NCBI GenBank assembly: GCA_002009975.1
Contig: MTLP01000017.1
Location: forward strand, 1-49,873
From: Thermococcus sp. JdFR-02
GTDB taxonomy: Archaea > Methanobacteriota_B > Thermococci > Thermococcales > Thermococcaceae
Direction of reading: 5' to 3'
DNA: 49,873 nt
Shown: positions 1 through 49,873 of the stretch, one piece after another
Position numbering within the stretch: position 1 is the stretch's first letter
How the letters are laid out: each line of letters starts with the position of its first letter
Program-made: the position numbers and the translations under genes
The notes under the pieces: generated by a model
Database searches by the model: none
The model's input: the letters and a program-made list of their open reading frames with translations, nothing else
What the model was told of the DNA's origin: nothing

Positions 1-92
1 ATTTATTTATCCTTGGTTTTTCAGTTTGCCCATAAAAAAACGGGCTATTCTACCAAACTAACCTATTCTACAAACCCCAGGAGGTTTTTAAC

Positions 93-3000
93 ATGATAAA
101 AGAGCCTGAAATGAGAGAATATAATGCCCAAAAGCTCGAAGAAAGAATAGAAGACTTTTGGAAACAAAGCGACACACCAAAGAAGGTTAAAACACTAAGA
201 GAAAATGGTCCAAAGTATTACTTTTTGGATGGACCACCTTATGTTAGTGGTGCCATACACCTTGGGACTGCTTGGAACAAGATCATCAAAGATATGGTGA
301 TAAGATTTAGAACGATGCAGGGGTATAATGTTAGAAGACAGCCGGGTTATGACATGCACGGTTTGCCTATAGAAGTTAAAGTTGAGCAAGCTCTCGGTTT
401 AAAGATAAAGAAGGACATAGAGGAAAAGATAGGCGTTGATGAGTTCATAAAGAAGTGTAAAGAGTTTGCCCTTAAAAATCTAAAGACGATGACCGAGCAA
501 TTCAAAATGCTTGGCGTTTGGATGGACTGGGAGAATCCTTACATGACAATAAAGAATGAATACATAGAAGCTGCATGGTGGACGCTTAAAAGAGCTTGGG
601 AGAAGGGGCTTTTAGAGAAGGATTTGAGGGTTTTACACTGGTGTCCAAGATGTGAAACTGCTTTGGCTGAGCATGAAGTAAGAGGAGAGTATAAAATAAG
701 AGAAGACCCGAGCATATATGTGAAATTCCCAATAGAAGGGAAAGAGAATGAGTACTTGCTTATTTGGACTACAACACCCTGGACTTTACCAGCTAACTTA
801 GCGGTTGCGGCTCATCCAGAATATGACTATGTAAAAGTTAAAGTCGAATGGGAAGGCAAAAAAGAATACTGGTTCTTAGCAAAGAGATTAATGGATAAAG
901 TTCTTGGAGAGATAGGCGTTAAAGGTGAAATAGTTGAGGAATTCAAAGGAGAGCAATTAGAGGGTATAAGATATGTGCATCCATTCTTAGAAGAATATCC
1001 AACACAAAAAGAGTTCAGAGAAAGGTACGAATGGGCACATAGAGTAATTCTTGGAGACTTCGTGACTTTAGGAGAAGGAACTGGGCTAGTTCACTCAGCA
1101 CCAGGTCATGGTGAGGAGGACTTTGAAGTTGGTAGGAGATATGGACTGCCCATATATAGCCCATTAGACGATGAAGGCCGTTACGTAGAAGGTAAGTGGA
1201 AGGGAGTTTATGTTAAAGATGCTGATCCACAAATAATCGAGTATCTCAAAGAAAAGGGATTATTAGTTAAAGAAGACACAATAGAGCACAAATATCCACA
1301 CTGCTGGCGTTGTAAGACGCCGCTAATATTTAGAGCAACAGAGCAATGGTTCTTAAAGGTTAATAAAGTCAAGGATCAAATAATAAAGGAAAATGATGAA
1401 AAGGTAACATGGTATCCAGACTGGGTTAAAGTAAGGTATGACAACGGTGTAATGAATAGTGGAGATTGGTGTATATCGAGGCAAAGATATTGGGGGATAC
1501 CGTTACCATTCTGGGTCTGTGAAAAGTGTGGTTATGTTCACGTAGTTGGAAGCTTTGATGAGCTTAAAGAGCTGAGCAAAGAACCAATAAACCATGATAT
1601 ACATGAGGTTGACCTACATAAGCCATGGGTCGATACAGTAGTCTTGAAGTGTCCAAAGTGTGAAGGGGATATGAAAAGAGTCAAGGATGTTTTGGACGTA
1701 TGGTTCGACTCTGGAATAGCATCTTGGGCGTCCTTAGGCTATCCAAGGAACAAAAAAGCATTTGAAGAACTTTGGCCTGCTGACTTTATAGTTGAGGGTC
1801 AAGATCAAGTCACAAAATGGTTCTACTCACAGCAAGCCGCAAGTGTTATAGCCTTTGACACAGTTCCATACAGAAAAGTTGCTATGCACGGTTATGTTTT
1901 AGATGAAAAAGGAGATAAGATGAGTAAAAGCTTGGGGAACATAATAAGACCAGAGGAAGTTGTTCAAAAGGAGGGAAGAGATGCCTTTAGATTTTACATG
2001 TTATGGGCAAATGTTCCTTGGGAAGACTTAAGGTTCAGCTGGGAAGGGTTAAGACAAGTTAAGAGAATGCTCAACATACTTTGGAACGTTTACATATTAA
2101 GTGCAACCTACATGAGCTTAGATAGATTTGATCCAACAACGATAAACCCAGAAGAGCTTCCATTCAGGGAAGAGGACAAATGGATACTCTCAAAAGTTAA
2201 CAGCCTGATAGACACAGTTAACAGTGGATTGGAGAACTTCTACCTAATAAAAGCCACAAGAGGAATATATAACTTCGTAGTTGAAGACTTGAGCAGATGG
2301 TACGTGAGATTGATAAGAAAAAGGCTTTGGGTTGAAAGTGACGACCCAGATAAGTTAGCTGCCTATTACACGCTTTGGAAAGTCTTTGATGTTCTCTTAA
2401 GACTAATGGCACCATTTACACCATATTTAGCCGAAGAAATATATCAAAATCTAATAAGACCTTTCAGTGAAAGAGAGAGCGTTCACATGCAAGATTGGCC
2501 AAAGAAAGATGAGAAACTCGTTGATGTTGAGTTAGAGAGAGAAATGAACGTTATAAGATCAATAGTTGAAGCAGGTTCAGCGGCAAGACAAAAGGCAAAG
2601 ATAAAGCTTAGATATCCAGTCAAACAAATAATCGTGGAAACCGATGATGAAACCGCAATAAAAGCCGTAGAAAGACTCAATAGAATACTGAGAGACCAAT
2701 TAAATGCTAAGGAAGTTGTAGTGGGCAAGATAGAAAGAGATATAAGAGCCAAGCCAAACTTTGCAAAGCTCGGTCCACACTTCAAAGGAGATGCAAAGAT
2801 TGTTGCCAAGTGGATAGAGAGTCAGGAACCAAAAGAACTCTACGAAAGGATAATGAGAGGAGCGTTTAAGGTTGAGATAGATGGCAAAGAATTCGAGATA
2901 CAAAGAGAACACATAATATTTGAAGAAGAACTGCCAGAACACCTCGTTGGTGAAGAATTTGAGCACGGTAAAGTCTTTGTTGACAAAAGATTAACAAGAG

Positions 3001-3260
3001 AGCTGATAGCAGAGGGTTATGCAAGAGAGGTCGTTAGAAGAATACAAGAAATGAGAAAACAACTTGATTTAGATGTAAACGACAGGATAAAGGTATACAT
3101 AAACGTGAATGAAGAAGGAAAATCATTACTCCAAGAAATGCTGGATTATGTAAAGAGAGAAACAAGGGCAGTAGAGGTACAATTTACAGATGATGTTAAA
3201 GGATACACAGTTGAATGGACCGAAATAAAAGCCAAAATTGGGATTGAAAAGGTTGAGTGA
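93..3260 (+). CDS. ileS: isoleucyl-tRNA synthetase
   Basis: Charges tRNA-Ile with isoleucine in the cytosol. The 1055-residue protein is full length for a class Ia synthetase. The HIGH-type ATP motif is HLGT at residues 56-59 and the KMSKS loop is at 609-613. A CP1 editing domain lies between them, with the WTTTPWTLPAN signature near residues 228-238, and there are Cys pairs around CPRC and CWRC. The C-terminal half carries the WYVR-type anticodon-binding helical domain. The ATG is preceded by GGAGGT with a spacing of about 7 bases. It stands alone and converges on gdhA. The upstream bases hold an AT stretch between GCCC and GGGC (positions 29-46) that may be promoter or the end of an upstream gene. 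Confidence 0.98.
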   Translation: MIKEPEMREYNAQKLEERIEDFWKQSDTPKKVKTLRENGPKYYFLDGPPYVSGAIHLGTAWNKIIKDMVIRFRTMQGYNVRRQPGYDMHGLPIEVKVEQALGLKIKKDIEEKIGVDEFIKKCKEFALKNLKTMTEQFKMLGVWMDWENPYMTIKNEYIEAAWWTLKRAWEKGLLEKDLRVLHWCPRCETALAEHEVRGEYKIREDPSIYVKFPIEGKENEYLLIWTTTPWTLPANLAVAAHPEYDYVKVKVEWEGKKEYWFLAKRLMDKVLGEIGVKGEIVEEFKGEQLEGIRYVHPFLEEYPTQKEFRERYEWAHRVILGDFVTLGEGTGLVHSAPGHGEEDFEVGRRYGLPIYSPLDDEGRYVEGKWKGVYVKDADPQIIEYLKEKGLLVKEDTIEHKYPHCWRCKTPLIFRATEQWFLKVNKVKDQIIKENDEKVTWYPDWVKVRYDNGVMNSGDWCISRQRYWGIPLPFWVCEKCGYVHVVGSFDELKELSKEPINHDIHEVDLHKPWVDTVVLKCPKCEGDMKRVKDVLDVWFDSGIASWASLGYPRNKKAFEELWPADFIVEGQDQVTKWFYSQQAASVIAFDTVPYRKVAMHGYVLDEKGDKMSKSLGNIIRPEEVVQKEGRDAFRFYMLWANVPWEDLRFSWEGLRQVKRMLNILWNVYILSATYMSLDRFDPTTINPEELPFREEDKWILSKVNSLIDTVNSGLENFYLIKATRGIYNFVVEDLSRWYVRLIRKRLWVESDDPDKLAAYYTLWKVFDVLLRLMAPFTPYLAEEIYQNLIRPFSERESVHMQDWPKKDEKLVDVELEREMNVIRSIVEAGSAARQKAKIKLRYPVKQIIVETDDETAIKAVERLNRILRDQLNAKEVVVGKIERDIRAKPNFAKLGPHFKGDAKIVAKWIESQEPKELYERIMRGAFKVEIDGKEFEIQREHIIFEEELPEHLVGEEFEHGKVFVDKRLTRELIAEGYAREVVRRIQEMRKQLDLDVNDRIKVYINVNEEGKSLLQEMLDYVKRETRAVEVQFTDDVKGYTVEWTEIKAKIGIEKVE

Positions 3261-3318
3261 GCTTTGTTTCATTTTTTGATTTTTTCTAATTTATAATCCA
3301 CAACCTTTCTAACTTAAT

Positions 3319-3351
3319 GCCCTCGTAAGTAACTTATGGTGGTGTAAGGGC
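3319..3351. other. nested inverted repeat between ileS and gdhA
   Basis: The 204-base gap between two convergent genes holds GCCCT (3319-3323) and AGGGC (3347-3351). These enclose a second near-perfect stem, CGTAAGT-A-ACTTATG (3324-3338). It could be part of a bidirectional terminator or a structured 3' UTR. No C/D or H/ACA box is obvious. The structure is visible, but its function is a guess. Confidence 0.3.
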
Positions 3352-3464
3352 TCTTTATGTGAAGCTTAGAAATAGTAATATTGCTTTTTTAGTCTTATCC
3401 TGAGTTTCACAAGAATTGACTAATAATTAACAAGAAAACAAGGAAAAATAGAGCAGAAAGGGTA

Positions 3465-4727
3465 TCACTTCTTTACCCAACCTCTGTCCTTCATTGCTTG
3501 GTATACTCTGCTGACGGCAACAACGTATGCTGCATCTCTCATGTTGATGTTCTTCTCCTTGTGGGTGTTGTAAACGTCCCAGAATGCCTTTGTCATCTTC
3601 TTGTCAAGCTTTGCTCTTGTTTCTTCGACTGTCCAGTAGTCGCCAGTTATGTTTTGCACCCATTCAAAGTAGCTGACTGTAACACCACCGGCGTTACAGA
3701 GGAAGTCTGGGATAATGAGGATGCCCTTCTCGTGTAGTATCTCATCTGCTTCTGGTGTGGTTGGACCATTTGCAAGCTCAGCAACAATCTTAGCCTTGAT
3801 GTTGTCAGCGTTGTGCTTGGTGATGACCTCCTCGATAGCAGCTGGAGCTAAGATGTCGACCTCAAGCTCGAGTAAGTCTTCATTTGTGATGGCTGTTGTC
3901 CCTGGGAAGTCCTTAACGCTACCTGTCTTCTTCTTCCAAGCAAGAACTTCATCAGCGTTAAGCCCATCTGGGTTATAGATACCGCCCTTACTGTCGCTAA
4001 CAGCGACAACCTTCATGCCGTACTCTTCGCTCATGATCTTAGCCATGTAGTAACCAGCGTTACCGTAACCTTGGATTGCAATAGTCTTGCCCTCTAAGGT
4101 GTCCCAGCCAAGTGCCTTAGCGGCTTCTCTAACTGTAAATGCTGCACCTCTAGCTGTTGCATCCATTCTAGCAATGATACCACCGACACTTGGTGGCTTA
4201 CCTGTGATGATACCGAAGGCTGGGGTCTTTCTTCTTGCAATCATCTCGTACTCGTCCATCATCCAAGCCATGATTTGTGGGTTAGTGTAAACGTCTGGAG
4301 CTGGAATGTCGGTGTATGGGCTTATAATGTCATAGATAGCCCTTATATAACCCCTTGAAAGTCTCTCCTTTTCTCTATCAGAGAGCTCTTTTGGATTACA
4401 GATAACTCCACCCTTACCTCCACCGTATGGGAGGTCCATAACGGCGGTCTTCCAAGTCATCCAAGCAGCTAAAGCTTTAACTGTGCTTAATGTTTCTTCA
4501 GGGTGCCATCTAATACCACCCTTTGTTGGACCGCGAGCCCAATTGTATTGGACTCTAAATCCTGTGAAAACCTTAACAGAACCATCATCCATCTCTACCG
4601 GGATTGTTACCTCAAGAATTCTTTGTGGTCTCTTTAAAAACTCTAAAGCCTCGTCACTTATATCCATATATTGGGCAGCTCTTTCGAGTTGCTTAACAGC
4701 AATTTCAAATGGGTCTTGCTCAACCAT
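3465..4727 (-). CDS. gdhA: glutamate dehydrogenase, NAD(P)-dependent
   Basis: Oxidative deamination or reductive amination of glutamate/2-oxoglutarate, one of the most abundant enzymes in peptide-fermenting Thermococcales and hexameric in the family. The 420-residue protein has the usual length. The active-site segment PYGGGKGG contains the catalytic lysine at residue 105, and the Rossmann dinucleotide motif GYGNAG lies in the second domain. An in-frame ATG two codons upstream (4733) touches the GGAGGT box directly, whereas the ATG chosen here sits 6 bases after it and gives the MVEQDP N-terminus typical of the family. It is monocistronic with its own strong TATA box. Confidence 0.97.
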
Positions 4728-4777
4728 GTGCATACCTCCATATTAGGTGATTAGCGATACAAATTTAGGCAATAGCA

Positions 4778-4792
4778 TATATAAACCTTTCG
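4778..4792 (-). promoter_or_regulatory. gdhA core promoter (BRE/TATA)
   Basis: Read on the minus strand this is CGAAAGG followed by TTTATATA, a good archaeal BRE plus TATA box. It lies about 50-55 bases upstream of the gdhA ATG. That predicts a transcript start near 4757 and a leader of about 30 bases that includes the GGAGGT ribosome-binding site, consistent with a highly expressed gene. Confidence 0.6.
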
Positions 4793-5277
4793 TTGAAACT
4801 CCTTAGAAAACTCTTATTTCTAAACGAAAAGTTATGTATGAAAGCCTTCAATGAAACAAAAAAATCAGAAGCAATAAATCAATTATAAAAGCACTAGCTG
4901 TCCCCATTTTACATACATCAATGTTCAAAGTAGTGTATCAATGAGCTAAAATTTTAAACACATGAAATATTTTATATGGTTTAGGAACACCAAATTTGAT
5001 GCCAAGACATTCATCAAAAAATTTTCTCAATAGTTTCTATGTGCTTTATAACAAAGTTCAATTTATCGTCATATACTCAACAAAATTTTTACTTTATGCG
5101 GAAGTATTTGAAAAATGACAATAATGCACTGTTTTTAGTTTTAAGCGTGAGTAAATCGTCTTTTGTCGAATTCAGCGAAGGGAAACTTTTATTAAGGGTT
5201 CTTAACATTATGAATAATTGCAAATATTTGTTCATTGATGCAAAATTCGGTTGAATTGAGTTTAGAGGTGAAATGAT
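4793..5277. other. AT-rich intergenic region between gdhA and the NSS transporter
   Basis: This is most of a 544-base gap between divergent genes. I see no convincing gene, tRNA or repeat array. The short open frames here lack ribosome-binding sites and look like chance. For the downstream transporter, GGAAACTTTTATTAAG (5181-5196) resembles BRE/TATA about 85 bases before the ATG, and AAATATTTG (around 5222-5230) is a second possibility. The remaining roughly 350 bases have no assigned function. Confidence 0.4.
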
Positions 5278-6843
5278 ATGGAACAAAGAGATAGATGGGC
5301 AACCAAGATTGGATTGATATTAGCAATGGCAGGAAACGCAATAGGTCTAGGAAACTTCTGGAGATTCCCATACCAAGCTGCCAAGAATGGTGGCGGTGCA
5401 TTCATGATACCATATTTTGCAGCACTGTTCCTCTTGGGAATACCAATCATGTGGGTTGAGTGGGTTGAAGGTAGATACGGAGGTAAATATGGACACGGTA
5501 CTTTGGGACCAACATTCTACCTAATGTCAAGAGAGAGCTTGAAACCAAGAACAGCATTGATATTTGGTATTATAGGTGGTATGTTAGCATTTTCAGTTAC
5601 AACGCTCTTGAACAGTTATTATCTCCACGTTATTGGTTGGTCAGCAGCTTATACATACTTCAGCGCAACTGGGGCATACTTTGGAAAGAACTCAGTAGAA
5701 TTCATGATTGGGTACCTAACAAACACAGGACAAGTGCTGTTATTCTGGGGTATTTCAGTTATATTGCTTGGAATTGCAGTAGGACAGGGTGTTAGTAAGG
5801 GTATAGAAAGATGGGTTAAGGTTATGATGCCCGTCTTGTATATAGCAGCTATCTTATTAGTTCTTAGATCATTAACCCTTGGTTCACCAGTTAAGCCAGA
5901 GTGGAGTTCAATCAAAGGTTTTGAATTCCTATGGGAGCCAAGATTTGGCGAAATAACCTGGCAATCAGCATTAGCAGCTGCAGGACAAATATTCTTCACC
6001 CTAAGTTTGGGTATGGGTATCATACAAAACTATGCAAGCTATTTGGGTCCAGAGGATGACGTTGCACTTTCAGGTTTAGCAACAGTTTCACTTAACGAGT
6101 TTGCTGAGGTTATCCTAGGTGGTTCAATTGCTATCCCAATTGCATTCGCATACTTGGGTCAAGAGGGAGTTAAGGCAGGAGTTGGTTTAGCTTACATTGC
6201 ATTGCCAAACGTATTCATGAGAATGCCCGCTGGTCAATTCTTCGGTGCAGTATGGTTCCTATTGCTTTGGTTTGCTGGTTTCACATCAGCTATAGCCATG
6301 TACAACTATTTGGTTGCATTGCTTGAAGAAGACTTGAAGATAAACAGAAAGACAGGTGCAGCATTTGTATTCATACTCTACCTAATCCTTGGACTTCCAG
6401 TTGCATTAGACCCAACAGCAGCAAGCTTAGACTTATACTACCTAACAGAGCTTGACTTATGGGTAGGTTCATACTTGCTAGTAGTATTGGGTCTCTTTGA
6501 TATCATCGTTGCAGTTTGGTTATTCAAGCCAGAGAACTTCTGGGAAGAATTGCACAAAGGAGCTTACATCAAGGTTCCTGAGTGGGTTATGATATTCATC
6601 AAATACATTGCCCCAGCTTATACCGCAATCTTGTTGATTGCAACAACATGGGACTACATTAAGTCAGGATTCTTCAAGGCAGTACCAAGCTATGTAGCCA
6701 AGCCAGAATTTGCTAAGTGGGTCTGGGGAGCCAGAGGAATGATGCTATTAATTCTCATCATAGGTGCTATCGAAGCATACATGGCTATCAAGAAGAAGTA
6801 CGGTGAAGAATTAGAGAAGAACGAGGTAATAATAAAGCTCTGA
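5278..6843 (+). CDS. sodium-dependent transporter, NSS/SNF family
   Basis: Sodium-coupled symporter of the neurotransmitter:sodium symporter family (LeuT/MhsT fold), in the cytoplasmic membrane and probably importing an amino acid. The 521-residue protein has about 11-12 hydrophobic segments. The unwound TM1 signature (NAIGLGNFWRFPY, about residues 21-33) is intact and is followed by NGGGAF. The start follows GAGGTGA by a few bases. It is followed after 10 bases by a 34-residue membrane peptide of the MetS type, which in bacteria partners methionine/alanine NSS transporters. Methionine or another neutral amino acid is therefore a reasonable but unproven substrate. Confidence 0.93.
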   Translation: MEQRDRWATKIGLILAMAGNAIGLGNFWRFPYQAAKNGGGAFMIPYFAALFLLGIPIMWVEWVEGRYGGKYGHGTLGPTFYLMSRESLKPRTALIFGIIGGMLAFSVTTLLNSYYLHVIGWSAAYTYFSATGAYFGKNSVEFMIGYLTNTGQVLLFWGISVILLGIAVGQGVSKGIERWVKVMMPVLYIAAILLVLRSLTLGSPVKPEWSSIKGFEFLWEPRFGEITWQSALAAAGQIFFTLSLGMGIIQNYASYLGPEDDVALSGLATVSLNEFAEVILGGSIAIPIAFAYLGQEGVKAGVGLAYIALPNVFMRMPAGQFFGAVWFLLLWFAGFTSAIAMYNYLVALLEEDLKINRKTGAAFVFILYLILGLPVALDPTAASLDLYYLTELDLWVGSYLLVVLGLFDIIVAVWLFKPENFWEELHKGAYIKVPEWVMIFIKYIAPAYTAILLIATTWDYIKSGFFKAVPSYVAKPEFAKWVWGARGMMLLILIIGAIEAYMAIKKKYGEELEKNEVIIKL

Positions 6844-6853
6844 GGTGAGGGAA

Positions 6854-6958
6854 ATGAAAGCTAGTGCTTTAGCATTCATGGTATTTGCATGGGGAGTAAT
6901 ATTAGTATGGATGTACTTGGCAGTTACTAAATTGCTCAAAGCAGAGCAAAAGGCTTAA
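6854..6958 (+). CDS. MetS-like small subunit of NSS transporter
   Basis: A 34-residue peptide with one transmembrane helix (AFMVFAWGVILVWMYLAVT) and a short basic tail. The start ATG follows GAGGTGAGGG, and the gene begins 10 bases after the transporter stop, so the two are surely co-transcribed. Size, position and the aromatic-rich helix match MetS, the small subunit of MetP/MetS-type NSS transporters (family knowledge). It is easily missed because of its length. Confidence 0.75.
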   Translation: MKASALAFMVFAWGVILVWMYLAVTKLLKAEQKA

Positions 6959-6977
6959 AGGCCTTTTCTTTTTTATT
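6949..6977 (+). terminator. hairpin plus T-rich terminator after the NSS operon
   Basis: AAAGGC and GCCTTT form a 6-base stem around a TTAAAG loop. It is followed by a run of T (TTTTCTTTTTT), overlapping the end of the small-subunit gene. In archaea the T-run alone can terminate transcription. Confidence 0.5.
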
Positions 6978-6997
6978 TACTTTTGGAGGTGTTTCTT

Positions 6998-7726
6998 GTG
7001 AAAAGCATTGAAATTCTCAAGGAAATTACCAAAGTTTTGGGAGAGATAGAGGAGAGGATTAAGGGATTAAGTTCATTATCTCCTAAAAAGAAAGAACAAG
7101 CTTTAAATAAGATTAGAGAAGCAAGAGAGAACTTTTTCAATCTTATAGATGAAGTTGTGATTGATAATGAAGAGTTGGCGAGTTTCTTTTTAAAGAGAGC
7201 TGTTAGATTAAAGAACTCCACAAACAACAAAACAATTGAAAAACTTGGCGAGAAGGAATATATGAAAGAGGTTGAGGCGATTTTGAAATACTCGAGAGCC
7301 GCTCCTTACGATTTCACAAACAGAATGAAGTACGTGAATAGGGCATATAAAGCTTATATCTACGGATTAATTCCTTTCTTCATTTTAGGAGGATTATTTG
7401 GACCTCAATTTGCAATAACTTCTTTGATATTAGTAATTCCAATTTTGCTCTCTGTACTGAGCTTAAGAAAAAGAGGATATACTGGTTTAATGCTGGCATT
7501 TGCAGTGTTGCCCATACCAATATTGATGGGAGCCTTTGCAATAAGGTACGCACTATATGCCCTAACAACACCAGGTGAGATTCAACAAATAGTTGAGCAA
7601 ACTGGAAAGTCATTGGCAACGGCACAGGGGTTAGTAATTCTAATGCTGGTGCTGGGAATAATAGACATCACGTTACTAACCTATGCTGGATACATGTTCT
7701 ACAAAAATAGACATGCGTTCCTCTAG
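6998..7726 (+). CDS. hypothetical membrane protein with helical N-terminal domain
   Basis: I do not recognise a named family. The 242-residue protein has a charged, helix-rich N-terminal half (about 1-105) and a C-terminal half with about four hydrophobic segments (GLIPFFILGGLFG, ITSLILVIPILLSVL, LMLAFAVLPIPILMGA, LVILMLVLGIIDITLL). I chose the GTG at 6998 because GGAGGT lies 7 bases upstream; the in-frame TTG at 6983 would overlap that box. It converges with cca, overlapping it by 4 bases. Its position after the transporter operon and terminator suggests an independent unit. Confidence 0.7.
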   Translation: MKSIEILKEITKVLGEIEERIKGLSSLSPKKKEQALNKIREARENFFNLIDEVVIDNEELASFFLKRAVRLKNSTNNKTIEKLGEKEYMKEVEAILKYSRAAPYDFTNRMKYVNRAYKAYIYGLIPFFILGGLFGPQFAITSLILVIPILLSVLSLRKRGYTGLMLAFAVLPIPILMGAFAIRYALYALTTPGEIQQIVEQTGKSLATAQGLVILMLVLGIIDITLLTYAGYMFYKNRHAFL

Positions 7727-9075
7727 CTCTTTAAATCCCATTTTTCTTTACTTAAGAAAAGATATGCTTCGTCTTTTAGTTCTGGAGGAACAAAATTGAT
7801 CAATATTTTAGCATTTCTTATGAAATCTCTAACATTTTTACCCAAGGACACCTGATTCTTATCCAATAGCTCAACAATAATATCAACAATGGTATTTGCA
7901 GCTTCTTTTTCAGAGAAAAGCTGTCTCCCTCTAATCCATACCCTTTCATTTTTGACATAAAAGTTAAGCCCTCTCTCAGTATAAAACTCTGGGCCCTGTT
8001 TAATCCCTATTTTTGGCTTTTCTAAACGGTCGATTTCAAGCATTATGAAGGCTTTCTCTTTGTAGCCCCAATTTGAATCATAGACTCTAAACCCTCTCAA
8101 TTCTAAAGCCTTTTCAAATCCCTTTGCACTCTTTTCAAGCTGAGGCAAGAGAATATCATCAATTAAATCGGGCTTTTCAAAAAGCAGAGTTACAAGATTA
8201 GCCCCTTTCTTCCTAAGCAATTCCTTATAATCACCAATTGGCACTTCTTTTGGGAAGAAGAATTTAATGCTCGGCTTTTTTAAGAACTCTTTTGATCTGA
8301 AATAAAAACGTGCAAAGTTCTCCCAGCTTAATGCGGAAGCAACGTTTCTCCTTGGATCAACAGGATCTATTATAATTAGAGGGCTCTCCTTTTCCCTTTC
8401 CACAGTTTTTAATGATATTTCTGGTTCTTTTCTAAGCCAGCCTTCCAAATCAATTATCTTCTGCTTAAATAAAAGCTCATGATTTTTAATGACATTAATG
8501 AAAGAGCCGTAATAAATTATCAAAAGCTCCGTTAAATAGCCAGAAAAGCCTTTAACATAAATTTCACTTCCATAAACACCTATACCTTTGAGAAAGCGCT
8601 TTAAAAGCCTGACTTCATCATTTTTGCCATTTAAATTCTTCAATACCCATTTATTATGAAGAATTGACCTATCAACTGCTGTTTTCACCTCCCTCCAGTC
8701 TTTAACGTCGTAACAAGGCACTAAATCAATTTTGAAGCCCTTATATTTAGCCCTAACATATGGATGCTCAGCGTAAGCAACCTCATAGCTCTCAAGTTTT
8801 TCTCCAATTGCCTTTGCCAATTTAAGTCCTTCTTCTCTAAGCTTTTCTAAATTGATCTCAAGAGGAAATGCTAAAAACAGGTCAATATCATGATCGCCAG
8901 CCAAATAGGTATCTTTAGCTAAAGAACCAACAAAATAGGGAATAACTTTTAGATTAACATCTTTAATCGTATCTTCAGCTATTTCCAGAACTTCATTCTT
9001 TACACTCTCAACCAGCTCTTTCTCTTGTTCACTTGGTTTAATTTTTGAAAGAACTTCCCTCAAGATGTCTTCCAT
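7723..9075 (-). CDS. cca: CCA tRNA nucleotidyltransferase (archaeal class I)
   Basis: Adds or repairs the 3'-terminal CCA of tRNAs with CTP and ATP, without a nucleic-acid template. The 450-residue protein is the normal archaeal length. The nucleotidyltransferase head carries GS at 50-51 and the metal-binding DxD at D63/D65 within DHDIDLFLAFP, the polymerase-beta-type pattern of class I CCA enzymes. The GGAGA ribosome-binding site lies just upstream of the ATG. It is the last gene of a minus-strand RNA-processing and nucleotide group (gpt, thpR, cca). Confidence 0.95.
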   Translation of the reverse strand: MEDILREVLSKIKPSEQEKELVESVKNEVLEIAEDTIKDVNLKVIPYFVGSLAKDTYLAGDHDIDLFLAFPLEINLEKLREEGLKLAKAIGEKLESYEVAYAEHPYVRAKYKGFKIDLVPCYDVKDWREVKTAVDRSILHNKWVLKNLNGKNDEVRLLKRFLKGIGVYGSEIYVKGFSGYLTELLIIYYGSFINVIKNHELLFKQKIIDLEGWLRKEPEISLKTVEREKESPLIIIDPVDPRRNVASALSWENFARFYFRSKEFLKKPSIKFFFPKEVPIGDYKELLRKKGANLVTLLFEKPDLIDDILLPQLEKSAKGFEKALELRGFRVYDSNWGYKEKAFIMLEIDRLEKPKIGIKQGPEFYTERGLNFYVKNERVWIRGRQLFSEKEAANTIVDIIVELLDKNQVSLGKNVRDFIRNAKILINFVPPELKDEAYLFLSKEKWDLKS

Positions 9076-9119
9076 TTTTCTCTCCTAATTAAAGTTGAAA
9101 AGAAAGTTTAAAGGGTTTT

Positions 9120-9680
9120 CTAATCCAAAAGCTCACACTTCTTTATCGTTTCATATATTGGTCCTTTTGGTGTTAGCGTACTTTTCTTAAGCTCAATAGC
9201 CTCAACTCTAAAACTCCCAAACTCTTCATTTGCTAACTCTTTAAGAACCAGCATTAATTCAACTTTGTCTTTGACGTATTTTACCCTTCCAATTGTGACA
9301 TGGGAAACAAACTCTTTGTCCTTTTTAAATCCAAGCTTCTGCATAGCCTTCTCAACATCACTTGCTATCTTCTTTATTATCTCATCGTTTTCTATCCCAG
9401 TCCAAATAACCCTGACGTAGTTATAGCTGGGAAAAACACCAATTCCTTTGACTTTCACTTCATGCTTTTTATACTTCTTTGCTATATCCTCAAGAATTTT
9501 GCCGATCTCCTTTGCTTGTTCTTCGCTTATCTCTCCAAGAAATTTTAAAGTTAAATGAAGATTTTCTGGCTCAACAAACTTTATTTTTGCACTCTTAGTT
9601 CTTGCAATTTTGTCTTGAGCTTCAACTAACTTTTTCCTAACTTCATCGTTTGTTAAATCAATTGCAATGAAAGCCCTCAT
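9120..9680 (-). CDS. thpR: RNA 2',3'-cyclic phosphodiesterase (LigT/ThpR)
   Basis: Hydrolyses 2',3'-cyclic phosphate ends on RNA; the family was first described as a 2'-5' RNA ligase. The 186-residue two-lobed protein of the 2H phosphoesterase superfamily carries both catalytic HxTx motifs, HLTL at 42-45 and HVTI at 127-130. The start overlaps the stop of the upstream phosphoribosyltransferase (ATGA), so translation is coupled. It lies immediately before cca, fitting a role in RNA end repair and tRNA metabolism. Confidence 0.95.
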
Positions 9681-10141
9681 TGTCTAACCACCACTGGAAA
9701 TTCTTCCCATGGAAAGACTATCCATTTATCCGTCCTAAAGACATAGAAGTCAGGAATTACTGTTGTCCATGGTTTCATAGCTAAACAAACAACCTTAACC
9801 TCCTTAGCACCTAAGCGCTTCACTTCTTTAATGACAACCTGCAAAGTCTTTCCAGTGTCACTTACATCATCAACGATGATAACTTTCTTATCCTTCAAGT
9901 CTCCGTGAAGGGGAATTCTAATTTCTGGCTTTTCCATGCGCTTTTCAATATCTGTATAAAATTTCACATCAATGACTCTAAGCTCCACATCACCTAAAAC
10001 GTGACTTAGCCTCACAGCTGGAATTAATCCTCCCCTAGCTATTCCCACAATAATATCTGGCATAAAATTTTCTCTTAACTTGTCAGCAAGAGAGAATATT
10101 GCCCTATCTATTTGCCACCATGTCAAGTATACCTTGTCCAT
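9677..10141 (-). CDS. purine phosphoribosyltransferase (xanthine/guanine/hypoxanthine type)
   Basis: Type I phosphoribosyltransferase, 154 residues. It would convert a purine base plus PRPP to the nucleotide. The PRPP-binding loop is [13 protein letters not shown] (88-100), and the ARGG turn at about 35-38 is also typical. The family matches Gpt-like archaeal salvage enzymes; the exact base (guanine, hypoxanthine or xanthine) cannot be told from the motifs. It starts after GGTGAT and overlaps thpR by 4 bases. Its neighbour is purP1. A half-match to the purine promoter element (TGTTAAAA on the plus strand, 10219-10226) precedes it, but the rest of the element is weak. Confidence 0.85.
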
Positions 10142-10225
10142 GTTATCACCCCATAATCATGTTTGTGATTAAGTGAACAGATTTAAAATTAGAGTTAAGC
10201 ATTTAAAAATCCAACGTTGCCAAAT

Positions 10226-11293
<1,068 letters not shown>

Positions 11294-11881
11294 TCAGAAG
11301 GCATTCTTCAAAAAGTATTCATGAAGCCTCGTGTCATCAGTTAACTCTGGATGAAATGCTAAGCCAACAATGTTTCCTTGCTCAACACCTACAACCTCGT
11401 CTTTGTAATAAGCTATTGGATTTGCCTTTCCAAAGATTTCAATGATCCTTGGTGCTCTAATGAAAACCCCTAAAAACGGCTCTGCATCAAAAGTAAGCTT
11501 AAGCAGAGCTTCAAATGAATCAACCTGCCTACCATAGGCATTTCTACTAACTCTTACATCCAAAAGCTCAAGAAATCTTTGATCTCTAACCGCACCTTCA
11601 ATTTGCTTAGCTAAGAGTATTAACCCTGCACAGGTGCCCATAATTGGCAGACCGCTTTCGCCGAGATCTTTTACCTTATCAAGGAGATTGTTTTTAATCA
11701 TTAGCCTTGAAATTGTTGTGCTTTCGCCGCCAGGGATTATTAAGGCATCAATGTTTTTCAGTTGCTCAGCTTTTTTAAGCCAAAAGACTTCCCCGCTAAT
11801 GTTGAGCCTTTCCATAGCCTTTTTTGTCGCTTCTATATGCTCATTAACTGCTCCTTGAACTCCTATAACGCCAACTTTCAT
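11294..11881 (-). CDS. pdxT: pyridoxal 5'-phosphate synthase, glutaminase subunit
   Basis: Hydrolyses glutamine and feeds ammonia to PdxS for ribose-5-phosphate/glyceraldehyde-3-phosphate-dependent PLP synthesis. The 195-residue class I glutaminase has GGES (51-54), the nucleophile C84 in GTCAG, and H177/E179 completing the triad. The start codon overlaps the end of pdxS and has a GGTG box inside pdxS, so the two subunits are translationally coupled. Confidence 0.97.
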
Positions 11882-12879
11882 ACACCTCTCTCCTCCAAGC
11901 GAACCTCGAGCTTATCAATCTCTAAACCTCTCATTGGCTCTCCTAAGTCTTTACTTATCTCGGCTATCACATCTGGCTCATCATAGTGATTAACAGCCTC
12001 AACTATTGCTCTCGCCATTTTTTCCGGATTTGAGCTCTTGAATATTCCACTTCCAACAAAAACTCCATCCATACCCATTTGCATCATTAGTGCGGCATCT
12101 GCAGGTGTTGCTACTCCTCCAGCGGCAAAGTTAACTACTGGCAACCTTTGCAATTTCTTAATCTCAAGAAGAATCTTGTAAATGCCATCAACTATTTCTT
12201 GGTAGGTGTATTCTTCATAAACGGGTCCATTCTCTAATATTTTAGGTTCCAATCCGCTTATCTGTCTAATATCTAAGATCAGTCTTAGGTAAGGTTCGGC
12301 AAACTTCCTAGCTATGACATAAATTTGGTCATCATTTAGGCGTTTTAAAAGCTTAATGTTCTTATTAACTAAATGTATATGTCTTACAGCTTCAACAATG
12401 TTTCCTGTTCCTGCTTCTCCCTTAGTTCTAATCATTGCTGCACCTTCCCAAATTCTCCTTACGGCTTCACCTAAATTCCTTGCACCACAGACAAACGGAA
12501 CTTTGAATTTTCTCTTATCTACGTGGAAGTAGGAATCAGCTGGCGTTAAAACTTCGCTTTCATCAATCATGTCAACACCCAAAGCCTCTAAGGCATATGC
12601 CTCTCCATAATGCCCGATTCTAATCTTTGCCATTACTGGAATTGTAACAGCATCCATGATTTCTTCAATTTTCTTTGGGTCTGCCATTCTAGCAACGCCA
12701 CCAGCTTTTCTTATATCTGCTGGCACTTTCTCTAAAGCCATAACCGCAACAGCACCAGCTTCTTCTGCAATTTGAGCTTGCTCTGCATTGGTCACATCCA
12801 TAATAACTCCGCCTTTAACCATTTTTGCAAATCCCCTTTTCAAACGCTCAGTTCCCTTTTGTTCAATAACTTCAAACAT
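11878..12879 (-). CDS. pdxS: pyridoxal 5'-phosphate synthase, lyase subunit
   Basis: Condenses ribose-5-phosphate, glyceraldehyde-3-phosphate and ammonia to PLP; dodecameric with PdxT in the family. The (beta/alpha)8 protein has 333 residues. The two catalytic lysines are visible at K85 ([10 protein letters not shown]) and K153 ([10 protein letters not shown]), and the phosphate site [16 protein letters not shown] is present. I chose the ATG at 12879, which has GGTGG 5 bases upstream, over in-frame GTG codons at 12885 and 12888 that overlap that box. It is divergent from thiC, sharing a 130-base promoter region with palindromes. Confidence 0.97.
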
Positions 12880-12896
12880 AGCCACCACCTAAACTC

Positions 12897-12935
12897 AAGT
12901 TAAACTTTTCAATATATTTCAAGTTAAAACTTGAA
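12897..12935 (-). promoter_or_regulatory. palindromic operators flanking the pdxS TATA box
   Basis: A perfect 18-base palindrome TTCAAGTT-AA-AACTTGAA lies at 12918-12935. A shorter AAGTT-A-AACTT lies at 12897-12907, with AAGTT starts 24 bases apart. The AT-rich AATATATTT (12911-12919) between them is the likely pdxS TATA box, about 35 bases before the start codon. The arrangement suggests a dimeric repressor blocking the core promoter of pdxST, and possibly acting on thiC from the other side. Confidence 0.5.
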
Positions 12936-12947
12936 TAAAAAGATTTC

Positions 12948-12987
12948 CCAAAACACTTTTAATCCAAATGCTAAAACTAAGTTTTGG
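12948..12987 (+). promoter_or_regulatory. thiC promoter with flanking inverted repeat
   Basis: CCAAAAC (12948-12954) and GTTTTGG (12981-12987) are exact inverted repeats around CACTTTTAATCC, the probable thiC TATA region. The predicted transcript start falls on the right arm. No TPP riboswitch is recognisable in the short leader. A thiamine-responsive DNA-binding regulator (such as the ThiR type described in archaea) is a possible reader, but I cannot match its motif. Confidence 0.4.
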
Positions 12988-13010
12988 AAAATAATAACTT
13001 GGTGATAAAG

Positions 13011-14315
13011 ATGACACAAATTGAAGAGGCAAAAAAGGGAAATATTACGGAAGAAATGAAATACATTGCTGAAAAAGAGGGAATTAAAGTTGAAGAGCTT
13101 AGAAAAAACGTCGCTAAAGGTTACACTGTCATTTTTAGAAATGTAAAGCATGATTGGGTAAAACCGGTTGCAGTTGGAAGGGGAGTTAGGGTTAAGATTA
13201 ACGCAAACATTGGAACTTCAAGAGATATAGTAAATCTTGAGGAAGAAATAGAGAAGGCAAAAATAGCAGTAAAATATGGTGCTGACACTATTATGGACTT
13301 ATCAACGGGCGGAGACTTGGATGAAATTAGAAAAGCAATTATGAACGCTGTAAATGTTCCCATTGGAACAGTTCCAATTTATCAAGCAGCTGAAGAGCAA
13401 CTAAGAAAGGGTAGGGCAATCATTGAGATGACCGAAGATGATATGTGGAATGCAGTAGAAAAGCACTTCAAAGATGGTGTTGACTACACAACAATCCACG
13501 TTGGAGTTACAAAAGAAGTCGTAGAAAAGATGAAAAGGATTAAGAGAGTTGTTGGAATGGTTTCAAGAGGCGGCACTTTCTTAGCGGCTTGGATTCTCCA
13601 TTGGGAGGAAGAGAACCCGTTCTATAAGAACTACGACTACCTCTTAGAGCTTGCTAAGGAATATGACGTGGTTTTAAGTTTAGGCGATGGTTTAAGACCC
13701 GGTGGCTTACCAGATGCTGGTGATGAATTACAAATGAGTGAGCTTTTTACACTAGGACGTTTGGTAAGAAGAGCGAGAGAGTTTGGAGTCCAAACTATGG
13801 TTGAGGGTCCGGGACACGTGCCAATAGACCAGATACCAATGCAAATAAAAATAGCAAAAGTTGCAACTGATAATGCTCCTTTCTATGTATTAGGTCCATT
13901 AGTTACGGACATATTTCCCGGTTATGACCACATAGTCGGGGCAATTGGAGGGGCTATAGCCGCTTTAAGTGGAGCCGACTTTTTATGTTATGTAACTCCA
14001 TCAGAACATTTGGGATTGCCAGATAAAGAGCACGTTCGTTTAGGTGTCATTGCCTCAAAAATAGCTGCCCATGCTGTAAATTTAACACGCTTTGAAAGCG
14101 ATTACAAAAAGGACTACCTAATGAGCTTAGCAAGGGGTTCATTAAACTGGACAACGCAGTTTGAGATTGCAATGGACAAAGAAAAATTCATAGAGATTAG
14201 AAAGGAGAGACCCACTTCAACTGAAGCCTGTAGCATGTGCGGCGATTTGTGTGCGATAAAACTCATCAATGAAATGCTTAGAGAAAAGGGTGAAGCCGAT
14301 GGAGCTTATCTATAA
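13011..14315 (+). CDS. thiC: phosphomethylpyrimidine synthase ThiC
   Basis: Radical-SAM rearrangement of the purine intermediate AIR to HMP-phosphate, the pyrimidine half of thiamine. The 434-residue protein ends with the atypical C-terminal cluster motif CxxCxxxC (C407, C410, C414). The ATG at 13011 follows GGTGATAAAG; upstream in-frame codons lack a ribosome-binding site and are not used. It is the first gene of an operon with purC1, purP2 and purO, and overlaps purC1 by 17 bases. The pairing is logical because ThiC consumes a purine-pathway intermediate. Confidence 0.97.
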   Translation: MTQIEEAKKGNITEEMKYIAEKEGIKVEELRKNVAKGYTVIFRNVKHDWVKPVAVGRGVRVKINANIGTSRDIVNLEEEIEKAKIAVKYGADTIMDLSTGGDLDEIRKAIMNAVNVPIGTVPIYQAAEEQLRKGRAIIEMTEDDMWNAVEKHFKDGVDYTTIHVGVTKEVVEKMKRIKRVVGMVSRGGTFLAAWILHWEEENPFYKNYDYLLELAKEYDVVLSLGDGLRPGGLPDAGDELQMSELFTLGRLVRRAREFGVQTMVEGPGHVPIDQIPMQIKIAKVATDNAPFYVLGPLVTDIFPGYDHIVGAIGGAIAALSGADFLCYVTPSEHLGLPDKEHVRLGVIASKIAAHAVNLTRFESDYKKDYLMSLARGSLNWTTQFEIAMDKEKFIEIRKERPTSTEACSMCGDLCAIKLINEMLREKGEADGAYL

Positions 14316-14958
14316 GGGAAAGACAAAAGACGTTTATAAAGATGGCGAGTTTTTGATTTTTTATTTTAAAGACACCATTCTAGGGTTTGAGGATAGAGAG
14401 GACACAGGAGGAAACAAAGTAATTGGTGAAAGGCAAGGAAAAGGAAGTGCAGTTTTAAAACAAACAGCATTTTTCTTTAAGCTCTTAAATGAGAGGGGAA
14501 TAAAAACACATTTTGTTGAGAAGATTGATGAGAGAAAGGCAAAGTTTTTGAAAGCTGAAAAAATTCCTCTTGAGGTCATTTACCGCTACAAAGCTTATGG
14601 AAGTTTCTTAAGGCGCTATGGCGAGTTTGTAAAGCCTCTTCAAGAGCTGAACATTGTTGAGCTCACATTAAAAAGCGATGCTTTAGGCGATCCTCTAATC
14701 TGTGAAGAAGCCATAGAAAAGCTCAACATTGCAACAAAAGAGGAAATTCAAATCATGAAAGAGGTTACAAGAAAAGTAGCTCAAATTCTAAAGGAGTTCT
14801 TCCAAAATAAAGGCTTAGAAATCATTGACTTTAAGCTTGAGTTTGGGAGGAAAAATGGCGAACTTTTGATTATTGATGAGATAAGTGGAGATACTATGAG
14901 AGTGATGAAAAATGGGAAGCTTTTAAGCCAAGAGGAGCTTTTAGAGGTGATTGGATGA
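14299..14958 (+). CDS. divergent SAICAR synthetase paralogue (PurC1)
   Basis: SAICAR-synthetase fold, 219 residues, with recognisable DALGDP (about 132-137), DFKLEFG and DEIS...DT motifs. It differs from the canonical copy at 25821 at family-defining places: YRYKAYGSFLRR replaces VRNIVAGSLKKR, DEISGDTMR replaces DEISPDTCR, and the FKDxxTAFNG segment has become FKDTILGFED. It starts inside the end of thiC with GGTGA upstream, and its stop overlaps the purP2 start. The substrate is uncertain. It may be a second SAICAR synthetase or an enzyme acting on a related carboxylate. Confidence 0.8.
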   Translation: MELIYKGKTKDVYKDGEFLIFYFKDTILGFEDREDTGGNKVIGERQGKGSAVLKQTAFFFKLLNERGIKTHFVEKIDERKAKFLKAEKIPLEVIYRYKAYGSFLRRYGEFVKPLQELNIVELTLKSDALGDPLICEEAIEKLNIATKEEIQIMKEVTRKVAQILKEFFQNKGLEIIDFKLEFGRKNGELLIIDEISGDTMRVMKNGKLLSQEELLEVIG

Positions 14959-15887
14959 TAACCTCAACAATAGCTTCACATTCAGCTCTCCAGATAATTC
15001 AAGGTGCAAAAAAAGAAGGTTTCAAAACTCGTCTGTATGTCTCACCAAAGAGGAAGCCCTTTTATGCTTCACTCCCATTACTTGATGAACTTAGAGTAAC
15101 AGAGGATATGAGCAAAATCCTATATGACGAGGGAATAATAATCCCCCATGGTTCTTTTGTAGCTTATCTTGGGATTGAAAATATTGAACGCTCAAAGGCA
15201 AAATTCTTCGGAAATAAGCGATTTTTAAAATGGGAAACAAAGTTCGAATTAGTTAATAAAGCTTTGAAAAAAGCTAACATCCCACAGGTTGAAAGCTTTG
15301 ATTTAAGCGAAGTAAAAGATAACGAGCTTTATTTTGTTAGAATTGAAGGACCAAAAGGAGGGAGTGAACACTTTATCGCTTATGGAAGAGATCTTGAGGA
15401 GAAACTTAAAAATGTCAGGACACCATATAAAATCGAGCGCTTTATAGATGGCATTTTTATCTATGTGCACTTTTTCTATTCACCAATTAAAGAAAGGCTT
15501 GAGTTAATGGGAGTTGATGAGCGATTGGTAATAGCAGATGCGAACAAGAGAAGGCCATTTAAAGCTTTACCCTACACAATAGTTGGAAACAAGCTAATTG
15601 TCCTTAGAGAGTCATTAATTCCAGAAATTTATGACTATGGCTTAGCCTTCGTTGAGGCAATGCATAACTTAGAAAAACCAGGTATAATTGGACCTTTTGC
15701 TTTGCATTTTGCTTATGATGGTGAATTTCACTGCATAGGCTTTGCTTCTCGTATAGACGGTGGAAGCAACGTTAATCACTGGTATTCTTCACTTTACAAT
15801 GGCGAGGAAATAATGATGGGACTAAGAATAGCGAGAGAAATTAGGTTAGCTTTGGAGGAAGAACGCTTAGATGAGGTGATAACATGA
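14955..15887 (+). CDS. divergent PurP paralogue (PurP2)
   Basis: PurP family ATP-grasp protein, 310 residues, shorter than the canonical copy. It keeps SHSALQI at the N-terminus, PHGSFVAYLGI, HFFYSPIKERLELMGVDER and RIDGGSN, but GGKGYF has become GGSEHF and the DRRYE..DG segment is altered. It is start-stop coupled to purC1 and purO (ATGA overlaps). The tight link to PurO suggests it feeds FAICAR or a related compound to the cyclohydrolase. A changed substrate is equally possible. Confidence 0.82.
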   Translation: MITSTIASHSALQIIQGAKKEGFKTRLYVSPKRKPFYASLPLLDELRVTEDMSKILYDEGIIIPHGSFVAYLGIENIERSKAKFFGNKRFLKWETKFELVNKALKKANIPQVESFDLSEVKDNELYFVRIEGPKGGSEHFIAYGRDLEEKLKNVRTPYKIERFIDGIFIYVHFFYSPIKERLELMGVDERLVIADANKRRPFKALPYTIVGNKLIVLRESLIPEIYDYGLAFVEAMHNLEKPGIIGPFALHFAYDGEFHCIGFASRIDGGSNVNHWYSSLYNGEEIMMGLRIAREIRLALEEERLDEVIT

Positions 15888-16480
15888 AATACGTTGGAAG
15901 AATGCTAGGTGTTGGGCTAAAAGGTGGCAAACCTTTCGCTTTTTACCGCGTCAGCTCTCGCTCCTTTCCCAATAGAAAAGCAGAACTTAAAGGAGACGAA
16001 GTTGCTGTGCTCAATCTAATGGAAACAACAAATCCATACGTAAGCTATACAGCAGTGAAGATTTTTAGAGAGTATGCCGTAGTTAGCAACGGTTCTCATA
16101 CCACTTTCATTGCTCAGGCTTTGGAGTGGGAAACTCCTAAAAAAGCTCTAATTCATGTTTTAGATGCTATGGATTACGAGAGAGATTCACTAAACACTCC
16201 AAGGATTGCGGGAATAATCCAAAGGGATAAAGATGAGGCATTTTTAGGATTTGCGGGAAAAGACGAGTTTTGGGTGAAAAAAGTTAAGCTTGAGGAAGGA
16301 AAGGCATTTTTTACCGCTACATATAACGTAGAAGGGATTAAAGTAATGAGCATAGAGTTTAAAGACGAAAATGACCTAGCTGAAAAAGTTTTAGAATTAA
16401 AATTTACCCACCCTGTCTTGGCTATTGGGATTGTTGATTTTGGGGATAAGTTCAAAATAGGAATAAAAAACAAAAATTAA
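15884..16480 (+). CDS. purO: archaeal IMP cyclohydrolase PurO
   Basis: Closes the ring of FAICAR to IMP, the last step of de novo purine synthesis in many archaea and unrelated to PurH. The 198-residue protein shows the family N-terminus YVGRMLGVGL, the basic SSRSFPNR segment and the NPYVSYTA stretch typical of archaeal PurO. It is the last gene of the thiC operon, coupled to purP2 by ATGA, and its end overlaps the convergent ribH by 4 bases. It is the only PurO in the window. Confidence 0.93.
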   Translation: MKYVGRMLGVGLKGGKPFAFYRVSSRSFPNRKAELKGDEVAVLNLMETTNPYVSYTAVKIFREYAVVSNGSHTTFIAQALEWETPKKALIHVLDAMDYERDSLNTPRIAGIIQRDKDEAFLGFAGKDEFWVKKVKLEEGKAFFTATYNVEGIKVMSIEFKDENDLAEKVLELKFTHPVLAIGIVDFGDKFKIGIKNKN

Positions 16481-16935
16481 ACATCCTTTATTTTCTTCCT
16501 CAAATTCGCCATCTCTAACGCTGCCAAAGCATACTCAAAGCCTTTATTTGATTTTATTCCAGCCCTATCAAGTCCTTGCAACTCATCATCAACGGTTATA
16601 ACACCAAATATAACGGGAGTTTCGTAGGTTAAGTTTACATGGGCAATTCCTTTGGCAACTTCATTAGCAACCAACTCGAAGTGATACGTTTCCCCTTTAA
16701 CGACAGCCCCCAATGCTAAAATAGCATCGTATTTACCTTTTTTTGCTAGTTCTTTTGTAATAAATGGGATTTCAAAGGCTCCAGGGACTTTAAAAATGTC
16801 CACGTCTTTAACACCATGTCTCTTAAAACAGTCCAATGCCCCATCTAAAAGCTCCTTAGTCAACAAGTCATTAAATCTGCTTATAACCACACCTATTTTC
16901 AAGCCTTCGCCCTTATATTCGCCTTCATAAATCAT
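16477..16935 (-). CDS. ribH: 6,7-dimethyl-8-ribityllumazine synthase
   Basis: Condenses ArP (5-amino-6-ribitylaminouracil) with 3,4-dihydroxy-2-butanone 4-phosphate. The 152-residue protein is full length, with the SRFND N-terminal region, PGAFEIPF and the GAVVKGETYHF catalytic segment. It is the last gene of the riboflavin operon, with an ATGA overlap with ribBA and a GGAGGG box. Confidence 0.97.
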   Translation of the reverse strand: MIYEGEYKGEGLKIGVVISRFNDLLTKELLDGALDCFKRHGVKDVDIFKVPGAFEIPFITKELAKKGKYDAILALGAVVKGETYHFELVANEVAKGIAHVNLTYETPVIFGVITVDDELQGLDRAGIKSNKGFEYALAALEMANLRKKIKDV

Positions 16936-18101
16936 CCTTTTCCCTCCAGAAGTGGTTTTAGATTATGACCAAGCTTAAGCATCTTAGCCTCTAAATAAGG
17001 CTTGTTAATCTCATTAACCTCCCCAAAAATCGGGATAACCTCAACAACCTCTATACCAAACTCCTCCAAAGCCTTAACCTTCCTTGGATTGTTAGTCAAA
17101 AGCCTAACTTTTGAGACACCTAAAGCCTTGAGCATTTGATATGCAATGCTAAAGTCTCTTTCATCTTCACTGAAGCCAAGCATTTTATTTGCTTCAAACG
17201 TGTCAAAGCCCTTATCTTGAAGTTCATAGGCCCTGATTTTGTTCTTTAGACCAATGCCTCTTCCTTCTTGCCTTAGATAAAGTAAAATCCCTCCTTCCTG
17301 AGCTATCATTTTTAGAGCATTTGCTAATTGGCTTCCACAGTCGCACTTTAGAGAAGCTAAAGTGTCACCAGTCAAACATTCTGAGTGGAGCCTAACTAAT
17401 GGAACATCATAAGGTTCTTTAACTATAGCTACATGCTCCTTAAAGTCAAGCTCATTCTCAAAGGCAACTATCTTAAAGGTTCCGTATTTGCTGGGGAGCT
17501 TTGCTTGAGCAAAAACTTTAACAAAACATTTTTTCCTTACAACTTCTTTAAACACCTCTTTGATTGTAACCATCGGCAAATCGTGCTTTTTAGCAAAATT
17601 CCTTATGAATTCAAAGTTGTGGGAATTCCCTTCTTCATCTAAAAGCTCTATTATCACTGCATACCTCTTAAATCCAAGCATTTCAACTAGTTCAAGAGAT
17701 GCTTCAGTGTGTCCTTTCCTTTTATTTATCCCAATCCCACCCAAAAGGTGCAGATGACCAGGATAGCGGAAGTGCTTAATATCCAATCCCTCGGCAATCT
17801 TTTTAGCAGTTAAAGCTCTCTCTTCTGCACTAATTCCCGTGAATGTTTCCTTATAGTCAACGCTAATTAAAAAGTTCGTCTCGTTGTTCTTGGAAGGCAA
17901 CTTGAAAAAGCCCCTCTTTAGAGCCTCCTCTTCATCCATAGCTAAGCATAGCATTCCCTTAGCTTGGAGCATAAAGTTTATCACTTCAGCGTTTGCAAGC
18001 TCGGCTGGATAAATTAGATCAGCTTCAACTTCCCTTTCTTCGTCAATTAGAATTATTGGTTTACCTTCAAGAAGGCTTTTCCTAAGCTTTTCCAAGTCCA
18101 T
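16932..18101 (-). CDS. ribBA: bifunctional DHBP synthase / GTP cyclohydrolase II
   Basis: The N-terminal RibB domain (about 1-195) makes dihydroxybutanone phosphate; DEEREVEADL and the HLHLLGG region are visible. The C-terminal RibA domain opens GTP, with the zinc site HSECLTGDTLASLKCDCG and GRGIGLKNK. The protein has 389 residues from the ATG at 18101, which follows GGTGAT; the GTG three codons upstream overlaps that box. A fused bacterial-type RibBA is unusual for archaea, which mostly use a separate ArfA route. It overlaps ribE by 20 bases. Confidence 0.96.
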   Translation of the reverse strand: MDLEKLRKSLLEGKPIILIDEEREVEADLIYPAELANAEVINFMLQAKGMLCLAMDEEEALKRGFFKLPSKNNETNFLISVDYKETFTGISAEERALTAKKIAEGLDIKHFRYPGHLHLLGGIGINKRKGHTEASLELVEMLGFKRYAVIIELLDEEGNSHNFEFIRNFAKKHDLPMVTIKEVFKEVVRKKCFVKVFAQAKLPSKYGTFKIVAFENELDFKEHVAIVKEPYDVPLVRLHSECLTGDTLASLKCDCGSQLANALKMIAQEGGILLYLRQEGRGIGLKNKIRAYELQDKGFDTFEANKMLGFSEDERDFSIAYQMLKALGVSKVRLLTNNPRKVKALEEFGIEVVEVIPIFGEVNEINKPYLEAKMLKLGHNLKPLLEGKG

Positions 18102-18651
18102 ATCTATCACCCAAAATACCCTTCAAATATCTCGCAACAACGTCTATCTCATAATTCACTTCATCTCCAATTCTTAGAAACCTCAGATTGGTATTTTCCC
18201 ATGTATAAGGAATCACCTGTACCCAAAATTGATTTTTATCAACTTTAGCTATTGTCAAGCTTATTCCATTCAAAGCTATGCTTCCCTTTTCTACTATGGC
18301 AAATCTCTCTTTAGGCATTTCAAAGGACAGCCAATAGGTTTTTCCTCTCTTTAGAATTTTCTTTAGCTTTAAGGTCCCGTCAATGTGTCCAGTAACTAAA
18401 TGTCCATCAATTCTATAGCCAAGCTTCAAAGCTCTTTCAAGGTTGACAACTTTTGCTTTAGCCAAGTTGGTTCTTTTTAACGTCTCTTCACCAATATCAA
18501 AGACTATATAATCTCTAATATCACTAACAGTTAAGCATGCCCCATTGACGGCTACACTGTCCCCTAAGTTTACGTCTATCACTTTTTCAACGAACAGTTT
18601 CCCATTAGAGAATTTAGCTTTTGCAACAGCTTCAATTATTCCTGAGAACAT
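18082..18651 (-). CDS. ribE: riboflavin synthase, bacterial alpha-chain type
   Basis: Dismutates lumazine to riboflavin. The 189-residue protein has the two internal lumazine-binding repeats: MFSGIIEAVA at the start of the first, with GACLTV, and HVTGH-like GHLVTGHIDG with NGISLTIA in the second. This is the bacterial two-barrel enzyme, not the archaeal pentameric RibC type, and supports transfer of the operon from bacteria. It overlaps ribD by 16 bases. Confidence 0.95.
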   Translation of the reverse strand: MFSGIIEAVAKAKFSNGKLFVEKVIDVNLGDSVAVNGACLTVSDIRDYIVFDIGEETLKRTNLAKAKVVNLERALKLGYRIDGHLVTGHIDGTLKLKKILKRGKTYWLSFEMPKERFAIVEKGSIALNGISLTIAKVDKNQFWVQVIPYTWENTNLRFLRIGDEVNYEIDVVARYLKGILGDRYGLGKA

Positions 18652-19679
18652 GGCTTCGCCTCCACGTAAAGGCTATCTCTAAAGCTTTCAAACTTTAGAA
18701 ATTCGACTTTAAAAGCATCACTAACCTTATCAACGTTTAAACATTCAAAAGGGGAAATTCCTTTACCAAAGAGCTTATTTCCATAAAACAAATGCAGTTT
18801 ATTAGCGAAGGGCAAAAACTGACATGCTATCCTTCCACCTTCGATTAAAACGCTATCTATTCCTTTTTCGCCAAGGATTTTTAATATTCTTCCGGGATTC
18901 GTTTCCCTAATGACTTCTGCATTATTCCACTCTTTTTCGCTCTTGGTGAATACTATGACCTTCCCATTCTTAAACGCCCTAAAATTTCCATTAGCAGTTA
19001 ATCCATGCCTATCAAGGATTACTTTCACCTTTTCAGTGCATCCTTCTATTCTACAAGTTAGTTTTGGATCGTCTTTAAGAATCGTATTAGCTCCAACCAT
19101 TATTGCCATATACTTTTTCCTGAGCTCCTGAACTTTCTCCCTTGCTTTTTTGCCAGTAATCCATTTTGAGGAGAAGGTCTTTGTTGCAATAAAACCGTCT
19201 AAGGTCAAAGCAAGTTTTATGGCTACAAAAGGCGTTTTTGTTGTTATGTACTTTAGAAATATCTCATTCAACTTTCTTGCCTCTTCTTTAAGAATACCAA
19301 CTTTAACTTCAATGCCCGCTTTTTTGAGCTTTTCAATGCTTTTTCCATTAACCAATGGATTAGGGTCTTCCATTGCTATTACAACTCTTGAGAAGCCTTC
19401 CTTTATTATTCTATCAACACAAGGAGGCTGCTTACCCCAATGAGAACAAGGCTCTAAAGTAACATACATTGTTGCTCCTTCAAGGGAATGACCTTTGCTT
19501 TTTGCATCTTCTATAGCGTTAACTTCCGCATGCTTATCCCCAAAATATTGATGATAACCCTTGCCAATTACTTTTCCATCTTTAACTATAACCGCTCCAA
19601 CCATCGGATTTGGATTTACCCCTCCCTCTCCTTTTTTGGCTAACTCCAAAGCTAGGCTCATGAAGTATTCATCGTTCAT
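18636..19679 (-). CDS. ribD: bifunctional riboflavin deaminase-reductase
   Basis: The N-terminal cytidine-deaminase-like domain (about 1-145) has the zinc motif HAEVNAI...PCSHWGKQPPC. The C-terminal DHFR-like reductase domain (about 150-340) starts VAIKLALTLDGFIA and contains GGRIACQFL. Together they convert the GTP cyclohydrolase II product to the ribitylaminopyrimidine. The protein has 347 residues. It is the first gene of ribD-ribE-ribBA-ribH, and its promoter carries the repeats at 19700-19742. Confidence 0.96.
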   Translation of the reverse strand: MNDEYFMSLALELAKKGEGGVNPNPMVGAVIVKDGKVIGKGYHQYFGDKHAEVNAIEDAKSKGHSLEGATMYVTLEPCSHWGKQPPCVDRIIKEGFSRVVIAMEDPNPLVNGKSIEKLKKAGIEVKVGILKEEARKLNEIFLKYITTKTPFVAIKLALTLDGFIATKTFSSKWITGKKAREKVQELRKKYMAIMVGANTILKDDPKLTCRIEGCTEKVKVILDRHGLTANGNFRAFKNGKVIVFTKSEKEWNNAEVIRETNPGRILKILGEKGIDSVLIEGGRIACQFLPFANKLHLFYGNKLFGKGISPFECLNVDKVSDAFKVEFLKFESFRDSLYVEAKPCSQE

Positions 19680-19699
19680 AACCCATCGATAATCTGATT

Positions 19700-19742
19700 A
19701 ATGTTCCAAATTTAAAAAATTTTGTTCTAAAAATGGAACATT
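19700..19742 (-). promoter_or_regulatory. rib operon promoter with TGTTCCA repeats around the TATA box
   Basis: AATGTTCCA (19700-19708) and TGGAACATT (19734-19742) are a perfect 9-base inverted repeat. A third related half-site TTGTTCTA lies between them near 19722. The minus-strand TATA (TTTTTTAAATTT, about 19708-19719) is enclosed, about 34 bases before the ribD ATG. A repressor bound here would block TBP. Archaeal RbkR is a known regulator of riboflavin genes and a candidate; I cannot confirm its motif. No FMN riboswitch is seen. Confidence 0.5.
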
Positions 19743-19763
19743 TTTAAGATAAAATAAAAGCAG

Positions 19764-20594
19764 TTAACCCTTAATAATCTCCAAACTAACATCAAAGTTT
19801 TTAACAGAATGAGTTAACGCTCCAAGGCTTATTACGTCAATATCAAGCTTAGCATAGCTTTGAATGTTCTCCTCAGTTATGCCGCCACTCACCTCAATTT
19901 TCACTTTCTCTCTTAGACCTTCTCTTTTTAGAGCTTCAAGCGTTTCTCTTATCTGTTCTGGCGTCATGTTATCGAGCATTATAACGTCAGCGCCGAGCTT
20001 AGCGGCTTTTATGGCATCTTCTAAGCTCTCAACTTCAACCTCAACAACTTTATAGATGCTGAATTCCTTTGCCCTCTTAATTGCATCTTCAAGAGGTACT
20101 AAAGCTAAGTGATTGTCCTTGATTAAAATCGCATCGCTTAAGGAAAATCTATGCATTTCACCACAACCTAAAAGGATTGCTTTCTTGTCAAGGGGCTTTA
20201 GAAGTGTTTTCCTCGTTCCTGCTACCCTCACTTTTGGATTAACGCTTTTAACTTTCTCGACTAATTTCCTTGTTTGCGTTGCTATTCCGCTCATTCTACC
20301 AATTATATTTAAAGCCGTTCTTTCAACAAGCAAAATCTTTCTAGCGTTTCCTTCAAGTTTCATCAAAATTTGCTCTTTCTCAACTTTTTCGCCATCTTTA
20401 ACTTTCTGCTTAACTTTAACATCAAAGTGCTCAAAGAGAAGCCTAGCTTCCTCTAAACCCGCTATTACTCCACTCTGCTTTGCAATTATGATTGCTTTAG
20501 CGTTTAAATCTTCCGGGATTACGGCTTCACTTGTTACATCGCCAAAAGGAGCGTCTTCTTCCAAAAAGCGAAGGAGATAAGAGAGAGAAATCAT
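19764..20594 (-). CDS. nadC: nicotinate-nucleotide pyrophosphorylase (quinolinate PRTase)
   Basis: Converts quinolinate plus PRPP to NaMN, the third enzyme of the aspartate route to NAD. The 276-residue protein has EDAPFGDVTSEA near the N-terminus, AGTRKTLLKPLDK in the middle, KDNHL, and the barrel end EVSGGI. A GGAGGTG box precedes it. It lies 13 bases downstream of the ATPase gene rather than directly behind nadA. Confidence 0.96.
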   Translation of the reverse strand: MISLSYLLRFLEEDAPFGDVTSEAVIPEDLNAKAIIIAKQSGVIAGLEEARLLFEHFDVKVKQKVKDGEKVEKEQILMKLEGNARKILLVERTALNIIGRMSGIATQTRKLVEKVKSVNPKVRVAGTRKTLLKPLDKKAILLGCGEMHRFSLSDAILIKDNHLALVPLEDAIKRAKEFSIYKVVEVEVESLEDAIKAAKLGADVIMLDNMTPEQIRETLEALKREGLREKVKIEVSGGITEENIQSYAKLDIDVISLGALTHSVKNFDVSLEIIKG

Positions 20595-20607
20595 TTTTAT
20601 TCACCTC

Positions 20608-21933
20608 CTAAACATTCAAACAGGCTAAAAATATTGGCGCTGGAACCATTAGAGGATTAGCAGAGTACTGGTTTTTAGATAACGTAACAACATTCTTTAT
20701 CTTTCCAACCTTAACCTTTGAAGGATTTGCTCTCCTCTTCCATTTAACTTCAAAACCAAGCATATTCTCTTTTACAACAACATCTATTTCAGTTCCGTTT
20801 TTCCAATATCCAATCTCATGTTTCCTTGCTAAATGCGAAGCAACAACACTTTCAACTATCTTGGCTTTTTCCGGTTCCTCAATTAAGCACCATCTTGAGA
20901 ACATTTTATAAAAAAGGGGATCTATAAAGTGAATTTTCTTTTCCTTTCTAAATAATATCTCCCCATTGTTCGGATTAAGATACGGGAGAACTTTGAGAAT
21001 GAACATTTTTTCAAGCAAGTCTATATAATAAAACACTGTTTTATGTGAACCAACTTCAATCTCTTTAGCTATTGTATGCCAGCTGAGTGGAGAAGGAATC
21101 TTTTTAAGGAGTGCTTTAATTATTCTTCTTGCAGTGCTTTCATTCTTATAAAGTCTCGCTAAATCGCCTCTAATCCAGCTTAAGTAAGTTTCATAAACTT
21201 CTCCCTTTACAAAACCATTTTCCAAGATTGATTTAACTGCCAGTGGAAAACCTCCACTCCTCAAATACATCTCAAATAGTTTGTATATCTCATCACTCCA
21301 AGGCATTAACTTAAAACACTTCTCTCTTATCTCTTTGTCATTGAGTTCTTTTAATGGTTCGATTTTATTGTAAAGTTCTTCATCGGCGACTTTAATGAAT
21401 TCTCTGAAGCTTAGAGGATACATAGTAAAGTCTTTTCCTCTTCCCCTTCTTCCGGGAAACGTTTCGACTTCTCCTTTTACATGCATACTCAACGAACCCG
21501 TTAAAACTAAAACATCATTTCTTGTTTTTCCCATGTCAATATAGAGTTTTATAGCCCTGAACCAATCCTTTGGAAATGTTATCTCATCTAAAAAGATATA
21601 TGAACTTTCAATTCCTTCTATTTTCCTAAATTCGAAGTACTCTTCCAACGCTTCCATAAGCTCTTTGTAGTCACCTAAATAATCACACCTCAAGTAGAAG
21701 ATTGCTTTTGGATCTACACCCTTCTCAAGAAGCGAGTTAATTAGTAGCTTTATAAGTGTCGTTTTTCCAACCTGTCTTGGCCCAAAGACAAAGTGGAGGG
21801 AAAAGGGTTTCAAGCTTATCTGTTCGGCTAATTTGGGAATCCATTTTACCTTGCTTTCATTCCATTTTCTGAAGTCTTCATCTTCAGCTATGTGCTCCTT
21901 CCCCTTCCACCATGGATTAAATGTCTCGATCAT
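20608..21933 (-). CDS. archaeal AAA ATPase with DUF4143-type C-terminus
   Basis: P-loop ATPase of the archaeal AAA_14/DUF4143 group (441 residues). Walker A is GPRQVGKTT (about 51-59), and a Walker B-like YIFLDE is followed by a TGS sensor region. The C-terminal nuclease-like domain contains EIDVVV...GFEVKW, a D-ExK pattern. The biological role of the family is not settled. I chose the ATG at 21933: the longer frame from 21957 would run through the palindrome at 21934-21954, and a TATA box at 21957-21965 predicts a leaderless message beginning near 21935. It splits nadA from nadC, which suggests insertion into an ancestral nad operon. Confidence 0.8.
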   Translation of the reverse strand: MIETFNPWWKGKEHIAEDEDFRKWNESKVKWIPKLAEQISLKPFSLHFVFGPRQVGKTTLIKLLINSLLEKGVDPKAIFYLRCDYLGDYKELMEALEEYFEFRKIEGIESSYIFLDEITFPKDWFRAIKLYIDMGKTRNDVLVLTGSLSMHVKGEVETFPGRRGRGKDFTMYPLSFREFIKVADEELYNKIEPLKELNDKEIREKCFKLMPWSDEIYKLFEMYLRSGGFPLAVKSILENGFVKGEVYETYLSWIRGDLARLYKNESTARRIIKALLKKIPSPLSWHTIAKEIEVGSHKTVFYYIDLLEKMFILKVLPYLNPNNGEILFRKEKKIHFIDPLFYKMFSRWCLIEEPEKAKIVESVVASHLARKHEIGYWKNGTEIDVVVKENMLGFEVKWKRRANPSKVKVGKIKNVVTLSKNQYSANPLMVPAPIFLACLNV

Positions 21934-21954
21934 ATTGGTAATTATATTACCAAT
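21934..21954. promoter_or_regulatory. palindrome A at the ATPase start
   Basis: ATTGGTAAT-TAT-ATTACCAAT, a perfect dyad that abuts the chosen ATG of the ATPase gene and covers the predicted transcript start. Its twin lies 34 bases away on the other side of the TATA box. Confidence 0.7.
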
Positions 21955-21967
21955 CATTTAAAAAGAT

Positions 21968-21988
21968 ATTGGTAATGAGATTACCAAT
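21968..21988. promoter_or_regulatory. palindrome B upstream of the ATPase TATA box
   Basis: ATTGGTAAT-GAG-ATTACCAAT, identical arms to palindrome A with a different 3-base spacer. It starts just after the nadA stop. The TATA-like CTTTTTAAA (minus strand, 21957-21965) lies between the two copies. Confidence 0.7.
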
Positions 21989-21991
21989 TGA

Positions 21992-22894
21992 TTAATCACT
22001 TAACTTAAGCATCCTCTCTATAGCTTTCCTCGCTCTTTCAGCTATGTCTTTTGGCACTTCAATTTCATATTTCTCGTCTCTTAAGGATTCATAGATATGC
22101 TTAAGCGTTATTGACTTCATTCCGATACAAAAAGCGTCTTCATTAGCAGGGTAGAATCTTTTATTTGGATAGAGCTTCTTTAGACGATAAACCATCTCCT
22201 TTTCCGTAAAGACAACCCATTCATCATAGAGACAAGCGTTTCTAACCATTCCTCCAGTTGAGACTATTAAATCGGCTTTTTCTTGAACTTCTGGATTACA
22301 TTCTGGGTGAACCATTAGTTTAGCCTTTGGATAGACAGTCATTGCTCTTTCTACGTCTTCAATTGTGAACTTTTTGTGAACATAACAGTGTCCTCCTTCT
22401 GGAATTGGAATAATCTTTTTGTTAGTTCTCTCTGCTACATAGTAGGCTAAATTATTGTCAGGTCCAAAGATGATTTCATCTGCATCAAGCTTTTGAACAA
22501 TTTTAACAGCATTTGCCGATGTAACAGTTACGTCAGCGTAGGCTTTTGTTTCTGCTGTTGTATTGACGTAAAGAACCACTGAAGCCTCTGGATACCTTCT
22601 CTTAGCCTCTAAGATATGCTCTATTTTAAGCATGTTAGCCATTACACATGTTGCCCTCTTGCTGGGTAGGAGAACTTTCTTTTGGGGATTTAGGATTTTG
22701 GCTGTTTCTGCCATAAAATCAACACCTGCAAAAACAATGATATCTGCATCTATTCTTTGGGATTTTCTAGCTAACTCTAGGCTATCCCCAACAAAATCCG
22801 CTATATCTTGGATCTCAGGCAATTGGTAGTTATGTGCTAAAATTATAGCGTTTTTCTCCTCCTTAAGCTTTAAAATTTCATCAACCAAATTCAC
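21992..22894 (-). CDS. nadA: quinolinate synthase
   Basis: Condenses iminoaspartate with dihydroxyacetone phosphate to quinolinate using a [4Fe-4S] cluster. The 300-residue protein has [19 protein letters not shown] near the N-terminus and three cluster cysteines in the expected segments ([25 protein letters not shown]). I chose the GTG at 22894: GGAGGT lies 7 bases upstream and GTGA overlaps the nadB stop. An earlier in-frame GTG at 22903 is part of the ribosome-binding site. Confidence 0.96.
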
Positions 22895-24288
22895 AGTAAA
22901 CACCTCCCATCAAAAATGCTGAATCTTTCGAACTCTTTTTTCATAAAAGGATAATCTTCCCTATAATGAACACCCCTACTCTCTCTTCTTGCTAAAGCAC
23001 ACTCTAAGATACCTCTAACCAAAAGCTTAATTCTCTCATCAACTTCAATCCTCTCAATCTTTCTTAGTCCTTCTTTAAGTCCCTTCTCGCTCCTCACAAT
23101 TCCTGCATAGTTCCAGAGAATTTCTTTAACACTCTCAATATCACCGAGCTCTTGAGTGGTGTCTTTGATTTCTTTAACCTCTTTAACTCTTGGATTGTCT
23201 CTCACTATTGTTCTTGCAACCTCTAATCCACTAATTACGCATTCTAAAAGAGAATTACTCGCCAGTCTATTTGCCCCATGAAAGCCGTTATCAGCTGTTT
23301 CACCAATTGCGTAGAGATTCTCAACGTTAGTTCTATAATAAAGATCAACCCTCAAACCACCGATAGAATAATGGGCAATTGGAGTTACTGGAATTAGGTC
23401 TTTTTCTGGATTAATTCCCTCTTTGGTTAAAAACATGTAAATTTGTGGAAACTTTTCCTTAAAATCCTCAATTTTTGTTGCATCTAAGTAAACCTTCTTT
23501 CCTTTTTGTATTTGCCTGTAAATTGCCCTTGCAACAATATCTCTCGGTTCAAGCTCGTTGATGAACCTTTCTCCGTCCTCATTGATTAGTTTAGCTCCTG
23601 CTCCCCTTACGGCTTCGCTTATAAGCTTAACATCCTTACCAATAAAACCAGTTGGATGGAACTGTATAAATTCCAAATTACTCGCTAAAGCACCTTTCAT
23701 CAAAGCATCTCCTATTAAAATGCCTAAGTTTAAAGAAGAACCTGCTGTAAATTTATATAAAGCTGTATACCCTCCAGTTGCTAAGATAGTGGCATCAAAC
23801 TTTAAAAGTTCCCCATTAAGGAAAACACCGTAGCAGTTACCCTCCTCTATTGCTAGCGAAGAAGCAAAACCCTTTATGAATTGAACACCAAGCTCTTTAG
23901 CCCTTAAATAAAGAAGCTTTGTCATATGTTTTCCAGTTTCGTTTTTAATGGTGAAAATTCTCGGAAAGCTGTGTCCTCCTTCAATCTCATTTTCCTCAAA
24001 GTTTAAACCAAGAGAAAGCAAAAAATCATAAGCTTCACTGGATTTTGAAATCACATTCCACACAACTTCCTCATTGTTTAAATAGCGTCCAGCTTTAATC
24101 GTGTCTAAAACATGAGATCTTATTGAATCCCCTTCTAAAATTGGAAAAGCAATCCCAGCCTGAGCTAAATAAGAGTTCGTCTCTTTTATGCCTTTTCCAA
24201 TAAGAGTAACTTCAAAACCTTTCCTAGCTAAGGATATCGAAGCTGTTAATCCTGCTATCCCCTCTCCAATAATCCCAATTCTTGCCAT
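22891..24288 (-). CDS. nadB: L-aspartate oxidase
   Basis: FAD enzyme oxidising aspartate to iminoaspartate, the first step of the aspartate-to-NAD route. The 465-residue protein has the N-terminal FAD motif [14 protein letters not shown], the central [19 protein letters not shown] and [10 protein letters not shown] segments, and [13 protein letters not shown] near residue 345. It is the first gene of nadB-nadA, which are start-stop coupled. The promoter carries the palindrome at 24297-24312. Confidence 0.95.
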
Positions 24289-24296
24289 GTGATTAC

Positions 24297-24312
24297 CCGA
24301 ACATTTGTTCGG
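24297..24312. promoter_or_regulatory. palindrome at the nadB transcript start
   Basis: CCGAAC-ATTT-GTTCGG, a perfect 6+6 dyad 9 bases before the nadB ATG. The minus-strand TATA-like GTTTTAAAAG (about 24319-24328) places the likely transcript start inside or next to it. This looks like a repressor site for NAD synthesis. It is G/C-richer than the other operators of the window and so stands out. Confidence 0.5.
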
Positions 24313-24334
24313 TAGCTAACTTTTAAAACTTTTG

Positions 24335-25663
24335 CTAAAAGTCAAAAGCCCAGCTTGGATATTTACCATTCAAACAAGCCAAGCACAAATCATTCAGCCC
24401 AACTGCTTTGACTAATCCCTCTAAGCTTAAATACCTTAAAGAATCAGCGCCAATTTCCTTAGCTATCTCACCAACACTCTTCCAAGAAGCAATAAGCTCA
24501 TACCTACTTGGAATGTCAATTCCCATGTAGCAGGGATACTTTATTGGGGGAGAAGCTATCCTTACATGAACCTCCCTTGCACCAGCTTTTCTAAGCATTG
24601 CAACTATTCTCTTCATAGTTGTTCCTCTAACAATTGAATCATCAATTAAAATGACTTTTTTGTCTCTAATGACCTCCTTAACAGGACTTAACTTTAACTG
24701 AACGCTTAAGTCCCTTAAAGCCTGTTGCGGCATTATGAAGGTTCTCCCAATATAACGGTTCTTTATTAAACCTTCTTCATAAGGAATTCCACTTTCAAGG
24801 GAATATCCTATTGCGCTAGCCCTTCCAGAATCAGGAACAGCTATAACTATGTCTCCTTTAACATCATCTTCCCTCGCTAACTGCTTCCCTAACTCCAATC
24901 TCACCTTGTAAACATTCCTTCCTTCAATAGTGCTATCAGGTCTTGCAAAGTAAATGTATTCAAAGACACAATGGGAATGCTTTTCTTTAGTCAAAACTTT
25001 GCTCTCTAACTCTTCATCGATTACAAAAACTTCTCCTGGTTTGACATCCCTTACTTCGAGGTCAAACATCTCCAAAGCTGAGCTCTCTGAGGCAAAATAA
25101 TAACCATCACCAAAACCAAAGGTCAAAGGTCTAAAGCCCAGAGGATCCCTGCCAACGACTATTTTCCCCTCAAAAAGCATGCTTACTGAATATGCCCCCT
25201 TAATCTCTCTAAAAACCTCTTTCATAGCTTCAAATTCATCTTTGTGCTCAAGATAGTGCCTTAGAAAAGATATTCCCAAGAGCTCGCTATCAATACTCGT
25301 TTTAAAATTATAAAATCGTCCATAATCCCCCCTTAAAAGGGAATAGTTGGTTAGAGTTCCATTATGAGCTAAAGAAAGCTTTAATCCTTTATACTCGACT
25401 TCCAAAGGCTGAACTTCATTTAAACCGCCAAAAGTTGAATACCTGACATGTCCTATAGCTAAATTTGAGCTCAGCTTATCCAGAACACTATTTTTAAAGA
25501 CTTCACTTACCAAGCCCAATCCTTTGTGCGTTTTTATAATTCCCTGCCAAACACTTATCCCTGTGCTCTCCTGACCCCTGTGCTGCAAAGCTAACAAAGC
25601 ATAATAGGCTTTTTTCTCAGCATTTTTTGTTTTTGCTGCAAATACGCCGCATTTTTCCCTCAA
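24335..25663 (-). CDS. purF: amidophosphoribosyltransferase
   Basis: First committed step of purine synthesis: PRPP plus glutamine to phosphoribosylamine. The 442-residue protein starts LREKCGVF, with the N-terminal nucleophile cysteine at residue 5 exposed by removal of a short propeptide. The PRPP loop is [13 protein letters not shown], and Cys residues near the C-terminus (CYMG, LCLAC) may bind an Fe-S cluster as in B. subtilis-type enzymes. I chose a TTG start because AGGTGAT lies 4 bases before it. An in-frame ATG at 25684 would start inside the promoter element and has no ribosome-binding site. Confidence 0.93.
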
Positions 25664-25689
25664 GCTTATCACCTGTTTTACCATTTTGA

Positions 25690-25725
25690 TGTTAAAAAAC
25701 AAAAATTTAGCAAAAATATTTAACA
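25690..25725 (-). promoter_or_regulatory. purine promoter element upstream of purF
   Basis: On the minus strand: TGTTAAAT, 20 bases with a TATA-like TGCTAAATTTTT, then TTTTAACA. The further-upstream half-site is degenerate (TTTAAGCT six bases away). It is back to back with the purC2 element at 25753-25803, so the purF/purC2 divergent region has two copies. Confidence 0.6.
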
Positions 25726-25752
25726 CTAAATAGCTTAAAAGCTTTACCATAT

Positions 25753-25803
25753 TATTGGCATGAAAATGTCAAAGTAAAGCTTAAAAGAGTATAAATTTTA
25801 ACA
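25753..25803 (+). promoter_or_regulatory. purine promoter element upstream of purC2
   Basis: TATTGGCA, 6 bases, TGTCAAAG, then 21 bases containing TAAAGCTTAAAA (BRE/TATA), then TTTTAACA. It ends 17 bases before the purC2 ATG. Confidence 0.7.
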
Positions 25804-25820
25804 ATTTTTTGGTGAAGACT

Positions 25821-26510
25821 ATGGAGATGTATGAAGGTAAGGCTAAGAAAATGATCCCATTGGATGAGGCAAAGCTCATCATGGAGTTCAAAGATGATGC
25901 GACAGCTTTTAACGGTGTTAAGAAGGCGCAGTTCAAAGGAAAAGGTGTTTACAACGCTCAAATTTCAGTGAAGTTGTTCAAACTTTTAGAGGAAAAGGGC
26001 ATCAGAACACACTTTATTGGCATAGCTGGAGAAAACAAGTTAATCGTTGAAAGACTCGAGATGTTTCCTTTAGAAGTTGTTGTGAGAAACATAGTTGCTG
26101 GCAGTTTAAAGAAAAGATTGCCCTTTAAGGAGGGTCATGAGTTAGAAGAACCAATAGTCGAGCTTTATTATAAAAATGATGCATTAGGAGACCCAATGAT
26201 AAACTACTATCACGCTAAGAGCTTGGGAGTTAGTGAAGAGGAGATAAAAGAAATGGAAAGAATTGCATTAAAGGTCAACGAGATTTTAAAAGAGTTCTTT
26301 AAAGAGAGGGGAATTCTATTAGTTGACTTTAAGCTTGAATTCGGCAAGAACTCTAAAGGCGAGATAGTCTTAGCCGATGAAATAAGCCCCGATACCTGTA
26401 GATTTTGGGACGCAGAGACAAAGAAGAGCTTGGACAAAGATGTCTTTAGGTTCGACAAGGGCGACTTAATTTCAGCCTATGAAGAGATCTATAGAAGAAT
26501 CAGCGAGTAG
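25821..26510 (+). CDS. purC: SAICAR synthetase, canonical copy (PurC2)
   Basis: Joins CAIR and aspartate with ATP to give SAICAR. The 229-residue protein has all the usual motifs: EGKAKK near the N-terminus, FKDDATAFNG, VRNIVAGSL, NDALGDP, DFKLEFG and DEISPDTCRFWD. Start ATG at 25821 follows TTGGTGA. It is divergent from purF, preceded by the purine promoter element, and convergent with purM. It is the better candidate for the true purine enzyme; the copy at 14299 is divergent. Confidence 0.96.
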   Translation: MEMYEGKAKKMIPLDEAKLIMEFKDDATAFNGVKKAQFKGKGVYNAQISVKLFKLLEEKGIRTHFIGIAGENKLIVERLEMFPLEVVVRNIVAGSLKKRLPFKEGHELEEPIVELYYKNDALGDPMINYYHAKSLGVSEEEIKEMERIALKVNEILKEFFKERGILLVDFKLEFGKNSKGEIVLADEISPDTCRFWDAETKKSLDKDVFRFDKGDLISAYEEIYRRISE

Positions 26511-26542
26511 CTTTCTTTTATTTTAAATTTTAAAAAATAAAG
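26511..26542. terminator. bidirectional AT-rich terminator between purC2 and purM
   Basis: TTTATTTT (26517-26524) and AAAATAAA (26534-26541) form an inverted repeat, giving a T-rich run for both convergent genes. Confidence 0.45.
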
Positions 26543-26545
26543 TGT

Positions 26546-27550
26546 CTAAAGTTCAATTCCATAATTCTTTACGACTATCTTTGGTTCTTTGATTATTTTT
26601 CCTATTTCATAACTTGGGAAGTGTCTGTTTAAGATCTGCAAAACCTCTTCCTTATCCTCTTGTGAAACCACAATGATAAATCCAATTCCCATGTTGAAGG
26701 TTTTGAACATCTCATCTAAAGGAACACCGTTTTCATAAATCAGCTTGAAAATTCCTTTAATCTCTGGCATCTCTAAAGAAAAACCGTAGTTTGTTATCCT
26801 TTTTAAATTTAGCAGTCCTCCACCCGTAATGTGAGCCATCCCCTTAACTTCAACGCTTTTTAAAAGATCCATAATTGGCTTTACATAAATCCTTGTTGGC
26901 TCAAGCAAGTGCTTCCAAAGTTTTTTGCCTTCAAATTCATAATCAAGACCATACTTTGGAATCAAGAGCTTTCTCGCGAGAGTTAGACCATTTGAATGAA
27001 TACCCGAACTTTCTACCCCAATAACAGCGTCTCCAGGCTTAACTTCCCCTCCAGTGATAACCTTGTCCTTATTTACGATTCCAATTGCTGTGCCGGCTAA
27101 ATCAAAAGGATCCACGAGTTCGGGCAAAATAGCAGTTTCTCCCCCAATAATGGCTATTTCGCTTTGCTTAGCTCCTTCATAGAGACCTTTGGCAATTCCA
27201 TCTAAAAGCTCTTTATTTGGCTCTTTTAGAGCTATGTAGTCAACCAAAGCTACTGGCTCAGCACCAACCACAATTAAATCGTTAACGTTCATTGCTATCA
27301 TGTCAATTCCAATGGTATCGTATTTTTTTACCATATCAGCAACCAGAACCTTTGTACCTACTCCATCTGTTGTCATTGCCAAATAAAACTCACCAAATTC
27401 AATCAAACCTGCATAATGACCTATATCTGTAGCAACTTGACCCAGTTTGTCCTTTCTAAACTCAAACGTTGCCTTTGCAAGTGAAATTAAGTTTCTTAAG
27501 GATTTTTCAGTCTTTTCAATATCCACACCAGCTTGAGCGTAAGTGAGCAT
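26546..27550 (-). CDS. purM: AIR synthetase (FGAM cyclo-ligase)
   Basis: ATP-dependent ring closure of FGAM to AIR, the branch-point compound used by PurE and ThiC. The 334-residue protein starts [11 protein letters not shown], the usual N-terminus, with GTKVLVA, the [17 protein letters not shown] core, IIGGETA and HITGGGLL motifs. The ATG at 27550 follows GGTGGTC; the longer upstream frame lacks a ribosome-binding site and crosses the promoter. It is divergent from purT. Confidence 0.96.
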
Positions 27551-27590
27551 TTTGACCACCGAGAAGATGTAAGTGTGAGGATTTAAAAAG

Positions 27591-27640
27591 TTTATCATTT
27601 TTATGTTTAAAAACACTTAAATATGTTGCATATTTTAACA
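27591..27640. promoter_or_regulatory. purine promoter element in the purM/purT divergent region
   Basis: Read toward purT: GTTTATCA (from 27590), 6 bases, TGTTTAAA (27604-27611), 21 bases with AACACTTAAATATG (TATA-like), then TTTTAACA (27633-27640). For purM, on the other strand, a separate TATA-like CTTTTTAAATC lies near 27580-27590, next to the outer half-site, so one element probably serves both genes. Confidence 0.65.
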
Positions 27641-27669
27641 TTTCAATGTCAACCAATTGGGTGATGAAG

Positions 27670-28959
27670 ATGATTGGAATTAGAGATGAGTTAGGAACTC
27701 CTTTAACAGATTCTGCCGTTAAGATAATGCTCCTTGGAAGCGGTGAGCTTGGAAAAGAAATAACAATAGAGGCTCAAAGACTTGGAGTTGAGGTAATAGC
27801 GGTTGATAGATATCCCAATGCACCAGCCATGCAAGTTGCTCATAAAAGTTACATTGGAGATATGAAGGATAAGGACTTCTTATGGAGCATTGTTGAGAGG
27901 GAAAAACCCGATGCAATAATCCCAGAAATTGAGGCCATAAACTTAGATGCTCTTTTTGAGATTGAAAAGGAAGGTTATTTTGTTGTTCCAAATGCTAAAG
28001 CAACTTGGATTGCAATGCATAGAGAGAGAACGAGGGAGACCTTAGCAAAAGAAGCAAAGGTGCCAACATCAAGATACATGTATGCGACAACCTTAGACGA
28101 GCTTTATGATGCATGTGAAAAGATTGGCTATCCTTGTCATACAAAGGCTATAATGAGTTCAAGCGGAAAGGGTTCATACTTCGTTAAAGGACCTGAAGAT
28201 GTTCTAAAGGCTTGGGAGGAAGCTAAAAAGAAGGCAAGGGGAAGTGCTGACAAAATTATCGTCGAAGAGCACATAAATTTTGACATTGAGATTACAGAAT
28301 TAGCGGTTAGACACTTAGATGAGAATGGAAAGATAGTCACCACTTTTCCAAAGCCTGTTGGGCATTACCAAATCAAAGGAGATTACCACTCAAGCTGGCA
28401 GCCTGCTGAGATAAGTGAGAAAGCTGAGAGGAAAGTCTATGAAATTGCAAAGAAAATTACAGACGTTTTAGGTGGTCTTGGAATCTTTGGAGTTGAGATG
28501 TTCGTTAAAGGTGACAAAGTTTGGGCTAACGAGGTTTCTCCAAGACCTCACGATACCGGAATGGTAACCTTAGCATCATATCCAACAGGCTTTTCAGAGT
28601 TTGGACTTCATGTGAGGGCAGTTCTAGGACTTCCAATTCCGGCTATTGAAGAGAATGGCGTTAGAAAGTTCCCAATTTTAACTCCAGCAGCAACTCACGT
28701 AATCCTAGCTAATCAAGAGGGTTATGCTCCAAGATTTAAAGGATTATCCAAAGCATTAAGTGTTCCAAACACAACTGTCAGACTCTTTGGAAAACCAAGT
28801 GCTTACAAAGGAAGAAGGTTAGGAGTTGCATTAGCTTGGGATAAAGATGTGCAAGTTGCAAAGAGAAAAGCAGAGCAAGTTGCCCACATGATTGAGCTTA
28901 AAACAAGAAGTGGAGAGTGGCAGAGCCAAGAGTTTGTAAAGGAGAAGCATCTGATTTGA
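27670..28959 (+). CDS. purT: formate-dependent GAR transformylase
   Basis: ATP-grasp enzyme making FGAR from GAR, formate and ATP; a folate-free alternative to PurN. The 429-residue protein has the N-terminal MLLGSGELGKE motif, KAIMSSSGKGS nucleotide loop, and NEVSPRPHDTGMVT with metal ligands. The ATG at 27670 follows GGTGATGAAG; earlier in-frame codons lie in that box or lack one. The use of formate here and in PurP fits a folate-independent archaeal pathway. Confidence 0.97.
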   Translation: MIGIRDELGTPLTDSAVKIMLLGSGELGKEITIEAQRLGVEVIAVDRYPNAPAMQVAHKSYIGDMKDKDFLWSIVEREKPDAIIPEIEAINLDALFEIEKEGYFVVPNAKATWIAMHRERTRETLAKEAKVPTSRYMYATTLDELYDACEKIGYPCHTKAIMSSSGKGSYFVKGPEDVLKAWEEAKKKARGSADKIIVEEHINFDIEITELAVRHLDENGKIVTTFPKPVGHYQIKGDYHSSWQPAEISEKAERKVYEIAKKITDVLGGLGIFGVEMFVKGDKVWANEVSPRPHDTGMVTLASYPTGFSEFGLHVRAVLGLPIPAIEENGVRKFPILTPAATHVILANQEGYAPRFKGLSKALSVPNTTVRLFGKPSAYKGRRLGVALAWDKDVQVAKRKAEQVAHMIELKTRSGEWQSQEFVKEKHLI

Positions 28960-29123
28960 TCCTCTTATTTTATTCCCTAAACTAACATCAAGTTTAGTTA
29001 AGTACTGTTGTTTACTCTTCATTTTTTGATTACTCTCTTTTATAGTGTGCAAAATATGTATAGAAAATGTTTATAAATAAAACTTAGATTATTATACAAT
29101 AAATAACTAATGGAGGTGATAAT

Positions 29124-30035
29124 ATGGCAACTTTTGGACTCTGGTATTTTAAGTGGAATGGTAGTAGCTATGAGTCAAGGTTAAAACTAACTCTCGGAGG
29201 TGGAACTGCTACAGTACAAGACTTCAAAAATAGAGGTTTTGACTATGCGGTGATTTTGGGGAATTCAGGATTAGATATTCAGTACACAGGAGATGGCCAG
29301 TTAGATGGCGAAAGTTTTGCTGAAGATGTATTTAGGAAAGTATCGGGGATTTCATTATATATAACAATCCCTTATTATCAATATCAAAGTTCGGAACCGA
29401 GGGATAATCCTAGAGGAAGCTATAAATATTGGTCTGATTGGATTGATGCAATAGTAAACTTTGCTAGCTCTGACTTAATGGGGTTTTACTGGGGACTAGA
29501 GAGTGCATGGATGTTTAAAAACTATTATAGAAACATAGATCCACAAATTAATCCTCAAACAATTGAAATTTTGGCAGATAAGATACATTCTTATGGATTA
29601 AAGTTTATTTGGATCCCTTCCGCAAACACTTTAGAACTACAAAATACAGATATCTTTGATGCCTCAGAGTACTTTGACTACATTTTTGTCCAACCAAACT
29701 ATTACATGAAAAGGAATGGAAATCAAAATCTCCCAACTTATGAAGATTTCAAACAATACATTTCAAGATTAGAAACTTTAAAATCTCAATACAATACACC
29801 TAGCGTGTATTTAGAAATGGAGGCAGACGAATGCACAGTTGGGGGATGTGGAAACTGTAGGGAGTGTAGTTCTCAAGAATATTGCAAAGAACTTGCCAAA
29901 CAGTATATAGAAGTTCAAATGGACGTACTTGGCGGTAAATATCCACACAGAGCTTACTATTTTGGAGTAACTCTCGAAGTAATAGATAAAGTGAACCAAC
30001 ACTGCCAGAATACCCTAGGTGAAAGATATGTCTAA
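29124..30035 (+). CDS. DUF4855-like (glycoside-hydrolase-like barrel) protein
   Basis: A 303-residue protein with an aromatic-rich pattern resembling DUF4855, a TIM-barrel family thought to be glycosidase-like: GLWYFKWNG at the N-terminus, GFYWGLESAW near 132, LKFIWIPSA near 163 and FDYIFVQPNYY near 184. No signal peptide or membrane segment is visible, so it is cytosolic unless exported unusually. A cysteine cluster (CTVGGCGNCRECSSQEYC) near residue 236 may bind metal or form disulfides. GGAGGTGAT precedes the ATG. The end overlaps the next gene by 8 bases, linking it to two surface proteins. The family call is moderate and the activity unknown. Confidence 0.6.
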   Translation: MATFGLWYFKWNGSSYESRLKLTLGGGTATVQDFKNRGFDYAVILGNSGLDIQYTGDGQLDGESFAEDVFRKVSGISLYITIPYYQYQSSEPRDNPRGSYKYWSDWIDAIVNFASSDLMGFYWGLESAWMFKNYYRNIDPQINPQTIEILADKIHSYGLKFIWIPSANTLELQNTDIFDASEYFDYIFVQPNYYMKRNGNQNLPTYEDFKQYISRLETLKSQYNTPSVYLEMEADECTVGGCGNCRECSSQEYCKELAKQYIEVQMDVLGGKYPHRAYYFGVTLEVIDKVNQHCQNTLGERYV

Positions 30036-31254
30036 GAAAATCCTTTTCTTTGCTCTTTTTCTTTTCTTAACTTCAAATCTGGCTTTAGCATATTCAGCTG
30101 GTGGATTTACTATTCGTTTTTGGGTTGCAGAGAAAGAGGATGGTGGGGCTTTTATAAATGTAGAATTTGGTCTTAGGAATATTGATGCCACTTGTCCTGA
30201 GAAGAATCCGTGTGCTTGTGGCTTCTTGGATCAAGACTATTACATTTTGTCTTTTTATGTGAATGAAAGTGGTGCATACTATCTTGGGACTTTCTTAATC
30301 CCTCCAAAATTTGTTCGTAGAGATGGTCAAGTTTACATTTTCCTCCCAAGTTATTCTACTCTTGGCTTAAATGCAACTAGATGGAAAACATACCTCAAAG
30401 TTTACGCATTTAGAGGGGATTGTACTAATGAAATTGGGAACATAACTGCCCCTTATGTTTCTCATTTTTATATCTCATTTCCACATGTTGTAGCTGAATA
30501 CATAGCTGTACAAGGGGATAACCGCACAAAAATCCTCGATATCTACAAAATTGATGAAAAGGTGGATAGAATAGATACTCTTCACCTTCCAAGCATGAAG
30601 TGCAATCTTTATTTGTATTCGCCTTATCTCAAGCTCTATTGTCCAAAAGGAATCCTCTACTACAACATTACAGATAAAGGTTTAGTCAAGTTGAAGACCC
30701 TTGGCAATATTGGATCAACTTTTCGTCCAGTTTCTAAACAAAAGACTGGACGCGTTGAAAAAAAGTTTATCATTTTTCAATCAGAGAATAGGACTTTTAG
30801 AGTTCCAATAAGTGAAATTAAGGAGCATTTATGGGTAGAGAAGGAAATTTATACGTTAAATGGTGTATTCTTAAAGGATTCACTCTTAATCCTGCCACCT
30901 TCAATGAGATACGAATACTGCAAACCTCCTATAAATGTAAACGCCTCAGTAATCAGCACCTTATATCTGCCACATCCCATTAATGTGAACCTCACCTTAA
31001 TTGAGACTAAGCCTATGGATGTCTTTTACTATGATGGCAAACATTTGAAGACAATCCCTCTCTTTAGAATTGAGAATTTTAAACCTAAAATCTTTGTACA
31101 GTCGTTTCCTTTTAACAAAACCTGTTCTATAAGTGGAACTTCAAAGATCCAGAAAACTACTCCAGTTCCAGCCACAAAAAGTAAGAAAATTTGTGGAGTT
31201 ACCTCAATCCTAATTCTTTCATTATTAGTAAGCTTAAGGAGATGCGAACAATGA
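30028..31254 (+). CDS. secreted protein with CGP-CTERM-like anchor
   Basis: A 408-residue protein with an N-terminal signal peptide (residues 1-20, ending NLALA) and a C-terminal tail in which ICG is followed by a hydrophobic segment (about 10 residues) and arginines. That is a variant of the Thermococcales CGP-CTERM sorting signal. The middle is predicted mostly beta, with several Asn-X-Ser/Thr sites and cysteines (CPEKNPCACG). The function is not recognised. It is paralogous to the following, frameshifted gene (shared PISEI...LW...GV...D.LLI block). The start follows AGGTGAAAG and overlaps the DUF4855-like gene. Confidence 0.75.
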   Translation: MSKKILFFALFLFLTSNLALAYSAGGFTIRFWVAEKEDGGAFINVEFGLRNIDATCPEKNPCACGFLDQDYYILSFYVNESGAYYLGTFLIPPKFVRRDGQVYIFLPSYSTLGLNATRWKTYLKVYAFRGDCTNEIGNITAPYVSHFYISFPHVVAEYIAVQGDNRTKILDIYKIDEKVDRIDTLHLPSMKCNLYLYSPYLKLYCPKGILYYNITDKGLVKLKTLGNIGSTFRPVSKQKTGRVEKKFIIFQSENRTFRVPISEIKEHLWVEKEIYTLNGVFLKDSLLILPPSMRYEYCKPPINVNASVISTLYLPHPINVNLTLIETKPMDVFYYDGKHLKTIPLFRIENFKPKIFVQSFPFNKTCSISGTSKIQKTTPVPATKSKKICGVTSILILSLLVSLRRCEQ

Positions 31255-31292
31255 AATGGAACAATACTGCGAAAGTAATCTTGGTGAAAAAT

Positions 31293-32272
31293 ATGTATAA
31301 AACAAGCTTGCTTCTCTTTGTTATTCTTATTTTTTTGTTCTCTCCTTTTGTCTCAGCTAATAAATGGTCAGGAGCTGGTGTTAGGACATGGTTATCTGTT
31401 AGTGGAGGCAAAAGTGATGCATTTATCATAATACATGTTGAACCCTTAGACTATACCCATTGTCCAGGAATGAACAAAAGTAGAGATATGGCTTACCAGT
31501 GTTCGGTCGTTCCTAGTTTTCATGAAGATTATGTACTTTACTTAAACGAGAGTGGAATTTTTCTGATTGGTAGATATTTCGACAAGACTCCTGTGTTCTT
31601 TTATCAGAATGATTCCTGGATTATGGTAGAAACTAAAGATTATGTCAATTATCGCCTTTATATTTTTAATAAAACAACCAAGTGTTTTTATCCACTCTAC
31701 AAAAACATAACTGGCCAACGAAGATTCATGGAAATCGTAGAAAACAGCACATTAAGGGTCAGTGGTGTCTTAGAGAATAACACAATAGTGTTTTCCTCTG
31801 AGAAAAATGGAAACTTCCAATAAATGAAATTAATCCTTATTTATGGCTTAATGAGGAATCTAAACATTTAGTAGGAGTGCTTCTAAATGACAGACTTTTA
31901 ATTTACTCCCCTCTTAAGCATCAAGCACTCGCTCTGAAGAATGGCAGCTTCTTAATTAATCTTTATTCTTTCAATAAACAAGTAAGTGGTATAAGTGAGG
32001 TGATCAAACCAGTCTCAATTTTTCTATTCGACGGTAAAAAGTTAAAGCCTGTTCCTCTTTTTTATTTAATTTACGATGTTAATGTCAAAAAACAGAGCAT
32101 AGAGTACGTAGAGGAACTTTGTGTTAAAGGGCACTTTAACATCACAAAATGCGAAGATCAAATAATTAATACTACTCGGACATCAACTTCTCAAAAAGAA
32201 AAAGGTATCTGTGGACCCTCTACAATCATGAGCCTCATATTAGTGCCACTGCTATTAAAAAGGAGAAAATAA
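31293..32272 (+). pseudogene. CGP-CTERM surface protein broken by a one-base frameshift
   Basis: Paralogue of the preceding gene. The first part (31293-31823) has a good signal peptide (MYKTSLLLFVILIFLF...VSA) after GGTGAAAAAT; the second (about 31802-32272) ends with a textbook CGP-CTERM tail (KGICGPSTIM, hydrophobic stretch, LLKRRK). The frames join exactly if one A is added to the A5 run at 31803-31807: the protein then reads SSEKKWKLPINEINPYLW, matching SENRTFRVPISEIKEHLW of the intact paralogue. It is a real mutation, slippage site or sequencing error. An ATG at 31251 that overlaps the previous stop is an alternative start. Confidence 0.75.
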
Positions 32273-32704
32273 CTACTCTCGCATCCTTTCCCTATACTCC
32301 TCAAGCTTCTTTCTTAAGCTTTCATCTTTTAATGCCAAGATCTCAATCGCAAGCAAAGCCGCATTTTTCCCATTATCTATTCCAACTGTTGCAACTGGAA
32401 TTCCGGGTGGCATTTGAGCAATGCTTAAGAGGGAATCCAACCCACCAAGCTTTGCTGAAACTGGAACTCCTATAACTGGTTTTGTTGTATGAGACGCTAT
32501 AACTCCTGGTAAAGCGGCACTTAAGCCAGCAATTGCAATGAAAACAGCATAGTCTTTCTTTGCAAGCTCTTCGACTTTCTTTGGATTTCTATGAGCTGAG
32601 GCAACTTCAACGTCATAGCTAACATCAAATTCATCTAAGACTTGAGTCACTTTATCCGCAATATGCAAATCGCTTTTGCTACCCATCACTACGAGAACCT
32701 TCAT
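32273..32704 (-). CDS. purE: AIR carboxylase / N5-CAIR mutase PurE
   Basis: Forms CAIR, the PurC substrate. The 143-residue protein has GSKSD near residues 8-12, SAHRNP and the [26 protein letters not shown] block. No PurK is found in the window, so it may carboxylate AIR directly with CO2 rather than mutate N5-CAIR. I chose the ATG at 32704, 4 bases after GGTGAT; the GTG three codons upstream is inside that box. It is isolated on the minus strand with its own purine element. Confidence 0.93.
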
Positions 32705-32728
32705 CTCTATCACCCATCAACAAAATAA

Positions 32729-32779
32729 TGTAAAAATTAATAAAGTTTTTGGAAAAATCTAGACAAAAAATTGTTAATC
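32729..32779 (-). promoter_or_regulatory. purine promoter element upstream of purE (degenerate)
   Basis: On the minus strand: GATTAACA, 6 bases, TGTCTAGA, 21 bases, TTTTTACA. Spacing matches the other purine elements exactly though the half-sites are weaker. It overlaps the last codons of the upstream DUF257 gene. Confidence 0.5.
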
Positions 32780-33529
32780 AGCTAACCACATTTCAATTCC
32801 CTTATCTGTGAATTTGTACTCAAAACGCTTGAATTCACTCAAGTTTGGTGTTTTTAAAACCAATAATTCCCTTTTAACTCCTTCTTCAGTGATTTCACTT
32901 CTCGTTCTTAGGACATAATGAGATCTTCTATAAATTGATGGGAGTACTCTACTTCTCTTTCCAGAATACACCCATATATTCGTCCCTTTTGGGAATTTGG
33001 TATAGGCTTCATGCCTTCTTCTAACATCGGCGGAAACTTCAATATACCTTAATGTCCCTTCTTCGCTAAAGATTCTCTCATATTCTGATAGATCCATGGC
33101 AACGCCCCAAATCTCTCTTCCCTCAAAAAGCCCAAGCTTAGCCCACTCCTCTTTATGTGCCTTAACAACCTGTGCATACTTTATTGAGAGCAGCTCAAGA
33201 GAAGTTGCACCCTCTAAATACCAGACATTTTTAATATCATACCTCAAGTTGTAGATGCTTCCAAATGTGTCAATTATTAAAAACCTGTTATTGTCTAAAT
33301 ATTTCTCAAAATCTATCCCACGTTTTTTAAGTATTTTAAGGAGCAGAGGAAGGGGATAGCTTATGTTAAAAAATCCCAGAAGATTATCCTTCTCAAGCTT
33401 CTTCCTGATGAGTTCAAAAATTAAATCTCTCCCACGAGAACGGGGATCCAATTCATGGAGAAGTATATAAGAGGTGGGTCTTATTTTACCAATTTCCTCG
33501 TCGAGAATTTTAAATTCCCATGAATACAT
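32774..33529 (-). CDS. DUF257 family protein
   Basis: A 251-residue protein of the Thermococcales-restricted DUF257 group, function unknown. The N-terminal part resembles a degenerate RecA-like fold: a hydrophobic strand (YILLHELDPRSRGRDLIFEL), a second strand (FLIIDTFGSIYNL) and no intact Walker A. It starts after GGAGGTGGAT, 2 bases behind a shorter relative. The pair is co-transcribed and inserted between purE and purD. Confidence 0.75.
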   Translation of the reverse strand: MYSWEFKILDEEIGKIRPTSYILLHELDPRSRGRDLIFELIRKKLEKDNLLGFFNISYPLPLLLKILKKRGIDFEKYLDNNRFLIIDTFGSIYNLRYDIKNVWYLEGATSLELLSIKYAQVVKAHKEEWAKLGLFEGREIWGVAMDLSEYERIFSEEGTLRYIEVSADVRRRHEAYTKFPKGTNIWVYSGKRSRVLPSIYRRSHYVLRTRSEITEEGVKRELLVLKTPNLSEFKRFEYKFTDKGIEMWLAD

Positions 33530-33531
33530 TG

Positions 33532-34191
33532 TTATCCACCTCCAAACAAGTCAAAAATAGTCTCTTCACACCCTTTTGTAATTATTCCGATCTTCCGCCC
33601 ATTCTTAAAGAAAGTTTCAACGACAATGTCGGAGTAGGGGTAGATAACCTCTTCCAAATTTGGACACTCCTCACTGTTATAAATTATCACAGCTCTCATA
33701 TCCTTAACAAACGGCTTAGTGTCATACTTAACTGACAGCAGAAGCTTGTAAGTTTTCAATGGCTTTGAAAAAAGCTTGCAAACACTTGAAGATAAATAGG
33801 TAAAAAACCAGATCTCTGAGTTATCCTCCCTCTCTTTCATAACATTAATGAGCAATTCTCGAAACTTGTTTACAAACACAACATCATCTATATATCCTTT
33901 AACCTGATAAACACCTTCAAAGTTACGCTCTATTCTATGAATACTACCAAAAACGTCAAAAATAAATAGCCTCTTACCCAAAAATTCTTCAAAATTAATC
34001 CCTATTCCCTCCAAATTCTCCTTAAGTACAAGAATAGGATCATAGACAATTATAAAAACCGTTTTTTCTTTTTCTAAAACTCGCTTAAGAAGCAAGAGTC
34101 CAAATAAATCCCCATTAGATTCAAGATCCCTCTCAATTATGCTCAGAATGCCATTTTTTGGTATTGCACCAAGCAGTGCATCAATGTTCAT
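33532..34191 (-). CDS. DUF257 family protein
   Basis: A 219-residue relative of the next gene. They share the LLLLKR...FEEFLGKRLFIFDVFGSIHRI pattern, matching FEKYLDNNRFLIIDTFGSIYNL. No catalytic motif is recognised. The start follows GGTGGGAGA. It is the first gene of the DUF257 pair, divergent from purD. Confidence 0.72.
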   Translation of the reverse strand: MNIDALLGAIPKNGILSIIERDLESNGDLFGLLLLKRVLEKEKTVFIIVYDPILVLKENLEGIGINFEEFLGKRLFIFDVFGSIHRIERNFEGVYQVKGYIDDVVFVNKFRELLINVMKEREDNSEIWFFTYLSSSVCKLFSKPLKTYKLLLSVKYDTKPFVKDMRAVIIYNSEECPNLEEVIYPYSDIVVETFFKNGRKIGIITKGCEETIFDLFGGG

Positions 34192-34255
34192 ATGTCTCCC
34201 ACCACAATATACAATCCTTAATGTTTAAATAATTGTCGAAAAAGGAATGCAAGTG

Positions 34256-34305
34256 CTTTAACAAATTCATGTTAAAATAAAGCTTAAAAAGTGAAAATTT
34301 TAACA
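34256..34305 (+). promoter_or_regulatory. purine promoter element upstream of purD
   Basis: CTTTAACA (34256-34263), 6 bases, TGTTAAAA (34270-34277), 20 bases with AAAGCTTAAAAA (BRE/TATA), TTTTAACA (34298-34305). This is one of the clearest copies. It ends 17 bases before the purD ATG. Confidence 0.75.
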
Positions 34306-34322
34306 AATTTTTGGTGAAGAAT

Positions 34323-35621
34323 ATGAAAGTTCTTTTAGTTGGTGCTGGTGGAAGAGAAAGTGCAATAGCTGAAGCTCTTGTTAATAGCGGGGCTAAGCTT
34401 TACGTCGTCTCTAAGCACGTTAATCCAGGTATCAAAAAATTAGCTCAAGAATATGGCTTAGCTAAGGAAACAGACATTGGAAAAGTTTTAGATTTTGCCT
34501 TGAATTGGGGCATTGATCTAGCATTTATCGGTCCAGAGGCTCCGTTAGAAAAGGGAATTGTTGATATTCTAGAAGAAAATGGCATTCCAACAGTTGGTCC
34601 TTCAAGAGAAGCAGCACAGCTTGAAACAAACAAAGCTTTTGCAAGGCAAATAATGGAGAAGTATAAAATTCCCGGGAGAAAGCTCTTCAAAGTTTTCAAC
34701 GATGCCAAAGAGATGAGCGATTGGATTGACGAATTTGGAAAGCCAGTTGTAGTGAAGCCCTTGGGATTAACAGGCGGAAAGGGTGTAAAAGTAGTTGGTT
34801 ACCAGCTTAAAGACAATGAAGAGGCAAAAGATTATGCCAAAAAGCTCATAGAGAAAGATGGGAAAGTCTTAATTGAAGAAAGAACAGATGGTGTTGAATT
34901 CACATTTCAAGTCTTCACCGACGGAAAAGAAATTTTTCCAATGCCATTAGCTCAAGATTATCCACATGCTTATGACGGCGATGTTGGACCAATCACCGGA
35001 GGAATGGGTTCTTATTCATGTGAAAATCATTATTTGCCTTTTGTTACGAAGGAAGATTATGAAAAAGCTCTAAACACTTTGAAAAAAACAATCAAAGCAA
35101 TGAGAAAAGAGGGAATCCCCTACAAAGGAATCCTGTATGGACAGTTCATGCTCGCTAAGGATGAACCAAAGATAATTGAGTTTAATGCAAGATTTGGAGA
35201 CCCAGAAGCAATGAACGTTTTGCCAATTTTGGAAACGCCTCTTCTTGAGATCGCTCAAGGAATAGTTGATGGTGCTCTAAAGAAAGCAAAATTCCAAGAA
35301 AAAGCCACAGTCGTAAAGTACATCGCACCAAAAGGATACCCAGAGAATCCAATAAGGGGAGTTCAAATTCAAGTTAATGAAGCTAAGATCAGAGAAGCTG
35401 GTGCAAAAATTTACTATGCTTCAATTGATGAAAACCTTACGCTTTTAGGTTCAAGGGCTTTGGCTATCGTTGGAATTGCTGATAGCATTGAAGAAGCCGA
35501 AAAGATAGCTTCTCAGGGGATAAAACACGTTAAAGGAGAAATCTTCTACCGCAGAGATGTTGGAACCAAAGAGAGCATTGAAAAGAGAGTTAGAATCATG
35601 AAAGAGCTTAGAGGTGAGTGA
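34323..35621 (+). CDS. purD: GAR synthetase
   Basis: ATP-grasp ligation of glycine to phosphoribosylamine. The 432-residue protein has the N-terminal LLVGAGGRESA motif, GLTGGKGV ATP loop, FNARFGDPEA metal site and the QDYPHAYDGDVGPITGGMG block. The start ATG at 34323 follows TTGGTGAAG. It is the first gene of purD-purP3, the two overlapping slightly through the ribosome-binding site. Confidence 0.97.
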   Translation: MKVLLVGAGGRESAIAEALVNSGAKLYVVSKHVNPGIKKLAQEYGLAKETDIGKVLDFALNWGIDLAFIGPEAPLEKGIVDILEENGIPTVGPSREAAQLETNKAFARQIMEKYKIPGRKLFKVFNDAKEMSDWIDEFGKPVVVKPLGLTGGKGVKVVGYQLKDNEEAKDYAKKLIEKDGKVLIEERTDGVEFTFQVFTDGKEIFPMPLAQDYPHAYDGDVGPITGGMGSYSCENHYLPFVTKEDYEKALNTLKKTIKAMRKEGIPYKGILYGQFMLAKDEPKIIEFNARFGDPEAMNVLPILETPLLEIAQGIVDGALKKAKFQEKATVVKYIAPKGYPENPIRGVQIQVNEAKIREAGAKIYYASIDENLTLLGSRALAIVGIADSIEEAEKIASQGIKHVKGEIFYRRDVGTKESIEKRVRIMKELRGE

Positions 35622-35622
35622 A

Positions 35623-36762
35623 ATGATTGAAAGGGAGAGAATTTTGGAGATTGTAGATAGTTACGACAAAGAAAACATTGTTATTGGAGCAATTGGGAGT
35701 CATTCTGCTTTAGATATTGCGGACGGTGCTAAGGAAGAGGGGTTTAAAACCCTAATAGTTTCACAAAAAGGGAGAGAAAAGACCTACGCTCAGTATTTTA
35801 AGCAAAAGAAGACTAGAGATGGACTAATAAAGGGCTTTATTGACGAAGTTATTGTTTTAGAGAAGTTTGGAAAAATAATTGATATCCAAGAAGAGCTTAG
35901 AAAACGAAACGTCATCTTCATTCCAAATCGCTCCTTTGTGGTTTACACAGGAATTGACAAAGTTGAGACCGAGTTTTTAGTCCCACTTTTTGGAAGCAGA
36001 AACTTACTCAGAAGTGAAGAGAGAAGTGAAGAGAAGAGTTATTATTGGCTTTTGGAGAAAGCTAAGCTCCCATATCCAGAGCCAATTGAAGATCCAAAAG
36101 ACATAGATGAGCTCGTTATTGTTAAACTTCCACATGCTAAGAAAAGACTGGAGAGGGGCTTTTTTACAGCGGCATCTTATAGAGAGTTTAGGGAAAAAGC
36201 AGAGAAATTGATTAAGCTAAACGTTATCACCGAGGAAGATTTGGCAAAGGCAAGAATTGAACGTTACATTATAGGACCAGTTTTCAACTTTGATTTATTC
36301 TACTCACCAATAGACGAGGAAATAGAGCTCTTAGGAATTGATTGGCGCTTTGAGACGAGCTTAGATGGACATGTTAGGTTGCCAGCCCATCAGCAATTAA
36401 CTTTACCAGAAAAGCAGTTTGAACCAGAATATACCGTTTGCGGACATGCAAGCTCAACCCTTAGAGAATCTCTACTTGAGAAGGTATTTGATATGGCAGA
36501 GAAGTACGTTAAGGCAACTCAAAAATATTATCCACCTGGCATAATTGGACCTTTCACCCTTCAGACGGCTCTTGATAAAGATTTGAACTTCTACATCTAC
36601 GATGTAGCCCCAAGAACTGGGGGAGGAACAAATATTCACATGTCCATGGGGCATCCCTATGGAAATGCCCTTTGGAGAAAGCCAATGAGCACTGGAAGGA
36701 GGATTGCGCTTGAGATTAAGAGAGCAGTTGAATTAGATGAGCTTGAGAAGGTTGTTACTTAG
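35623..36762 (+). CDS. PurP paralogue (PurP3)
   Basis: PurP family, 379 residues, the longest of three copies. It keeps GSHSALDIADGA at the N-terminus, NFDLFYSPIDEEIELLGIDWRFETSLDG, STLRESLLEKVF and APRTGGGTNIHMS, but the GG-GYF nucleotide loop is replaced by HAKKRLERGFF. It starts 1 base after the purD stop with AGGTGAGTGA as ribosome-binding site, so it shares purD's regulated promoter. It is either a second FAICAR synthetase or a ligase with a different acceptor. Confidence 0.85.
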   Translation: MIERERILEIVDSYDKENIVIGAIGSHSALDIADGAKEEGFKTLIVSQKGREKTYAQYFKQKKTRDGLIKGFIDEVIVLEKFGKIIDIQEELRKRNVIFIPNRSFVVYTGIDKVETEFLVPLFGSRNLLRSEERSEEKSYYWLLEKAKLPYPEPIEDPKDIDELVIVKLPHAKKRLERGFFTAASYREFREKAEKLIKLNVITEEDLAKARIERYIIGPVFNFDLFYSPIDEEIELLGIDWRFETSLDGHVRLPAHQQLTLPEKQFEPEYTVCGHASSTLRESLLEKVFDMAEKYVKATQKYYPPGIIGPFTLQTALDKDLNFYIYDVAPRTGGGTNIHMSMGHPYGNALWRKPMSTGRRIALEIKRAVELDELEKVVT

Positions 36763-36804
36763 CTAGCTTTTTTATAGTTTTTCCTTCTTTTCCAGCTATC
36801 AATT

Positions 36805-37048
36805 ATGAAAATCCGCTACCTTATGTCAGTTTTTGTGAATTTTGTTAGGTAATGTGGTCGGGATTGTGGGCATTATACTTAGTGTTTATGATATTTTGCG
36901 GAGGTTATCTCACTTGTTTGTGATTTTCTAAATAGGATTCTGATGATTTCTTGGTATTGCACTAACAATTCTCTCAGTGGTAGTTTACTACTCAAAAACC
37001 TCTCAGGTGATGTTTAAAGCCTTCACGTTCATCACTTTCTTTGAATAA
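36805..37048 (+). pseudogene. relic of a small membrane-protein gene
   Basis: Pieces of membrane-protein coding can be read across frames: KIRYLMSVFVNFV, then NVVGIVGIILSVYDILRRL, then FLGIALTILSVVVYY followed by a short soluble tail ending at TAA (37046-37048). Each break needs only a small indel or a stop. I do not recognise the family. This explains most of the 437-base gap between purP3 and the next intact gene. The remainder is AT-rich and holds the promoter AAACTTTAAATA (37143-37154). Confidence 0.45.
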
Positions 37049-37199
37049 TGTTTTGATTGCTTAAAAGTGTTACTATTTATAATTATTATATATTCTACAT
37101 TGATTATAATGAAAATGGCAATAGTAATTAGAAATACAAAAAAACTTTAAATAGTATTCGGCAGCAAATTACAAGTGAGAAACTTGGGAGGTGTCCCAA

Positions 37200-37523
37200 A
37201 TGTGGAGAAAGGCTTTAGTGTTGGGGCTAGTGTTGATAGCAATTGGGATGGTGGTGGGAGGAGCAGCAGAACATGGGAAATATGCATTGCACAAATATAA
37301 TGAAGCAGAAGAAAAATACCATCATTACATGGGACTTTACAGACAGGCGCTACTAAATGGAGATATCACAAAGGCGGAATACTACAAGTCATTGGCAGAC
37401 GAATATAAATCTGAAATGGATAGTTATATGGTATGGATGGGATTATTTGGAACTGCTGCTATAGCTGGTGCAGGTAGTGGGAATTTAGCTATAACAGGTT
37501 TATCACTGCTGGGCATGGCTTGA
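37200..37523 (+). CDS. small two-helix membrane protein, tandem paralogue 1
   Basis: A 107-residue protein with one transmembrane segment near each end (LVLGLVLIAIGMVVGG and MGLFGTAAIAGAG...LLGM). Between them is a charged helical stretch with KYHHYMGLYRQALLNGD and KAEYYKSLADEY. The start ATG lies 7 bases after GGAGGT. The middle motif is repeated in the next gene. Function unknown. Confidence 0.65.
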   Translation: MWRKALVLGLVLIAIGMVVGGAAEHGKYALHKYNEAEEKYHHYMGLYRQALLNGDITKAEYYKSLADEYKSEMDSYMVWMGLFGTAAIAGAGSGNLAITGLSLLGMA

Positions 37524-37544
37524 AACAAGAGGGGGTATGTGAAA

Positions 37545-37739
37545 ATGGCTGGTGAGTATGTTTTGTTTCTTCTTTTTGTCCTTTTGATTGTCTTACTATC
37601 GGTCATGCAAAGAAGAAGGATAAAGAAATATCATGAATACATGGAACTATACAGACAAGCCTTAGAAAAGGAGGATGAAAAAAAGGCAAGGATATACAAA
37701 TCGTATGCTGAAGAGTACTCACATTGGTGGTTTATTTAA
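37545..37739 (+). CDS. small single-helix membrane protein, tandem paralogue 2
   Basis: A 64-residue protein with an N-terminal transmembrane helix (VLFLLFVLLIVLLSVM) followed by a charged helix with KYHEYMELYRQALEKED and KARIYKSYAEEY. It is clearly related to the middle of the preceding gene. It starts after GGGGGT, 21 bases behind that gene. The C-terminal membrane part of the first paralogue is absent. Confidence 0.6.
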   Translation: MAGEYVLFLLFVLLIVLLSVMQRRRIKKYHEYMELYRQALEKEDEKKARIYKSYAEEYSHWWFI

Positions 37740-37780
37740 GCCTATTAAATTTAAAAGAGCATTTAATTGGGGGAGCATTT

Positions 37781-38356
37781 ATGGGAATAGGGACTGTGAA
37801 ATCTTTAATATTATGTTCATTTCTTATATTTTTGGTCGGTTGTATGTTTGGTTTTAGTATTCTGGGCTATTACAAAAATCATCCATCGATTAATTTCAGT
37901 TTCACACCAATTTTGGGACACAGAACTAACGAAAGCATACATGCTTTCAAGTATATCTTTGTTAAAAATTTGAAAGTTATTTTATTAATTTCCTTCGGAG
38001 GTGTATTAACTTTTGGAGGTGTGACAATTTTAAATTTAATAATAAATGGAATGCCTCTGGGCATATCACTCCATTCTGCGTGGAACTTACGTCATTTGGG
38101 CGAGCTTAAAGCGTTTTTTCTACTCATTTTTCCTCATGGTGTTTTTGAAATCCCTGCTTTAATTATAGCCGGAGCAGCTGGCTTCAAAATCCCTTACGAG
38201 CTGTTAAGATTTGCTTTGGGCAAGAAAGAAGAAATTATAAGTGAGGAAGACGCTAAAGAGTTCTTCAAGCTTGTAGCGGTTTCAATAGTCTTAATATTCA
38301 TTGCTGCTTTAATTGAAAGCACTATCACGGCCAAAATAGCAGAGAAATTAGCTTAG
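37781..38356 (+). CDS. SpoIIM-like (stage II sporulation protein M) membrane protein
   Basis: A 191-residue protein with about five transmembrane segments. The family signature FPHGVFEIPALIIAGAAGF lies near residues 119-137. Archaeal homologues do not serve sporulation; their role is unknown, perhaps in membrane remodelling. I chose the ATG at 37781, 5 bases after GGGGGAG. It is the third gene in a run with the two small paralogues. Confidence 0.82.
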   Translation: MGIGTVKSLILCSFLIFLVGCMFGFSILGYYKNHPSINFSFTPILGHRTNESIHAFKYIFVKNLKVILLISFGGVLTFGGVTILNLIINGMPLGISLHSAWNLRHLGELKAFFLLIFPHGVFEIPALIIAGAAGFKIPYELLRFALGKKEEIISEEDAKEFFKLVAVSIVLIFIAALIESTITAKIAEKLA

Positions 38357-38400
38357 ATAGTGATTGTAGATTTTTAATTCAATTAAAGTTAGCAATGTTG

Positions 38401-38450
38401 TTTTGACATTTTTTTGTCAAAATAAACTTAAAAACTTGCAACTTTTAACA
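38401..38450 (+). promoter_or_regulatory. purine promoter element upstream of purS
   Basis: TTTTGACA, 6 bases, TGTCAAAA (a perfect 8+8 dyad, 38401-38422), 20 bases with AAACTTAAAAAC (BRE/TATA), TTTTAACA (38443-38450). It is the best single copy of the dyad in the window and precedes purS-purQ-purL. Confidence 0.75.
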
Positions 38451-38472
38451 TTTATTTGATAAGGTGATCCTC

Positions 38473-38718
38473 ATGAAATATAAGGCAAAAATCATTGTCA
38501 AGCTTAAAGAGGGTTTGAACGATCCAGAGGGTAGAGTTATTGAGAAAGCTTTGAAGAATTTGGGCTATAAGATAGAAGAGCTCAAGGTTCCAAAATATTT
38601 TGAGCTTGTTTTCGAGAGCAAGAATCCAGAAAAAGAAGTCGAAGAGATGTGCAAGCGTTTGTTAGCAAACCCAGTTATACACGTCTATGAGTATGAAATT
38701 GAACCTTTAGGTGAGTGA
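38473..38718 (+). CDS. purS: FGAM synthetase, PurS subunit
   Basis: Small structural subunit (81 residues) that bridges PurQ and PurL in the three-part FGAM synthetase of archaea and Gram-positive bacteria. It has the [16 protein letters not shown] motif and the typical alpha/beta layout. The start ATG at 38473 follows AGGTGAT. It is the first gene of purSQL. Confidence 0.95.
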
Positions 38719-38719
38719 G

Positions 38720-39391
38720 ATGCCAAAGTTTGCCGTTTTAGTTTTTCCTGGAACAAATTGTGACTTTGAAACGGTTAGTGCAATAAAAAAAGCGGGAGGA
38801 AATGCAGAGAGAGTTTGGTACAAGCAAAGTCTGAAAGACTTTGATGGCGTTGTGATTCCAGGTGGCTTCAGCTATGCTGATTATTTGAGAGCTGGTGCCA
38901 TAAGTGCAAGAGCAGAGATTATGGAAGAAATTAAAGAGATTGCCAAAGAAGGAAAGCCTATTTTAGGAATTTGCAATGGATTTCAAATTTTAACAGAAAG
39001 CGGTCTTTTACCAGGTGCATTGAGACCGAATAAAATCCCAAGATTCCTTTGCAAGTGGGTCTATTTGAAAGTTAGCGATAATCAAACTGCTTTTACCCGA
39101 TTTTACAGCGAAGGAGAAGTTATAAGGATGCCAATTGCCCACGCTGAGGGGAACTACTATGTCAATGACCCAAATAAAATCAGAATAGCTTTCCAATACA
39201 GCGATGCGAATGGAGAGATTAGTGAAGAAGCAAACCCTAATGGTTCTATTCTCAACATAGCGGGAATAAGCAATGAAAAAGGAAACGTTCTTGGCATGAT
39301 GCCCCATCCAGAGAGAGCAAGCGATAGATGGTTAGGAAGTGAAGATGGATTAAGGGTGTTCAAATCTATGATTGAATACGTTAAAAGGTGA
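38720..39391 (+). CDS. purQ: FGAM synthetase, glutaminase subunit PurQ
   Basis: Class I glutaminase supplying ammonia to PurL. The 223-residue protein has the nucleophile cysteine in LGICNGFQ, the [10 protein letters not shown] oxyanion region, and the HPER catalytic histidine/glutamate near the C-terminus. The start at 38720 lies 1 base after the purS stop, with GGTGAGTGAG as its ribosome-binding site inside purS. Confidence 0.97.
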
Positions 39392-39396
39392 TCCTG

Positions 39397-41538
39397 ATGT
39401 TCCCTCACGAGGAAAAGATCATTAAAGAAAAACTTGGAAGAGAACCTAACGAAGTTGAAAAAGCCATGATTGAAGTAATGTGGAGCGAACATGCATCCTA
39501 TAAGTCAAGTCGTACCTGGTTAAAGCTCCTGCCAACTAAAAACGAGCATGTGATTTTAGGACCAGGAGAAGATGCTGGAGTGATAAAATTTGATGAAAAT
39601 ACTGCTATAGTTGTGGGTTTTGAGAGCCATAATCATCCCTCGGCTGTTGAACCTTATGGAGGAGCGGCAACAGGTATTGGAGGAATTGTTAGGGATATTT
39701 TATGTATGGGTGCTCGTCCTATAGCCCTTTTAGACCCAATAAGATTCGGACCTTTGAAAAAAGAACGTAATCGCTATTTATTTGAATACGTTGTTAAGGG
39801 AATAGCAGATTACGGCAATAGAATAGGCGTTCCGACAGTTGGAGGAGAAGTTGAGTTTGATGAAAGCTTAGATAATTACACTTTAGTTAACGTTGCTTGT
39901 GTTGGAATAATGAAACCTGAGGAATTAATTCATAGTTACGTTGAAGAGAGCGGTCTTTTGCTTGTTTTGGTTGGCAACAAAACTGGAAGAGATGGAATTC
40001 ATGGGGTAACTTTTGCAAGTGAAGAACTTAGTGAGAATGCTGAAGAAGAGGATCGCTCAGCGGTCCAAATTCCCGATCCATTCACCGAAAAACTTCTAAT
40101 AGAGGCAACCTTAGAGGCTTTAGCTACTAAAAAAGTCAAAGCTTTGAAAGATTTGGGCGGAGGAGGTTTAACTTGTGCTTCATCTGAGATGGCTGGTAAA
40201 AAGGGCTTTGGTGCAATAATTTACGCTCATAAAGTCCCACAGAGAGAACCAAATATGAACGCAATGGAAGTTATGATTTCAGAGAGTCAAGAGAGAATGC
40301 TGTTTGCAGTTGAAAAAGAGGATTTGGAAGAAGTAGTTAAGATTTTTGACAAATATGATTTGGATTGGACAGTTGTTGGTGAAATAATTGATGAACCTCG
40401 CTTTATAGTTTACTGGGGCGAAGAGAAAGTTGCAGATCTACCAATTAGCATTTTAACAGAAGTTCCAACTATTATCTGGGAATCTAAGCCATACAAACTT
40501 GAAAAAGATGTTGAAACTCCTGAAATTGAGGTTAAAGATGCCCTAATTAAAGTTCTCTCAAGTCCAAATATAATAAGCAAAGAATGGGTGTACAGGCAAT
40601 ATGACCACGAAGTTCAAGGGAGAAGTGTTTTAAAGCCAGGTCTAGATGCCGCTGTGCTAAAGATTAATGATAAATATGGCTTAGCTCTAGTTAGCGATGG
40701 AAATCCATCTTACAGCTTTTTAAATCCATATCACGGTGCAATGGCTTGTGTAGTTGAAACATTGAGGAATTTAGCATCAGTTGGAGCAAAACCCTTAGCT
40801 TTGGTGGATAACTTAAACTTTGCCTCTCCAGAGAGACCAGAGATTTACTGGCAGTTCATAGAAACTATTAAAGGATTAAGCGATGCTGCAAAAGCATTTG
40901 ATTTAGCTTATGTAAGCGGAAATGTTAGTTTTTACAATGAAGTCAATGGAAAGCCAATAAAGCCGACTCCTGTTGTAGTTGCCTTTGGAAAAGTAAAGCT
41001 TGAGAACTTAACTACAATGAACTTCAAGAGTGAAGGAGAGCTTATAGGGATAGTTGGAGTAACGAAGAAAGAGCTTGGTGGAAGTGAGCTTTACAGAGTT
41101 TTCGGCATTGAAGGAGGAATTGCTCCAAAAGTTGAGCTTGAAAGGGAGAAGAAGAACATTGAAGGAATTCTAAAGGCTATAGAGCGAAAATTGGTCAAAG
41201 CTGTCCATGATATAAGTAAGGGAGGACTTGCGATAGCTTTGGCTGAAATGAGCTTAAGCTCCAGCTTGGGCTTTGAAGTTGACATAAGTAAAGTTCCAGT
41301 GGAAATGAAGCTCTCAGCAATAGAAAGGCTCTTTTCAGAAAGTCAAGCGAGATTTATAATAAGTTTTGACAGAGAAAACTTGGAAAAACTTGAAAGATTA
41401 TTTGACGAGTTCTCAGTTATTGGAGAGGTAAAGGGAAAAGAGATGGTTTTCAAGGAAAATGAAAAAGAATTAGTAAGAATCAGCTTGGAAGAAGCAAATG
41501 AGATCTTTAATTCCTTACCAAAGCTCCTTGGAGAATGA
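39397..41538 (+). CDS. purL: FGAM synthetase, PurL subunit
   Basis: ATP-dependent amidation of FGAR to FGAM. The 713-residue protein is the small PurL type that needs PurS and PurQ. It has [11 protein letters not shown] near the N-terminus, [11 protein letters not shown]-like [33 protein letters not shown], and a second related half ([19 protein letters not shown]). The start ATG lies 4 bases after AGGTGAT, just behind the purQ stop. It converges with nrdJ across a 34-base AT-rich gap. Confidence 0.97.
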
Positions 41539-41572
41539 TTCCTTCTTCTAAAAATTTTTATAAAAAAGAGCT

Positions 41573-46408
<4,836 letters not shown>

Positions 46409-46852
46409 TCATTCAACATCAAATGATTCATAGATTAGCTTTAACCTGTAGGCATGTTTAAGCTCTTCCCTGCTCATCATCCTAAAGATTTCACTTAAGG
46501 AACCCCTGAGAATTTCACCAAGCTTTTTATAAAGCTCATAGCTGTGCTTTTCCCTAATCAAGGCTTCCAGAATTAAATCGTCTAAGCTCTTTGGATTAAC
46601 CCTCTTATCCTCAAAATACGGCTCTAAAGCCAGAGAATCAATGTAATCAATTATTCTAGTGTTTTCTAATGTGCCATCTTTAAGAAAAGCCTCTATTGTG
46701 TCTCTGTGCCTAAGTTCTTCGCTTGCAAGCCAAGAGAAGTGTTCTGCTAAATTTGGCTTCTCATAAACTGCAAAGGTTTCTCCGAGCTTGTAAAGATTGT
46801 AGAGTTCATTTTCTTGCCATATTATCTTTTTTAAGAGTTCTTGAAGATTCAT
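46409..46852 (-). CDS. ferritin-like / rubrerythrin-type diiron protein
   Basis: A 147-residue four-helix protein. The diiron pattern appears twice: ExxxY-type helix 1 (E14/E16), SEELRH (44-49), a helix-3 glutamate (E96 or E101), and REELKH (128-133). There is no rubredoxin domain. It probably works in peroxide reduction or iron handling, as in other anaerobic archaea; the substrate is unproven. It lies 10 bases behind a related gene. Confidence 0.8.
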   Translation of the reverse strand: MNLQELLKKIIWQENELYNLYKLGETFAVYEKPNLAEHFSWLASEELRHRDTIEAFLKDGTLENTRIIDYIDSLALEPYFEDKRVNPKSLDDLILEALIREKHSYELYKKLGEILRGSLSEIFRMMSREELKHAYRLKLIYESFDVE

Positions 46853-46862
46853 GGGATCACCT

Positions 46863-47444
46863 TTATCCTATATTTCCTTCCCTGTCTTGAAGCAATTTGT
46901 CTATTAGCTTATGCAAGTCCTCCTCTACCTTGGCTCTCCTATAGAAATCATACTGACTTTTCACGAAATCATAATGACGCTTTTCATCATTTGAAAGGGC
47001 AAAGAACAATTCCTTATACTCCTTTTTTGTAAAGCTTTCTCCTACAAATTTATACATCCTCTCGGCAAGTCTTTCTGCCTCCATAGCAACTTCCAATACG
47101 TCCAAATAGTCCCCCACAGTCTTTAGTTTGAATTTATCATCTATAATAATTTTTGGCAGCGTTTCAATTTCCATCTTTTCTGGTTCTTCATTTGGGAACA
47201 ATTCCCCAAAGATATGCAGAATCTTCTCTTTATGTGCTTTCTCTCCTTTCATGAACTGTTTAAACCTTTTTCTTGAGTGTGGCTCCTCAATTTTTTCATA
47301 GAGAAAAGAGTATAACCTTATTGCGTCTTCCTCTCCCTTTAGTGCATAGCTGAGTATCTCCTTAAGCGGCTTTTTAACAATTTCCTGAAAAATCTTCATA
47401 ACTCTCTCTTCAATTTCCCCCTCTTTCTCAAAGGTTTGTTTCAT
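46863..47444 (-). CDS. ferritin-like diiron protein
   Basis: A 193-residue protein with two ferritin-type half-sites: GEEDAIRLY and GEKAHKEKI in the N-terminal part, and EAERLAERMY and SNDEKRHYDF in the C-terminal part. The start ATG at 47444 follows GGTGGGA; an ATG five codons earlier lacks a box. It is co-transcribed with the shorter diiron gene. The role is likely oxidative-stress or iron related; exact function unknown. Confidence 0.78.
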   Translation of the reverse strand: MKQTFEKEGEIEERVMKIFQEIVKKPLKEILSYALKGEEDAIRLYSFLYEKIEEPHSRKRFKQFMKGEKAHKEKILHIFGELFPNEEPEKMEIETLPKIIIDDKFKLKTVGDYLDVLEVAMEAERLAERMYKFVGESFTKKEYKELFFALSNDEKRHYDFVKSQYDFYRRAKVEEDLHKLIDKLLQDREGNIG

Positions 47445-47516
47445 AATTTCCCACCACATTATGTTACATTGCAGTTTAATTTTAAGTTCAAATGCTTTTA
47501 AAACTTCTTCTTTGAT

Positions 47517-48311
47517 TCAACCAACATGTACTTTTAAATACTCCAAAAGCTCTTTTATACTTGCAAGTACTAAATCAGGTTTAAATTCACTCTTTTCAAT
47601 GTCCTCAAGACTATTTATTCCGCTTAAAACCATTATTGACTTAGCATTGATTTTCTTTGCAAAAACTATATCGGTATCAAGCCTATCTCCAACCACCCAA
47701 ATTTCATCTGCATCCAGCTTTTCTCTCACAATCTCGTAAACAGGTTCATTTGGCTTTCCTATGATTAGAGGCTCAACATCTGTTGATGCCTTTAAGGAGG
47801 CTATAATTGAGCCAGTTCCAGGAACAATGCCTATTTCACTTGGATATGTTGTATCTGGGTTAGTTCCAATGAATTTTGCTCCACTTCTGATTGCCAAGCA
47901 AGCGTATTTTAGCTTTTCATAGGTTAACTTTGTATCCAATCCAACTACAACGTAATCTATACTTCCCCATCTCTCTTTAATCTCTTCAAAGCTTACTAGT
48001 TCCCAACCAATTGATTTTATCTCCTCAATTAAGCCTTTTTCTCCAATCACAAAGACTCTCCCTTTCTTAAAATGCTTTTTTAGATATTGAGCTGTTGCAT
48101 ACCCAGAGGTTATGATTCTATCTTCTTCAACATCTATCCCCATTTTATGGAGCTTTTCTCTATACATCTTAGCATTTCTCGTTGAATTATTTGTTAAAAG
48201 AACAAAAGGAATCTTCTTTGATTTTAGATACTCAACAACCTCCTTGGCACCTTCAATTGGTTGGTCACCTCTATAGAGAACACCATCCATGTCAAAGATT
48301 ATCCCTATCAT
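47517..48311 (-). CDS. HAD-superfamily (IIA, NagD-like) phosphatase
   Basis: A 264-residue hydrolase with the catalytic DMDGVL (7-12), the second motif LLTNNST (about 38-44), and the acid motif WVVGDRLDTDI near 196-206. The cap domain is of the NagD/4-nitrophenylphosphatase type. It likely removes phosphate from a small metabolite; the substrate cannot be read. The start follows GGTGTTGGT. It stands alone. Confidence 0.88.
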   Translation of the reverse strand: MIGIIFDMDGVLYRGDQPIEGAKEVVEYLKSKKIPFVLLTNNSTRNAKMYREKLHKMGIDVEEDRIITSGYATAQYLKKHFKKGRVFVIGEKGLIEEIKSIGWELVSFEEIKERWGSIDYVVVGLDTKLTYEKLKYACLAIRSGAKFIGTNPDTTYPSEIGIVPGTGSIIASLKASTDVEPLIIGKPNEPVYEIVREKLDADEIWVVGDRLDTDIVFAKKINAKSIMVLSGINSLEDIEKSEFKPDLVLASIKELLEYLKVHVG

Positions 48312-48350
48312 ACCAACACCAAGAGAAGAAATGAAGGAGGGTTTAAAAAA

Positions 48351-48947
48351 TCATTGTTCAGCATATATTTCCAGAGAAACTTTTGCTATGTCTGTTTGAC
48401 ATTCATTTCCAGCACTTGAGCTCAACTTAAATCCAATTGCAACCTTAACCTCTTCACTTGGAGACATTGCATTGTTTAAAAGGCTTATCTCTTTATCGCT
48501 TATCTCCTTTAAGGTCTTGTTAATATAATTGCTTAAGCTATAGGTTTGCCCATTCTTGGTAACTTCAAACTTCGTTATGATTATATTTTGACTCAGCTCT
48601 CCAACATCGGTGGTGTTATCCACTAAGCTTTCTGCAGTTGTAAGGGTTCCGTCTTCAAGATCTTCCACTTTAAAGCTGAGCGTTAATTTAGAAATGTCAG
48701 TATCACCGTAATTTTTGATATGAAATTCGAGATCTCTTGAATCTCCAGGCTTTAGATTTTCAAACTCAAAGAGCTTTAGATCATTGTAGAATCTCTCCCC
48801 GCTTTTGCTAATCTTTACGTCAAATTCTCCTGTAGAAATCATGTTGCCCTCTGAAATGCTCCTGTCACTAAAGAGGGCTTTTCCCACGTGAAGACCTGCA
48901 CTTCCTAAGATTATGCCAATCAATAAGACGCTTAAAATATTCCTCAT
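48351..48947 (-). CDS. TasA/camelysin-like secreted fibre protein
   Basis: A 198-residue protein with an N-terminal hydrophobic segment (about 4-24) and the LFSD...EGNMISTGEFDV block just after the cleavage region, characteristic of SipW-processed TasA/CalY proteins. The rest is predicted beta sandwich. Archaeal relatives can form extracellular filaments (family knowledge). No SipW-type peptidase is in the window. Start after GGTGGTGGGAG. Likely surface fibre or matrix protein. Confidence 0.65.
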   Translation of the reverse strand: MRNILSVLLIGIILGSAGLHVGKALFSDRSISEGNMISTGEFDVKISKSGERFYNDLKLFEFENLKPGDSRDLEFHIKNYGDTDISKLTLSFKVEDLEDGTLTTAESLVDNTTDVGELSQNIIITKFEVTKNGQTYSLSNYINKTLKEISDKEISLLNNAMSPSEEVKVAIGFKLSSSAGNECQTDIAKVSLEIYAEQ

Positions 48948-49017
48948 GCTCCCACCACCATAAAATTTTCTAAGCTAGTTAGTAAATTTTAATATAAAAT
49001 TTTTTTGAACAAAAAGA

Positions 49018-49033
49018 TTACTAAAATTAGTAA
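49018..49033. promoter_or_regulatory. palindrome between the TasA-like and nucleotidyltransferase genes
   Basis: TTACTAA-AA-TTAGTAA, a perfect 7+7 dyad in the divergent region. A further TTAGTAA half-site lies about 40 bases nearer the TasA-like gene (around 48979). It sits upstream of a TATA-like ATTTTATATTAAAAT (minus strand). Confidence 0.35.
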
Positions 49034-49106
49034 AAAAGCAGAGTAGTAACATCACTACAACTCAAGCAATATCGTTTACCTCATTGAACAAAAGTTTTAT
49101 AAGTTG

Positions 49107-49116
49107 AACGATCGTT
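49107..49116. promoter_or_regulatory. palindrome near the start of the HTH-nucleotidyltransferase gene
   Basis: AACGATCGTT, 10-base perfect palindrome, 10 bases before the ATG and downstream of TATA-like GTTTTATAAG (49093-49102). The gene has no ribosome-binding site, so the transcript is probably leaderless and the palindrome overlies its core promoter. Autoregulation by the gene's own HTH is a natural idea. Confidence 0.35.
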
Positions 49117-49125
49117 TTATTAACT

Positions 49126-49674
49126 ATGCTAATTGAACACTTCAGGAAATTTGCGGGGTTTAAGCTATTAGAATACTTTATTCTCAATCCTACCAATGAA
49201 ATACACCTAAAAGAGTTAGCTAGACATCTTAAAATGAGCCCTGGAAGTGTAAAAACCTATTGTGATATTTTTGAAAAGGAAGGCATCTTAATCTCAGAAA
49301 GAAAAGGGAACTTAAGAATTCTCAGATTAAATAACGAAGATTTTGCTGTTAAAGAAATTAAAAAAGCTTATTTTTCATTGCTATTAAAAGAGATTGGAAT
49401 AGAAGAAGTGTGCAAAGATTGTATTTCTATTGCTGTCTATGGAAGCTTTGCTTCAGGAGAATTTGATGAAAAAAGTGATTTGGATATAATTATTATTGGA
49501 GAAAAGAAGAATATTGACTATTCCATTCTTCGTAAAATAGAGGAGAGAATAAATAGGAACATCCAATTGACTGTAATTCCATTTTATAAATGGGAGAAAA
49601 TGAAGAAAGAAAAAAATCCCTTTGCTGAGAGTGTTGTTAAAAAGCATATCTTAATAAAAGGTGTACCACTATGA
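49126..49674 (+). CDS. HTH-fused nucleotidyltransferase (MNT-type toxin-antitoxin component)
   Basis: A 182-residue protein: a winged helix-turn-helix at about 23-65 (LKELARHLKMSPGSVKTYCD), then a minimal nucleotidyltransferase with GSFASGEFDEKSDLDIII (about 105-122), the GSxxxGxxxxxSDxD pattern. MNT proteins commonly neutralise HEPN toxins by AMPylation. An ATG overlaps its stop (49672, ATGA), which would be the normal place for a HEPN partner, but that frame soon meets an IS200/IS605-type end. Confidence 0.8.
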   Translation: MLIEHFRKFAGFKLLEYFILNPTNEIHLKELARHLKMSPGSVKTYCDIFEKEGILISERKGNLRILRLNNEDFAVKEIKKAYFSLLLKEIGIEEVCKDCISIAVYGSFASGEFDEKSDLDIIIIGEKKNIDYSILRKIEERINRNIQLTVIPFYKWEKMKKEKNPFAESVVKKHILIKGVPL

Positions 49675-49696
49675 ACTTTAACTTGTTGCTGCTAAA
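49672..49696 (+). pseudogene. possible start of an interrupted partner gene
   Basis: ATGA overlap with the nucleotidyltransferase stop opens a frame MNFNLLLL that is soon replaced by the G-rich left end of the IS element. It could be the first codons of a HEPN gene split by insertion. Only a few codons are visible, so this is inference from context. Confidence 0.25.
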
Positions 49697-49718
49697 TCCC
49701 CTTGCAAAAGCGAGGGGA
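49697..49718 (+). mobile_element. left-end hairpin of an IS200/IS605-type element
   Basis: TCCCCTTGC (49697-49705), loop AAAA, GCGAGGGGA (49710-49718): a 9-base stem with one wobble pair, followed by a G-rich stretch. Subterminal hairpins of this kind are recognised by the Y1 transposase. The exact cleavage site is not determined. Confidence 0.55.
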
Positions 49719-49787
49719 TACAGCAGGGGAGGCGGGAGGGGGAGGATGGAGGTAAGTTTTATATAGTTCTGCGAAAAATCTATAACT

Positions 49788-49873
49788 ATGAAATACAAAC
49801 TTGATAGAGGAGCTCATTCAGTCTACTCTCTTCATTACCACCTCATCTTCGTAGTAAAGTATCGTAGAAAAGT
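49788..49873 (+). CDS. tnpA: IS200/IS605 Y1 transposase TnpA, 5' part (runs off the window)
   Basis: The first 28 codons match the N-terminus of IS200-family TnpA: MKYKLDRGAHSVYSLHYH followed by LIFVVKYRRK. The TnpA enzyme moves single-stranded IS DNA using one catalytic tyrosine, not yet reached here. It starts about 70 bases inside the left-end hairpin. Whether a tnpB follows cannot be seen. Confidence 0.85.
   Translation, partial: MKYKLDRGAHSVYSLHYHLIFVVKYRRK

Follow-up and report, generated by a model that had tools for sequence, protein, structure and literature searches.

The closest described relatives of the ATPase considered here are the COG1373-like proteins that combine an AAA_14 domain with a DUF4143 domain, the family that includes PDC-S01, a phage-defence candidate in PADLOC; this family has been described from the protein alone, whereas the operators reported below are a feature of promoters. 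No account of autoregulation or of operators for the DUF4143 family was found in the open-access papers examined, most subscription journals being outside that scope. An AAA+ core followed by a winged helix-turn-helix (wHTH) is likewise found in archaeal Orc1/Cdc6 proteins, which are not known to have a C-terminal PD-(D/E)XK domain. Mobile genes with paired palindromic operators at their own promoter are known from restriction-modification C proteins and toxin-antitoxin repressors; there the regulator is a small partner protein, whereas here the presumed repressor is the ATPase-nuclease itself. Archaeal repressors acting at core promoter elements are stand-alone DNA-binding proteins with palindromic sites at those elements. 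The TrmB family is one example of repressors that occlude the TATA/BRE region (PMC4158304). TrmB-type repressors are dedicated regulators with targets of their own, whereas at the present locus the operator is apparently private to a single gene.

We analysed a stretch of 49,873 nt from Thermococcus sp. JdFR-02 (the window), in which, as an earlier note on this DNA had stated, an ATPase gene lies between nadA and nadC; all three genes are on the minus strand (Table 1). The pattern ATTGGTAAT-N3-ATTACCAAT occurs twice around the TATA box of this gene, each time with 0 mismatches, and the window contains no further copy. The description of these sites as twin identical palindromes 34 bases apart holds for their arms, which are the same in both copies, and for the start-to-start distance; the 3-bp spacers differ (TAT vs GAG) and the gap between the dyads, which contains the TATA box, is 13 bp. 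The distal dyad lies directly upstream of the TATA box and a few bases past the nadA stop codon, and the proximal dyad is predicted to occupy the whole interval between the TATA box and the start of a transcript that, because the TATA-to-ATG distance is ~26 bp, is predicted to be leaderless. The earlier note had placed one dyad over the predicted transcript start and one upstream of TATA, and its observation is confirmed. For the dyad pattern at ≤ 3 mismatches, 0.09 matches would be expected by chance, and two matches occurred in no shuffle. A search of the 2.36-Mb genome, proposed earlier as a check, returned these two promoter sites as the only exact copies, the sole extra match being one AT-rich site with 3 mismatches. 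The longest version of the ORF (449 aa) would start at 21957, overlapping the TATA box; this start is unlikely and the ATG at 21933, directly after the proximal dyad, is probably the true one, because orthologues begin with MIE-FNPWW at this position.

Table 1. Features of the ATPase locus (positions in the window; a full stop marks features assigned to neither strand)
Feature	Position	Strand	Basis or remark
nadA, upstream flank	21992–22903	-	
Distal operator dyad (putative), ATTGGTAAT-GAG-ATTACCAAT	21968–21988	.	Sequence; kept in orthologues
TATA box, CTTTTTAAAT	21956–21965	-	Sequence; in gap between dyads
Proximal operator dyad (putative), ATTGGTAAT-TAT-ATTACCAAT	21934–21954	.	Abuts ATG 21933
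AAA_14-wHTH-DUF4143 ATPase, 441 aa (stop codon 20608–20610)	20608–21933	-	ORF; start from orthologue alignment; Pfam; AlphaFold2
AAA_14 P-loop domain (Walker A GPRQVGKT, Walker B FLDE)	21397–21792	-	
wHTH, residues 265–336 (recognition helix, residues 297–309, at 21045–21007)	20926–21141	-	AlphaFold2; operator-covariation peak
C-terminal PD-(D/E)XK nuclease-like part, residues 356–441	20611–20868	-	
nadC, downstream flank	19764–20594	-	Directly after nadA in nearest relatives

The encoded protein scores above the Pfam cut-offs for AAA_14 (E 3e-27; 95.6 bits vs 27) and for the C-terminal DUF4143 domain (E 8e-14; 52.2 bits vs 28.1), and below the curated cut-off for ATPase_2 (PF01637; 30.5 bits vs 33.2); its match to the PDC-S01 profile (E 8.6e-40) places it in the same protein family. 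An AlphaFold2 model (17 sequences; mean pLDDT 91) sets a predicted wHTH, with helices at residues 265–278, 285–292 and 297–309 and wing strands at 313–319 and 331–336, between the ATPase domain and a PD-(D/E)XK-like sheet. Residues G51, K57, T58, D116, E117, E382, D384, E395 and K397 are invariant across archaea and bacteria, and E361 is nearly so; judged from the alignment, the Walker and the PD-(D/E)XK nuclease motifs are intact. The top fold matches in the PDB are Orc1/Cdc6 proteins bound to DNA (2qby and 2v1u), with a TM-score of about 0.3–0.4 and 10–14 % identity, so that the ATPase is not a full-length Orc1/Cdc6 homologue, and whereas Orc1/Cdc6 sites mark the origin, those assigned to the ATPase bracket a TATA box.

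We sampled 108 ATPase-family promoters from the class Thermococci and scored each by its best pair of similar dyads, with shuffles and window tiles as controls. The 99th percentile of these controls was exceeded by 97 promoters, 82 of which have a spacing of exactly 34 bp with TATA between the dyads, and 11 of the 108 showed no clear dyad pair. Dyad sequence is specific to the ATPase subfamily: TTGGTAAT in subfamily A, to which the gene between nadA and nadC belongs, TGAGAACT in subfamilies B/H, TTGATA in C, TTTGCAGT (often in three copies) in D, TGTAAAGT in E and TGTGAAAGT in F. These operator classes track protein clades, with 14 changes on the tree vs 65 when shuffled; the labels were assigned automatically and a few rows are wrong (e.g. 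L101, L070, L113 and L110), so the count of 14 is inflated. Class-wide, the B and D dyads are found mostly at ATPase promoters, and a reversed control pattern gave zero matches. The earlier note had considered a regulator common to a family of such ATPases; as operator sequences differ by subfamily, one shared regulator for all of them was rejected, and the family-wide, clade-private twin-operator rule is new in comparison with that note. Promoters of D-type genes (L075 and L081–L092) often contain three dyads at intervals of ~34 bp, which enclose two TATA-like boxes, and two promoters of family f3 (L066 and L067) contain the direct repeat GAGTTGTTAAAAA twice, ~34 bp apart, and no palindromes. 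In the source genome itself, the AAA_14 relatives have promoters unlike the dyad promoter of the nadA–nadC ATPase: one gene (G000:C1:215243, L283) has its TATA box between two TGTGATTATAAACCACA-like dyads with 34-bp spacing, and three (L286, L288 and L289) have other dyads near their starts.

Outside Thermococcales, twin dyads were detected at named genome loci for nine of 14 archaeal members (p 1e-12; two of these 14 loci belong to Thermococci) and for nine of 61 bacterial members (p 2.5e-6); the corresponding share among 416 control genes drawn from these loci is 1 %. Spacing in these members is mostly 32–35 bp, with 40–43 bp in several bacteria, values near three or four turns of the helix. 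ATPases of the related family PF01637 gave no twin-dyad signal (0/30; maximum score 24), and twin dyads as a general feature of archaeal ATPases were rejected on this basis. Plasmid and phage collections yielded distant relatives of the ATPase only.

Comparison of the nadA–nadC junction among relatives, also proposed earlier, showed it to be empty in the two nearest ones (G111 and G112), where nadC follows nadA after ~13 bp; in the source genome the operator–ORF unit is inserted between the nadA stop codon and the nadC ribosome-binding site. Orthologues are found at unrelated loci with the dyad in front of the ATPase gene, and their promoters have (T)ATTTTTAAA at the position matching the TATA box. 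Homology between orthologues starts at the distal dyad and stops near the stop codon, and their loci have no neighbours in common except between close genomes; therefore, no separate regulator gene moves with the operator. Furthermore, decayed subfamily-A ATPases were identified in three genomes. One has an early stop and retains its dyads (L013, G029), one is split (L015, G105) and one is a C-terminal remnant beside another ATPase gene (L096:895–2757, G106). Because the junction is empty or differently filled and broken A copies occur elsewhere, the gene, on this comparison, is accessory and has been gained and lost repeatedly, in keeping with its earlier description as an inserted accessory element. 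A one-mismatch dyad copy in G106, inside an apparent RNA polymerase A'' gene, was taken as chance. At the nadA–nadC junction of four other Thermococcaceae loci (L125:2397–3741, L129, L139 and L146) there is a different AAA_14–DUF4143 ATPase, identified by Pfam, whose TATA box is flanked on both sides by a wide inverted repeat, TTAAGTATGGAGGTAAA ... TTTACCTCTATACTTAAC. Three loci of genus g3 (L133, L134 and L138) have an acetyltransferase-like (GNAT) gene between nadA and nadC, and the junction therefore takes unrelated genes too. D-type ATPase genes convergent with nadA also occur beside its 3' end (G026:C1:78655–80757 and G028:C1:1315268–1317336).

In order to relate operators to the protein, operator divergence among 89 Thermococcales proteins was compared with divergence in windows along the sequence, whole-protein divergence being removed. 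The best window comprises residues 285–300 (partial r 0.59), which run from HTH helix 2 through the turn into the first part of the recognition helix; this peak stays in four of five leave-one-clade-out runs, and under balanced subsampling a peak lay inside the HTH in just 11 of 30 draws. A deep cross-clade test with 24 taxa was not significant (partial Mantel p 0.10), whilst its nearest-neighbour version was borderline (p 0.05; HTH window sixth of 433). Individual helix and operator combinations recur across clades: SPHT with TTTGCA in D-type genes and Bathyarchaeota (L148), SHxTVREY with TTGATA in C-type genes and Diapherotrites (L158), SYK with AGAA in B-type genes and Thermoproteota (L149) and, by eye, SHNT with TTGTCAA-like sites in L150, L154 and L156. 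As both 24-taxon tests were made after individual matches (L158 with C-type, L148 with D-type) were known, and are therefore post hoc, and as their p values are 0.05–0.10, this pairing is treated as a lead.

The reading that we consider probable is a mobile, self-repressing ATPase-nuclease, the internal wHTH of which would bind the dyads of its own promoter. The earlier note had suggested tight repression, perhaps exerted by the ATPase, and comparison supports this with the ATPase as the probable repressor, as orthologous ATPases carry the dyads; co-travel of dyads and gene, the uniqueness of the dyad in the genome and the HTH covariation favour binding by the ATPase. The segment from 21988 down to 20608 would be a small mobile gene, its ORF preceded by a TATA box between two operators, and the wHTH of the AAA+ ATPase would place one dimer on each dyad. 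As the dyads are about three helical turns apart, bound dimers could cooperate. Occupation of the distal dyad would cover the BRE/upstream side and that of the proximal dyad the TATA-to-start interval, so that TBP, TFB and RNA polymerase would be excluded and the ATPase-nuclease, whose purpose as a nuclease is presumed, held at a low, self-limited level. Release would perhaps follow from ATP state or from a signal of an invading element. Operator and recognition helix would co-diversify, thereby making each subfamily a private circuit that moves with its gene.

We think it unlikely that the dyad pairs are instead bound by a separate transcription factor, encoded elsewhere and regulating the ATPase in trans. 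Such a factor would have to be a distinct, dedicated one for every subfamily, the dyad in the source genome is found at the ATPase promoter only, nothing conserved flanks the gene and operator divergence tracks the ATPase's own HTH. Speaking for it, twin dyads are retained where the cognate ATPase is missing. About twelve Thermococcus genomes have B-type twin dyads at the 3' end of yjbQ with no ATPase next to them (L231–L244 and L028, with TATA and no ATPase ORF); these dyads abut the yjbQ stop codon at what is nearly always one junction. In three genomes with orphan dyads (G039, G041 and G045), a search at E 1e-60 gave no B ATPase at any locus; as a result, a second dyad reader or recent losses must be allowed. 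Recent losses, spread of the empty allele or a second reader would each explain these orphans, which count against exclusive autoregulation.

At yjbQ, occupied sites have exactly the same junction as empty ones and the two states are intermingled on the yjbQ tree, and the unit is mobile, bounded by the distal dyad and a point just past the stop codon. Both observations would suit dyads that are nuclease or gene-movement sites (transposon-like ends or a homing target), with their promoter position being secondary. We regard this as rather less probable than a trans factor, given that the dyads lie at a single end of the unit and not both, that geometry around the TATA box is constant across very different loci, that the third D-type dyad adds a second TATA interval and no terminal copy, and that inspection of the nadA–nadC insertion by eye showed no target-site duplication. 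Least credible, and in our view highly improbable, are dyads that serve as nucleic-acid structure, a cruciform or mRNA hairpin, and are no protein sites. Single-strand folding is indeed far beyond that of shuffles (z -4.8), but such folding is expected of any dyad pair, and clade-specific sequence conservation is more than a hairpin requires. The proximal dyad, moreover, stops at the start codon of the predicted leaderless mRNA and would therefore be untranscribed from the ATPase promoter. An RNA element was likewise rejected, as the dyad region has no match in Rfam.

AAA_14–DUF4143 ATPases are accessory genes that are widespread in archaea and bacteria, and the twin private operators would provide a first concrete candidate activity for the family, namely sequence-specific self-repression. 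As a tentative extension, which we hold to be possible and well short of expected, the whole family may consist of self-repressing ATPase-nucleases, each with a private operator pair three or four helical turns apart and a short recognition-helix code that sets the operator (SPHT with TTTGCA, SHxT with TTGATA or TTGTCA, and SYK with AGAA being leads), thereby insulating many mobile copies per genome. Each subfamily would gain a ready candidate DNA ligand, and the coexistence of many mobile copies would be explained. Within the nad operon, the predicted repressor-bound element may alter expression of nadC, and the role of the family, whether in defence, selfish survival or otherwise, would become approachable through de-repression.
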